Shown here: positions 1 through 44,703 of the stretch, piece after piece
How the letters are laid out: the number at the start of each line of letters is the position of its first letter
How positions within the stretch are numbered: the stretch's first letter is position 1
IMG/VR virus record: IMGVR_UViG_3300045747_000270
Location: 1-44,703 of that record
Origin: a virus
Strand: one strand, 5' to 3'
Length of the DNA: 44,703 nucleotides
Program-made: the position numbers and the translations under genes
The notes under the pieces: generated by a model
Databases searched by the model: none
Told to the model about the DNA's origin: nothing
What the model saw: the letters and a program-made list of their open reading frames with translations, nothing else

Positions 1-1185
1 TTATGCCAGACAAATACAAATAAGGCTGCGTTTGTATACATGCCGACAGCGAGTACTATTTTTGCCAGAACTATAAGTGTATCTGGAACCGCTATTACAT
101 ATAACACCGAGAGCGCGGCTCCAACCAATGCGCCCGCAACCACTGTTTTAAGTATTTGCCAGACTAATACAGACGAGGCAGTTATAGGGTATATGGTTTC
201 TGGTCAGAATCCCATAGCCATACCTGTTAGTACCTCTGCGACCACCGCTACTTTTCCCTCTAGTATTATTAATACGTCCGCGACCTCTTGTTACTGGGTT
301 GGAGTGACCCCCACAGCCGCAACAGGCGGATTTGTTATTCTGTACAGAAATTCTTCGTCAAACTCCATTTATGGGAACGCATGTACTATTACTGCGGGTA
401 CTATAACTGGAGGAACTCAGAATACCGCCGTTTCGTACGGTGCCGCATATTTAGGGACTCCTCAAGCGCCTAATGGTTGGTTACAAACCTCTTACCTGTC
501 CCCCGGCAAAGCCCTAATGTACGCCCATAATGTGGCGAGTACTTCCAGTACAGGCCCGTCTTATGGATCTCTAATTAGGGCGTCTGGGTTGACCTTCACC
601 ACCCCTACAACTTACTATTATTCTGGAGTAACTGGATCGAGCACCTACTATAACCTATCTTCGTGTTTCATGGCTACGGACACGGCTGTTTTATCGTGTT
701 CTACAGCGACAAATACTAGTGCGGTGGTAGCCACAGCGTCGGGCTATAGTCTATCTTTCGGCGGTATACTGAGTGCATATACAACCTCAATATATAGTCG
801 AATCAAGTATTTATCTTCCAACAAGTTCTTATGGATTTGTTACGATTCTGCCGGATCTAGAAACTCCATCGTTACGGCTTCCGGTACTACTCTCACAAAT
901 AATACTCCTATCCTAGGGCCTAGTCTATATTCTAGTTTATATGACTGGGACGTAGTCGTCAATTCTCCTACAAAACAGACTGTTATTTATAGGGACAATG
1001 AGGTTGGAGTGTCAACCTACTCTATAAACGTGTCTGGTAACATTTTGAGCCTGACATCGCCTGTGAAACTAAATTCTACGACTAATACTCTAGTATCAGC
1101 GGCCCCTGTCGGAAATAATACTGTTGTGGTTTATCAGACGGCAGGTATAGGTTATGCACAAATAGCCCAATTTATTAAGGAATAA
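1..1185 (+). CDS. Tail/adhesin beta-repeat protein, 5' end missing
   Basis: The frame is open from the first base, so the gene begins before the window; the first ATG at base 40 is internal. The visible 394 residues are rich in Ser, Thr, Ala and Asn. They contain degenerate repeats of about 50 residues: a CQTNT...YM unit at visible residues 2-14 recurs near residue 51, followed by turns of the type VSGTxITY, TASGYSLSF, TASGTTLTN and VSGNILSL. That looks like a beta-propeller or stacked beta-hairpin fold. With no catalytic motif and a place among tail genes, it is probably part of a tail fibre or receptor-binding structure. The specific role is inferred only from composition and position. Confidence 0.6.
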   Translation, partial: LCQTNTNKAAFVYMPTASTIFARTISVSGTAITYNTESAAPTNAPATTVLSICQTNTDEAVIGYMVSGQNPIAIPVSTSATTATFPSSIINTSATSCYWVGVTPTAATGGFVILYRNSSSNSIYGNACTITAGTITGGTQNTAVSYGAAYLGTPQAPNGWLQTSYLSPGKALMYAHNVASTSSTGPSYGSLIRASGLTFTTPTTYYYSGVTGSSTYYNLSSCFMATDTAVLSCSTATNTSAVVATASGYSLSFGGILSAYTTSIYSRIKYLSSNKFLWICYDSAGSRNSIVTASGTTLTNNTPILGPSLYSSLYDWDVVVNSPTKQTVIYRDNEVGVSTYSINVSGNILSLTSPVKLNSTTNTLVSAAPVGNNTVVVYQTAGIGYAQIAQFIKE

Positions 1186-1187
1186 TC

Positions 1188-1604
1188 ATGACGCAAATAG
1201 TTGTAAACAAGAACTCCAAAATTGTCATTTATGCTGGTGAAAAATTCGTTTTCGACCCATATCTGATAGGGCAATCTTTTATCGATTCAAGGGTTACCGC
1301 CGACGCATACGATATTTTCACCGTCACTATTCCGAAGGTTTACGCCCCTGGGGTTTACACGTATGATAACGGGGTGTTCGCTCTTGTGGGGACCCTACCT
1401 CCAGACTTAGCCCTAATCGCTGCGGACGACGCGGCGAAGACCGAGGCTAAACTAGACCCGGTCGTGCAGTATCTTGTAACCCATACTCCTACGGAGTGCT
1501 CCGCATATGTGGCAACGAACGTCACTAATTTAGCTACGGCTGTCTCGTTGTTGCAAAAATTCGCGATCGCTCTCTGCGTTTTATCTAAGAAAGAGTTCAG
1601 GTAA
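1188..1604 (+). CDS. Hypothetical protein downstream of tail protein (possible fibre assembly protein)
   Basis: 138 residues, starting two bases after the preceding stop, so translationally linked to it. The N-terminal half (1-75) is beta-rich and the C-terminal half (78-138) is predicted alpha-helical. Small alpha/beta proteins directly after fibre genes are often fibre assembly proteins, but I recognise no family. It is the last gene before the promoter at 1612-1660, so it ends a transcription block. Confidence 0.5.
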   Translation: MTQIVVNKNSKIVIYAGEKFVFDPYLIGQSFIDSRVTADAYDIFTVTIPKVYAPGVYTYDNGVFALVGTLPPDLALIAADDAAKTEAKLDPVVQYLVTHTPTECSAYVATNVTNLATAVSLLQKFAIALCVLSKKEFR

Positions 1605-1611
1605 CCCAGAT

Positions 1612-1660
1612 CATGGGTCCTTGATTATAAACTTAACAGGGATCCCTATTAGTTTATAAT
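1612..1660 (+). promoter_or_regulatory. Class I phage promoter (CATGGGTCC box plus TATAAT)
   Basis: TATAAT lies at 1655-1660 with no -35 hexamer at the usual spacing. A box CATGGGTCCTTGATTATA begins at 1612, 43 bp before the -10, the same arrangement as nine other sites in the window. It precedes the gene at 1701 with a leader of about 34 bases. A palindrome GGGATCCC lies between box and -10 at 1639-1646. Confidence 0.7.
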
Positions 1661-1700
1661 GTATTATTTATGGAATTTCTAGTTTTTTAAGGGGTTCACT

Positions 1701-2168
1701 ATGGCTACAGGCGATATCAAGTGGTTCCAGCAAGCTATTCTGGACCTAGGAAACAAGATTCATAATCTAAGTAGCGACGTATTGCAGTTGGGTATCGTTA
1801 CATCAGCGACGGTACCTACAATGGCTACCGCGGCACCTCATTGGGGTGGTACAGGTACTACTAACTTCGCCACTAACCAGGTAGGTACTGGCGGGGGTTA
1901 TACGGGGCCTATTAACCTTGCAGGTGTGAGTTGGACCAATGTATCTGGCGTTTTAACCTTGCGCGCAACAGATCCAGTTATTCCGCAAAATGCCGCGGGT
2001 TTTGCCAACGGTGCTTACGGAATTATCTTTAATAGTACGGACACGAGTAAACGAGCCATCGGTTATATCGAGTTAAGTTCAGCTGGTACCGTCTCTATCG
2101 TGTCTGGTAGTGTAACAGTAGATTTTCAAGGCGCAGGTACCGACGTACTTCGTATTACTCCAGCTTAA
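1701..2168 (+). CDS. Phage tail-region structural protein, conserved N-terminus
   Basis: 155 residues. It opens with MATGDIKWFQQAILDLG and a helix to about residue 30, then an Ala/Thr/Gly-rich beta domain with TVPTMATAAPHWGGTGTTNF at residues 38-57. Proteins with this N-terminal pattern recur in phage tail or decoration gene clusters; function is unknown to me. It has its own class I promoter at 1612-1660 and a ribosome site AAGGGG, and may be made in high amount. A surface or fibre-associated structural role is inferred. Confidence 0.55.
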   Translation: MATGDIKWFQQAILDLGNKIHNLSSDVLQLGIVTSATVPTMATAAPHWGGTGTTNFATNQVGTGGGYTGPINLAGVSWTNVSGVLTLRATDPVIPQNAAGFANGAYGIIFNSTDTSKRAIGYIELSSAGTVSIVSGSVTVDFQGAGTDVLRITPA

Positions 2169-2186
2169 ACCTAACTCAAGGATAAA

Positions 2187-4073
2187 ATGAGTATCCAACA
2201 CGCCTATTCGCAGACGGTCGCAGACGGTACTGCGACTAGCGTAGTACGTCCATCAGACTGGAATAGCAATCACGTTCTAGTTCAACAGTTCGGTGGTAAC
2301 ACGCTTGGCACTAGCCAGATCAGTGGCCAAAATCTTGTCTGGGCTGGTGGAAACAACGTCACCCTGAGTGCCAATGGGAGTACGGTTAGCATTGTCGGTG
2401 CGGATACAACGCAGTTCTTGACTACGGCATCGCCCGTCAATCACGCCCACAACTTCGCCACAACCACAACTAACGGTGCGAACATTGTTGTTGGCACGGC
2501 TAATAGTGCAGGGGCAACGATTGGTGTGCCGGGATTCCTGACTACAGCATCCCCTGTGACGCATATACACGGCTTTGCCACCACAACCACCAACGGCGCT
2601 GTTGCTGTAGTCGGGACGAACAATTCAAATGGTGTGACTCTGGCAAACCCTGCTTGGATCACCACCTATGCCGCCCAGACCAATCAAACGCAAGCATCGG
2701 GCAACATCGCAGGCGTAGGGACAACATTTGCTGGAACCAACGTCACAGCGACGATGGCGCTAAACAGTGCTGGTTTGGGTCTTAGCCTATCTGCTCCGGC
2801 TGGTGGGGGTGGAGGTGCTGGCGCAGCGGTGAGTCTGTTGGCTGGAGGAAATAGTACATCGGGCGTGGGTGGCTACTCCAACATCAGCAGCGGAACGGTG
2901 CAACTTGCGGGCGGCAACAACGTCACCTTGTCTCAAGCCGGTAACTCAATCACGATCAGCGGGGCCGATGTGGTATGGGCTTTGTCTGGCAATACGGCTG
3001 GCACTACAAGTTCTAACTTGACTGCCAACTCGTTCATTTTCCAAGGCGGCAACAACATCACGCTGTCTGGCAGTAACAAAACCATTGTTTTCAGCGCCGC
3101 CAATCAGACTGTCGATACCAACAAGGCTGGCATTGGTTATACCTCGACAACGCAAGGTGGGTCAACAGTAGGTATAACCCACAACACTGCTGGCTTGAGC
3201 ATGGCCTGGCCCCCATTCATTACCAATGCAGCAGGCGGCGGTGGGTTCCAAGCTGGTGTGAGTACGGATGCGGCAGGGACTACAGGCTTGGTGGCGAGTC
3301 AGATCGTGTTCTTTGAAGGCAATACGAACATCACGCTATCGCAGTCCGTCAACGGCAACAGCGCCTCTCTATCTATCTTTGCCCCAGCCGGGGGTGGTGG
3401 CGGGGGAGCTGGGTACACAGCGTTAACCTATCAGAATCGGCAGCTTGGCGCGTCGACACAATCGTCCGCAGGCATCAACAGCGTATGGCTGTGCCCTATG
3501 CGAGTAGCGGCCCCTGTGTCGGCAAGTACACTGCTTGTGATGCAGTCAATTACAGGGACGTTAACCAGCGCGGTTGCCGCAACTGCGGCCTATACCAATG
3601 ACTTCATCATTTACAAGCAGAACAGCACTAACGCTACATTGTTTGAGTCCGTGTGGTCTACGCAAAACACGATGCAGTTCTGGAACAGCGGAACTTCCAG
3701 TGCCTCATACGGCATCAATGGGGTAACGTCTTCCAGTGCGGGTACGGCGTTGATCGCCAATAGCGTCTATGGCTTGCGCCTTTCAACCGTTGCCATTGGC
3801 TCGATCATGGACACCGGGCTGTACGTTTACGGCCATCGCCAAAGTTCGTCAACTGCCGGGTATGCCTCGTTCGTGCGTACAGGCGGAATGATCTACGACA
3901 ACCCACTGCCAGCAGCCAAAGGGTATTTCGGTGCTGCCACAGCGACAAGCGTTGGCTACAACGATGGCGGCATTTACTCGGTTACCTCAGCCTCACCCCC
4001 GGCAACACTAGCCTTGTCTCAGATTTGGCAAATGTCAGATGTGATGCCTTACGTTAAAATCGGAGCACTGTGA
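2187..4073 (+). CDS. Large repetitive tail fibre/adhesin protein
   Basis: 628 residues with a good ribosome site (AAGGATAAA) before ATG. It has repeated beta modules: GGNNVTLSxxGxxxxISGAD-like units at about residues 52-70, 236-256 and 287-303, and a NHAHNFATTTTNG / THIHGFATTTTNG pair at 85 and 125. Gly-rich hinges (GGGGGAG) lie at about 206 and 405. The C-terminal 220 residues lack repeats and look like a globular head domain. This is typical of trimeric fibre shafts with a receptor-binding tip. Base composition is more G+C-rich than the genes on its left, which suggests a separately acquired adhesin. Confidence 0.7.
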   Translation: MSIQHAYSQTVADGTATSVVRPSDWNSNHVLVQQFGGNTLGTSQISGQNLVWAGGNNVTLSANGSTVSIVGADTTQFLTTASPVNHAHNFATTTTNGANIVVGTANSAGATIGVPGFLTTASPVTHIHGFATTTTNGAVAVVGTNNSNGVTLANPAWITTYAAQTNQTQASGNIAGVGTTFAGTNVTATMALNSAGLGLSLSAPAGGGGGAGAAVSLLAGGNSTSGVGGYSNISSGTVQLAGGNNVTLSQAGNSITISGADVVWALSGNTAGTTSSNLTANSFIFQGGNNITLSGSNKTIVFSAANQTVDTNKAGIGYTSTTQGGSTVGITHNTAGLSMAWPPFITNAAGGGGFQAGVSTDAAGTTGLVASQIVFFEGNTNITLSQSVNGNSASLSIFAPAGGGGGGAGYTALTYQNRQLGASTQSSAGINSVWLCPMRVAAPVSASTLLVMQSITGTLTSAVAATAAYTNDFIIYKQNSTNATLFESVWSTQNTMQFWNSGTSSASYGINGVTSSSAGTALIANSVYGLRLSTVAIGSIMDTGLYVYGHRQSSSTAGYASFVRTGGMIYDNPLPAAKGYFGAATATSVGYNDGGIYSVTSASPPATLALSQIWQMSDVMPYVKIGAL

Positions 4074-4234
4074 TGGAACCGCAATACGATCAAGGAACGT
4101 ACATCGAGTCACAGGGTATTGGTTATTGGGGTGTGCAAGACCTCGGCAATGGCTGGTGGCTAGGTGCAAGGGTTGACGGAGCAAATCAGGTTTACTTGAT
4201 AAAGGTAGATGACGGATTCCCAGCAGTTGTTTAA
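4073..4234 (+). CDS. Small fibre-associated hypothetical protein
   Basis: 53 residues. Its ATG overlaps the fibre stop codon (TGATGG), a classic coupled arrangement. It is rich in Gly, Trp and Tyr with a motif YWGVQDLGNGWWLGARVDGA, which looks like a small beta-sheet domain. The coupling suggests a fibre partner or chaperone. No family recognised. Confidence 0.55.
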   Translation: MEPQYDQGTYIESQGIGYWGVQDLGNGWWLGARVDGANQVYLIKVDDGFPAVV

Positions 4235-4257
4235 GATTTAACTGGAAAACCCCACTG

Positions 4258-4980
4258 ATGCAACCGCAAATTATTTCAAGTTTTCAGCCTGGCGAACATT
4301 GTGCTGATCTAAATAGAACAGTTACCCGCTTAAAGAAAGAGGCGGGGTACAAAGATCTGTCCTGCATTTGGGTTACACCTGCGTTTGGTCAGATTCCCAC
4401 CAAGACCGTTGCAAGCTGGCTCAATGTGTTTACACCGCCCAATGGGAAGTTCGTTAGGCTGTTCGCGGTAGGTATGGAAGTTGGTGAGGCATTCAGCACC
4501 ACGATCAAAAACATAGTTGATCATCCTGAATTGTCTAAATTCAAGTACATCATTACCGTCGAACATGATAACCTGCCCCCTCCTGACGGCATCGTGAGAT
4601 TACTGTCGCGGATGGAGGCCAACCCTGAGTACGCTTGTATTGGGGGTTTGTACTTCACCAAAGGCCCAGGCGGTGCCGCACAAATCTGGGGCGATGTGAA
4701 AGACCCTGTGTTGAACTTTCGACCTCAGTTACCGGACCCCAATGGGGGTCTAGTTGAATGCTGTGGTACTGGTATGGGATTCAATGCATGGCGTGTTGAT
4801 ATGTTCAAAGACCCAAAGATCGCACGTCCCTGGTTCCGCACAAAGGCTAGCGCCTCCGAAGGTGTAGGTACACAGGACTTGGCTTTCTGGTCAGAAGCTC
4901 GTAAGCACGGTTATCGCTGTGCTGTCGACTGTTCAGTGAAGGTGGGTCACTATGATCTCGCCGCTGATTTTGTTTGGTAG
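4258..4980 (+). CDS. GT-A-like glycosyltransferase
   Basis: 240 residues. The core resembles family 2-type (GT-A) transferases: a strand KYIITVEHDNLPPPDGIVRL at about 97-116 puts an acidic pair at the place of the DxD metal motif. Next come a Gly-rich acceptor segment (GGLYFTKGPGGAAQIWG, 130-146) and GTGMGFNAWR near 171-180, typical of these enzymes. It lacks a membrane segment. It sits inside the tail module directly before a methyltransferase, so its likely target is a virion protein or host surface glycan. Modification of 5-hydroxymethylcytosine cannot be excluded. Start codon choice is uncertain because the ribosome site is weak. Confidence 0.6.
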   Translation: MQPQIISSFQPGEHCADLNRTVTRLKKEAGYKDLSCIWVTPAFGQIPTKTVASWLNVFTPPNGKFVRLFAVGMEVGEAFSTTIKNIVDHPELSKFKYIITVEHDNLPPPDGIVRLLSRMEANPEYACIGGLYFTKGPGGAAQIWGDVKDPVLNFRPQLPDPNGGLVECCGTGMGFNAWRVDMFKDPKIARPWFRTKASASEGVGTQDLAFWSEARKHGYRCAVDCSVKVGHYDLAADFVW

Positions 4981-4988
4981 AAAGAAAC

Positions 4989-5564
4989 ATGGCGACTAAC
5001 AAAAAGCTGAAACTCGTCCCGGTAGTTGCGCCTACCAAGCTCGATCTTGGCTGCGGTTCAAAGAAACGTGAGGGTTTTCATGGTGTCGATCAGTACGCGA
5101 TGGACGGGGTTGATACGGTCCTTAAAATCGGCACTGCTTCATGGCCGTTTGAGGATTCCTCTATTGAAGAGGCGTACAGTTCTCATTTTGTGGAGCATCT
5201 TACGGCACAAGAGCGCATTCACTTTTTCAATGAGTTGCATCGTGTGCTCAAGCCAGGGGGCAAGGCTACCATCGTTACCCCTCATTGGGCTAGCAACCGT
5301 GCCTACGGTGACCCGACGCACCAATGGCCGCCTATTTCGGAGATGAGTTTCTACTACCTGTCACGTGAGTGGAGGGAGACCCAAGCTCCTCATACTGATA
5401 TTAAGTGGAACAAGGACGGGTTTAGTTGCCATTTTAGCGCAACATGGGGTTATAGTTTTTCCCCTGAGTTGGCCGCACGCAACCAAGAGTACGTGCAGTT
5501 TGCTTTGGCGAACTACAAAGACGCGGCCCAAGACTTACACGCTACACTTGTCAAAGTGGAGTAA
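4989..5564 (+). CDS. Class I SAM-dependent methyltransferase
   Basis: 191 residues from ATG at 4989; an in-frame TTG at 4974 is unlikely as start. AAAGAAA precedes the ATG. Motif I is LDLGCGSKKREGFHGVD (about 18-34), followed by an acidic post-I segment. Motif II region FVEHLTAQERIHFFNELHRV and the post-II strand KPGGKATIVTP (about 84-94) fit the methyltransferase type 11 pattern. It follows the glycosyltransferase by eight bases, suggesting the pair makes or caps one glycan or small-molecule modification. The substrate cannot be read from sequence. Confidence 0.75.
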   Translation: MATNKKLKLVPVVAPTKLDLGCGSKKREGFHGVDQYAMDGVDTVLKIGTASWPFEDSSIEEAYSSHFVEHLTAQERIHFFNELHRVLKPGGKATIVTPHWASNRAYGDPTHQWPPISEMSFYYLSREWRETQAPHTDIKWNKDGFSCHFSATWGYSFSPELAARNQEYVQFALANYKDAAQDLHATLVKVE

Positions 5565-5567
5565 GTC

Positions 5568-6965
5568 GTGGCTGGATCGTTTCAACTTGATGCGTTCCAG
5601 CAAACTGCGTTTGATACAGGAGTAATCGCCGCCACGGGCGACGGGTTTCAATCGGGGGCCTTCCAAACAAGCGCCTTCCAGACAACAGATCCTGTCTCTA
5701 GCGGTCTGACTATTACGGCGAATATAGGTAATGCGCAAGCCTCGGGCGTCCCTATCGCGTTACCTAATACGATTGCTGGGGTTGTAGGCGCTTCTTCCGC
5801 TGTCGGTGTTCCTGCAGTATTACCTACATCAGTCGTACTAAGTGTAGGTAATTCCTCCGCGACGGGCGTGGTAGCGACTATCTCTGTGGTAGGCGTAACA
5901 GTCATCTCGTGCTCTGTTGGTAATGCCACTGCGTCAGGTACTCCTGAATTCAGTAATACCAGTATCAATGTCGGTCCAGCATCGTCCGTCGCAACTGGTA
6001 TCGTCGCCACATTGCCTATCAGTATTGTAGGGACCTTAAGTAGTTGCGCTGCTACTGGCGCAGCCTCCCTATTGTCTAGGACTGTAAGTACAGGTATCGG
6101 TCAGGCCTCGGCTATAGGTGTAACAGCTCTTACAAATAACTCGATAACCTGTTCCGTAGGGTCCGCTGGCGCATCTGGCATACAGACTAGTGTCTCATCT
6201 AGCATTGTCTCTAATAGTGGAAACGCAACCGCTGTCAACCCTACAGTTCTCATAAACAGGAGTGTTTCTGGGTTAACTGGCGAAGCTAGTGCTGTAGGTG
6301 TACACGCACTGAATTCAGTTTCCGTACAGGTAGGTCCTGCTAATGCGTCTGCGGTCGGGGTAGTATCCGCAGTCACGGTGCCTGGCAATGCTGTTATCAT
6401 ATGCTCAGTGGGTAACGCCACTGCCACGGGTGTACCAGAAGTAAGCAATAAAATACTAGCCGCTACACCTGGAAATGCCACATCTGTAGGCGTGACAACC
6501 GCGCTGCCCATATCCATACTTGGATCCGTAGGGTTGTCTAGCGCTCAAGGTATAAGTAGTCTATTACATATCACGTTTAAGACTTCTGTAGCTAGTGCCA
6601 ATGCGATAAATCCGTCGTCTCTTGTAACACTAAGTCAGATTGTATTCGCTAGTGTAGGCAATTCTAGTGCTTATGGATTAGTGGCCCAGTTACATAGGAT
6701 TTTCGGGGTTTCCGTAGGCAATGCAATAGCTGAAGGGGTGCAGGTAAACACCAGCGGGTTGGTAGGGGTTTGGCGGGATATATCGGATATAGTGATTAGA
6801 GACGAGTCTCTACAAGCACTTTTAACCGACGGTTTTTTACAGGCCGCATTAAACGATTCATCGTTACATGGCGTATTTAATGACTCTTATTTGGCTGCCT
6901 CATTCATCACTAATCTATTGTCTACAGTAATCGTAGATGATTCGAAAACCGTCACTACAAATTAG
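5568..6965 (+). CDS. Repetitive tail/surface protein with GNAxAxGV repeats
   Basis: 465 residues, GTG start three bases after the previous stop with ribosome site GGAGTAAG. The N-terminus repeats SFQLDAFQQTAFDTG / GFQSGAFQTSAFQT. Residues about 45-390 are about 14 repeats of roughly 23 residues built on SVGNAxAxGVxxxLxxSI. A different C-terminal domain (about 395-465) has a DESLQALL / DSSLHGVF / DSYLAASF triple. The repeats suggest a long beta-solenoid or thread; the ends probably attach it to the virion. Role inferred. Confidence 0.6.
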   Translation: MAGSFQLDAFQQTAFDTGVIAATGDGFQSGAFQTSAFQTTDPVSSGLTITANIGNAQASGVPIALPNTIAGVVGASSAVGVPAVLPTSVVLSVGNSSATGVVATISVVGVTVISCSVGNATASGTPEFSNTSINVGPASSVATGIVATLPISIVGTLSSCAATGAASLLSRTVSTGIGQASAIGVTALTNNSITCSVGSAGASGIQTSVSSSIVSNSGNATAVNPTVLINRSVSGLTGEASAVGVHALNSVSVQVGPANASAVGVVSAVTVPGNAVIICSVGNATATGVPEVSNKILAATPGNATSVGVTTALPISILGSVGLSSAQGISSLLHITFKTSVASANAINPSSLVTLSQIVFASVGNSSAYGLVAQLHRIFGVSVGNAIAEGVQVNTSGLVGVWRDISDIVIRDESLQALLTDGFLQAALNDSSLHGVFNDSYLAASFITNLLSTVIVDDSKTVTTN

Positions 6966-6973
6966 GAGAAACT

Positions 6974-7309
6974 ATGTCGAATTTGACCCGTTATAGAGGT
7001 GATACTAGGGCTGATATAATCACAGTAACTCGCAAGTCTACCGGGGTGGCTGTAGATATTACAGGCGGATCATTCAAACTCACAGTGGATCCTGAACAAA
7101 ACCCTACTACAAGCACTAGTAACTTGTTTGCGTTATCTGGGGTTATCATAGATGCTCTTGTGGGTACGGTGGCTTTTTCACCATCTACTCTGCAAGCAGA
7201 TCAACTACCTGGGGCTTATTTTTATGATATTCAGTATACAGATTCCGCAGGACTCATTGAGACGATTGCCAAAGGTAAATACGTTTTTCTCCAGGATATT
7301 TCCAAATAA
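6974..7309 (+). CDS. Small tail/baseplate protein, Ig-like (BppU N-terminus-like)
   Basis: 111 residues with a strong ribosome site (AGGAGAAACT). The pattern RGDTRADIITVTRKSTGVAV DITGGSFKLTV matches the Ig-like fold seen at the N-terminus of BppU-type upper baseplate proteins and in many short phage tail proteins. Its stop overlaps the next ATG (TAATG). A linker between the repetitive protein at 5568 and the tail is a reasonable inference. Confidence 0.5.
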   Translation: MSNLTRYRGDTRADIITVTRKSTGVAVDITGGSFKLTVDPEQNPTTSTSNLFALSGVIIDALVGTVAFSPSTLQADQLPGAYFYDIQYTDSAGLIETIAKGKYVFLQDISK

Positions 7310-7698
7310 TGCACCAAGACATAAACACCGACTCGGATTTCATTCGTCTTGACTTTGATGTGACACAGCAAGACGTTCGTAAGACCGACAAGCAGATCGT
7401 TGACCTGATCAAGGAAATGTTTGTCGAGTTGCGTCAGATACGGGATGATTCCAAGCAAATGCGCCAAGACCTGCACCTGCATATTCAGGATGAGAAGTCT
7501 ATAATCCAACATGCTTTTCCAGATGGGGACGCAGAGGGCCATCGTAGGGCACACGATGCGTGGATAAAACGGGCTGAGAGTCAAGCTAAGTTTTGGGAGA
7601 CTCTCTATACCACTTTACGCATTGGCGGAATCCTATCTGTAGTAAGCTTCCTATTGCTTGCTGGCTGGATAGCGTTTTTGAAGGGACCACCAAAATGA
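7309..7698 (+). CDS. Membrane-anchored coiled-coil lysis-module protein
   Basis: 129 residues. Residues 15-60 are charged and helical (coiled coil), residues 65-95 carry HAFPDGDAEGHRRAHDAW, and one strong membrane segment lies at about 104-125 (IGGILSVVSFLLLAGWIAFL) followed by KGPPK. C-terminally anchored helical proteins beside an endolysin are commonly holin-like or lysis-regulating proteins. It overlaps the endolysin start by four bases (ATGA), consistent with a lysis cassette. Exact role unproven. Confidence 0.55.
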   Translation: MHQDINTDSDFIRLDFDVTQQDVRKTDKQIVDLIKEMFVELRQIRDDSKQMRQDLHLHIQDEKSIIQHAFPDGDAEGHRRAHDAWIKRAESQAKFWETLYTTLRIGGILSVVSFLLLAGWIAFLKGPPK

Positions 7699-8153
7699 TG
7701 ATCTCCCAACACTTCAGTCTTGCCGAACTCACGGTTAGCCAGAGCGCAGATCGGGCGGGTATTTCCAATGACCCGGATGACATGGCAATAGCCAATTTGA
7801 CCGTACTGTGCCACGGGCTTGAGATGATTCGCTCACTGGTGGGTCTGCCCATCCATATCAGCAGTGGGTACAGAAGTCCTGTGGTGAACAAACTGGTAGG
7901 GGGCGCGGTTAATAGCCAGCACATGAGTGGAAGCGCTGCAGACATTACTTGTCCGCAGTATGGGGATCCCAAGAATTTGATGAAAGCGATTATGGCAGCA
8001 AAACTGCCGTTTGATCAATGCATCCTTGAATACTACCAACCACCGACATGGAACGCTCCGGCAAGGGGTTGGGTACACGTGAGTTTTGTTCGTAGTGGGG
8101 AGCGCCAGCAAGCCCTGATTGTGGACACCCAAGGGACACAGGTATTCGCATGA
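7695..8153 (+). CDS. Endolysin, peptidase M15 family
   Basis: 152 residues from ATG at 7695, which overlaps the previous stop; an open frame further upstream lies inside that gene. The zinc-binding M15 signature is present: SQHMSGSAAD (His76, Asp83) and WVHVSF (His128), with SSGYRSPVVNKLVGG (57-71) before it. The family cleaves peptide cross-links in peptidoglycan (L-Ala-D-Glu or D-Ala-D-Ala type), here to release progeny. There is no signal peptide, so it needs a holin; candidates are the proteins at 7309 and 8550. Confidence 0.85.
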   Translation: MMISQHFSLAELTVSQSADRAGISNDPDDMAIANLTVLCHGLEMIRSLVGLPIHISSGYRSPVVNKLVGGAVNSQHMSGSAADITCPQYGDPKNLMKAIMAAKLPFDQCILEYYQPPTWNAPARGWVHVSFVRSGERQQALIVDTQGTQVFA

Positions 8154-8368
8154 ATTTCTCGGAAGTAAAGATAGATGACCCACGATGGACCGACAGGGAA
8201 AGGCTTGTGTTCGATCACCTTTTCCGTACCCGTCAGCGGTATGTTGATGAGAACCGAAGGCTTGAAGCCCACGGAATGTCTAAAGCTATATTCGTCATGG
8301 CGAACGTGTTGGAAGCTCATATTAACGCTCAGGTCACAGCCTCTGATCTTTTCGGAACTCAGATATGA
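8150..8368 (+). CDS. Small hypothetical protein in lysis cassette
   Basis: 72 residues, overlapping the endolysin stop and the next start by ATGA junctions. Mostly alpha-helical and charged, without membrane segment, signal peptide or lipobox, so not an obvious spanin. Function unknown; its position suggests co-expression at lysis. Confidence 0.55.
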   Translation: MNFSEVKIDDPRWTDRERLVFDHLFRTRQRYVDENRRLEAHGMSKAIFVMANVLEAHINAQVTASDLFGTQI

Positions 8369-8553
8369 CATACCACTTTGAGAAACCTAATATCACCCCG
8401 CACACTCTGCAGGAGCAGATAAAGGCGTGCCTCGATATGCTGAACATGCGGCAGAAAATTGAGTGGGCTGACACGGAAAAAATAGTGGATGAAGCGACGG
8501 CGTTTGATGAGTTAGTGGAAGTCAGTAAACAGGAACCGAAACGAGGTGCATGA
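8365..8553 (+). CDS. Small hypothetical helical protein in lysis cassette
   Basis: 62 residues, ATGA-coupled to its neighbours on both sides. Predicted helical and acidic towards the C-terminus, with no membrane segment or catalytic motif. Function unknown. Confidence 0.5.
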   Translation: MTYHFEKPNITPHTLQEQIKACLDMLNMRQKIEWADTEKIVDEATAFDELVEVSKQEPKRGA

Positions 8554-9146
8554 TGGATTTTGATTGGAAGAAAACGCTACCCTTTATTGGTGCTCTTGCC
8601 ACTGGTGGGGTTCCGGCATTAGTAGCTGCGGCGGCAGGTGCACTGGGCGACGCACTCGGTACGCCTGTTGATCCAACGCAGTCAGGTATCGACACGGCCA
8701 TGAAGAATGCCACGCCTGAGCAAATGGCTGCACTCAAACAGATTGACGCCGACCTCAAGACAAAGATGCGGGCGTTTGACGTGCAGGAAAAACAGATTGA
8801 TGCCGCTACCGAGCAAGCCTACATTACTGACGTTGACTCTGCCCGGCACGCCCACGCGCAGAACATGGGAGTGCTACGGCTTGGGTATTTCATCAATGCT
8901 GCGTCATATGTCTGCATATTCGCGGTACTGTATGGCTGCTTCACAGTGCTGTCTAACGCTGGGAAGATCACTATTGACCCGGGCATTGCGGCGATGATCG
9001 GTGGAGTGCTTGGTGCTGTAGTGCAGTGGCTGATCTCCAACTCGTCCCAAGCTAATGGCTTTTTCTTTGGATCTAGCCCTGGCTCACGCGACCTGTCTGC
9101 AAAACTAGGTAATGCAGTGGGTACCGCTATCTCTTCTAACAAGTGA
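8550..9146 (+). CDS. Holin of the three-membrane-segment family
   Basis: 198 residues; ATGATG start with ribosome site GAGGTG. It has an Ala/Gly-rich hydrophobic N-terminal segment (about 10-36), a charged helical stretch (50-100), and two clear membrane segments at about 108-133 and 141-164. This matches the holin family described as 3TM in tailed phages of proteobacteria. It would make the membrane lesion that lets the endolysin at 7695 reach peptidoglycan. It ends the rightward late region apart from one tiny gene. Confidence 0.65.
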   Translation: MMDFDWKKTLPFIGALATGGVPALVAAAAGALGDALGTPVDPTQSGIDTAMKNATPEQMAALKQIDADLKTKMRAFDVQEKQIDAATEQAYITDVDSARHAHAQNMGVLRLGYFINAASYVCIFAVLYGCFTVLSNAGKITIDPGIAAMIGGVLGAVVQWLISNSSQANGFFFGSSPGSRDLSAKLGNAVGTAISSNK

Positions 9147-9152
9147 GGCTAT

Positions 9153-9197
9153 ATGGCTTGCAAAAAGAAATCTGGTAAGAAACCACCTAAAAAGTAG
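9153..9197 (+). CDS. Lysine-rich micropeptide
   Basis: A 14-codon frame (MACKKKSGKKPPKK) just after the holin, with GTGAGG upstream as ribosome site. Tiny Lys-rich frames directly after lysis genes recur in tailed phages, but function is unknown. It could be chance; the composition and spacing are the only support. Confidence 0.35.
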   Translation: MACKKKSGKKPPKK

Positions 9198-9212
9198 TCT
9201 CAACTGTTAAAA

Positions 9213-9318
9213 GTAGCGCTCTGGATTGCGCTCTGATCAGTTAGTAAAGTAGCTACCAATAGCAATACCAAGGCTAGCATTTTATAAACTGATCCAGAGC
9301 GCAAGGTCAGAGCGCTAT
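9213..9318 (+). repeat. Dispersed GCGCTCTG element, copy R1
   Basis: Left arm has GCGCTCTG at 9216 and 9228 running into ATCAGTT; right arm has AACTGATCCAGAGCGCA and a second CAGAGCGC at 9308. The arms can pair over about 25 bp with internal mismatches, leaving a loop of about 50 bases. The central part has TACCAATAGCAATACCAAGG. Very similar to R3 and R7. It fills the gap between the converging late and early regions and touches the stop of the exonuclease gene. Confidence 0.75.
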
Positions 9319-9842
9319 TTGAGGTTCAGAGCGTAAACTCTGTTAATCTCCTTCAAGACTCCCATCTGATACATAGCATCGTCTAAAGCGTTGTGATGGG
9401 TGCCAATACGGGGCACTGAAACCTTAAACAGGTTCTTCATTGTCCTGAAACAGCTGTTCTTGTAGTACCTCCATGGCAAGGGTTCTTTTATAGCCTTGTA
9501 GGCGTTGGCCATCAAGACATTATCAAAGTCTGCGCCATTGCCCCAAATACCTACTGGGTCGTGTTCTTTGATCCAAGCTGCAAACAAGTGCAGTGATGTC
9601 TTCAAGTCATGTCCCTTGGTCTTAAATATCTCACGAGCCTGTTCACTCTGCTGCAACCACCACACGACTGTTTCCGGTGTCATAGCCAAACCTGCATCGA
9701 CGCAACTACGAGCATCGACCGTTGTGTACCAGGTCTCATGGAAATCTGGTTTCTCAAAGTCAAAAACCACCGCGCCGATCGCCACGATGACCGCATTAGC
9801 ATCTGTGCCAAGGGTCTCTAAATCCATCATCACGTGTTTCAT
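9315..9842 (-). CDS. DEDDh 3'-5' exonuclease
   Basis: 175 residues. The DEDDh residues are visible: Asp7 and Glu9 in MMDLETLGT, Asp105/Asp107 in GNGADFDN, and His150 to Asp155 in HHNALDDA. Length and motifs match the Rv2179c-like 3'-5' exoribonuclease group common in phages. It could degrade RNA or single-stranded DNA ends. It is the last gene of the leftward operon, coupled (ATGA) to the ligase gene before it. Confidence 0.8.
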   Translation of the reverse strand: MKHVMMDLETLGTDANAVIVAIGAVVFDFEKPDFHETWYTTVDARSCVDAGLAMTPETVVWWLQQSEQAREIFKTKGHDLKTSLHLFAAWIKEHDPVGIWGNGADFDNVLMANAYKAIKEPLPWRYYKNSCFRTMKNLFKVSVPRIGTHHNALDDAMYQMGVLKEINRVYALNLK

Positions 9843-10912
9843 AAGTCCTCATCTCTCCAGCACTTAGCGCTGGCATGAAAGGGCAAGCCCTCGATTGTTA
9901 ATTCACTGTATTCCACAGTTAGCATGCGACCAATGTATTCCACTTTGTTCACCAGAGCGTCCCGTTTTTCTGCGTGGCTACCTGGAGCCGACGTGCGAAA
10001 TATCTTGCCATTTTCTGCAAGGCATACGCAAATCCCCCAACCGTCTGCGCTAGGTTCCACATCGATGCACTTGAATTCAGCATCGTGAAAGTGTTTGACC
10101 TTCAACAACCCTGAACTGCGTTTACCGACCTCATATCCTCTGTTGTCTAGCCTCAACATGAGACCTTCGAACCCTGCACTTCGCACTTTGTTCATTTGGT
10201 CGTACATCAAAGGTGAACTGACATAGGGGTTATATGGAAGCACTAGTGTCTTGCCAAATACTTGAGTCTCGACGTCTTTAAGGATACCTGACAGTTCCTT
10301 ATGTCTATCAACGTAGTCGTCCATAGCTATGATGTCATAACACACAAAGCTTAACTTCGCTGTGTTAGGTTGCTTAGCCTTAATCCATGAAGCCAAGGTT
10401 TGTAATGGCACACCGTGACAGTAGAGTTCCCCATCAAGTGTATCGCCCTCAGGCAATCTATGTTTCAAGGCATCTAAAACGTGAGTGATGCTGGTTATGG
10501 GCTTACCTTGGCGGGAGTACGCAATGATCTCACCATCTTGTCTGGTGATGAGACATCTGTGGCCGTTGAGCTTCTTCTGTAGCACGGCTCCTTTGTAGTT
10601 CACCTGCTTAACCTTGTCGATGGACTGGGCCAACATAGGTCTTGCCAAACCCATCTGGTTAGAGCCACTGACTTCGGCTTCAGCAACAGTGTCTTTATAA
10701 CCTTTATCCCTCATCCTGGAGATGCGAGAGTTGATTCTGGAGTTGATCTGCTGTGCAAGAGAGCGACCGGCTAACCCAGCAGGTACTAACTCTTTGTGGA
10801 AAACTTCAGAGCCACCAATCGTCGTTGCATGAGCAATGAGAATAATCGACCCTTCGTTCCATATCCTCCAGGTACCCACGCTGTTAGCATGCATACGATA
10901 AAGGTATTTCAT
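9839..10912 (-). CDS. ATP-dependent DNA ligase
   Basis: 357 residues. An N-terminal WGR-like region (about 10-72) precedes the nucleotidyltransferase core. Motif I is KKLNGHR with candidate adenylated Lys114, where the usual KxDGxR has Asn for Asp. Motif III is DGELY (160-164), motif IV EGLMLR (249-254) and motif V LLKVK (269-273). An OB-like tail (about 275-357) follows. It seals nicks during phage replication and repair. It is coupled to the DUF6378-like gene upstream. Confidence 0.85.
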   Translation of the reverse strand: MKYLYRMHANSVGTWRIWNEGSIILIAHATTIGGSEVFHKELVPAGLAGRSLAQQINSRINSRISRMRDKGYKDTVAEAEVSGSNQMGLARPMLAQSIDKVKQVNYKGAVLQKKLNGHRCLITRQDGEIIAYSRQGKPITSITHVLDALKHRLPEGDTLDGELYCHGVPLQTLASWIKAKQPNTAKLSFVCYDIIAMDDYVDRHKELSGILKDVETQVFGKTLVLPYNPYVSSPLMYDQMNKVRSAGFEGLMLRLDNRGYEVGKRSSGLLKVKHFHDAEFKCIDVEPSADGWGICVCLAENGKIFRTSAPGSHAEKRDALVNKVEYIGRMLTVEYSELTIEGLPFHASAKCWRDEDL

Positions 10913-11196
10913 TGCACCCGCTCCATAAGAGCGATGTACCCTGCCGTATCTACCATCGAGTCATGGTGCGTCGGGTTATGTAACAACCTAGCCTGCTTAA
11001 CAGAGACCATCATCTGGCACACATCGTCGGTAGTGATCTCGCCGTTGAAGTTGTATTTGTGCTTAAGATGCACTGTCCAGTAATCAGCGATAGCTCGCAG
11101 ATTGCGACCAGGGTCACCATATGTTTCTTCACGATCACCGTAAATAACAGACTCAGCCTCTTGCAAGAGGTTATCGAACGCCTTTTTGATAGCCAT
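10909..11196 (-). CDS. DUF6378-like phage protein
   Basis: 95 residues. The pattern EAESVIYGDREETYGDPGRNL...VCQMMVSVKQARLLHNPTHHDSMVDTAGY is a familiar small phage family (DUF6378-type) often found near nucleotide-metabolism and replication genes. Biochemical role unknown. Ribosome site AAGGAATTTAT precedes the ATG; R2 lies in its leader. Confidence 0.65.
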   Translation of the reverse strand: MAIKKAFDNLLQEAESVIYGDREETYGDPGRNLRAIADYWTVHLKHKYNFNGEITTDDVCQMMVSVKQARLLHNPTHHDSMVDTAGYIALMERVQ

Positions 11197-11220
11197 ATAA
11201 ATTCCTTCTGTGATGAATAA

Positions 11221-11303
11221 TGCTCTGATCAGTCTTATTTTTAAGTACGTATGCTAATACGTTTTTAACTTTCAGAGCGTTTCAGAGCGCGATGGGAGCG
11301 CTG
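11221..11303 (+). repeat. Dispersed GCGCTCTG element, copy R2
   Basis: Left arm GCTCTGATCAG at 11222, right arm CAGAGCG at 11273 and CAGAGCGC at 11283, with a further AGCGCT at 11297. Centre reads AAGTACGTATGCTAATACG, diverged from R1 but alignable. It is shorter than R1 because the outer left arm is missing. It occupies the gap between the dCMP deaminase stop and the start of the gene at 11196 and is the only copy whose orientation opposes the local genes. Confidence 0.65.
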
Positions 11304-11306
11304 GAA

Positions 11307-11765
11307 CTACACATTTCTAATTAACAATAGGCCTAAGTTAGAAAACTTAAACCATTCCCTACCTGCACGGGTCCAGAGCTCTTTTGCCTCTGGGTGCGGA
11401 TATTCTTCAATAAACACTATGCGTTGGCACGACGTGTTTAGCAATAACTTCGTGCAGGTTATGCACGACGATGCGGTGCAGTATGCCGTATGGATACTCC
11501 ACACATCACGGCACTGGAGCAAAGCGTTTTGTTCTGCGTGAATTGCTTCACAGAGATTAAGCCCCTCGCCCGATGGCAGACCAACCCCTGCACAAGGATG
11601 TTCCTGGCAGTTAGGTTGCCCAGAGGCTGGACCATTGTATCCTGTGGCCAAGACATGATTACGCTGATTGGTCAGTATGCAGCCAACCTTACGACGACTA
11701 CAAGAGGCCCGGCTAGATGCCAAGACAGCCATAGACATGAAGTAAGTATCGATGTCTGGTCTCAT
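11307..11765 (-). CDS. Deoxycytidylate deaminase
   Basis: 152 residues from ATG at 11765, which overlaps the preceding stop by ATGA; a GTG at 11777 is an alternative start. The zinc site is HAE (76-78, catalytic Glu78) with CITC (Cys101, Cys104). The usual Pro before the first Cys is replaced by Ser. Additional cysteines lie at 53, 58 and 72, and the insert NCQEHPCAGVGLPSG is typical of phage and ComE-type dCMP deaminases. It converts dCMP to dUMP for dTTP synthesis and drains dCMP in the same operon as a dCMP hydroxymethylase-type enzyme. Confidence 0.85.
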   Translation of the reverse strand: MRPDIDTYFMSMAVLASSRASCSRRKVGCILTNQRNHVLATGYNGPASGQPNCQEHPCAGVGLPSGEGLNLCEAIHAEQNALLQCRDVWSIHTAYCTASSCITCTKLLLNTSCQRIVFIEEYPHPEAKELWTRAGREWFKFSNLGLLLIRNV

Positions 11766-12577
11766 GATACAAGCCACTTTCCAAGTTCACCAGTGTTGGA
11801 CATGTCTTTTCCACGACTAGCTATGATTTTCAATGCCTCAATCGAGGTGCAAAACGGCATCTCAACTTCTTCGTACCCATCAGGTCCTGCACGTAAAATA
11901 TCCGCCACCATCTCGAAGTGACGCTCATATATGTGACTAGACATCGCGGTGATAGTCATATTTCCGCAAGCCAAGTAATGGTGTTCGGCTTGCAGGACCC
12001 CAAAAACTAGACGATACAGGAAGGCGAACGTAGGGATGTCGGTACCTAAACCAAAGATCTGGTCGCTAGACCGCATGTGAATAGACATATTCAGTTCGCC
12101 ATTGCGGATACGAAAACCGACACTCTCCGTACACACAGTATCCACCGTTTCCGGCTTCATGTGCTCTTTGCTGAGCATAGGAATCACTGCCCTGCGACTA
12201 TCTTTGTCCCGTAACAATTCCATGACCACAGACCAGAACCCTTGTTGTTCACCGAACCAGAATTGGCCGTAGTTGCTATTGAAGGTCCCATCAGGATTCT
12301 GCACTGACTCCCACATCTTCGCATGTTGCTTAATGCTTTGGTCATATTTGTTGGCCGTCAACTTCCACAGCATTTCCTTCTTGAAATACTCGAAGTTATA
12401 TTTACGATCTATGAAGGCCATAAATGGAAACAGAGGACTGACAGTTAACTGCAAGTCCTCTACTTCTGCGATGGTAAACCCTCTGGGTTTTACCAGGTGA
12501 CCGTGAGACATTGTCTTGTCAAACATCTCCAGGAAAGCCACTCTGTTCTGGTTAGCTAAGAGATCCATTTCTTCCAT
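11762..12577 (-). CDS. dCMP hydroxymethylase-type enzyme (thymidylate synthase fold)
   Basis: 271 residues; an ATG at codon 4 has better spacing from AGGAG. The thymidylate synthase fold is recognised by catalytic Cys149 (TVCTESVGFRI) and HMRSSDQIFGLGTDIPTFAF at 167-186. Aligned with the E. coli thymidylate synthase segment [20 protein letters not shown], the Asn that selects dUMP (Asn177) is Asp180 here. That Asn to Asp change is the known hallmark of dCMP hydroxymethylases such as T4 gp42, which add CH2OH from methylene-tetrahydrofolate to C5 of dCMP. The following kinase, NTP pyrophosphatase and carbamoyltransferase fit a modified-cytosine pathway. A dUMP-using variant is less likely. Confidence 0.8.
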   Translation of the reverse strand: MEEMDLLANQNRVAFLEMFDKTMSHGHLVKPRGFTIAEVEDLQLTVSPLFPFMAFIDRKYNFEYFKKEMLWKLTANKYDQSIKQHAKMWESVQNPDGTFNSNYGQFWFGEQQGFWSVVMELLRDKDSRRAVIPMLSKEHMKPETVDTVCTESVGFRIRNGELNMSIHMRSSDQIFGLGTDIPTFAFLYRLVFGVLQAEHHYLACGNMTITAMSSHIYERHFEMVADILRAGPDGYEEVEMPFCTSIEALKIIASRGKDMSNTGELGKWLVS

Positions 12578-13068
12578 GCTCCTAAGTTGAACGCCATATC
12601 CATAGCCCGCTCGATTACAGACTCGTCTGGCGTAATGTAATTATACACCAAGTGAGGTGTACTTTTAAACAATTGATCGTAGGACTCGATGTAATTGTGA
12701 CCATTCAATTTGATGTTGGCCAAGGCTTCAGCCGTATCGTATGGCTTAACCTCATGACTATCGAGTTTCAATATGACATTTCGTGGTGGGCGACAGTAGA
12801 TGATCACACAGCATTTTGTGAAAACCATCCTGTCTAAGTACGACATGTAGGCATGGTCAAATAAACGACCCTTGTAAACCTGTGAGGAAATACATGTGAC
12901 CCTGTCCATGACGATAGGATTACGGCACTCACGTAGTTGGTTGTCCAGGCAATTTTGCTCCTCGCCCCACGTTTTGGGGCGAGGTCCTGGGTGCACTATC
13001 TCTAGTCCAAACTTCTTCGCCAACGTGGATTTTCCGGAATTATCCATGCCTTCCAGGATGATAGCCAT
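12556..13068 (-). CDS. Deoxynucleoside monophosphate kinase
   Basis: 170 residues. The P-loop is GMDNSGKST (7-15) and a second conserved region is PIVMDRVTCISSQVYKG (52-68, DR motif), as in thymidylate kinase-like enzymes. The lid region is short. In this operon it probably phosphorylates hydroxymethyl-dCMP, possibly with dTMP, towards the triphosphate. It overlaps the hydroxymethylase start by 22 bases and begins at the stop of the next gene upstream (TAATG), so the three are translated together. Confidence 0.75.
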   Translation of the reverse strand: MAIILEGMDNSGKSTLAKKFGLEIVHPGPRPKTWGEEQNCLDNQLRECRNPIVMDRVTCISSQVYKGRLFDHAYMSYLDRMVFTKCCVIIYCRPPRNVILKLDSHEVKPYDTAEALANIKLNGHNYIESYDQLFKSTPHLVYNYITPDESVIERAMDMAFNLGAWKKWIS

Positions 13069-13460
13069 TATGACTCCAGGATTTCACCAATGCGGTGTTC
13101 AGGAGGAACCCAGCCTTCAGGCTTGATAGCGTCAGCGGCGGAGCCGTCACCACGACTAGCTTTAACACCAAGCTTTTTCTCCATATTGGCTTCATGGACC
13201 GCGGTGCAGCAACGGTTGATCTGGTCAGCTGTCATGCCCAGTTTGTACAGAGCGCCCATGGCGAAGTACTGCAGGTCAATCAAGGCATCGATCTGCCCAA
13301 TGTAGTCAGCAGCTTGTGAAGCTTCAATGAATTCATCGACCTCTTCTCTGAGACACTTGACAGTGATCTCAAATTCGGGGAAAGACAGAGGGCATTGAAT
13401 CCTTGGATGGATTTTGAGGACTTGTTGATTGAAGTCAATAACCTGGTGAGCGAAAGTCAT
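13068..13460 (-). CDS. MazG-like all-alpha NTP pyrophosphatase
   Basis: 130 residues. The helical core has REEVDEFIEAS (about 39-49; the EExxE metal motif) and IDALIDLQYFAMGALYKLG, matching the all-alpha NTP pyrophosphatase superfamily (MazG, dimeric dUTPase and dCTPase). The C-terminal tail contains GWVPPEH as in phage PRA-PH-like proteins. In a hydroxymethyl-dC phage it could hydrolyse dCTP to dCMP, feeding the hydroxymethylase and keeping plain C out of DNA. That substrate is inference. Confidence 0.7.
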   Translation of the reverse strand: MTFAHQVIDFNQQVLKIHPRIQCPLSFPEFEITVKCLREEVDEFIEASQAADYIGQIDALIDLQYFAMGALYKLGMTADQINRCCTAVHEANMEKKLGVKASRGDGSAADAIKPEGWVPPEHRIGEILES

Positions 13461-13461
13461 T

Positions 13462-15084
13462 TTAGTTCCTTATGATGAAAGTACGAAAGTCTCTGCCTGG
13501 AGCCACAGCCCTCTGCTTAGTGTGAGTACCCTTGATTTGAGATTCACCCAAAACAATAGGCACGCCGTGGAAGTTGTAACTCGTATTGATCAGTGGACCG
13601 AACGCGTTCACAAGAGCTAATAAATGTGGATCGTCCGTGATTTGCGGTCTGCATGTATGCACTCGCAAATCTGGATAATAATGTGCACCGCCAAACAGGT
13701 CACTTTCTTTGCCTGGTCTGAAATCGCGGGTACAGATCATATATCCCAATGACTTATGGATCTTGCTTACATCGATAAACAAATCTACGGCCTGCTCTGC
13801 ACTCATGACGAGTGCGAAGGGCATCTCATTAGTGCGGTCATTAATCTCATTGATGGTCTCACCAATAGATGAGTAAGGCAAAGCCAATGTGGTGGTATTA
13901 CATAAAGCACGAGGGCCGAATTCCATCGCACCTCGCACGATATTAACAAAACCGATCTCACTCAGTTCGTCGACTATAGGACCCATGGCGGTATCCAGGT
14001 CTTCAAACGAAACCATCTGTATATCGTCACATGCGAAGTTCAAATCACGATGCCCCCAGAACAAGTGTTCAGGCCACTCAAGATCACCGAAGTATCGCTG
14101 ATAAACACCAAGCCCGCAACCTTGATCACCCGCTAACGGCATGATACAAGTCTTTTCAGGTGTGAGTTTTGCCAAGATACTGTTTAACTTCACATTGTAG
14201 AACAGGCCGCCCACTAACAACAGGTTCGTGGGCGCAAAGTTATGGAAAATAGTAACCATCACTTCCTCAACCACATGTTGTACAAAGTAAGAGATGATGC
14301 AGCGCTTGTCGTGAACTGATGCCCCGCTGGCGTCCATTTCAATGAGGACTCTCTGCAACAAGACATCTATACGGGCTTGCGTCTCTGTCAGTGCAGTGGC
14401 CATCAATAATGGGTCTGTCTCTTTATCGATCTTGCTGTGGAAGATATTGTCGACCCATACCTTTGCTGTATCAAGGACGATACTGTTCAGTTTAAGGACA
14501 TTATACCCCAGTTTATGCAGGTGCACCTCGTAGGCCAACATCTTGTATTCATGGTTGTGCATCTTCATGCCCAAGAATGCTGTGGCATATTGATATAATA
14601 GGCCTAATGATTTTTCAAATCCGAACCAGCGGTTAAGCAGTCTATAACTACCTCGATGAACTTCATAAACAGAGATGCACTCGCCTGACGAGCCGAACCC
14701 GTCGGCCACAATGGCGGTATATGTGTTGGCGAAATCGTCCCCCGCAAAAACCACGGCCGATTCGAGGTGACTGTCGTGATGACTGAATTCACGATCAAGT
14801 GAGAGTACTTCACAATGTGGCATCAGTTTGACCAGAAAATCAGGATCCCAGTACTTATTAGGCTTAGGAAGATCATGATCCAGAAACCAATGACCGACGC
14901 ACACGCTCGTGTCAGAAGGCAGAGGAAATCGTTTATTGATCTCATTGATAGCGTCAGTAGGGAAATGTGAATCGGACTTCACAGTAGAGAATCGCTCTTG
15001 TTCGTACCCACAAATGACTTGACCGTCAACGATGAGTACTGCAGAGCTATTGTGACCTAGAGTCAGGGCCAATGCTGTTGTCAT
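13462..15084 (-). CDS. NodU/CmcH-family O-carbamoyltransferase
   Basis: 540 residues, full length for the family. N-terminal domain: LTLGHNSSAVLIVDG (8-21) with YEQERFSTVKSDSHFP; middle: NLLLVGGLFYNVKLNS and MPLAGDQGCGLGVYQ; C-terminal YrdC-like domain: RGAMEFGPRALCNTT near 382-395 and INTSYNFHGVPIV near 497-509. These are the hallmarks of NodU, CmcH and TobZ enzymes, which transfer carbamoyl from carbamoyl phosphate through carbamoyl-AMP to a hydroxyl. A related phage enzyme has been reported to carbamoylate 5-hydroxymethylcytosine, and the neighbouring hydroxymethylase-type gene makes that the most likely role. A small-molecule substrate is the alternative. Confidence 0.85.
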   Translation of the reverse strand: MTTALALTLGHNSSAVLIVDGQVICGYEQERFSTVKSDSHFPTDAINEINKRFPLPSDTSVCVGHWFLDHDLPKPNKYWDPDFLVKLMPHCEVLSLDREFSHHDSHLESAVVFAGDDFANTYTAIVADGFGSSGECISVYEVHRGSYRLLNRWFGFEKSLGLLYQYATAFLGMKMHNHEYKMLAYEVHLHKLGYNVLKLNSIVLDTAKVWVDNIFHSKIDKETDPLLMATALTETQARIDVLLQRVLIEMDASGASVHDKRCIISYFVQHVVEEVMVTIFHNFAPTNLLLVGGLFYNVKLNSILAKLTPEKTCIMPLAGDQGCGLGVYQRYFGDLEWPEHLFWGHRDLNFACDDIQMVSFEDLDTAMGPIVDELSEIGFVNIVRGAMEFGPRALCNTTTLALPYSSIGETINEINDRTNEMPFALVMSAEQAVDLFIDVSKIHKSLGYMICTRDFRPGKESDLFGGAHYYPDLRVHTCRPQITDDPHLLALVNAFGPLINTSYNFHGVPIVLGESQIKGTHTKQRAVAPGRDFRTFIIRN

Positions 15085-15099
15085 TTTTATTCCAGTAAT

Positions 15100-15119
15100 G
15101 ATGGGGCCGAAGCCCCATC
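15100..15119 (-). other. UUCG-tetraloop hairpin between genes
   Basis: On the minus strand GATGGGGC-TTCG-GCCCCATC forms an 8-bp stem with a UUCG loop, seven bases after the upstream stop and about 16 before the carbamoyltransferase ATG. No U-run follows, so it is unlikely to be a terminator. It may protect the upstream mRNA from exonucleases or tune initiation of the carbamoyltransferase. Confidence 0.6.
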
Positions 15120-15126
15120 GTTTGTT

Positions 15127-15963
15127 TTACCATTTACCCAGTACGTCGTCCACACCCTTGTTAGAGGTGGATTTTGTGTCAGCAATCGTGGCGTCCACAG
15201 TCTGCGTTGCTTCTTTGACAGAAGGCAAAGCTTTTGGCTTTTCACGAGCATCTTCCAGCAAAGGAGCTGCGGATGCGCTGCCAATGTTCCAGTCACGAGC
15301 AATGTTGCGATCAAGAGCAGACTTGCCCGTTTTCTCATCCAAGAAGCCGAGCATCTCGAATTCCAACATTGGGAACTCAGAATCTTCCATTGTGATTTGA
15401 GTAATCACAGCAGAAATCGGGTACCCATTGGTTTTCAATTCACGGCCATACTCAGACACATTCTTCAGAGAAGTAACCGGGATGCCCATAGCAAACACAG
15501 TACCGTCGATGTCTTCAGGCAAGGCCAACCAAACACGTTTGCTGTCACGACAAGCTTTTGATTTCTTGCCAGAACGAGAAGTGGCGGAGCCGAACTGATT
15601 CTTAGGACATGTCTGACAACGCTGCGCTTGTGGGGTGGTCACCCAACCATCAGGCGCAATACCATCAGAACTGGCACACGTAGGCGGAGAACTGTCACCA
15701 CTGTTGTAAGTACCCTCGTAGAAGGTCTTGATAAACAAACCAGCGCCGGGCTCCACAGCCAAGATCACTGCATTCAGTTCATCGGACGGTTTACGAATCT
15801 CTTCACCCCCTTCCACCAAACGGAACTTGCGGCCACGCAAAGAGACACGTGGGATGGAGATGCTGCTTGAGGCAAGACTGTCTGCTTCAGCATTCGCACC
15901 TTGACTAGCCATGAAGGCCTTCAGATACTCTGGTATTGCTACCGCCGTAGTTTTATCTGTCAT
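15127..15963 (-). CDS. Zinc-ribbon protein, probable single-stranded DNA-binding protein
   Basis: 278 residues. The central part holds Cys residues at about 96, 115, 118 and 138 (PPTCASSDG, QRCQTCPKN, SKACRDS), a probable zinc site. It is framed by beta-rich segments starting with ISIPRVSLRGRKFRLVEGG near 34-52. The C-terminal 50 residues are low complexity and end in GVDDVLGKW, an acidic-hydrophobic tip like those of SSB proteins. It lies among replication genes, and proteins of this build are commonly annotated as phage SSB. Function rests on these features only. Confidence 0.55.
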   Translation of the reverse strand: MTDKTTAVAIPEYLKAFMASQGANAEADSLASSSISIPRVSLRGRKFRLVEGGEEIRKPSDELNAVILAVEPGAGLFIKTFYEGTYNSGDSSPPTCASSDGIAPDGWVTTPQAQRCQTCPKNQFGSATSRSGKKSKACRDSKRVWLALPEDIDGTVFAMGIPVTSLKNVSEYGRELKTNGYPISAVITQITMEDSEFPMLEFEMLGFLDEKTGKSALDRNIARDWNIGSASAAPLLEDAREKPKALPSVKEATQTVDATIADTKSTSNKGVDDVLGKW

Positions 15964-16019
15964 TTCAGATTTCCTTGTTATTAAACCAGGTCAGATTAAG
16001 GCTCTGACCAATGCCTATC

Positions 16020-16439
16020 TTACGATTTGGTAGGACGACGGACGTCCATCTCAACCTCAGCCACATAATCAAGGCCAGGAGGGATGATACCGGTACCGTC
16101 GTGAATTTCTTTGGTGGCCAGTTTAGCGACCCGCTTTTCTAGACACTGGAAGTTGCCTGTGTCCTTGATCCAACCAATGAATGAATCCCAACCACCTGTT
16201 GCAACACGGTAACTAGTCTTCACACTGCGGAATGCTGTGCCATACTGATTTGACTTGAAGCTGTCGACCCCCAATTCGTCGGCCTTATCACGCAGCCACA
16301 TGGAGATCTGTTCGAGTACAGTCTTGAGGGCTGTCTCTTCTTCTTTGAAAGCGTGTTGACGTGCACGCAAATCGTCACGAGTTTCAACGTAGGCTTTGAT
16401 GGCTTCGTCAATACTGGAGAAGTTGGGTTTTTCTAACAT
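16020..16439 (-). CDS. Gp157-like coiled-coil replication-region protein
   Basis: 139 residues. Residues 10-60 form a long charged helix, followed by a beta-rich C-terminal half (YGTAFRSVKTSYRV ... YVAEVEMDVRRP). This resembles the siphovirus Gp157-like and Gam-like small proteins that occur beside nucleases and helicases. It has its own class I promoter (16481-16530) and ribosome site AAGGAATCC. Function not established. Confidence 0.5.
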   Translation of the reverse strand: MLEKPNFSSIDEAIKAYVETRDDLRARQHAFKEEETALKTVLEQISMWLRDKADELGVDSFKSNQYGTAFRSVKTSYRVATGGWDSFIGWIKDTGNFQCLEKRVAKLATKEIHDGTGIIPPGLDYVAEVEMDVRRPTKS

Positions 16440-16480
16440 TTCGGATTCCTTATTTAGTAGTAGCGACTTGCTACTTGTTA

Positions 16481-16530
16481 ATTATACTGCAAAAAACAGT
16501 CGTTTTTCGCCCCTAATCACAGGACCGCGA
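16481..16530 (-). promoter_or_regulatory. Class I phage promoter, leftward
   Basis: TATAAT on the minus strand at 16486-16481; the box TCGCGGTCCTGTGATTAG has its C at 16529, 43 bases upstream. The box overlaps the stop region of the helicase gene. It would drive 16439 and the nucleotide genes beyond with a leader of about 35 bases. This copy departs from consensus at two box positions. Confidence 0.55.
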
Positions 16531-17905
16531 ACATATCCAGCACCTCATGCGAGTTACTCTCTTTGTTTTGTACTATGCTTAAAAGTCTCTTTTCAGCCTG
16601 GCAACCTATGAGGTGGATTATCAATTGTTTACGAGTCTGACCAGCCCTGGTTATACGACCATTCGCTTGCACATAGATTTCTCCTGAGGGAACCAGCGAG
16701 TGCCATACGATCACGTTCGCTGCGGTCAAGGTAATACCATGCGCAGACGACTGAGGTTGAATGATAAGAACCTGAAGATCTCCATCCTGGAAATTCTTGA
16801 TGTGGTTAGCACGAACCTTATGGTCCACAGACCCATATATACACTCTGCCCTTGCGCCTTTCTTGCGGAAGAACTCCACAAGATGCTCGATGCTGGCCCT
16901 GAATGCACAGAACACAACGAGTTTTGTTTTACCTGTTTCCTCAAAGATTCTCCACAACTCGTCATCTCGTGTGGAGCTGTCAAGCTTATAGGCGTTGCCC
17001 TCATCATCTTTCACACTGCCCGCAGCTATCTGCAGCAACTTCATGACTTTCACTGCCGCATTGACTGCGGTTATCTCACCTGCGGCATACTCAACAAGGA
17101 GTTCCTTTTTCATTTTGTCGTAGACTTCTCTTTGCTCACTTGTGAACTCGACAATAATGTCTTCGTACTGACACGGCGGCAAATCAAGACATTTGTCACG
17201 CTCAAACCGTATGGCTGGTTGCAATACACGATTCACTATGTCCGGCGCATTGGGCTTAGGTAGCCACAAGAACGGTCCTACCTGTTGCTCCACGGAGTCA
17301 CGGAATGCTGTGTAGTATTTAGGCAGGAAGGGGTTATTTGGGTTGACCACTTTAGCTTGTCCAAAAGCTTCAGTGGGTCCATTAGGTGTTGGTGCGCCGG
17401 TCAATGCATGAACGGCCTTGACATTACGACATATGTTGATCATAGCCTTGCTACGATTAGTCGTGTGCTTCTTGAAGGCAGTCAATTCATCGATGATAAT
17501 CAAGTCGAACTTGGCTCGTATAAGGGCCTCCTCCATTATCACCACACCATCATGGTTAATGATAATGAAGTCCGCTTTGCCAGCTATTACGGATTCTCTA
17601 TATGACTTATTTCCATGCGCGATTGCGTACTTTCTGTGCGGGAAGTTTGTGAAGATTTCTCTTCCCCATACGGACTGCATCGTTGACAGCGGACACACTA
17701 TCAGAATTTTCTTTATCTTGTCGTTGCACAACAGGAAATCTGCGGCCCATAAGCTTGATAGCGTTTTCCCAGTTCCTAGGTCGGAAAAGTTGAAGGCGCG
17801 TAGATTCATCAAAAGAAACTTCGTCGTCTCTATTTGGTGGGAAAAGGGCTTCTGCCCGATTTTCATTGGCCATTGGTATTGGTCAAGTGGTAGTCGTAGA
17901 GTCAT
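16517..17905 (-). CDS. SNF2-like superfamily 2 helicase
   Basis: 462 residues. Motif I is DLGTGKT (42-48), motif II IIIDELTAF (DELT in place of DEAH, Asp139-Glu140), motif III LTGAPTPNGP and motif VI YVQANGRITRAGQ near the C-terminus. These match the small SNF2-type helicases of phages. It probably remodels DNA or forks with the adjacent nucleases and polymerase. Its 5' end overlaps the VRR-NUC gene by 23 bases. Confidence 0.85.
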   Translation of the reverse strand: MTLRLPLDQYQWPMKIGQKPFSHQIETTKFLLMNLRAFNFSDLGTGKTLSSLWAADFLLCNDKIKKILIVCPLSTMQSVWGREIFTNFPHRKYAIAHGNKSYRESVIAGKADFIIINHDGVVIMEEALIRAKFDLIIIDELTAFKKHTTNRSKAMINICRNVKAVHALTGAPTPNGPTEAFGQAKVVNPNNPFLPKYYTAFRDSVEQQVGPFLWLPKPNAPDIVNRVLQPAIRFERDKCLDLPPCQYEDIIVEFTSEQREVYDKMKKELLVEYAAGEITAVNAAVKVMKLLQIAAGSVKDDEGNAYKLDSSTRDDELWRIFEETGKTKLVVFCAFRASIEHLVEFFRKKGARAECIYGSVDHKVRANHIKNFQDGDLQVLIIQPQSSAHGITLTAANVIVWHSLVPSGEIYVQANGRITRAGQTRKQLIIHLIGCQAEKRLLSIVQNKESNSHEVLDMFAVL

Positions 17906-18215
17906 AGTTTATTCTCTCAAAGATTTTATTTCGTATTTTGACCATCTTATCCAGGTCTTTACCCGTCACAACAGCTGCTACGCCACCCTGACGGGCTATA
18001 TGTCTCAAGTGTCTCCATTGGAGTACCGATGGAGTATTACCTTCGACCTTCGCTTCAATCGCTATAAAGATTCCTTTCCATAAATACAAGTGATCAGGCA
18101 CCCCGCCATTCCCGAACATGCCGCCAGGTGGCGAGAAGTACCAGATGTCTTCAAAGTTCTCAGTCATGTACTTCCGTATGAAATCCTTGACCTTACCTTC
18201 TGGGGACTGTGCCAT
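17883..18215 (-). CDS. VRR-NUC domain nuclease
   Basis: 110 residues, the size of stand-alone phage VRR-NUC proteins. The PD-(D/E)XK core is visible: GVPDH (Asp41), AIEAK (Glu54, Lys56) and VLQWRHL with Gln66. Such enzymes cut structured DNA, including Holliday-junction-like forms, and are usually encoded with an SNF2 helicase, as here. R3 lies directly upstream of its start. Confidence 0.85.
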   Translation of the reverse strand: MAQSPEGKVKDFIRKYMTENFEDIWYFSPPGGMFGNGGVPDHLYLWKGIFIAIEAKVEGNTPSVLQWRHLRHIARQGGVAAVVTGKDLDKMVKIRNKIFERINYDSTTTT

Positions 18216-18227
18216 TATTACCTCGTA

Positions 18228-18340
18228 CGCTCTGGGCGCTCTGAACTAGCGCTCTGAATTAAGTTATAAAAAGTTAGCCTTAGTATTGCTATTGGTAGCA
18301 GTTATTTTAACTGATCAGAGCGCATACCTGAGCGCTACTT
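18228..18340 (-). repeat. Dispersed GCGCTCTG element, copy R3
   Basis: Read on the minus strand it starts AGTAGCGCTCAGGTATGCGC and continues TCTGATCAGTT, has the centre CTACCAATAGCAATACTAAG, and ends with CAGAGCGC twice plus CAGAGCG at 18228. The core closely matches R1 and R7. It fills the gap between the Cas4-like gene stop and the VRR-NUC start, in the direction of transcription. Confidence 0.75.
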
Positions 18341-18347
18341 TTCATCA

Positions 18348-19058
18348 TTAAAGCTTCCGACTGTAAGGACATTGCAGTTTTGTAGCAGGGCACCACTTGC
18401 AAAACTCATTCACCTTAGGGTCGAAATTCGTTTCCGCATTAACCTTCGCATGCTCTTGCTGAAACCATTCAACCAGTCTCGGTTTGTCTGCCTGAGCATA
18501 CGTTTTCTTAATAGTCTTCTTGTGGTCGACATAGATATAGGCATTGTGTACGACAGGGATGTCAGGCCAAATTGAGAGCGCGATCGCCGACGATAACTCA
18601 AGTTGACCGTATCCCGTGGACGGAGTGTATTCAACATATTTGCCTGTCTTGAAGTCGCCGATAATAATGTCTGATTCCCTGATTGCGATCATGTCCAGAA
18701 TTGCACGATAGTAGGAGTCCTTACTGAACCACTCAACCTGTTTCCACTGATTGTCAATGGATACCTGTGCTTCAGGAAGTACCGACGAGTATGACGTAAA
18801 CAAGGCGTCTATCATTGGCTTGGCGTTTTCGACCTCTTGCAGAGAACTGGACCTGATACCTTCTTCACCCGCAGACTTCTTGATGATGTAATTCTCAAGT
18901 TGCTTGTGGACATTCGTACCTCGCACCAGGTGCGGTGACGTACCCTCTTCCTTGAAGGAGGCCGTCTTGGCAATGTACTTATGCCAGAACTTTTTAGGGC
19001 ACTGGTTGAAGTCACTTAATCGACTATGGCTGAGAGCCATTACAGGTTTTTCTGACAT
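18348..19058 (-). CDS. Cas4/RecB-like PD-(D/E)XK exonuclease with iron-sulfur Cys set
   Basis: 236 residues. The N-terminus LSHSRLSDFNQCPKKFWHKY carries Cys20; the nuclease core has RGTNVHK (His51), LDMI (Asp122) and GDFKTGK (Asp135, Lys137). The C-terminal CKWCPATKLQC gives Cys220, 223 and 230. One N-terminal and three C-terminal cysteines form the Cas4/AddB-type 4Fe-4S cluster. It is a DNA end-processing exonuclease, here with polymerase and helicase. There is no CRISPR array or other Cas gene, so it belongs to phage replication or recombination. Confidence 0.85.
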   Translation of the reverse strand: MSEKPVMALSHSRLSDFNQCPKKFWHKYIAKTASFKEEGTSPHLVRGTNVHKQLENYIIKKSAGEEGIRSSSLQEVENAKPMIDALFTSYSSVLPEAQVSIDNQWKQVEWFSKDSYYRAILDMIAIRESDIIIGDFKTGKYVEYTPSTGYGQLELSSAIALSIWPDIPVVHNAYIYVDHKKTIKKTYAQADKPRLVEWFQQEHAKVNAETNFDPKVNEFCKWCPATKLQCPYSRKL

Positions 19059-19067
19059 TATGATTCC

Positions 19068-19535
19068 TTATTTTACAGGTTGAGTAATTCTTCGTTTCTG
19101 GACATATGCCGACCAGCAAGACTTACAGTATGAGTTAAGTCCGCCGGACTTCCTTTGTCCAAAGCTAGATGTGGAAATAAGAAGGTTACACATCCTGCAG
19201 CGTTTAACTTCGTCATTATCTTGCTGATTTAGGGCCTTCTCTCTAGACTTTAGATTCTCTGATTGAGTGCATAGCCTCAAATTACTCACGGCATTGTTGG
19301 TTTTGACCATGTCTAAATGATCTACCTGCGTACTGGAGTCAGACAAATCGAGACCTAAAAAGGAGGCGGCCATTAGTCTATGCACATAAAGTGTAGTAGG
19401 ATATTCTTCGCCTTCTTTATATAGTCCTACAGTATCATATCCTCCGTAATTTCCAGGCTTTAGAAATCTTCCTCTAAGTCCCTTTATACGACTAGATTCA
19501 AAAATTTCGTATCGCTCATATCCAGGTATCTTCAC
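19068..19535 (-). CDS. HNH homing endonuclease with NUMOD4 and C-terminal zinc ribbon
   Basis: 155 residues. N-terminal NUMOD4-like IPGYERYEIFESSRIKG, then an HNH core with His52, Asp72-His73, Asn81 and Asn85 (VDHLDMVKTNNAVSNL). The C-terminus has Cys113, 116, 137 and 140 in CxxC pairs, forming a zinc ribbon. It lies between the polymerase and Cas4-like genes, overlapping the polymerase by ATGA: a free-standing mobile endonuclease placed in a conserved replication cluster. It shares its architecture with the gene at 35156. Confidence 0.85.
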   Translation of the reverse strand: MKIPGYERYEIFESSRIKGLRGRFLKPGNYGGYDTVGLYKEGEEYPTTLYVHRLMAASFLGLDLSDSSTQVDHLDMVKTNNAVSNLRLCTQSENLKSREKALNQQDNDEVKRCRMCNLLISTSSFGQRKSGGLNSYCKSCWSAYVQKRRITQPVK

Positions 19536-21442
19536 TTTACCCCCCCAAAGTTAGAGCCATATCCGCCCTCGTATGGTAAAGGAATAGAGGGTTTAAATCC
19601 CCAATACTTTTCGTAGTCAATGTTGTTAAGACAGTGTTGAGCGGCCTCGAAAATTTCTTTAGCATTCTCTGTTTTTATGTATCCAAAAGATGCATCATGC
19701 AAATCTAAACTGAACTTAAATTCAGGCACGTGGTGCATTAGTTCTGTGACGGCTATTTCCTTCATAGAAGCCCCAGCGCCTTGGATGGGTACGTTAATTG
19801 CGGAACTCTCGGTCATCCAACGATCTGTGGACCACTTAGAAAGCTTAAACCTACGGCCTCCGTAAATCTCCACATAACCGTCCGTCTTGGCTTCCCACAC
19901 CACATCATCCCAGTATTTTGGAACCCCCGGATAGGCTCGCTTAAATGTGTTGACGAGGAAGTTACCAGTCTCGATAGTCATGTAGGTGTCGTAATTAACG
20001 AAGGCTTTTTCACTTAGTGATTTACCGCCGATGCGATAATTGCACGACAAATTAGTTAGTTTGCCTAACTGCCGCTGCTCAGTGTAATACCCCGCGCCAT
20101 CCTCGTGTTTTCTAGAATCTTCAAACTCATAATAATCCGCACCTATGATGTTGGCCCCGGTCATAGAGTGAAAGTTCAAGTCGTCTTTGAAAACCTTGAG
20201 CATCGTCTCGTCGCCACTTCGCAAAGCCATGAGTCTGGACTCTTGTCCTGATGCATCTAATTCGCCTATAGAGTACCCTTCAGGAGGCAAGAGCATCTCT
20301 CGTACGATCTTGGCTTTTCTAGGGATTTGATGCAGGGCGATTCCAGTTTTGTATTTGGATTCAGTGTCGTCTTCAAAGTCGGTGGACTTTGTAGTGTTAG
20401 AATAAGTCCACCTGCCGGTGTACGTGCCAAAGATACGAGGGGCGCCATAGATATAACCATCAGTGGTATGAGTCAGTGCCTCACGAGTAGTCTTCACATA
20501 TTTGGACATTATGGTTGACACCACTTTTGCCTCTAAGATTATCCCTACTTTGTCTGCATAATCTTGTGCACCCTCCTTCAGCAGGTTATACTGAAGCCAC
20601 ATCAGGTCTTCCTTGGAGCTGCTAGGATTACCTGTAGGAGTGCGTGACTGAACTGGCAAACCCCATTGATTGAACAACAGGTGGCCTAACTGTTTTGGTG
20701 AAGTAAACAGAGCCTCACTGACACCTAGTCTGCGAGCGAATTCTGTTTTCTGCGCAGCCATTTCAGGCTGAATACGATCAAGGATTTTCTGATCAATACG
20801 AATACCCATAATCCAACTATTGGCGACCGGCACCAGACATTGGAACTCCGTAAGCAGGCCTACGATCTGGGGTTGCTGGATTTTAGTCAGCAAGAAGTCC
20901 ACCAAACGGGCCGTCATGATAACGTCTAAGTTACCACGTTTCAGCCAGTACTCATCGTTGGTACCGGCATTCACCCCCATCGATTTCATCTTGATGAAGT
21001 CAGGAGTATCAGGATCTTGAGGCAGGAACACCTTGACTAGGTTGGCCAACCCATAGCTAAACCTAGAGTCCTCAGCCACTTGCCCGTTGCATACCCACTT
21101 AGCTAGCAACTGTGAACAGCGCCATTGTATACCGCGCATAAGAGGCGGAATATCTCCAGTTTTACTAGGTTCCAGCTGTGCAATCATCCATGCAATGTCA
21201 AACACTGCAAAGTGTGCATATACGATTCTGCCTTGCAGTGTTACCAGCAGGCTTTTTACCTGCTTATCCCAATCGTCATTGTCATTGACAATCTGAGCGG
21301 TCGTTCCATCAGGCCGGCAAATGGCGATGGACGTAATCCTTGCGTTCCCTTGACGGAGGCGCCAAGGTTCCAGTCCTGCATGTAATGCCATACCTTTATT
21401 GGTGGCTGCAGTTTCAATGTCCAGTGTGTGAAAATTTCGCAT
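19532..21442 (-). CDS. Family A DNA polymerase with 3'-5' exonuclease domain
   Basis: 636 residues. The exonuclease domain has Asp8/Glu10 (LDIETAAT), YAHFAVFD (76-82, Phe where Asn is usual) and a late Asp173. Polymerase motifs: YTGRW (341-345), motif A GELDASGQESR (catalytic Asp396), motif B RQLGKLTNLSCNYRIGG (Arg457, Lys461, Tyr469) and motif C LDLHDASFG (Asp583). Motif C reads HDA where most family A enzymes have HDE. It is the likely replicative polymerase and would have to accept the modified dC triphosphate. The ATG is 11 bases after the start of a TATAAT with no ribosome site, suggesting a leaderless mRNA. Confidence 0.9.
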   Translation of the reverse strand: MRNFHTLDIETAATNKGMALHAGLEPWRLRQGNARITSIAICRPDGTTAQIVNDNDDWDKQVKSLLVTLQGRIVYAHFAVFDIAWMIAQLEPSKTGDIPPLMRGIQWRCSQLLAKWVCNGQVAEDSRFSYGLANLVKVFLPQDPDTPDFIKMKSMGVNAGTNDEYWLKRGNLDVIMTARLVDFLLTKIQQPQIVGLLTEFQCLVPVANSWIMGIRIDQKILDRIQPEMAAQKTEFARRLGVSEALFTSPKQLGHLLFNQWGLPVQSRTPTGNPSSSKEDLMWLQYNLLKEGAQDYADKVGIILEAKVVSTIMSKYVKTTREALTHTTDGYIYGAPRIFGTYTGRWTYSNTTKSTDFEDDTESKYKTGIALHQIPRKAKIVREMLLPPEGYSIGELDASGQESRLMALRSGDETMLKVFKDDLNFHSMTGANIIGADYYEFEDSRKHEDGAGYYTEQRQLGKLTNLSCNYRIGGKSLSEKAFVNYDTYMTIETGNFLVNTFKRAYPGVPKYWDDVVWEAKTDGYVEIYGGRRFKLSKWSTDRWMTESSAINVPIQGAGASMKEIAVTELMHHVPEFKFSLDLHDASFGYIKTENAKEIFEAAQHCLNNIDYEKYWGFKPSIPLPYEGGYGSNFGGVK

Positions 21443-21447
21443 ATTCT

Positions 21448-21498
21448 ATTATACTGAGTTAATTTCTCAAGTAGTAAAATCAAATTAAGGATTCAGGA
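21448..21498 (-). promoter_or_regulatory. Class I phage promoter for DNA polymerase, leftward
   Basis: TATAAT on the minus strand at 21453-21448. The upstream box CCTGAATCCTTAATTTGA starts at 21497, 44 bases before the -10, and matches the class consensus at 11 of 16 positions (weakest copy, strongest in its TCCTTRATT part). The predicted start coincides with the polymerase ATG. Confidence 0.5.
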
Positions 21499-23919
21499 AG
21501 ATATAACTTTGCCTCTGTTCTGTATAGAAGCCTGCCTCCATTCGTTGATTGATAACTGATTTGCCCGCAGTGCCTGCTTCAGCATCTCGTTATCCTCATT
21601 GTTGAATTCACTGTGCTTACGACTTGTATACAGGACGGTCCGTTCCTTCTGTATAATGTCCAGGCCATTGGCATTAATGTTGGGGTAGCTATTCATCTGC
21701 CGTGTAAGGTTGGGCTGCCCCTTAGCTTTGATGGTGACTACCATCCCCCGTTTTCTGAGTTCTCTGAAGGCATCCTCTGGGTTTTCACGCCAGCGTGAAT
21801 TCATCATTCTCTCACTGGTTTCCAAAGCATAGACAATCATCTCTTTGGTTACCACTGGCGATTTGGCTGCGATGTTCCTGTCATCCTCAAAGTGAGTGAC
21901 GAACCATTCCTCGAGGTCTGTCAAGCCGGTCAAGAACATTTCCCGCTTGATGTCGTTCATCGGGGCCCGCATATCTGCGAGGTTGTATTTGATCTTGTGA
22001 TTTGCTAGATGGTGCCGTATGGTATTAGCGGTGCGCCGCTTGACTGCTATAGGCACATCACCATTTTCCAGGTCAAACAACTTGTCCGCGAAACCTTTAG
22101 ACAATATGGGCGGGCTATTATCAATAATCCAGATACGGCGATCTGCTTCCTCGATGGGAAAATGATTGTTACTATTGCCCGCCATAAGCATGCCTGACAC
22201 GATTGGTAGCTCAAAGGTACCGCCGCCTTTGATCTCAACTGGAATCACTGATGCAGTAATCAGTGTCTTCAAATGCTTCCAGAAACTAGTGGCTTCTTGC
22301 CTCATGTTCCTGTGAGTGGCAAATTGCACTTCGTCCAGCATTAACAGTGCGGCGCCATTAGGGTTAAAGAACCTTGCCCCAATTTCCTCCAGCCGGACTG
22401 ACCTAGCCTGGTTCACACCGTCTTTGGATGCACCCATAACATGTCTCAACGCATTGAGGTAGCATGACTTACCTACACCTCGTAGTGCTGACTGAATGAA
22501 GGGGACCACTACAGGCTTAAGACCTGGTCTCTGTATTAACCATGCTGGGAGGTCTAGTCCGAATTGATACTCATCAGATCCTTCTGGGCCAAAGATTCTA
22601 GACACAACAAAACGGAACTGGTCCCATGCGTCATTATCCAGATCATCTTTGTTAACCATTTTCCTAACATCGTTCCAGACATTGAGGAACCTGCGCCCAC
22701 CCATTTCCGATGAGTGGAACACTTCAGGGGCGCCAGGCTTGAAGCCCGATATATCAACCTCATGCGTTGGGTCAAACAATTTATCCAGCAAATCTGCCGG
22801 GTTAATTAGCTTGTCTTTCCCATTAGCCTGGGGCACGAGCCGTGAATAGCGACCTAGCAATTGCTTGATGGAAGCTTGATCATGAAAGCCAATTGAAGCG
22901 TAGTATGGATTGTCCCCAAACAAGACATACTTGATCTTGTTACCGTGCCCTGTAACCCGATACATGCCTCTGGTAATGAGGTCTGTAGCCACGTCAAACG
23001 GGTTATTGTGATCAACGTGGAATACCCGAGCCAGCATGTCTTCAAAGTCAATTGACTCATGAAGATTTTCTTTGCCCTCAGTTACCTCAACTAATTTTGT
23101 GACATAAGCTCTGACTGTGTCAGGCGAGAACCCTTTGTTTTTCAGGGCACTCATAAACATGAAGAACCCAATATTCCTGGCACCCATAGGGAGTACCGGC
23201 GGGATTTCACCTCGTTTCAGAATCTCAAAGACATCCTCGTTCGGGTCTGGTTGCTTTGATGAACCCATGAGATTGTCTAATGGGTCTACGAAGTTAGCGC
23301 CTGTCAACCCCATGACTACATCGTCGGGTACCTGCGTAAGCTCAACTCCAGGTTCCCCCTTGACGAGTTGATAGTTACCTCGTTCCCATGACTCCTCGTC
23401 ACCCTCGCATAAGGGGCCAACAACCATGCCTCCATCCCCTCGCACGTCCACCCCTTCGTATTTCTGCCCGGCTATAGAGATATTGGCGATGGACTTAATC
23501 TTGGCGCCGGCATACTTCTGCGTCTTCGCATAATACAAGTGGAACCCGCCCGTTTTAGACTTAACCACCATCTGTGGCGAGGGTATTTTGAACTTCTCTT
23601 GCAGGAGCCTGAATTGCTCAGCACCACGTTTCCCGTCTTTATTGTCCAGGTCAAAGATAACAAGGCCTATACCTAAAACCCCATACGCGACGACCATCGC
23701 CCCGTTGTACTTCTTGCGTACTTGTTCAGGCCAGGTGTCTACCTCTTTAGGGTCATTGGTTGCAGGTATCGCTTTGGCTTTGTCTTCATCCTTAACTTCG
23801 TTGCGGGCCCAGCCATACGGCTTCTGGGTACCCTTGATGGATGAATACATGGGAAATACATAGAATCCTTTTTCAGCGAATCTCCTCGCGAAGAGGATAG
23901 CTGTGTTGTCGTCTGACAT
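21493..23919 (-). CDS. Bifunctional primase-polymerase / D5-like SF3 helicase
   Basis: 808 residues from ATG at 23919, chosen because AGAAGA precedes it; an in-frame GTG at 23964 lacks a ribosome site. The N-terminal Prim-Pol domain has IFDLDNKDG (88-96), GGFHLYY (124-130) and VDVRGDGGMVVGP (157-169). The helicase domain has Walker A ALRGVGKS (478-485), Walker B LLMLDE (525-530) and GMLMAGNSNNHFPIEEADRR as sensor and arginine-finger region. It both primes and unwinds at the phage fork. The leader carries a strong promoter and an intrinsic terminator, so expression may be attenuated. Confidence 0.85.
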   Translation of the reverse strand: MSDDNTAILFARRFAEKGFYVFPMYSSIKGTQKPYGWARNEVKDEDKAKAIPATNDPKEVDTWPEQVRKKYNGAMVVAYGVLGIGLVIFDLDNKDGKRGAEQFRLLQEKFKIPSPQMVVKSKTGGFHLYYAKTQKYAGAKIKSIANISIAGQKYEGVDVRGDGGMVVGPLCEGDEESWERGNYQLVKGEPGVELTQVPDDVVMGLTGANFVDPLDNLMGSSKQPDPNEDVFEILKRGEIPPVLPMGARNIGFFMFMSALKNKGFSPDTVRAYVTKLVEVTEGKENLHESIDFEDMLARVFHVDHNNPFDVATDLITRGMYRVTGHGNKIKYVLFGDNPYYASIGFHDQASIKQLLGRYSRLVPQANGKDKLINPADLLDKLFDPTHEVDISGFKPGAPEVFHSSEMGGRRFLNVWNDVRKMVNKDDLDNDAWDQFRFVVSRIFGPEGSDEYQFGLDLPAWLIQRPGLKPVVVPFIQSALRGVGKSCYLNALRHVMGASKDGVNQARSVRLEEIGARFFNPNGAALLMLDEVQFATHRNMRQEATSFWKHLKTLITASVIPVEIKGGGTFELPIVSGMLMAGNSNNHFPIEEADRRIWIIDNSPPILSKGFADKLFDLENGDVPIAVKRRTANTIRHHLANHKIKYNLADMRAPMNDIKREMFLTGLTDLEEWFVTHFEDDRNIAAKSPVVTKEMIVYALETSERMMNSRWRENPEDAFRELRKRGMVVTIKAKGQPNLTRQMNSYPNINANGLDIIQKERTVLYTSRKHSEFNNEDNEMLKQALRANQLSINEWRQASIQNRGKVISS

Positions 23920-23986
23920 GTGTCTTCTTTTTGTACTAGGTGTTAGTCCAGAAGAGCTGGACACCGCGGCTTAACGCGCACATTTG

Positions 23987-24026
23987 GAGAAAATAAAAGC
24001 CCTAGGTCATCTCTGGCCTAGGGCTT
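23987..24026 (-). terminator. Intrinsic terminator/attenuator in the primase leader
   Basis: On the minus strand AAGCCCTAGG (24026-24017), a 10-base loop and CCTAGGGCTT (24006-23997) form a 10-bp stem followed by TTTTATTTT. It lies about 45 bases after the predicted start of the promoter at 24078 and 70 bases before the primase ATG. Just upstream ATCTGGTT/AATCAGAT can form another hairpin. Transcripts from this promoter would be about 80 bases unless they read through. Confidence 0.7.
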
Positions 24027-24072
24027 CCATAAGACTATCTGATTGGCCTAACCAGATTGCGGCGTCAAGCTT

Positions 24073-24124
24073 ATTATAACATAAAGTTACCTCAGTTATA
24101 TAACATAATTAAGGGGCCCCTGAA
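24073..24124 (-). promoter_or_regulatory. Class I phage promoter, leftward, before primase
   Basis: TATAAT at 24078-24073 on the minus strand; box TTCAGGGGCCCCTTAATTA with C at 24122, 44 bases upstream. No -35 hexamer. The box holds the palindrome GGGGCCCC. Confidence 0.7.
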
Positions 24125-24136
24125 TGTGCTAATCAC

Positions 24137-24280
24137 TTAGCATAGCCACGAGGACCTTACAATAATGCGAAACGCAGCTGTCGCTGCACCCCAGACAATC
24201 CCCGCTATGAACCCTAGAACTGCGGATACAGCGAAAAGATACACTGCGCTTTTTAAGAACCTAAATATTGAATTTAGCAT
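24137..24280 (-). CDS. Small single-span membrane protein
   Basis: 47 residues. The ATG overlaps the previous stop (ATGCTAA). One hydrophobic span at about 12-36 (AVYLFAVSAVLGFIAGIVW) with a basic N-terminus and an Arg-containing tail. Last gene of the leftward small-gene operon. Function unknown. Confidence 0.5.
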   Translation of the reverse strand: MLNSIFRFLKSAVYLFAVSAVLGFIAGIVWGAATAAFRIIVRSSWLC

Positions 24281-24480
24281 TTTTCCACCATCATGTTAAT
24301 AATCTCTTTCGGCAAACAAACCTCGTGTGAGTCCCTCATTGTCCAGCGAGTTGACCCCGCTCTTCGACTCATCTTCTGCCATGCCACCCCGTACTCATGG
24401 ACTTTGTAAACCTTCTGGAACTCCAATGTCTTGTCCATCTCAACCGGACCTTCTTTATACATGAGGAGTTTACCTAACAT
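24274..24480 (-). CDS. Small hypothetical protein
   Basis: 68 residues, basic and mixed alpha/beta, without recognisable motif. It overlaps the end of the preceding gene by 11 bases, and its start lies against the outer arm of R4. Part of the early leftward small-gene operon. Confidence 0.5.
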   Translation of the reverse strand: MLGKLLMYKEGPVEMDKTLEFQKVYKVHEYGVAWQKMSRRAGSTRWTMRDSHEVCLPKEIINMMVEKC

Positions 24481-24838
24481 TGTTGCGCTCCGGAGCGCTC
24501 AGAATGCGCTCTGACGCATACTTTTTAGCGCTTTGATATAAGCCTACGCACTTACTTTTTAGGCTGATCAGAGCTTTTCCCACCCGATAGGGGTACGAGT
24601 CTTTCTTCACTGGCCGACGCCCTTCGTCCCAGGTATTCTCAATCACGTTATCCACTCCCCCGCACTCCACACACTCGCTTTCAAACTCGTGCCTGATAGA
24701 CAGGATCAGCCAAACAGGGAGCCAGAAGCCCATGGTGATGATAGACATGATCAAGTGCAACAAGTGAGAGGTGCTTGGCTTCAAGTGCAACGTCCGTCGC
24801 CCACAGACTTTGCAATACTCTAGTTCTACGTCGCTCAT
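24470..24838 (-). CDS. Zinc-ribbon membrane protein
   Basis: 122 residues. CKVCGRRTLH at the N-terminus and CVECGG at 56-61 form two CxxC knuckles flanking a hydrophobic segment (about 26-47, LHLIMSIITMGFWLPVWLIL). The tail is basic. The last 30 codons run through R4, which therefore supplies the C-terminus. Function unknown; early expression suggests host interaction. Confidence 0.55.
   Translation of the reverse strand: MSDVELEYCKVCGRRTLHLKPSTSHLLHLIMSIITMGFWLPVWLILSIRHEFESECVECGGVDNVIENTWDEGRRPVKKDSYPYRVGKALISLKSKCVGLYQSAKKYASERILSAPERNNVR
24485..24576 (-). repeat. Dispersed GCGCTCTG element, copy R4
   Basis: On the minus strand GCTCTGATCAG begins at 24576, the centre is AAAGTAAGTGCGTAGGCTTA, and the right end has CAGAGCGC and GAGCGC repeats to 24485. 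The centre matches R6 closely. Unlike other copies it overlaps coding sequence, forming the C-terminus of the zinc-ribbon protein. Confidence 0.65.
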
Positions 24839-25047
24839 TTTAGGGCCTCTCTAGCGATATGACCCATCAAAGCGGGTGAGCACCCTTTTTGATCGAGCTC
24901 ATCGATTTTACGTAGGGCTTCACGCAAGTCATCTCGCTGCTTACGAAGAATCGTGGCATGATTCGATAGCCGTTCTCCCTCCATCCTGAGAAAGTCGATC
25001 TCTTTCGAGGCTTTCAACATGGCGTCAGTCACATGAAAAATAGTCAT
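24835..25047 (-). CDS. Small coiled-coil protein
   Basis: 70 residues, ATGA-coupled to both neighbours. Nearly all helical with a heptad-like region at about 12-52 (EIDFLRMEGERLSNHATILR...). No known family; early small-gene operon. Confidence 0.5.
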   Translation of the reverse strand: MTIFHVTDAMLKASKEIDFLRMEGERLSNHATILRKQRDDLREALRKIDELDQKGCSPALMGHIAREALK

Positions 25048-25424
25048 ATCAAGTCCCTTAAATATTGCAATGCACTAACTCCTTCGCGACCTTGCTCTAA
25101 AGCAATTCTTGCGTCGACGATTTTCAGTATGCGTTGTCGCTCAAGCCGCGTTGGGTCCGTCAGATCTGCTTTCGCAGCTTTCTCCTTGAGCATGGCGAGA
25201 ATCGCTTCAGCACATTTATCCGCACGTTCATTGCACATCTCAGCACAAGCCTCCACTGTCGCAGCTTGGAGCGCAATGAGTTGGGTTTCGGTGAACATGA
25301 ACTCCTTGTCGGTAGCCTGCACGTCTCTCCAGATACTACCGCTGCCGTTGTCGCGGTACAGCCATCCGTAACCGTCGAACTCACAGCGGAAGGCTTCTGG
25401 TTCAGGTAATTTAGGTAAGCTCAT
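25044..25424 (-). CDS. Hypothetical early protein with N-terminal beta domain
   Basis: 126 residues. Residues 1-45 look like a small beta domain (FDGYGWLYRDNGSGSIW) of a type often seen as a short N-terminal module in phage early proteins; residues 46-126 are helical with EACAEMCNERADKCAEAI. Unknown function. It overlaps both neighbours. Confidence 0.5.
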   Translation of the reverse strand: MSLPKLPEPEAFRCEFDGYGWLYRDNGSGSIWRDVQATDKEFMFTETQLIALQAATVEACAEMCNERADKCAEAILAMLKEKAAKADLTDPTRLERQRILKIVDARIALEQGREGVSALQYLRDLI

Positions 25425-25662
25425 TTTTGGTACCCCACATCTTTAAGACAATATTTCCCAGACTGTCAGCGGGCATGGACTCGACCACCTTCATCACCTT
25501 GTCCCGCTTCTCTTGCGCGATGGCCTCTGCCTTAGCAATCCGGGCCTCGAGTATCGCAGCGTTTCGCTCTTTCCGTGCGGCTTGCTTCGCAGCATTGGCC
25601 GCATACCGTCGATCAAACTCACTAGTCTTGTCGATTCTGTGAATCACGATAGGGGCCTCCAT
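25411..25662 (-). CDS. Small Ala/Lys-rich helical protein
   Basis: 83 residues with a highly charged helix (about 18-62) of Ala, Arg, Lys and Glu, a likely coiled coil or nucleic-acid-binding helix. It overlaps its neighbours by 14 and 19 bases. Function unknown. Confidence 0.5.
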   Translation of the reverse strand: MEAPIVIHRIDKTSEFDRRYAANAAKQAARKERNAAILEARIAKAEAIAQEKRDKVMKVVESMPADSLGNIVLKMWGTKNELT

Positions 25663-25856
25663 GCTGTCTTGGGCTCATTGGCATGTTTCATGTAATAGTG
25701 TATCAAAAAGTCGAACACTTGCACGTACGTCATGTCCACGCCACTGTCAACCTTAAGCCGCTGCTTTATGACGTCGATGTTGGGACTCACACAAACGGTT
25801 ATCCGTTTAGTGCGCGCATCAGGGTCTATCTCCCACTCTTGGGTTTTTGAGACCAT
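25644..25856 (-). CDS. Possible ribbon-helix-helix protein
   Basis: 70 residues. A strand (TKRITVCVSPNIDVIKQRL, about 16-34) followed by two helices (to HYYMKH) is compatible with a ribbon-helix-helix DNA-binding fold. The assignment is weak and rests only on the pattern. Early operon. Confidence 0.45.
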   Translation of the reverse strand: MVSKTQEWEIDPDARTKRITVCVSPNIDVIKQRLKVDSGVDMTYVQVFDFLIHYYMKHANEPKTAWRPLS

Positions 25857-25857
25857 A

Positions 25858-26052
25858 TCATGCTACCTGCGTTGCGTGTTCTTCAATCCGATTACGGAGC
25901 CGTGCAATGCGCGCAATGTTATATCGCACGATGCTCTCTGCGTACTCCTTACCTGTCTCGGCCTCCAGCAACTGGCGCTGTGCCTCATCGAGCTCAGCTG
26001 CAAGGGCCTCGCCAATGGAGGGCTTTTGGAATATTTTTACGATCTTTTTCAT
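25858..26052 (-). CDS. Small helical protein
   Basis: 64 residues from the ATG at 26052 that overlaps the previous stop (ATGA); an ATG at 26082 with a GAGG upstream is the alternative. Helical and charged (ALAAELDEAQRQLLEAETGK), probably a coiled coil. Function unknown. Confidence 0.45.
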   Translation of the reverse strand: MKKIVKIFQKPSIGEALAAELDEAQRQLLEAETGKEYAESIVRYNIARIARLRNRIEEHATQVA

Positions 26053-26405
26053 GATTTCATACCCATTATTTTGTGTAGACATAATTCTGCATCCTCGAGA
26101 CTCTCGATCTCTTGGTTATCATCTTTCTGACCCCGCCTAAACTCCTCGCGGCAAATGGCTTTCTTAGCCTCATGCCACACATCGATTACCTCAGGGCACC
26201 GGGCCATCAAGACAAGTAATACCCGCTGACTTAACCCGGCCTCCATCTCCGTGAGCAGCGTGATATACCGCATCGGCGACAGGCTTTGTGAAATCATACT
26301 ATGCTTCTCGTCCTCACGAATCGGCAACTGCTTTATCATGGACAACATGATGAGGCTGTTATGGATGTCTTGAGCCATCCGATGTACCGTGTGGTCAGTA
26401 ATCAC
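26049..26405 (-). CDS. Hypothetical helical protein
   Basis: 118 residues from GTG at 26405, chosen because AAAGGAGAAATC lies just before it and it overlaps the previous stop only slightly; ATG codons at 26429 and 26471 would give longer overlaps. All helical, no motif recognised (TDHTVHRMAQDIHNSLIMLS). Early operon. Confidence 0.5.
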   Translation of the reverse strand: MITDHTVHRMAQDIHNSLIMLSMIKQLPIREDEKHSMISQSLSPMRYITLLTEMEAGLSQRVLLVLMARCPEVIDVWHEAKKAICREEFRRGQKDDNQEIESLEDAELCLHKIMGMKS

Positions 26406-26652
26406 GATTTCTCCTTTGGTTGTCAACATGCTCCATCGCCTTGGTGAAAACCCGATCAAGGTCTTCATCACTCACCCTCAACCATGGCGCCGGCATACCC
26501 TTCAGAGTCATGATGTCGTAGTCATCGATCCAGTCATTAAAATACCCCACTTCAGGATCAGCGCGGGTGATGGTGAAGCCTACCAAGACAGGGAACCCGT
26601 TGCACACAGTCGTCTCTATCTCGTATGGCCAACTATAAGCTTGGATACCCAT
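26395..26652 (-). CDS. Hypothetical acidic protein
   Basis: 85 residues, mixed alpha/beta with an acidic centre (DPEVGYFNDWIDDYD). The composition and mimic-like acidity are notable, but nothing identifies a function. Early operon. Confidence 0.5.
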   Translation of the reverse strand: MGIQAYSWPYEIETTVCNGFPVLVGFTITRADPEVGYFNDWIDDYDIMTLKGMPAPWLRVSDEDLDRVFTKAMEHVDNQRRNRDY

Positions 26653-26654
26653 GA

Positions 26655-26957
26655 TTACCCCTCAATCGCGGTGTACTGCGCGATTTGCGCATCGATCTTA
26701 GTGATAGCCGCTTGGAAATCAGACATGGCTTTTGCCTTGACCCTCTCCAAATGCCTCACGATGTCAGGCCGTGGGTCGAAGTCATCGGGCAAGTCATAAG
26801 TGATCTGGCACTCGCCTACGCGAATGTAACCTAGGCTGCACATGTTGTCGTTCCTGAAAATCTGCAACCCAAGGTCGCCAATCAGCCACTCCTTATCATT
26901 GTGATAAGCTCGGTCTTTGTCCAGGTACATGTACCCCGTGATTGTTTTGGTAGCCAT
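26655..26957 (-). CDS. Hypothetical early protein
   Basis: 100 residues. The N-terminal half is beta-rich (TITGYMYLDKDRAYHNDKEW) and the C-terminal half helical. Its start coincides with the previous stop. No family recognised. Confidence 0.5.
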   Translation of the reverse strand: MATKTITGYMYLDKDRAYHNDKEWLIGDLGLQIFRNDNMCSLGYIRVGECQITYDLPDDFDPRPDIVRHLERVKAKAMSDFQAAITKIDAQIAQYTAIEG

Positions 26958-27235
26958 TAGAAACTCTCCAATCCATTGTTAAAAGCCCACGCATTTGGGT
27001 CAACGGGTACCTGCGCCTGAAGCGGCACCTCTGTCAACCCGTAATAAGCAGCCTGACTCGTACCTTCCTCCACCCACTGGGACTCGTCGTACATGAAGGC
27101 AAACTTGGCGCCGATCGTGTTAAACACTATGACCCTCGCCGCATCATAGTCAACCGCCTCAACGACGCTGAAGTTATCCCTCAGATTCGTGCCGTGACCA
27201 TATGTCACATAAAAAGCCTTATGCAATCCAGACAT
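26957..27235 (-). CDS. First gene of the early small-gene operon, hypothetical
   Basis: 92 residues from ATG at 27235, preceded by GGAGG at good spacing; an in-frame ATG at 27259 has only a weak site. Alpha/beta (LHKAFYVTYGHGTNLRDNFS; AARVIVFNTIGAKFAFMY), small and globular. It follows the class I promoter at 27300-27352. Function unknown. Confidence 0.5.
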   Translation of the reverse strand: MSGLHKAFYVTYGHGTNLRDNFSVVEAVDYDAARVIVFNTIGAKFAFMYDESQWVEEGTSQAAYYGLTEVPLQAQVPVDPNAWAFNNGLESF

Positions 27236-27299
27236 CATCTGCCTCCAGGTTGTCGGCATTATTGCCGATGTAGTTATTATACTGCGCTTTATCTCGTTT

Positions 27300-27352
27300 A
27301 TTATATCTTAATTAGTGATCATTGTGTTGCATTATTATCTTGGGCCCCATGA
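27300..27352 (-). promoter_or_regulatory. Class I phage promoter for early small-gene operon, leftward
   Basis: TATAAT at 27305-27300 on the minus strand; the box AATTCATGGGGCCCAAGATA has its C at 27351, 46 bases upstream. A second TATAAT at 27281-27276 lies nearer the gene. The CCCTAATTCATGGG prefix is identical to that of the late promoter at 33369. Confidence 0.7.
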
Positions 27353-27406
27353 ATTAGGGCAACACGTAACGTCCCACTTATGTTATAGCGCGCACGCACC
27401 CGCGCA

Positions 27407-28048
27407 TTATCTATCTACCCACTGCGATGTGTCTATGCGTAGTGTCAACCCTCTTTGCCAATCCCCCGACCCCAGGCACTCCTCGAGGGCCGTCATCTCC
27501 TCGCTTGACACAGTCTTTGTCAGTATGTCAAGCCCCCTCACTATCCTCAGCCACTGCATGACCTGATGTCGATTCGCACTCACCATGTCACGCAACGACC
27601 CATGCCCGTCGTCCCTTATCACCTCGGCCGCACTAGTGAGCCTCCGATAAACCCTTGCAGGGGTGCTAGTACACAGGAACGACGCCCGAGCACGCCCGTG
27701 CTTATCGAATTCAGTGGCCCTCAGCGGATACAGAAGGTCTCTCTCACTTTCGAGGGCATCGAAATTAGGCATGAGGTCTCTTGTAAAACCCCGCAAGTAT
27801 TCCGGGAGCGCAAAGCGAAGCACAACTCGTGATCGGGTACGATACGCCCTAGATATATCCTGGCCAGGAACGAAGTCCGGAGGATTTCCGCGAGCAATGT
27901 GTTCAATGAAATCCTCGAGGATTGGGTACGTAGTATACATGGAACCCACAGTGGAGTCGAGCGCAGAAACAGTACCGGGGAATGCCAAGGGCGAACAAAA
28001 AAGTCTTGCGATCAAGATCTCGATGATCTTTGGGGGCGAATTATTCAT
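27407..28048 (-). CDS. Hypothetical early protein, leaderless start
   Basis: 213 residues, helical and basic (pattern RAYRTRSRVVLRF; RARASFLCTSTPARVYRRL), no recognised domain. The ATG is 11 bases after the start of TATAAT and has no ribosome site. First gene leftward from the 28.1-28.5 kb control region, so probably among the first phage proteins made. Helical with many Arg, so nucleic-acid binding is possible but unproven. Confidence 0.55.
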   Translation of the reverse strand: MNNSPPKIIEILIARLFCSPLAFPGTVSALDSTVGSMYTTYPILEDFIEHIARGNPPDFVPGQDISRAYRTRSRVVLRFALPEYLRGFTRDLMPNFDALESERDLLYPLRATEFDKHGRARASFLCTSTPARVYRRLTSAAEVIRDDGHGSLRDMVSANRHQVMQWLRIVRGLDILTKTVSSEEMTALEECLGSGDWQRGLTLRIDTSQWVDR

Positions 28049-28053
28049 GGACT

Positions 28054-28105
28054 ATTATAACATACGTGAAGGGCGCAGGTGGGGCTATATTCTAGGGGCC
28101 CATGC
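28054..28105 (-). promoter_or_regulatory. Class I phage promoter, leftward
   Basis: TATAAT at 28059-28054 (minus strand); box AGCATGGGCCCCTAGAATAT with C at 28104, 45 bases upstream. No -35 hexamer at standard spacing. Confidence 0.7.
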
Positions 28106-28139
28106 TTTGGGAACTACCAATGATGTTTTTTATGTTTAG

Positions 28140-28462
28140 TTTGGACTGATGTAAAAGTTTAATTGAAAAAAGGGAAAAGGGAAGAATGCACTTTGACCCA
28201 GGCCCATCGGCCCATGCTACCAACTTACACAGTAGTGCAACCTCGGTGACTGTGAACCCCGTAAGTTGTTGTTTTTATTAAAAATAATGGGTTTACTATA
28301 TACTATACTATTGGTATAATTGGATTGATAATAATAAAATCTACTTTGCAATGTTTAATGAAAGGGGTTTAATGCATTATCAAAATAATAAATAAACATT
28401 GCAAAGCTAAAATTTTAGTTCCAAAGTTGAACTTTTTTTATAGTAGTCCCATAAAATCTCTA
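28140..28462. promoter_or_regulatory. Non-coding AT-rich control region with two inverted repeats
   Basis: No gene is seen here. A nested inverted repeat lies at 28221-28268: CAACTTAC with GTAAGTTG outside and CACAGT with ACTGTG inside. A perfect 14-bp inverted repeat CTTTGCAATGTTTA (28344) / TAAACATTGCAAAG (28393) has a 35-base spacer. AT-rich direct repeats TATACTATACTATTGG lie between. A partial class I box (GCATGGGCC on the minus strand) is near 28210. The region separates divergent early promoters and could hold operators or a replication origin. Confidence 0.55.
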
Positions 28463-28463
28463 T

Positions 28464-28515
28464 GTTATGGACCTATGAATTTGGGCAACCTTACGACTAC
28501 TTTGTAGAGTATAAT
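28464..28515 (+). promoter_or_regulatory. Class I phage promoter, rightward
   Basis: TATAAT at 28510-28515; box TTATGGACCTATGAATTT with its first matching base at 28466, 44 bases upstream. It drives the gene at 28538 with a short leader containing AAAGG. Confidence 0.65.
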
Positions 28516-28537
28516 TTGCTCTTTATAAAGGATTCTT

Positions 28538-29131
28538 ATGCGCAAGAGAAGTGAACAAATCGCAATGTATGCTTGGCACAGTGGGCAGGTCATTGATGGA
28601 GTATTTTCATTGGTCCCGGACGTAGATCACAAAACCTGTGTCTTTTGTCATCAGCCTGCGCCTTGTAGCCTTTACTATCCACCCATTGAGCGTGAGGCAG
28701 AGGCTCCTATAGACATTCCTAGGGCGAGAGTCCGAGTGTGTCAGAACCATTACGGGGCTGCATGGAAGCTAGCCAAGGCTCACGTATTCCCTTTGAGCAT
28801 CGAGGAACTGTACGACAAGATCAGTAAGTCTCGTGCTATGGTTGTAAGGGACATCGTCACACTACCTCAGTGGACTTTAGATTTCACTGGCTCATCATTT
28901 GTATGGCGTGGTGCAGTGGTACCTAAACGATACTATGAGATGTTCCAGAGATGGTTCAACATTGAGGGCCTCATGTATAAAGATGCAGATACACGACTCA
29001 GGAAGTCCGGAGAATTGAGATCTATCTTTGTTGACACGCCTGAAGAGCATTTGTTGACATTTGAACGGTACATCATGGAACCTGAGGAGGCCGCGGTGAG
29101 AAATGCGGCAATCCCTAAAGTTACTTGGTAG
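28538..29131 (+). CDS. Zinc-finger-like hypothetical protein
   Basis: 197 residues. CVFCHQPAPC (about 35-44) and VRVCQNHYGAAWKLA (about 65-80) suggest a CxxC...CxxH zinc site. The following SIEELYDKIS and a long helical and beta C-terminal half have no recognised match. It is the first gene rightward from the control region. The gene at 29250 is a short relative, so the family may be phage-specific regulators; function unproven. Confidence 0.55.
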   Translation: MRKRSEQIAMYAWHSGQVIDGVFSLVPDVDHKTCVFCHQPAPCSLYYPPIEREAEAPIDIPRARVRVCQNHYGAAWKLAKAHVFPLSIEELYDKISKSRAMVVRDIVTLPQWTLDFTGSSFVWRGAVVPKRYYEMFQRWFNIEGLMYKDADTRLRKSGELRSIFVDTPEEHLLTFERYIMEPEEAAVRNAAIPKVTW

Positions 29132-29172
29132 CATTGTTAGAACTTAAAGAACATACACAGAACATACCCTGA

Positions 29173-29246
29173 TGCGCTCTGAGTGAGCCACAAAGGATGG
29201 GCCTTATAGCTACTATCCACCCTCAAAAAGAGATGATCAGAGCGCA
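29173..29246 (-). repeat. Dispersed GCGCTCTG element, copy R5
   Basis: On the minus strand TGCGCTCTGATCATCTC begins at 29246, the centre has ATAGTAGCTATAAGGCCC, and it ends with CAGAGCGC at 29174. The shortest full copy. Its end lies four bases before the ATG of the gene at 29250, which otherwise lacks a ribosome site. Confidence 0.65.
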
Positions 29247-29249
29247 ACT

Positions 29250-29471
29250 ATGAACTACCCTGAAACATACAAAGCACGATGGACCTGGGTAAACGAGTCT
29301 AGCAAGAGACGCCTGTTTTGCGAAGCCAGAGCCCAAGAGACTCTGTATAATCCAAGACTAGATACAGATGAGCCGGGAGTACGATTGCGCGTCTGTGTCT
29401 ATCATTATACAGGTCTAGTCAAGTCAGGACCCAAGAGTCTTGAAGAGTTGAAGATCGCGAATACGAGATAA
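29250..29471 (+). CDS. Short paralogue of the zinc-finger-like protein
   Basis: 73 residues. Its VRLRVCVYHYTGLVKSGPKS plus LEEL matches VRVCQNHYGAAWKLAKAHVF plus SIEEL of the upstream gene, and an upstream Cys (LFCEA) stands in for CVFC. It looks like a shortened duplicate without the C-terminal half. No clear ribosome site; R5 abuts the start. Confidence 0.5.
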   Translation: MNYPETYKARWTWVNESSKRRLFCEARAQETLYNPRLDTDEPGVRLRVCVYHYTGLVKSGPKSLEELKIANTR

Positions 29472-29480
29472 ATATATTTA

Positions 29481-29518
29481 CACGGGCCATGCGCCGGGCG
29501 ACGTAAATAGTGTATAAT
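29481..29518 (+). promoter_or_regulatory. Variant class I promoter
   Basis: TATAAT at 29513-29518 with CACGGGCCATG at 29481, 32 bases upstream: about one helical turn nearer than at the other sites. The predicted start falls on the ATG of the next gene. Confidence 0.45.
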
Positions 29519-29524
29519 ACGACT

Positions 29525-29674
29525 ATGAAACACTCATTTAACCATAAAGTCTCGTTGAAAGACGAATCCGTCCCATTCAGGATACTCGCGATGTTAGTAG
29601 CAGGGGCTATAGGCATGGTGCGTATCTATATGGCCATAATGTTACTAATTGTAACGAGGATCTTCCATGCATAA
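29525..29674 (+). CDS. Small membrane protein, probable leaderless start
   Basis: 49 residues with a hydrophobic span (FRILAMLVAGAIGMVRIYM to AIMLLIV, about 18-43). The ATG is 12 bases after the start of TATAAT and has no ribosome site. The stop overlaps the next ATG. Function unknown. Confidence 0.5.
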   Translation: MKHSFNHKVSLKDESVPFRILAMLVAGAIGMVRIYMAIMLLIVTRIFHA

Positions 29675-29783
29675 ACTTACTGGGCTAATCTTGATGGCCA
29701 TGGCCGTTGTGGGCTTCGGGTGGTGGTACCTGTTTATCGGATGGGGCCTATTAGAACTGGGGGCCTGGTTCGATGATAAATGA
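29667..29783 (+). CDS. Small membrane protein
   Basis: 38 residues with one span rich in Trp and Gly (LILMAMAVVGFGWWYLFIGW) and an acidic tail. It overlaps the previous gene by eight bases. The pair may act together in the membrane; function unknown. Confidence 0.5.
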   Translation: MHKLTGLILMAMAVVGFGWWYLFIGWGLLELGAWFDDK

Positions 29784-29785
29784 AT

Positions 29786-29836
29786 TCATGGGCCATCGAT
29801 CGAGGGCGTGTACATTTCAATTTTTAGCTATATAAT
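29786..29836 (+). promoter_or_regulatory. Class I phage promoter, rightward
   Basis: TATAAT at 29831-29836; box AATTCATGGGCCATCGATCG with C at 29788, 43 bases upstream. Serves one gene that ends in its own terminator. Confidence 0.7.
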
Positions 29837-29887
29837 AACAACATGCAAGACAATCTTGCATATATCCTTAACAAACCGGAGAAAATC

Positions 29888-30397
29888 ATGAGTGAAGAGC
29901 AAGTTGTGGCAGTGGAAAAGAAAGTGAACCCTAACATCATCAACGGTCGTATGCCCGTGGCGGTGGTTGCGCAAGTTCGCTTCGGTAACAACAAGGGCGA
30001 CGCCACTAAGGCGTTGGCTGATTTGTATGGTACCACTGTAGGTAAGATCGATGACATCAAGAAAAACCGCAATTTCGCGTATGTTGATGCCACGTTCAAA
30101 CCTACGGCTGCCCAGAAGGAAGAAGGTGTGGCATGGTTGCAACGTCATCCGAAGTATAGCGAAGGCGTTGTGGACGCGGTGATTACTGAATTGGAAACCA
30201 CTGCTGAGGCATCGGACGAAGAAGCAACGGCTTTCGCAGCGATTCGCACCGCAGCTCGTGGTCAACCAACGACCACGAAAGAAGGTGCAGTAGCGGATGC
30301 TGGCGGTGGCAACCGTCGTGAAGCACGCAAGAGCAAGAAAGTCAAAGCCACTGCTGAGGTTGATGCAGGTTCGACGGCCGACGCGCTTCTGGCATAA
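29888..30397 (+). CDS. Abundant-looking small basic protein with helix-turn-helix-like core
   Basis: 169 residues from ATG at 29888 with GGAG upstream; an in-frame ATG at 29843 lies at the predicted transcription start and could give a 15-residue longer leaderless form. Residues 38-66 (GDATKALADLYGTTVGKIDD...) resemble a helix-turn-helix and recall residues 88-110 of the protein at 31915. The C-terminal third is Ala, Lys and Glu rich. A strong own promoter, an own terminator and optimal-looking codons suggest high expression. It is a candidate DNA-binding or nucleoid-type protein; no family is assigned. Confidence 0.6.
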   Translation: MSEEQVVAVEKKVNPNIINGRMPVAVVAQVRFGNNKGDATKALADLYGTTVGKIDDIKKNRNFAYVDATFKPTAAQKEEGVAWLQRHPKYSEGVVDAVITELETTAEASDEEATAFAAIRTAARGQPTTTKEGAVADAGGGNRREARKSKKVKATAEVDAGSTADALLA

Positions 30398-30418
30398 ATC
30401 CTAATTCCAGGATCCATG

Positions 30419-30446
30419 AAAATAAGTCCTTCGGGACTTATTTTTT
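30419..30446 (+). terminator. Strong intrinsic terminator
   Basis: AATAAGTCC-TTC-GGGACTTATT followed by TTTT, 22 bases after the stop of the gene at 29888. Gives a monocistronic unit with the promoter at 29786. Confidence 0.85.
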
Positions 30447-30470
30447 GCTTCAAAACCCCCAGAGGATAAC

Positions 30471-30575
30471 GGGTACCGGCATGTTTGCGTTTGATTCCCT
30501 GGAAAGGAATCCCAGATATCCTGAGGGGTTTCCGGGTACCGGCGCATGTGGCTTTGATTCCCTGGGAGGGTACCC
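30471..30575 (+). repeat. Structured non-coding repeat pair with GGTACC palindromes
   Basis: GGGTACCGGC occurs at 30471 and 30534 and TTTGATTCCCTGG at 30490 and 30553, so a 32-base unit is repeated at a 63-base period. GATTCC-CTGGAAA-GGAATC can form a hairpin and GGGTACCC at 30568 is a palindrome. The rest of 30447-30798 holds R6, an inverted repeat around it and no convincing gene. Possibly a small RNA or protein-binding array. Confidence 0.5.
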
Positions 30576-30690
30576 ACGCACGGATCCTCCAATGGAAGTG
30601 CTCTCTATGGTTGTCCCTCCTCTGTAGGAAGAGCACCATGGAGGGCTCCACGGACGTCGCACGTCGCGCGTGGTGGAGGATGCGTTTGGA

Positions 30691-30770
30691 AGCGCCCAAT
30701 TGCGCTCCGGTCAGTCCGAAATTTTAAGTGTATATTAGCCTACGTGCTACTTTTTTGCGCTGATGTGGCG
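30691..30770 (-). repeat. Dispersed GCGCTCTG element, copy R6 (diverged)
   Basis: On the minus strand the centre AAAGTAGCACGTAGGCTAAT matches R4, and the right end has GACCGGAGCGC and GGGCGC. The left arm has decayed to CATCAGCGC. It is bracketed by TCGCACGTCGCGCG (30657) and its near-perfect inverse (30772-30785), not seen at other copies. Confidence 0.55.
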
Positions 30771-30798
30771 TCGCGCGTCGTGCGAAGGAGGAAAATTC

Positions 30799-30870
30799 AT
30801 GTTTTTGCATGAAAACGACATTGGAACGATCAAAATCGTCTCTGTCAGCGTCGAAAAATTTGTGCGATAG
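30799..30870 (+). CDS. Possible 23-residue peptide
   Basis: ATG at 30799 follows a textbook ribosome site (GAAGGAGGAAAATTC); the frame encodes MFLHENDIGTIKIVSVSVEK plus FVR and stops 32 bases before the terminator at 30903. Supported only by the ribosome site and position. Confidence 0.35.
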   Translation: MFLHENDIGTIKIVSVSVEKFVR

Positions 30871-30902
30871 GCTAGCACGACGAATCAATTTCGGCGCGAA
30901 AA

Positions 30903-30926
30903 AAAGCGGCCGGAGCCGCTTTGTTT
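30903..30926. terminator. Bidirectional terminator hairpin
   Basis: AAAGCGGC-CGGA-GCCGCTTT with a T-rich tail rightward (TTGTTTT) and, for the opposite strand, TTTTTTT past the stem. It separates the 30 kb rightward units from the leftward gene ending at 30926. Confidence 0.75.
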
Positions 30927-31135
30927 TAGTCTTCGATCATTTCATCGATGTCTCTATCGCTGCCACAATCGCCCCAATGCTCTTCGTACATTTTGCGTGG
31001 GCCCTCACGTGGGCCTATAAACTCTACGTCCCATGGCTCGCCTTCCCTGGAGCCTATCCGGACTCCATGGTTAGCGAGTATGGATGCTTCAAATTCATCC
31101 TCTATGCAATGTGCCTCTAACAGAACGCGTGCCAT
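30926..31135 (-). CDS. Small acidic hypothetical protein
   Basis: 69 residues from ATG at 31135, chosen over an upstream in-frame start because AAGGAG lies seven bases before it. The C-terminus is strongly acidic (GDCGSDRDIDEMIED). It has its own class II promoter upstream. Function unknown; acidic small early proteins are often DNA mimics or host-factor inhibitors, but nothing here shows that. Confidence 0.55.
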   Translation of the reverse strand: MARVLLEAHCIEDEFEASILANHGVRIGSREGEPWDVEFIGPREGPRKMYEEHWGDCGSDRDIDEMIED

Positions 31136-31163
31136 GGTGGGCTCCTTTTGTTTAACATGAGAA

Positions 31164-31260
31164 ATTCTACAGGAAAAATACGACGAATGCTGAAAAATAA
31201 ATGTAACAAATGTAACGATGGGAATCACTCCAGTCAGCGCAAAAGAAAAGGTCGTATATA
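31164..31260 (-). promoter_or_regulatory. Class II promoter region with TGTAAC boxes, copy A
   Basis: On the minus strand, TAGAAT (31169-31164) lies 18 bases after TCAGCA, a possible weak -35. Upstream are two direct TGTAAC boxes (plus strand 31202 and 31211) and TCAGCGCAAAA with TCGTATATA at 31252. The block 31188-31260 is repeated at 32479-32545. It drives the gene at 30926. Confidence 0.6.
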
Positions 31261-31275
31261 ACTACGACCTTTCGA
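31240..31275 (-). terminator. Intrinsic terminator, leftward
   Basis: Minus strand AAAGGTCGTA-GTTATA-TACGACCTTT followed by TCTTTT, just after the stop of the gene at 31292. It overlaps the outer end of class II copy A. Confidence 0.75.
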
Positions 31276-31291
31276 TTCGGACTGACCTAGA

Positions 31292-31537
31292 CTAAACGAG
31301 TGGCCAGAGGTGCTTGAAAAAAGCACGTGTCGGCCAATACCCTTGAATTCCAGCGAAGGGCAACGCGAATCGGACAGCGCGGTAAGCTTCTTTGCACGAT
31401 GCACCTCGGAGCGATTCAGCGTTAGCCTGGACGATCTTGTTGAATCGAGCTTTGCCTAGGTACGCCACGCATTCTTTGAGCGCTCTGGACTCATTCTCGT
31501 GCTTCGAACCATTGAATCTGACTTCATAATGTGACAT
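31292..31537 (-). CDS. Small hypothetical protein
   Basis: 81 residues from ATG at 31537; a longer upstream frame overlaps the gene at 31539 and has no ribosome site. Begins MSHYEVRFNGSKHENESRAL; alpha/beta and basic. Function unknown. Confidence 0.5.
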   Translation of the reverse strand: MSHYEVRFNGSKHENESRALKECVAYLGKARFNKIVQANAESLRGASCKEAYRAVRFALPFAGIQGYWPTRAFFKHLWPLV

Positions 31538-31538
31538 T

Positions 31539-31745
31539 TTAGAACTCCATTTCGTAAGGTGAAAACCTGCCTTCTTCCACAATCGCGTTATCCACAACGA
31601 TCGCGTACTTGTCATCCAAAACCCATTCGTCGTAAGCGACGTGGCCTGAGAGCTTCGGACCATTTTCGGGACCACCAACGTCAATCCAGAAGTCCGGATG
31701 ATGCGTTACTTGGTAGCCTAGCTTTTTGAGATCATCGATTGTCAC
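31539..31745 (-). CDS. Small hypothetical protein, GTG start
   Basis: 68 residues, GTG start at 31745 with AGGAG upstream. Alpha/beta, acidic (DFWIDVGGPENGPKLSGHVA). It begins one base after the stop of the 34-residue gene upstream. Function unknown. Confidence 0.5.
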   Translation of the reverse strand: MTIDDLKKLGYQVTHHPDFWIDVGGPENGPKLSGHVAYDEWVLDDKYAIVVDNAIVEEGRFSPYEMEF

Positions 31746-31746
31746 G

Positions 31747-31851
31747 TTACACTCCTAAGTTGTTACGAATCCTCAGCCACACGTGATATGGGAGGGGCTT
31801 GGCATTATCCACAAGGCAATTTGCCACATGGTGAAAATAAGAATAGCTCAT
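31747..31851 (-). CDS. 34-residue peptide
   Basis: ATG at 31851 has a strong ribosome site (AAGGAGAAAACC). The frame encodes MSYSYFHHVANCLVDNAKPL and ends one base before the next GTG, so the two are coupled. Amphipathic, no membrane span. Likely a real small gene; function unknown. Confidence 0.5.
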   Translation of the reverse strand: MSYSYFHHVANCLVDNAKPLPYHVWLRIRNNLGV

Positions 31852-31875
31852 GGTTTTCTCCTTTGGTTGACGAAA

Positions 31876-31916
31876 AATCTTAATCAGGGGCACTCATAAT
31901 GCCCCTTGTTAAGATT
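31876..31916 (-). terminator. Intrinsic terminator after HTH gene
   Basis: Minus strand AATCTTAACAAGGGGCATTA / TGAGTGCCCCTGATTAAGAT stem with TTTTTCG after it. Overlaps the stop codon of the gene at 31915 and separates it from the small genes downstream. Confidence 0.75.
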
Positions 31917-32289
31917 ATTCAGACTTTGCAGCTGAAGTCATCTCTTTGTAAACTGGCTTGAACGTGAAGCCCTTACGTGCTGAGTAGATTTGCCCGTAAG
32001 ACAAGCCAAGCAACTCAGCAGCTTCTTTGTGGCTGGAGCCCTTCAAGTCTCCAATCATCACCCTCCGTGCATCGTCCTCTGTCATGACCTTCTCAGAGGC
32101 AGGACCCCGGTTGCGGGAAGGTGTGACTTTTTGGTTATTGAGAATGATAATCATTTCATTGATTTTCTCACCCAGAACTTTCAGGGACAATTTGTCTTCC
32201 AAGTTCAAGGCTGCCAGAGTCTCAAGGCGGGTGGCAAGAACTTCAAGGGTTGAAGATTCTTGAGCCAGGGTTTCAGTAGTTGCATTCAT
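31915..32289 (-). CDS. Helix-turn-helix DNA-binding regulator candidate
   Basis: 124 residues. Residues 14-52 form a coiled-coil-like dimerisation helix; a basic linker (TPSRNRGPASEK) follows; residues 84-107 (SSHKEAAELLGLSYGQIYSA) are a clear helix-turn-helix. It has a class II promoter upstream and its own terminator. It is the best candidate in the window for the protein that binds the TGTAAC boxes or the class I boxes. Confidence 0.65.
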   Translation of the reverse strand: MNATTETLAQESSTLEVLATRLETLAALNLEDKLSLKVLGEKINEMIIILNNQKVTPSRNRGPASEKVMTEDDARRVMIGDLKGSSHKEAAELLGLSYGQIYSARKGFTFKPVYKEMTSAAKSE

Positions 32290-32346
32290 GATAAAGTCCT
32301 TTTGGTTTGGTTAATCAACCCGCCTTATTGCTTGTTGATAGGTGAT

Positions 32347-32410
32347 ATTCTACACGCAATATTGATGTGTGCTGACATTTAATTGATAAAAGTGTAATGA
32401 TTTGTAACGA
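32347..32410 (-). promoter_or_regulatory. Class II promoter of the HTH gene
   Basis: Minus strand TAGAAT at 32352-32347, 17 bases after TCAGCA; TGTAAT and TGTAAC boxes at 32393 and 32403 (plus strand) are spaced like those of copy A. It gives a leader of about 50 bases to the HTH gene. Confidence 0.55.
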
Positions 32411-32478
32411 GATAGGTCCTATAAGAATATAAGGATCCGGCTTATATGGGTGTGCGTGTACCACAAAAACGATGTGAG

Positions 32479-32545
32479 TGCTGAAAATAAATCGTAACAA
32501 TCTGTACAAATCATCTCAATCAGCGCAAAAAGTTGATCGTATATA
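32479..32545 (-). repeat. Class II control repeat, copy B
   Basis: TGCTGAAAATAAATCGTAAC followed by a second GTACAA box, TCAGCGCAAAA and TCGTATATA repeats the block at 31188-31260 in order and spacing. It lacks a good TAGAAT, so it may be an operator or a decayed promoter further upstream of the HTH gene. Confidence 0.6.
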
Positions 32546-32671
32546 GCATCGGAAAAGATTCGTTCGCGCGATTGGGATGACATCAGTTTTCACGAACCCG
32601 GAATGCGCTCAATCAGCGCATCGTGCGAAGTGCGTAGGTATATGTGCAAAAGTCTTATGTGCTGACGTGGA

Positions 32672-32733
32672 TATATAAGCGTGTAACTTATATATCGCAT
32701 CAGTGCGGTCTTATATAAGCGTGTAACTTATAT
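32672..32733. repeat. Direct repeat of a hairpin-forming 22-mer
   Basis: Two copies, at 32672 and 32712 (40-base period), of a sequence in which ATATAAG and CTTATAT flank CGTGTAA. A third partial copy follows at 32737. Part of the putative origin. Confidence 0.7.
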
Positions 32734-32797
32734 GTCGTATATAAGCAATGTATTATGTATACTATAAACACTATAATGTGACTAAAGGGTAACTGCA

Positions 32798-32892
32798 TGA
32801 CTAATCAGTATATATGTGACTAATCAGTATATATGTGACTAATCAGTATATATGTGACTAATCAGTAGGTATGTGACTAATCGGTATTTATG
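32798..32892 (+). repeat. Five tandem 19-bp iterons
   Basis: TGACTAATCAGTATATATG repeats at 32798, 32817, 32836, 32855 and 32874; the last two copies vary at their 3' ends. Degenerate TGACTA units flank the array at about 32779 and 32893. The first ten bases are near-palindromic (TGACTAATCA). The regular 19-bp period and AT-richness fit replication initiator sites. Confidence 0.85.
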
Positions 32893-32910
32893 TGACTATA
32901 TAGACTAACT

Positions 32911-33023
32911 AATAACATGTTCGTATCTTTAATGTTATTAGTTCGCATATAATAACATGTTCGTAACTAATAACATGTTCGTATCTTTAATGTTATTAGT
33001 TTGCATATAATAACATGTTCGTA
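32911..33023 (+). repeat. Four copies of AATAACATGTTCGTA with inverted partners
   Basis: AATAACATGTTCGTA begins at 32911, 32951, 32969 and 33009. ATGTTATTAGTT at 32932 and 32990 is the inverse of its first part, so hairpins with 5-7-base loops are possible. Adjacent to the iterons. Confidence 0.8.
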
Positions 33024-33230
33024 ACTCTAAAGTTGTTAGTTTAGTTCTCGCTTATTGTTCGTAACTTTATTATCGATTTATAATTACGATTCGATCCTTC
33101 AGAGATCGTGCGTGGTGCGTCGCTCCAATGGACGCGATCATGGGGGCCATCGCCCCATCGCGCATCGACCCAGTTTCTGGGAAATTTTTTCAAATTTGAA
33201 CTCGCTTTTATGGCAACGGGCGAGGTGATT
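33024..33230. other. Non-coding stretch between repeat arrays
   Basis: No convincing gene. It holds an AT-rich part with TTATTGTTCGTAACTTTATT, then GGTGCGTCGCTCCAATGG and GGGGGCCATCGCCCCATCG, a likely hairpin at about 33142-33160. With the arrays on both sides it makes up the rest of the origin candidate. Confidence 0.4.
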
Positions 33231-33345
33231 GGTGCGAAGTATTTGGGATGAGTGCGAAGTATTTGGGATGAGTGCGAAGTATTTGGGATGAGTGCGAAGT
33301 ATTTGGGATGAGTGCGAAGTATTTGGGATGAGTGCTTGGGTCATA
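33231..33345 (+). repeat. Five tandem 20-bp repeats
   Basis: AGTGCGAAGTATTTGGGATG repeats with exact 20-bp period at 33231 (first base changed), 33251, 33271, 33291 and 33311, then a partial unit at 33331. It lies just upstream of the late promoter box at 33369. The period is near two helical turns, so a protein could bind on one face. Confidence 0.9.
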
Positions 33346-33368
33346 GTACGAGGTTGCTTACCCTAATT

Positions 33369-33417
33369 CATGGGCCCCGGATTATACTCAACCCCTTGCA
33401 AAAATTCCTTGTATAAT
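33369..33417 (+). promoter_or_regulatory. Class I phage promoter for late genes
   Basis: TATAAT at 33412-33417; box AATTCATGGGCCCCGGATTA with C at 33369, 43 bases upstream. The best match to consensus. It precedes the terminase genes and would drive the late operon. Confidence 0.75.
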
Positions 33418-33424
33418 GCAGCTA

Positions 33425-33736
33425 ATGATGCCTATCACAAACACCTCTCGTGGCGCCGCTTTGGTGAGCATGATTCACGCGGAGTTCCCGAACTATCACC
33501 CTTTACTGAGTATAGCGCGCCTCGCTCATCACCCAGAAGCGGATTTGCGCCTCCAGTTCGAGTGCCACAAATGTATTGTAAAATATATCGAGCCAGAATT
33601 GAAGTCGGTCGAGCTTAAGAGCGACGTTCGCGAAGAAAAGACTGTCAGAGTCTCCCTGTTTGATGTTGAAGATGCCAACATTATCACTGAGAGAAACGCA
33701 TCGTCGCACTCCGACCTAGCTCTCTCGAACTGGTAA
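33425..33736 (+). CDS. Probable small terminase subunit
   Basis: 103 residues from ATG at 33425; the earlier in-frame ATG at 33416 is inside the -10 element. Helical N-terminus (NTSRGAALVSMIHAEFPNYH) and a segment FECHKCIVKYIEPELKSVEL fit small terminase-like DNA-binding and oligomer helices. Its stop overlaps the large terminase start (TAATG). Assigned from position and size; no family match visible. The start is 13 bases after the -10, suggesting a leaderless message. Confidence 0.5.
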   Translation: MMPITNTSRGAALVSMIHAEFPNYHPLLSIARLAHHPEADLRLQFECHKCIVKYIEPELKSVELKSDVREEKTVRVSLFDVEDANIITERNASSHSDLALSNW

Positions 33737-35154
33737 TGACTGAATTCAAGCTCTACGCAAAGCAACAACGAGCCCTAGTCTCGCCAGCCAACGAAATTCT
33801 TTACGGGGGAGCCGCTGGTGGAGGAAAAAGTTACCTCGCCCGCGTGGCTAGCATTGTCTATAGCCTCGAGGTTCCTGGTCTGATCACTTATTTGTTTCGC
33901 CGAACCTTCAAGGAAGTCCTTGCCAATCATGTATATACCCCTGGGGGATACTTGGAGATGCTTAAGGACCTGATCGAGAGCGGAGATTGCGTGTTTTCGA
34001 AGAGTGACTTCTCATTCACGTTTTATAATGGGAGTCGGATACAGTTGGCGCATAGTCAGTATGAGAGTGATATTTTTACCCATCAGGGAGCCCAGATAGG
34101 GTTTTTAATAATCGATGAGGCGACGCACTTTAGTCCAGCAATGGTGAGGTTTATACGGAGTCGGGTCCGGTTGGGGTCGATGAACGTGCCGCCTAACTGG
34201 CGTGGGAAATTCCCGAGGATATTATATACGGCTAACCCTGGGGGCGTAGGGCATCACTATTTCAAGTCGAATTTTGTTGACTTCGGCGCAGACCATGTAT
34301 TCCAGGCCCCTGAGGACGAAGGGTCGATGCGGCGAGAATATGTGCCGGCTAAGTTGACAGAGAATATTGTGTTGATGTTGAACGACCCAGAATATCACCA
34401 GCGCCTGAAGGGTATGGGTGATACCGCCACTGTCCAAGCGATGCTTGAGGGCGACTGGGAAAGTCTCAGTAGCGGAGGGTTCGCAGATGTGTGGCGTGGG
34501 AAATATCACGTCGTGGAGCCGTTCGAAGTACCGAGCACCTGGCGGATTGACCGGGGTTATGACTATGGATCGAGTAACCCTGCGGCGGCTTGTTGGTTTG
34601 CTGAGAGTGACGGTGAAGACTTTGTCGATGGAAATGGGAACGAAGCCTGGGTCCCCGCAGGATCGATATTCCAGATCGGCGAAGTGTATTTCGCGAATAA
34701 GCGCCATGAAGGACTACGTCTCACTGCTACAGAGCAGGCTAGACGAATTAAACAGTACGAGCAAGACGAAGGATTATGGGGTCGCGTAGAGGCCGGTCCC
34801 GCGGATAACTCAATATTTAGTAGCGAGCCGGGTCACATAACCGTGGCTGAGGAAATGTCTGCGATGGGTATTAAGTTCACTAGAGCTAATAAGTCCCCAG
34901 GGAGTCGGATTCAGGGGGTGCAGTTATTGCGTGGGCGGTTAGAGGCGTCGGCTAAACGGCCGATGGAGAAGCCTGGATATTTTGTGTTTAACACGTGTTT
35001 TCATACGATAAGGACCTTGCCGAATTTGGAGAATGATGAGAAGAACCGTGAGGACATCGATTCGCACGGTGAGGACCATCTGTATGATGTGATTCGGTAT
35101 AGGATATTAAAGTCAGCTAAAAAGGCCCAGACAATGGCCGTCACAGGAGCTTAA
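33736..35154 (+). CDS. terL: Terminase large subunit
   Basis: 472 residues. Walker A GGAAGGGKS (24-32), Walker B FLIIDEAT (123-130), coupling motif ILYTANPGG and nuclease start GYDYGSSNP (Asp276), with a late HGEDHLYDVIRYR segment. The protein packages DNA into the procapsid at the portal. It directly follows the putative small subunit; an HNH gene separates it from the portal. Confidence 0.9.
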   Translation: MTEFKLYAKQQRALVSPANEILYGGAAGGGKSYLARVASIVYSLEVPGLITYLFRRTFKEVLANHVYTPGGYLEMLKDLIESGDCVFSKSDFSFTFYNGSRIQLAHSQYESDIFTHQGAQIGFLIIDEATHFSPAMVRFIRSRVRLGSMNVPPNWRGKFPRILYTANPGGVGHHYFKSNFVDFGADHVFQAPEDEGSMRREYVPAKLTENIVLMLNDPEYHQRLKGMGDTATVQAMLEGDWESLSSGGFADVWRGKYHVVEPFEVPSTWRIDRGYDYGSSNPAAACWFAESDGEDFVDGNGNEAWVPAGSIFQIGEVYFANKRHEGLRLTATEQARRIKQYEQDEGLWGRVEAGPADNSIFSSEPGHITVAEEMSAMGIKFTRANKSPGSRIQGVQLLRGRLEASAKRPMEKPGYFVFNTCFHTIRTLPNLENDEKNREDIDSHGEDHLYDVIRYRILKSAKKAQTMAVTGA

Positions 35155-35155
35155 A

Positions 35156-35632
35156 GTGCGAACTATACCTGGGTACACTAATCTATATTCTCTCGACGAT
35201 GATGGTCGAGTGTATAGTCATGTATCCGGGATTTATCTAAAACCAGTGGTGAATCGTCGTGGTTATCTATACGTCGGTCTACGCAAGAATGGAAAAACCA
35301 CCAACTTCTTTATTCATAGACTAGTGATGACAATACTAAAGGGTCAAGTTATTCCGGAAAATATGGAAGTAGACCACGAAGACAAAAACAAACAGAACAA
35401 TCGTCCTGACAATCTGAGAATTCTGAGTCATAGAGATAATACTCTACACCATCACAATCGTTTAGGTGCAGATACGGAAACCCAAAAATTTTGCTGTACT
35501 TGCAAGAAGTTAAAGTCCAGAACGGTGTTCGGATTTCAGGCGAGTTCAACAGATAAGCTAGATGGCTCGTGCAAACCATGCATGAGAGTATATAAAAGTC
35601 AACCTAAAATAGGAGAATCATCGTGCCTGTAA
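35156..35632 (+). CDS. HNH homing endonuclease with C-terminal zinc ribbon
   Basis: 158 residues, GTG start. NUMOD4-like IPGYTNLYSLDDDGRVYSHV, HNH core His54, Asp73-His74, Asn82 and Asn86 (VDHEDKNKQNNRPDNL), and Cys113, 116, 139, 142 as zinc ribbon. Same architecture as the gene at 19068 but diverged. It lies between terminase and portal genes, overlapping the portal start by 10 bases, a common place for phage homing endonucleases. Confidence 0.85.
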   Translation: MRTIPGYTNLYSLDDDGRVYSHVSGIYLKPVVNRRGYLYVGLRKNGKTTNFFIHRLVMTILKGQVIPENMEVDHEDKNKQNNRPDNLRILSHRDNTLHHHNRLGADTETQKFCCTCKKLKSRTVFGFQASSTDKLDGSCKPCMRVYKSQPKIGESSCL

Positions 35633-36999
35633 GCTCAGAACACCCAGAGTACAAAGATCGCAAAGAGGATTGGGAAAAGTGTAGGGATGCCTTTGAGGGG
35701 CAAGGTGCGATTAAGCATGCAGGTACGAAATACCTTCCCAAGTTGTCGGAACAAACTAATGAGGATTATCAGGCCTACAAGACGCGTGCGTTATTTTATT
35801 CGATAACTAGCAAGACCATCTCCGCGTTGGTAGGTATGGCCACGACAAAGCATCCTGTCATGAAATACCCGGAGGAATTAAAACCCTATTTTGAAGATAA
35901 CAGCGGGGTGCAATTTCATGAGTTACTTTCGGCTTCGTTGTCTGAGAATCTTCTCATGGGTAGGTATGGAGTGCTGGTTGATCGGCCAGTCGAGGGGGGT
36001 CCACCTACTATCGCCGGATATACTGCTGAGAACGTTCTTAACTGGCGGACAGATACCCAAGGGAACCCAGTCTTGGTGGTGTTGAGGGAAAACGTCATTG
36101 AGCAAGATGAAGAGGATGAGTTTATCTTGGAGTCTTATACCCGGTATCGCGTGTTGAGACTAGTAAACGGCGTTTACACTCAGTTTATATACGATGACGA
36201 CGATAAACTAGTAGGTCCGCCCATCGTACCGACTAATTTAGGTCAGACCATGGACTATATACCTTTTTACATGGTGAACCCTTATGGTATCGGATTTGAC
36301 ATGTCCAAACCGCCGGTCCTGGACATCGTGGACATCAATATCTCTCACTATAGGACTAGCGCTGATTTGGAACATGGTCGCCATTACACTGGCCTACCTG
36401 TTCCTGTCGTCTCTGGAGTTGATAGTTCCACTAAACTACGTATTGGGTCCATGGTAGCATGGGTACTTCCGGACGTGCACGCGAAGGCGTACTATCTAGA
36501 ATTCACAGGTCAAGGACTAGTGAGTCTGGAAAAGGCTTTGTCTGAGAAACAAAGTCAGCTGGCTAGTTTGTCGGCTAGACTTATTGGTCAGAGTTCTAAT
36601 GGCTCCGAGGCTGCGGACACTGTGCGTCTGCGTTATATGTCTGAGACCGCGTCACTGGCTGCTGTAGTGAGAGCTGTCGAGGCTTTATTGAATAAAGTTT
36701 ATCGTTGTCTAGCTAAAATGGATGGGTTAGACCCCACCACAGTGATGATCACGATGGACAAAGAGTTTCTGGACAATAGATTGTCTGGGGCGAATTTGCG
36801 TGAGATCGTCAGGGCTTACCTAGATGGCGGTCTTAGCAAAGAGACGCTGGTGTACAACCTGCGTCGGGGCGACGTTATTTCTCCGGATCGCACAGATTCA
36901 GAGGAAACTAAAGCCTTGGATGATGTGAAAGCAGAGATGATGAAGACGGCCGCTAGTAGCGCGCCAAAACCTGTAAACCAACCTGGAGTTAAATCATGA
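35623..36999 (+). CDS. Portal protein (DUF4055-like)
   Basis: 458 residues, GTG start with ribosome site TAGGAGAATC. It opens PVSSEHPEYKDRKEDWEKCR, has a long central alpha/beta body and a helical crown near 330-450, like DUF4055-type portals. It forms the dodecameric DNA gate. Position after terminase and before the scaffold supports this. Confidence 0.8.
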   Translation: MPVSSEHPEYKDRKEDWEKCRDAFEGQGAIKHAGTKYLPKLSEQTNEDYQAYKTRALFYSITSKTISALVGMATTKHPVMKYPEELKPYFEDNSGVQFHELLSASLSENLLMGRYGVLVDRPVEGGPPTIAGYTAENVLNWRTDTQGNPVLVVLRENVIEQDEEDEFILESYTRYRVLRLVNGVYTQFIYDDDDKLVGPPIVPTNLGQTMDYIPFYMVNPYGIGFDMSKPPVLDIVDINISHYRTSADLEHGRHYTGLPVPVVSGVDSSTKLRIGSMVAWVLPDVHAKAYYLEFTGQGLVSLEKALSEKQSQLASLSARLIGQSSNGSEAADTVRLRYMSETASLAAVVRAVEALLNKVYRCLAKMDGLDPTTVMITMDKEFLDNRLSGANLREIVRAYLDGGLSKETLVYNLRRGDVISPDRTDSEETKALDDVKAEMMKTAASSAPKPVNQPGVKS

Positions 37000-37697
37000 G
37001 TTTGAAGTTCGTAGTCGACAGTGTCGACGGTCTGAGTGCCGATGTAGCGGGGCTATACACCAAAAACAACGACGGTAAATATTACCTCGAAGTTGATGGC
37101 GCGGTCTCGAAAACCAAACTGGACGAGTTCCGGGAAAACAACGTGAAGTTGTTGAAAGATCTGGAAAAATACAAAGACATCGACCCCGCCAAATATGGCG
37201 ATTTGCTGAAATTGCAAGCGAAGGCGGATGAGAAGAAACTCATCGATGCTGGTGAGATCGACAAAGTCGTTGAACAACGCGTTAACCAGATGCGGGACAC
37301 AATGTCTACAGAGATCACTACTCTGAAACAAGCCAACGACGTCGCCAAACGCCAACTAGAGTCCCTGTTGATCGACAGCTCGGTTCGCGATGCGGCTATC
37401 AAGTCCGGGGTACAGCCCCTGGCAGTGGACGACGTTCTTTTACGCGCCAAAACAACTTTTCAGGTCAAAGACGGTGCAGCGGTCCCTGTGGACAGCAAAG
37501 GCGGCATTATCTTTGGCAAGGACGGCTCAACCCCAATGTCTGTAGCAGACTGGACCGCTAGTCTCAAGAAATCCGCTCCTCACTTATTCCAAGGATCCTC
37601 TGGAGGTGGGGCCTCTGGTTCTTCTGGGGGTAAATTGGGCGACACGTCTAAACTATCCGCAGTACAAAAAATCTCTGCAGGTTTAGAGGGGATTTAA
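36996..37697 (+). CDS. Scaffolding protein
   Basis: 233 residues, ATGA-coupled to the portal. Central helices with heptads (about 45-130, DEFRENNVKLLKDLEKYKDI; QRVNQMRDTMSTEITTLKQA) and a Gly/Ser-rich C-terminus (GSSGGGASGSSGG) are typical of scaffolds for HK97-fold capsids. No protease motif is seen, so it may be removed by another route. Confidence 0.75.
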   Translation: MSLKFVVDSVDGLSADVAGLYTKNNDGKYYLEVDGAVSKTKLDEFRENNVKLLKDLEKYKDIDPAKYGDLLKLQAKADEKKLIDAGEIDKVVEQRVNQMRDTMSTEITTLKQANDVAKRQLESLLIDSSVRDAAIKSGVQPLAVDDVLLRAKTTFQVKDGAAVPVDSKGGIIFGKDGSTPMSVADWTASLKKSAPHLFQGSSGGGASGSSGGKLGDTSKLSAVQKISAGLEGI

Positions 37698-37710
37698 TAA
37701 ACCCCAGGAT

Positions 37711-37760
37711 CATGGACCCTGATTATATTTATGTACTTGGGGACCATGTTAAGTTATAAT
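37711..37760 (+). promoter_or_regulatory. Class I phage promoter for major capsid gene
   Basis: TATAAT at 37755-37760; box ATCATGGACCCTGATTATAT with C at 37711, 44 bases upstream. An inverted partial copy, GGACCATG, lies at 37741-37748. Gives a leader of about 105 bases. Confidence 0.7.
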
Positions 37761-37773
37761 GCTATCACGATAA

Positions 37774-37804
37774 GCAAAATTCTAATCAGCGATTAAGATT
37801 TTGC
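37774..37804 (+). other. Leader hairpin before major capsid gene
   Basis: GCAAAATTCTAATC-AGC-GATTAAGATTTTGC pairs 12 of 14 bases with a 3-base loop, starting near the 5' end of the transcript from the promoter at 37755. Such 5' hairpins stabilise abundant messages; a control role is also possible. Confidence 0.6.
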
Positions 37805-37871
37805 GCATTGTCTCTCCGGTGGGGTAGACGAGTGGTATATTCGTTTAATCAATTTTTCACTGGAGAAACAT

Positions 37872-38795
37872 ATGGCCTCAGTTACCCTAGCCGAATCGGC
37901 AAAACTCTCGCAAGACCTGCTCTTGACCGGCATCATCGAAAGCATCGTGACGGTCAATCCGATCTACGAAGTACTTCCATTCATGGAAATCGACGGCAAC
38001 GCTCTAAGCTACAACCGCGAAAATGTGAACGGCGATGTGCAATTCCTCGGTGTCGGTGGTACTATCACAGCGAAAGCTGCTGCCACCTTCACTCAAGTCA
38101 CATCTAGCCTGACCACTTTGCTGGGTGACGCAGAAATTAACGGTCTGATCGAAGCCACCCGTTCTGACAAACAAAGTCAGACGGGTGCTCAGGTCTCTTC
38201 CAAGGCCAAATCACTGGCTCGTCAGTACCAAGACACCATGATCAATGGTGACGGCACTTCCAACACCTTCACCGGTCTGGGTGCTCTGGTTCCTGCAGGT
38301 CAGAAAATCAATGCAGGTGCTGCGGCTGGTTCCAATCTGTCATTCGACATTCTGGACCAGTTGATTGACACGGTCAAGGACAAAGACGGTCAAGTGGACT
38401 ACATGATGATGCCTTCACGCACTCGTCGTTCGTTGTTTGCCCTTCTGCGTGGTTTGGGTGGCGCGGATATTGGTGAAGTCATGACTCTACCGTCTGGTCG
38501 TAATGTGCCGGTTTACCGCGGTGTTCCGATCTTCGTCAATGACTGGATCGCCACCAACCAAACTCAAGGTTCTTCGTCTGGCATTTGCACCACAGTGTAT
38601 GCTGGCACCTTTGATGATGGTTCTGGTAAGCATGGTATCTCTGGTCTGACAGCTCGTGGTGCCGCAGGTGTCCGCGTTGAGAATGTTGGTACCAAAGAGA
38701 CTGCGGATGAAAAAATCATCCGTATCAAGTTCTACTGCGGTTTTGCCAACTTCTCTCAGTTGGGCATCGCAGCTGCCCCTGGTATCCTGAATTAA
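37872..38795 (+). CDS. Major capsid protein, HK97-like fold
   Basis: 307 residues. The N-terminal arm is short (ASVTLAESAKLSQDLLLTG), followed by a beta-hinge and spine helix with SSKAKSLARQYQDTMINGDG (about 113-132), a P-loop region and C-terminal segment IIRIKFYCGFANFSQLGIAA. Length and pattern match small HK97-type capsids. Own promoter, leader hairpin and strong ribosome site (ACTGGAGAAAC) suggest the most abundant product. Confidence 0.85.
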   Translation: MASVTLAESAKLSQDLLLTGIIESIVTVNPIYEVLPFMEIDGNALSYNRENVNGDVQFLGVGGTITAKAAATFTQVTSSLTTLLGDAEINGLIEATRSDKQSQTGAQVSSKAKSLARQYQDTMINGDGTSNTFTGLGALVPAGQKINAGAAAGSNLSFDILDQLIDTVKDKDGQVDYMMMPSRTRRSLFALLRGLGGADIGEVMTLPSGRNVPVYRGVPIFVNDWIATNQTQGSSSGICTTVYAGTFDDGSGKHGISGLTARGAAGVRVENVGTKETADEKIIRIKFYCGFANFSQLGIAAAPGILN

Positions 38796-38811
38796 TCAGG
38801 GTATTTTCTGG

Positions 38812-38834
38812 AGACCACCTTAAGGGTGGTTTCT
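38812..38834 (+). terminator. Hairpin after major capsid gene
   Basis: AGACCACC-TTAA-GGGTGGTTTCT forms an 8-bp stem with one bulge, 17 bases after the stop. The U-run is short (TTT), so it probably terminates partially or stabilises the capsid mRNA end. Confidence 0.6.
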
Positions 38835-38857
38835 GGTAAGTACTTGCAGGAGTCTTC

Positions 38858-39100
38858 ATGTATACAAAAGCGATTTTCACCCTGCCATCAGCTCCTGATG
38901 GTGAGTTCATTCTCAATAATCGTTATCGTTTTATTGATAAGAAACTTGAGACAGACGTCGATACGGCAAAACTGATCGAACTGATTCTAGTGCCATACTA
39001 CGGTTGCACTGTAGAATGGGTGGATAACAAACTTGAGACTCTTGTCCCTTCAGTTGATAAACCTACTCTGGCTAAAGTTGAAACCGCTAAGGCTAAATAA
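38858..39100 (+). CDS. Small head-associated protein
   Basis: 80 residues, beta-rich (AIFTLPSAPDGEFILNNRYR) with a Lys/Ala tail. Located between capsid and connector genes; a decoration or head-tail role is likely, but no family is recognised. TAATGG junction with the next gene. Confidence 0.5.
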   Translation: MYTKAIFTLPSAPDGEFILNNRYRFIDKKLETDVDTAKLIELILVPYYGCTVEWVDNKLETLVPSVDKPTLAKVETAKAK

Positions 39101-39645
39101 TGGCCTTAATCGCTACCCCCGGCGGAACGACCTCTAACAGTTACTGTACGGTCGCTGAGGCTAGCAATTACTTTGGAAATAGTGTAGGCAAAACACTATG
39201 GGAAACAACTGAATTTCAAGACGTGTCTCTAATAGAGGCTACACGTTTATTAGATACTCTAGTGACCTGGAACGGTTATATTGCCTCTGAGTCACAACGT
39301 CTACGTTGGCCTAGAATGTGGGTTCCAAAACCTGATGTCTATCCATACGTAAGCGCTACTACAGACGTGGGTGTCGGAGGCCCGTATCTTCCCAACGACG
39401 TAATCCCAGAACCCATCAAAGACATTGTCTGCGAATTGGCTTACAGTCTTATTTCCACTGGGGGTTTCCAAATGGAGGAAAACCCAGTGACATTGGTTCG
39501 TGTAGGAACGTTGCAAGTCAGATTCGCAGAGAAAGTCAAAAGTTACGGTTTACCCCTTATGGTTAGAAGTATGATTGCTCCTTGGGGATCCTACTCTCTA
39601 GAGTCTAGTAATGATGTTAGACAAGTCGGGGTGGTAAGAGTATGA
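39100..39645 (+). CDS. Head-tail adaptor (DnaT-like/gp6-type connector)
   Basis: 181 residues. Begins GGTTSNSYCTVAEASNYFGN and has ATRLLDTLVTWNG, RLRWPRMW and a helical C-terminal half, the recurring pattern of phage head-tail connector proteins sometimes annotated DnaT-like. It binds under the portal. Coupled to the next gene. Confidence 0.7.
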   Translation: MALIATPGGTTSNSYCTVAEASNYFGNSVGKTLWETTEFQDVSLIEATRLLDTLVTWNGYIASESQRLRWPRMWVPKPDVYPYVSATTDVGVGGPYLPNDVIPEPIKDIVCELAYSLISTGGFQMEENPVTLVRVGTLQVRFAEKVKSYGLPLMVRSMIAPWGSYSLESSNDVRQVGVVRV

Positions 39646-40004
39646 ACTTAGCCACGATCGTAAGTAATTCTATAGGCAAGGCCCGTATGGCTATGGGTTC
39701 GCTCATAACTACTGCCACCTTGTTGAAGAGCACGACTAAGACTTACGATGTTTTGACAGGTAAGAAAACACAGACGACCACGTCCGTTAAAGTGGACGTG
39801 GTCGTAGATTCGTTTAATGTCAGTGAACTCAACACTAACGTATTGTATTCAGACTTAAAAGTGACAGTCTTCAAGGATCCAACGTTCGAAATGACTCTGG
39901 ACGACAAAATGACTATCGGAACGATCACTTATGCCATTCTAAAGATAACCCCGTCGTATGTAGGTAATGATGTATTAGTTTATACAGTCCAATTGCGCAG
40001 GTAG
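39642..40004 (+). CDS. Head closure/stopper protein
   Basis: 120 residues with a beta-barrel pattern (TYDVLTGKKTQTTTSVKVDV, DDKMTIGTITYAILKI) fitting the second connector ring. Its TAG stop is within the first bases of R7. Assignment from position and fold pattern. Confidence 0.55.
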   Translation: MNLATIVSNSIGKARMAMGSLITTATLLKSTTKTYDVLTGKKTQTTTSVKVDVVVDSFNVSELNTNVLYSDLKVTVFKDPTFEMTLDDKMTIGTITYAILKITPSYVGNDVLVYTVQLRR

Positions 40005-40104
40005 CGCTCTGGATTGCGCTCTGATCAGTTCAAAACTAACATACCAATAGCAGTACCAAGGCCTAACAATTTAAACTTAAACCAGAGCGGACCTCAGAGC
40101 GCAT
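40001..40104 (+). repeat. Dispersed GCGCTCTG element, copy R7
   Basis: Starts GTAGCGCTCTGGATTGCGCT, identical to R1 over its first 25 bases, centre ATACCAATAGCAGTACCAAG, right arms CCAGAGCGG and CAGAGCGC. It splits an otherwise tightly packed late operon and lies between a TAG stop and an ATG start only two bases past its end. Confidence 0.75.
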
Positions 40105-40105
40105 A

Positions 40106-40486
40106 ATGAAGATCATTTCTACATGGATTGTAAAACCACAGAGTTTTATAGACACTGTAGATAAAGATCTGTCTAAAATTGTAGCAGATCTTGCCACGAA
40201 GGTTTATGATGGCGTAGTCGATAACACTCCTGTGTGGACGGGTCGAGCCAGAAATTGCTGGACTATGAATGCGGACTCCCCTGTATTTAAGTCTATTCCT
40301 TTGAAGGATGTTGGGCAGTTAAGTGTTTTGCCAAGGCCTATTACACCTTCGTTGTCTGGTTCGATGGCAAAAAGACTGGTGTATATTTGCAACGGTCAAC
40401 CTTATTCTGGCGTGTTAGAACATGGGGGTCCGCACAATGCTCCTGTGGGCATGGTGCGTACCACGATTGCAGGACTTAAAGTATGA
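40106..40486 (+). CDS. Neck/tail completion protein (HK97 gp10-like)
   Basis: 126 residues. DNTPVWTGRARNCWTMNADS and YSGVLEHGGPHNAPVGMVRT match the gp10-like pattern (TPVxTGxxR...Y...hE.G....p.gm). It joins head and tail. Ribosome site is poor because R7 precedes the start. Confidence 0.75.
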   Translation: MKIISTWIVKPQSFIDTVDKDLSKIVADLATKVYDGVVDNTPVWTGRARNCWTMNADSPVFKSIPLKDVGQLSVLPRPITPSLSGSMAKRLVYICNGQPYSGVLEHGGPHNAPVGMVRTTIAGLKV

Positions 40487-40869
40487 GTTTTGCAACCGAA
40501 AAACAAGTTATTGAATCTTACGTGGTGGGTAATTACTCGTCCACGTTGATTAAGTACGAAAACGATGAAATGAATGACTCTAGTGTAAACGAATGGATTC
40601 GTGTATCCGTTCAAAACGCTTCAGCCAATCAGGTTTCGTTAGGCAGCGATCCTTTGTACAGGTACAGAGGAATCGCTTATTTCCAAATCTTTGTTAGACC
40701 TGATATAGGCTCTGGAAGAGCTCTTGAGATAGCTGATATTTTGTCCCCCTTATTCAAGTCAAAGCGTATCAGTGGTATACTTTTTCGTGTCCCAAGGGTT
40801 CAAAAAGTCGGTTCCTACAAGGACTGGTATCAAGTAAATGTGTCTGTTGAATTTTCTAGAGAGGAATAA
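40483..40869 (+). CDS. Tail terminator (DUF4128-like)
   Basis: 128 residues, ATGA-coupled. Pattern WIRVSVQNASANQVSLGSDP ... RGIAYFQIFVRPDIGSGRAL ... IFxRVPRVQKVG matches DUF4128-like tail terminators, which cap the tail tube. Confidence 0.75.
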   Translation: MSFATEKQVIESYVVGNYSSTLIKYENDEMNDSSVNEWIRVSVQNASANQVSLGSDPLYRYRGIAYFQIFVRPDIGSGRALEIADILSPLFKSKRISGILFRVPRVQKVGSYKDWYQVNVSVEFSREE

Positions 40870-40871
40870 TC

Positions 40872-41828
40872 ATGGCTAATCTTGGAACATCTAATCGTAC
40901 CGCTCTACGGTACGTACCCGAAGTAACTTTCGGAACCACTCCGGCAACTCCGGCTCTTACAGATATTCGTTACACTGGCGAATCTCTTAACTATGCCGTG
41001 AAAACGGTTCAAAGCACCGAAATTCGATCAGACCGCAATATCGCGGATCTGGTTCGAGTCGGCGCGGACGTCTCAGGAGATATTCAGTTCGAATTATCGT
41101 TCCTGTCATTCGAGGTATTTCTCGAAGCAGTTATGGCTAGTTCTTTTAGTGCCCCGGTAGCTAACGCCTCTACCATGAAAAACGGAACGGTCTTGAAATC
41201 GTTCACGATTCAGAAACATTACCAAGATCTAGCTGTCCCTGTATATCAGAACTTTATTGGGGTGCGTGCTGGCGCCCTTAATCTGGATTTCAAGACCGGA
41301 GCAATTCTCACCGGTTCTCTGACCCTGATGGGTTTATCTTGTTCTGTCAGCACGACACAGATTGTGGGGGCTACAACTCCAGCGAATCCAGGGGTAGCCG
41401 AAGAAATCATGAACGCCGTAACAGACGTGATTGAAATCAAGGAAAACGGTGCGGCTACCACGATGGTGATAAACTCTCTGTCTGTCAACATTAATAATAA
41501 CCTGCGGGCTCAGGACGCGATTGGTTCTTTCGGCCATATCGGTGTAGCACTGGGTAAGATGGACGTGACTGGTAACATCGAAGCTTACTTCACTGATTTG
41601 ACGGCGTATAACCGTTTCGTGAACGGCACTGCTTTTGCTTTGTCATTCAAAGTACAGGACGCAACTACTGACAGTTACACCTTCATCTTCCCCAAGGTTA
41701 AGTTCGAAACCGCTACGGTCGTATCTGGCGGTTTGGATCAAGACATTATGATGAAGGGTACTTGGAGAGCTCTGTATGACACAGCCACTTCTTGCACTGT
41801 CCAGATCGACAAATACAACACTCCCTAA
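40872..41828 (+). CDS. Major tail tube protein
   Basis: 318 residues. Beta-rich throughout, beginning RTALRYVPEVTFGTTPATPA with TEIRSDRNIADLVRVGADVS near 50-70, typical of siphovirus tube proteins; length fits a tube protein with an extra surface domain. Follows the terminator and precedes the chaperone pair. Confidence 0.8.
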   Translation: MANLGTSNRTALRYVPEVTFGTTPATPALTDIRYTGESLNYAVKTVQSTEIRSDRNIADLVRVGADVSGDIQFELSFLSFEVFLEAVMASSFSAPVANASTMKNGTVLKSFTIQKHYQDLAVPVYQNFIGVRAGALNLDFKTGAILTGSLTLMGLSCSVSTTQIVGATTPANPGVAEEIMNAVTDVIEIKENGAATTMVINSLSVNINNNLRAQDAIGSFGHIGVALGKMDVTGNIEAYFTDLTAYNRFVNGTAFALSFKVQDATTDSYTFIFPKVKFETATVVSGGLDQDIMMKGTWRALYDTATSCTVQIDKYNTP

Positions 41829-41850
41829 ACCCTAACTTAAAGGAAAAATT

Positions 41851-42240
41851 GTGGCTATTAACATTGATCAGAGCACCCAAGGCGCAGACGAGGGTGTATG
41901 GACAAAATATCGCGGATCAGAATTCCGTGTGGTGCATACAGGCCATCCGAAATTTCAGCGCGCATTGTCTAGACTTCAAGCCCCTCATCGTCGAAAGATC
42001 GAGAAGGGGACAATGGATCCTGTTGAAAGCCGCGATTTGCTTTGTGCAGCCATCGCAGAAGCATTGGTGTTGGATTGGAAAGGCGTAGTGGATTCGAAAG
42101 GTGCGGACATTCCTTACAGTCGCAAGATTTGTGAGACCGCACTTATCAATAACCCTGATTTGCGAGAGTATATCCAGGAATTTTCGATGGACTTGGAGAA
42201 TTTCCGAGTAGAAGAGCAGGTTGAAAAGGGAAACGACTAG
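41851..42240 (+). CDS. Tail assembly chaperone, short form
   Basis: 129 residues, GTG start with AAGGA upstream. Residues 20-129 are alpha-helical (YRGSEFRVVHTGHPKFQRAL ... SRKICETALINNPDLREYIQ) as in tail assembly chaperones. It covers the tape measure protein during tube assembly. It ends in a frameshift site. Confidence 0.75.
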   Translation: MAINIDQSTQGADEGVWTKYRGSEFRVVHTGHPKFQRALSRLQAPHRRKIEKGTMDPVESRDLLCAAIAEALVLDWKGVVDSKGADIPYSRKICETALINNPDLREYIQEFSMDLENFRVEEQVEKGND

Positions 42241-42551
42241 TCGAATACATTAAGTGGCGTGGGGAGTGGGGGGATAAGGTCGACTTCCTCAAGGAGTTAG
42301 AGGATAAAGGCATATCCCCTCAAGCCCTAGATAAACGCCCTGATGTATTCGAGTGGATGACAGAGTATGTAACGGCGTTCGATATACTGTCTTCTAGACG
42401 TACTTTTGGGATGGATATAAATTCCATCAGTCTGACAGATATTCAGGCTTATCTGGAGTTATTTGGAAGTAGTGATACTGCGGATTTTGTAAGGTTCATA
42501 ATTCAAATGGACGTGGCTTTTATAGAAACCATTAAAAAGCGCAAAAAATGA
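41851..42551 (+). CDS. Tail assembly chaperone, -1 frameshift long form
   Basis: At 42225-42231 the heptamer A AAG GGA (X XXY YYZ in frame) lets ribosomes slip -1 just before TAG at 42238. The -1 frame is open from there to TGA at 42549-42551, encoding GKRLVEYIKWRGEWGDKVDF and a helical domain to IETIKKRKK, about 233 residues in all. This is the classic G/GT arrangement of siphoviruses directly before the tape measure gene. Confidence 0.8.
42225..42231 (+). promoter_or_regulatory. Programmed -1 frameshift heptamer
   Basis: AAAGGGA placed as A AAG GGA relative to the chaperone frame, three codons before its stop; the following 60 bases contain G-rich runs (GTGGCGTGGGGAGTGGGGG) that may form a stimulatory structure. 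Confidence 0.75.
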
Positions 42552-44703
42552 GCGACACTTCGACCCTACAGGTAGTTATAGATCCTAGTGGAGCCGTTAG
42601 TGGGGCCGAGCAAGTAACCAATGCCGTCAATAAGATGGCCAATTCGTCGAAAACCGCATTCGGCGATGTGTCTAGCAGTTTAGAGAGGATGAATAAATTC
42701 CTCTCCGCTGCAAATTCTGGTATATCCGCTTTCTTTACGACTCTAGGAGCGGGCGCGGCCATGAAGTCCTTCATGGATCGCATGATAGACGTTAATACGA
42801 CTTTTAACGCCTTCATAGCGACAATGACGGTTATCAACGGTTCTATCAGCAAGTCAAAAGACGAGTTTAATTACATTGTCGGCGTAGCGAATAAACTCGG
42901 TGTTAGTGTCGAGTCAATTATCAAACAATATGGTCGATTGGCTGCGGCGTTAAAGAGTGTTGACACTACGGGTCAAATGACTCGCCAGGTATTCGAGGCC
43001 ATTTCCGCAGCATCATCTGTGCTGCATATGAAAGGGTACGAAACAAATCTCTTGTTTAATGCCTTGGAACAATCAGTATCTAAGGGCAAGGTTAGTCTTG
43101 AGGAGTTCCAACGCCAATTAGGCAATAAACTCCCAGGGGCGATGCGCATGGCTGCTGAAGCTATGAACATGACGCAGGCAGAATTTCGCAGTGCAGTCAC
43201 TAAAGGTTCCCTAGACGTTAATGAGGTAGTCATAAAACTGGCCACTCAGATCAAGAAAGAATATGGAGATGCCTCGCAGATAGCCGCAGAAATGTTTACT
43301 GGCCAGATGATGCGCATGCAAAACGCAATCACACAGTTGTATGTGACAATCGGACAAAGTGGGGCTATTGACGGACTTACTAAAATCGCTAAAGCTGTAA
43401 CAGGGCTTTTCTCCGACCCCGAGGTTGGTAAAGTATTCGGAGAAGCCCTATATAAACTGTTTAGTGACATAGCCGATTGGATTTCAAAAATCACTTCAAG
43501 TGACATCAAGGATTTCTTTGACGGGTTATCCGGGATTATAGATGCATTTTCTATAATCGTCAAATCGATAGTCACGAATTTCTCTGATTTAGTTGAGGGG
43601 AAAGCAGACTTTCTTAGTTTCGGCGAAGGCGTTGCAAACGTAATGAATATTATGGCTGATGCGGCTATGACATTCGCTTCAGCCCTGGCGTTACTTCCAG
43701 CGATGGCTTACGAAGTAGCTATGGCGGTTAAGGTGCCGTTTGCCGGATTAAAGGCTATATTTGACTTAACTCAAGGTAAATCGATCGCTGAGGTATCCGC
43801 AAGTCTTGAGAGCGATATGAATCAACTCAAGACATCAGACAAACTCACCATGAAGCTCATGGATATCGTTGTAGGCAGTGAAAACTCTCCTACATCGAAG
43901 TCCAGCGCCTTGATCGGTAAAGTTTTCGCATCTATGAGGAATGACAGGGCTAATAAGGCATCTAGCGACGCCGCGGCTCTAATTGCGTCTCAGACTAATT
44001 ACGAAAATCCAGCTTACATGAATCGTTTAGATCACCCTGCAGATAGGGCTTGGTCTGATTACGGTATTGTATCTCAACCGTCTAACCCTACAAATAAAGG
44101 TAAAGGCAAAGTCGATGACTACACTAAAATCATGGAGTCCGTTCAGGCTAAGATAAACCTGCAAACTGCGGAATTGGCTAGTGATGAGAAATTAAACGAA
44201 GCGGACAAGCTGAAGATAGACCTGTATACAAAGATCGATGCGGGTCTGCTGAAACTTAATCTAAAGCAAAAACTGAGTTTAGACGCTAGTCTCGATGAAT
44301 TAGATACTAAGATAAAGTTGGTTAACGCTCACAAGTTGGAAGAGAAAGCTATAGTTGCGGCTACTGAGGCTAGAGAAAAACACCTTACTTCTCTAGCCTC
44401 AGGATTAGACAAGATGAAGACCGAGGTCGAGACTCAGAGAGAGTTTAACGACAGAATAGGGCTGTCTAAAGAGGCCATTTCGGAATTGGACGCGACCAAG
44501 TTGGAGAGTCAAGCTGTTACACTAGAGTTGCTAGCCATAAAGGCCATGGATAAAAACATGGACATGGCCCAGTACGACTTGTATAAAGCTCAAGCCAAAG
44601 AACTACGGACTTTAGGTGAACTCAAGAAAGAGGGCGCAGTAAAACAAGCTGACGTCGATCGTGTTAAGGCCTTGACCGAAGAAAACGCTAAGGCGGCAAA
44701 AGA
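42548..44703 (+). CDS. Tape measure protein, 3' end missing
   Basis: ATGA-coupled to the chaperone; 718 codons visible and open to the window end. The N-terminal domain has the tape-measure pattern VSLEEFQRQLGNKLPGAMRM ... MTQAEFRSAVTKGSLDVNEV (about 177-231). Hydrophobic helices lie near 370-400 (ADAAMTFASALALLPAMAYE) and long charged coiled coils from about 510 on. It sets tail length. The remainder of the gene and the tail-tip genes lie outside the window. Confidence 0.85.
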   Translation, partial: MSDTSTLQVVIDPSGAVSGAEQVTNAVNKMANSSKTAFGDVSSSLERMNKFLSAANSGISAFFTTLGAGAAMKSFMDRMIDVNTTFNAFIATMTVINGSISKSKDEFNYIVGVANKLGVSVESIIKQYGRLAAALKSVDTTGQMTRQVFEAISAASSVLHMKGYETNLLFNALEQSVSKGKVSLEEFQRQLGNKLPGAMRMAAEAMNMTQAEFRSAVTKGSLDVNEVVIKLATQIKKEYGDASQIAAEMFTGQMMRMQNAITQLYVTIGQSGAIDGLTKIAKAVTGLFSDPEVGKVFGEALYKLFSDIADWISKITSSDIKDFFDGLSGIIDAFSIIVKSIVTNFSDLVEGKADFLSFGEGVANVMNIMADAAMTFASALALLPAMAYEVAMAVKVPFAGLKAIFDLTQGKSIAEVSASLESDMNQLKTSDKLTMKLMDIVVGSENSPTSKSSALIGKVFASMRNDRANKASSDAAALIASQTNYENPAYMNRLDHPADRAWSDYGIVSQPSNPTNKGKGKVDDYTKIMESVQAKINLQTAELASDEKLNEADKLKIDLYTKIDAGLLKLNLKQKLSLDASLDELDTKIKLVNAHKLEEKAIVAATEAREKHLTSLASGLDKMKTEVETQREFNDRIGLSKEAISELDATKLESQAVTLELLAIKAMDKNMDMAQYDLYKAQAKELRTLGELKKEGAVKQADVDRVKALTEENAKAAK

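Follow-up and report, generated by a model that had tools for sequence, protein, structure and literature searches.

Does the phage behind IMG/VR virus record IMGVR_UViG_3300045747_000270 carry the genes to replace cytosine in its DNA with a hydroxymethylated and then carbamoylated base? We analyzed the whole record (44,703 bases, the window), in which the replication genes lie on the minus strand, while the plus strand encodes the terminase, portal, head, and tail proteins. Read along the minus strand from 15084 to 11307, five genes follow in a row, overlapping or abutting, preceded by a gene for a conserved protein. The features are as follows.

15127..15963, minus strand: Cys-rich conserved protein upstream of the carbamoyltransferase, 278 aa, C-terminus DDVLGKW (adjoins the carbamoyltransferase gene in 21/60 loci)
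13462..15084, minus strand: NodU/CmcH-superfamily carbamoyltransferase (CT), 540 aa (Pfam, PHROGs, identity to the proven enzyme, tree, residues)
13068..13460, minus strand: MazG/PRA-PH-type NTP pyrophosphohydrolase, 130 aa (PF01503; DR2231 the nearest solved relative by sequence)
12556..13068, minus strand: thymidylate-kinase-like dNMP kinase, 170 aa (phrog_761; AlphaFold2 model and Foldseek)
11762..12577, minus strand: predicted dCMP hydroxymethylase (HMase), thymidylate synthase (TS) fold, 271 aa (Thymidylat_synt, T4 gp42 match, active-site residues)
11307..11777, minus strand: dCMP deaminase, 156 aa from GTG (PF00383, phrog_174, PDB 2hvv/4p9c)

An earlier note on this DNA had listed a TS-fold enzyme with Asp180, a dNMP kinase, a MazG-like protein, and a full-length NodU/CmcH CT; matches in Pfam, PHROGs, and the PDB located all four where it had placed them. 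It omitted the dCMP deaminase, though its start coordinate, 11307, is the end of that gene. The translational linkage that it had described agrees with the junctions: a 1-nt gap between the CT and MazG genes, a 1-nt overlap between the MazG and kinase genes, and a 22-nt overlap between the kinase and HMase genes. The HMase and deaminase genes are joined by an ATGA overlap if the deaminase begins at the ATG at 11765. This start, which gives a protein of 152 aa, is more likely than the GTG, because the homolog in another locus (L009) opens with the same MRPD and because of the sequence itself (the ATGA overlap with the HMase stop). Downstream of the cassette are genes for a DUF6378 protein, an ATP-dependent DNA ligase, and an Rv2179c-like exonuclease.

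The window also contains two HNH endonuclease genes of the same PHROG families. One (19068-19535, minus strand) adjoins the DNA polymerase gene, and the other (35156-35632, plus strand) is located between the terminase and portal genes. These are probably homing endonucleases.

The encoded enzymes

The TS-fold enzyme matches Thymidylat_synt (E 2e-17). Its top PDB match is the T4 dCMP hydroxymethylase (1b49, E 3e-17); the best true TS has an E value of 9e-9. Cys149, Thr150, and Asp180 correspond to positions 146, 147, and 177 of E. coli ThyA. Asp180 aligns with the active-site Asp of T4 gp42 and with Asn177 of ThyA, so the Asn-to-Asp change of dCMP hydroxymethylases that the earlier note had read at this residue is confirmed. 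Compared with T4 gp42 and E. coli ThyA, the protein is identical to gp42 at 14/14 active-site positions and departs from ThyA in having Asp for Leu at 143, Thr for His at 147, and Asp for Asn at 177. The features expected of a dCMP hydroxymethylase, a TS fold, the catalytic Cys, and Asp replacing Asn177, are all present. Positions 177 and 147 are also the two top positions dividing modified from unmodified contigs (Yang et al., PMC8670742). These data support the prediction that the enzyme is a T4-gp42-like dCMP hydroxymethylase.

The CT is full length, with matches to Carbam_trans_N (E 5e-17), Carbam_trans_C (E 7e-18), and phrog_1601 (E 2e-66). Both domains are complete and keep the metal-site and nucleotide-binding residues (H102/H103/H106, D128, D320). 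The metagenomic work to which the earlier note refers, on a phage CT that converts 5hmC to 5-carbamoyloxymethylcytosine, exists and agrees with the note's account of it (Yang et al. 2021, eLife 10:e70021, PMC8670742). The enzyme described there came from a sewage phage contig and is the only biochemically proven 5hmC carbamoyltransferase. It acts on 5hmdC in DNA, preferring single strands and performing poorly on double strands, and on 5hmdCTP; it is inactive on 5mdCTP and 5hmdUTP and shows no context preference (PMC8670742). PF00303, PF01503, and PF00383 are listed as neighbors of such CTs, and these domains are enriched in cytosine-modified contigs (PMC8670742). Taking the proven sequence from the print of PMC8670742, we found 38% identity to the CT in the window, end to end. 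The two share a specificity triad: I382, C395, and T397 occupy the positions of W408, G421, and R423 in TobZ, a numbering that we infer from motif spacing (W+13=G, +15=R), and the proven enzyme likewise has Ile, Cys, and Thr. Both CTs also have TS, PRA-PH, and dCMP deaminase genes as neighbors. The proven CT belongs to another lineage, and its activity was demonstrated, whereas the set described here is complete and linked and is known from sequence.

A tree was calculated from 70 sequences: this CT, the proven enzyme, 58 more phage-type CTs, and 10 outgroup CTs. This CT and the proven enzyme fall into a clade of 60 (support 100/100, stem 2.14) and, within it, into one 15-row subclade (support 95/97); the closest join of the proven CT is weak (83/32). 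The CTs sampled from elsewhere (plasmid, PKS-linked, archaeal, alphaproteobacterial, cyanophage) fall outside the clade. Thr397 occurs in 60/60 clade members vs Arg in 10/10 outgroup CTs, and Asn415 in 60/60 vs Lys in 10/10. The earlier note had named a grouping with antibiotic or Nod-factor enzymes as the result that would speak against its reading, and in the tree the CT sides with the proven 5hmC carbamoyltransferase. A reading as a NodU, antibiotic, or sugar CT (Nod factor, antibiotic, LPS) is rejected on this placement among the CTs sampled and on the absence of Arg at the TobZ R423 position.

The cyanophage CTs named Nol-like, from P-SSM2 (L073), S-SSM7 (L006), and C48C1 (L074), lie outside the 5hmC clade. 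No HMase was found near them in the stretch of sequence examined, and the P-SSM2 CT sits among heptose and sugar genes.

The kinase matches phrog_761, thymidylate kinase (E 7e-11), and had no match in Pfam. It contains the P-loop GMDNSGKST and the motif DRVTCIS. Its AlphaFold2 model (pLDDT 89) has a TMPK-like fold, with Foldseek matches to YorR and TMP kinases (E 3e-6 to 1e-3), and its substrate is probably 5hmdCMP. The MazG-like protein matches PRA-PH (PF01503, E 4e-10), and its nearest solved relative by sequence, DR2231, is named MazG-like. We take DR2231 to be a dUTPase. At the level of the family, the protein in the window is a probable dCTPase and/or dUTPase; to call it a dCTPase specifically would be a guess. 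The deaminase matches PF00383 (E 4e-19) and the dCMP deaminase 2hvv (E 2e-18). For the 278-aa upstream protein, the AlphaFold2 model was poor (pLDDT 60), and Foldseek gave no significant match (E no better than 0.09). The protein ends in an acidic/aromatic tail, as do many ssDNA-binding proteins; possibly it binds single-stranded DNA, which would fit the preference of the CT for single strands.

Related loci and phages

Loci were found by scanning IMG/VR and GTDB contigs with the CT alone; CT-bearing isolate phages were added, and some loci are near-duplicates. Since only the CT was used to collect them, the co-occurrence of CT and HMase is not circular. A same-strand TS-fold gene of the HMase type lies at most 3.5 kb from the CT in 55 of the 60 phage-clade loci, this locus not counted. 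Of the remaining five, four are truncated where their contigs end; in L031, the fifth, an Asp177 enzyme (L087) is encoded at another site of the same contig. Cys146 and Asp177 are invariant among the linked TS-fold proteins (62/62). No TS-fold gene was found near CTs from outside the clade in the five loci with flanks of at least 2.5 kb. The other genes are less constant: among the 60 CT loci, the deaminase is present in 38, the kinase in 33, and MazG in 25, and some loci without this kinase family carry another P-loop gene in its place.

The order CT-MazG-kinase-HMase-deaminase recurs in Xanthomonas phage Xp15, in the three Acinetobacter phages Effie, HHU4, and MD-2021a, and in dozens of IMG/VR contigs, which argues that the arrangement is not due to chance; Bacteroides phages have a looser form. 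The CT is 55% identical to that of Xp15 and 46% to those of the Acinetobacter phages. These isolates are annotated without a cytosine-modification function. Xp15 has a gene for a thymidylate-synthase-complementing protein, and the MazG-like protein of the Acinetobacter phages is longer.

The 5hmC pathway of T4 (gp42 HMase, gp56 dCTPase, gp1 kinase, cd deaminase, glucosyltransferases) follows the same logic, and its HMase and deaminase are homologous to those found here. T4 tailors by glucosylation, whereas this cassette is predicted to do so by carbamoylation, and its NTPase is of the MazG/PRA-PH type. No match was made between the kinase and T4 gp1.

Stenotrophomonas phage AXL3 has homologous MazG, kinase, Asp177/Thr147-type TS, and dCMP deaminase genes in the same order (gp27-gp31; L096:2677-5819). 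It has no CT; a SAM-dependent methyltransferase gene sits in its place. The methyltransferase arrangement was found in six more loci (L097, L098, L109-L112), with the four core genes not all seen in every one; among the AXL3-type loci, Asp177 of the TS-fold gene beside the methyltransferase was established for AXL3 alone. AXL3 DNA is resistant to 35/37 restriction enzymes, and the two cutters both have A/T-only sites (PMC7504290). Because this DNA resists enzymes with G/C-containing sites, the annotation of the AXL3 "thymidylate synthase" as a dTMP-making enzyme is probably wrong. This resistance, together with the presence of the same core with a methyltransferase in the CT position, suggests that the four-gene core probably makes 5hmdC and that the tailoring enzyme is exchangeable. 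A wider interpretation is that MazG, kinase, HMase, and deaminase form a hypermodification cassette with one exchangeable slot, filled by the CT here and by a methyltransferase in AXL3-type loci (possibly giving 5-methoxymethyl-dC), and that in some relatives a second TS-fold paralog might carry out a further substitution at the 5-methylene, with the carbamate as the leaving group. We consider this interpretation plausible, while stopping just short of calling it probable.

A TS-fold paralog is found near the CT in L005 (10450-11259), L041, L044, L047, L050, and L051. It keeps the nucleotide-binding residues and Asp177, and carries M, L, or I at E58, Y at W80, L at G173, and usually N at D169; most of the changed positions contact folate. 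A canonical HMase lies nearby in L005, L041, L050, and L051. The paralog possibly performs a second, folate-independent step. In L034, L035, L038, L039, L056, and L057, an HMase variant that overlaps the CT start carries E58Q and D169E and, except in L056, K, E, or R at Y209. On the 230-kb contig of L057, L092 is in addition a canonical HMase, and L075 is a true ThyA (His147, Asn177). Three loci with a CT and a TS-fold neighbor (L061, L062, L063) come from contigs binned in MAGs of Acidimicrobiia, Epsilonproteobacteria, and Patescibacteria; these are probably phage contigs within those bins.

Predicted pathway and alternatives

The cassette very probably serves to replace the cytosine of the phage DNA with 5hmC, to which a carbamoyl cap would then be added. 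The HMase would attach a one-carbon unit, taken from methylene-tetrahydrofolate, at C5 of dCMP, and hydration would yield 5hmdCMP. The phage kinase and the host NDK would convert this to 5hmdCTP for incorporation by the phage DNA polymerase. Meanwhile, the MazG-like enzyme may clear competing dCTP (and/or dUTP), giving back dCMP, and the deaminase would turn surplus dCMP into dUMP for thymidylate. From carbamoyl phosphate and ATP, the CT would make carbamoyl-adenylate and carbamoylate the 5-hydroxymethyl group, on 5hmdCTP and/or on single-stranded DNA near the fork. The resulting 5-carbamoyloxymethylcytosine would conceal cytosine from host nucleases. The reading of the earlier note, 5hmdC carried on to 5-carbamoyloxymethyl-dC, is supported by the clade and identity of the CT, the gp42-like residues, and the near-universal pairing of CT and HMase. 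We infer the modification itself: which base this virion contains, how complete the replacement is, and that it protects the DNA. The papers that we found gave no nucleoside measurements for this phage or any CT-bearing phage isolate. The shield against host nucleases that the note had proposed is suggested by analogy, through T4 and the restriction data for the related AXL3 cassette.

Asp177 shows a preference for dCMP only, and the sequence tests used here do not directly part hydroxymethylases from methylases; an engineered Asn-to-Asp TS yields 5mdCMP (cited in PMC8670742). The TS-fold enzyme could on these grounds be a dCMP methylase making 5mdC, as in phage XP12, with the CT acting on a sugar, a host metabolite, or tRNA. 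We consider this very unlikely: the closest solved relative of the enzyme is the T4 hydroxymethylase, and its near-universal pairing with the CT clade is sensible only for a hydroxyl-bearing product, the proven CT being inactive on 5mdCTP. Even smaller is the probability that deaminase, TS, and TMP kinase are an ordinary thymidylate supply next to an unrelated CT of the cell-surface or antibiotic type. The database names (thymidylate synthase, thymidylate kinase, Nol-like carbamoyltransferase) point that way, and PMC7504290 reads the AXL3 genes in this manner. Asp at 177 in every linked enzyme, where ThyA has Asn, largely refutes this explanation; the CT clade is separate from the NodU, PKS, and cyanophage CTs, and some of these phages have a true ThyA elsewhere, as in L075.

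Within the hydroxymethylation pathway, the modification could also be partial or conditional, with the CT acting on only some of the 5hmdC or with 5hmdC as the main base of the virion. The proven CT is poor on double-stranded DNA, and more than half of the loci lack MazG. Since MazG and the deaminase are missing from part of the family, the replacement of dC need not be complete. Against partial modification, the proven CT has no context preference and also takes 5hmdCTP, and the gene set at this locus is full. We regard partial modification as unlikely, though a serious candidate, and retain the complete 5hmC pathway with its carbamoyl cap as the preferred reading.

A pathway of this kind was already published in 2021 and has been little studied; the locus in the window is a complete, well-linked new instance. 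5-Carbamoyloxymethylcytosine was described only in that year, by enzyme assays and not from a phage isolate. The cassette is conserved and occurs in cultured phages (Xp15, Effie, HHU4), so the base is directly testable in virion DNA. The cassette provides a simple genomic marker of phages that are likely to escape cytosine-dependent restriction.
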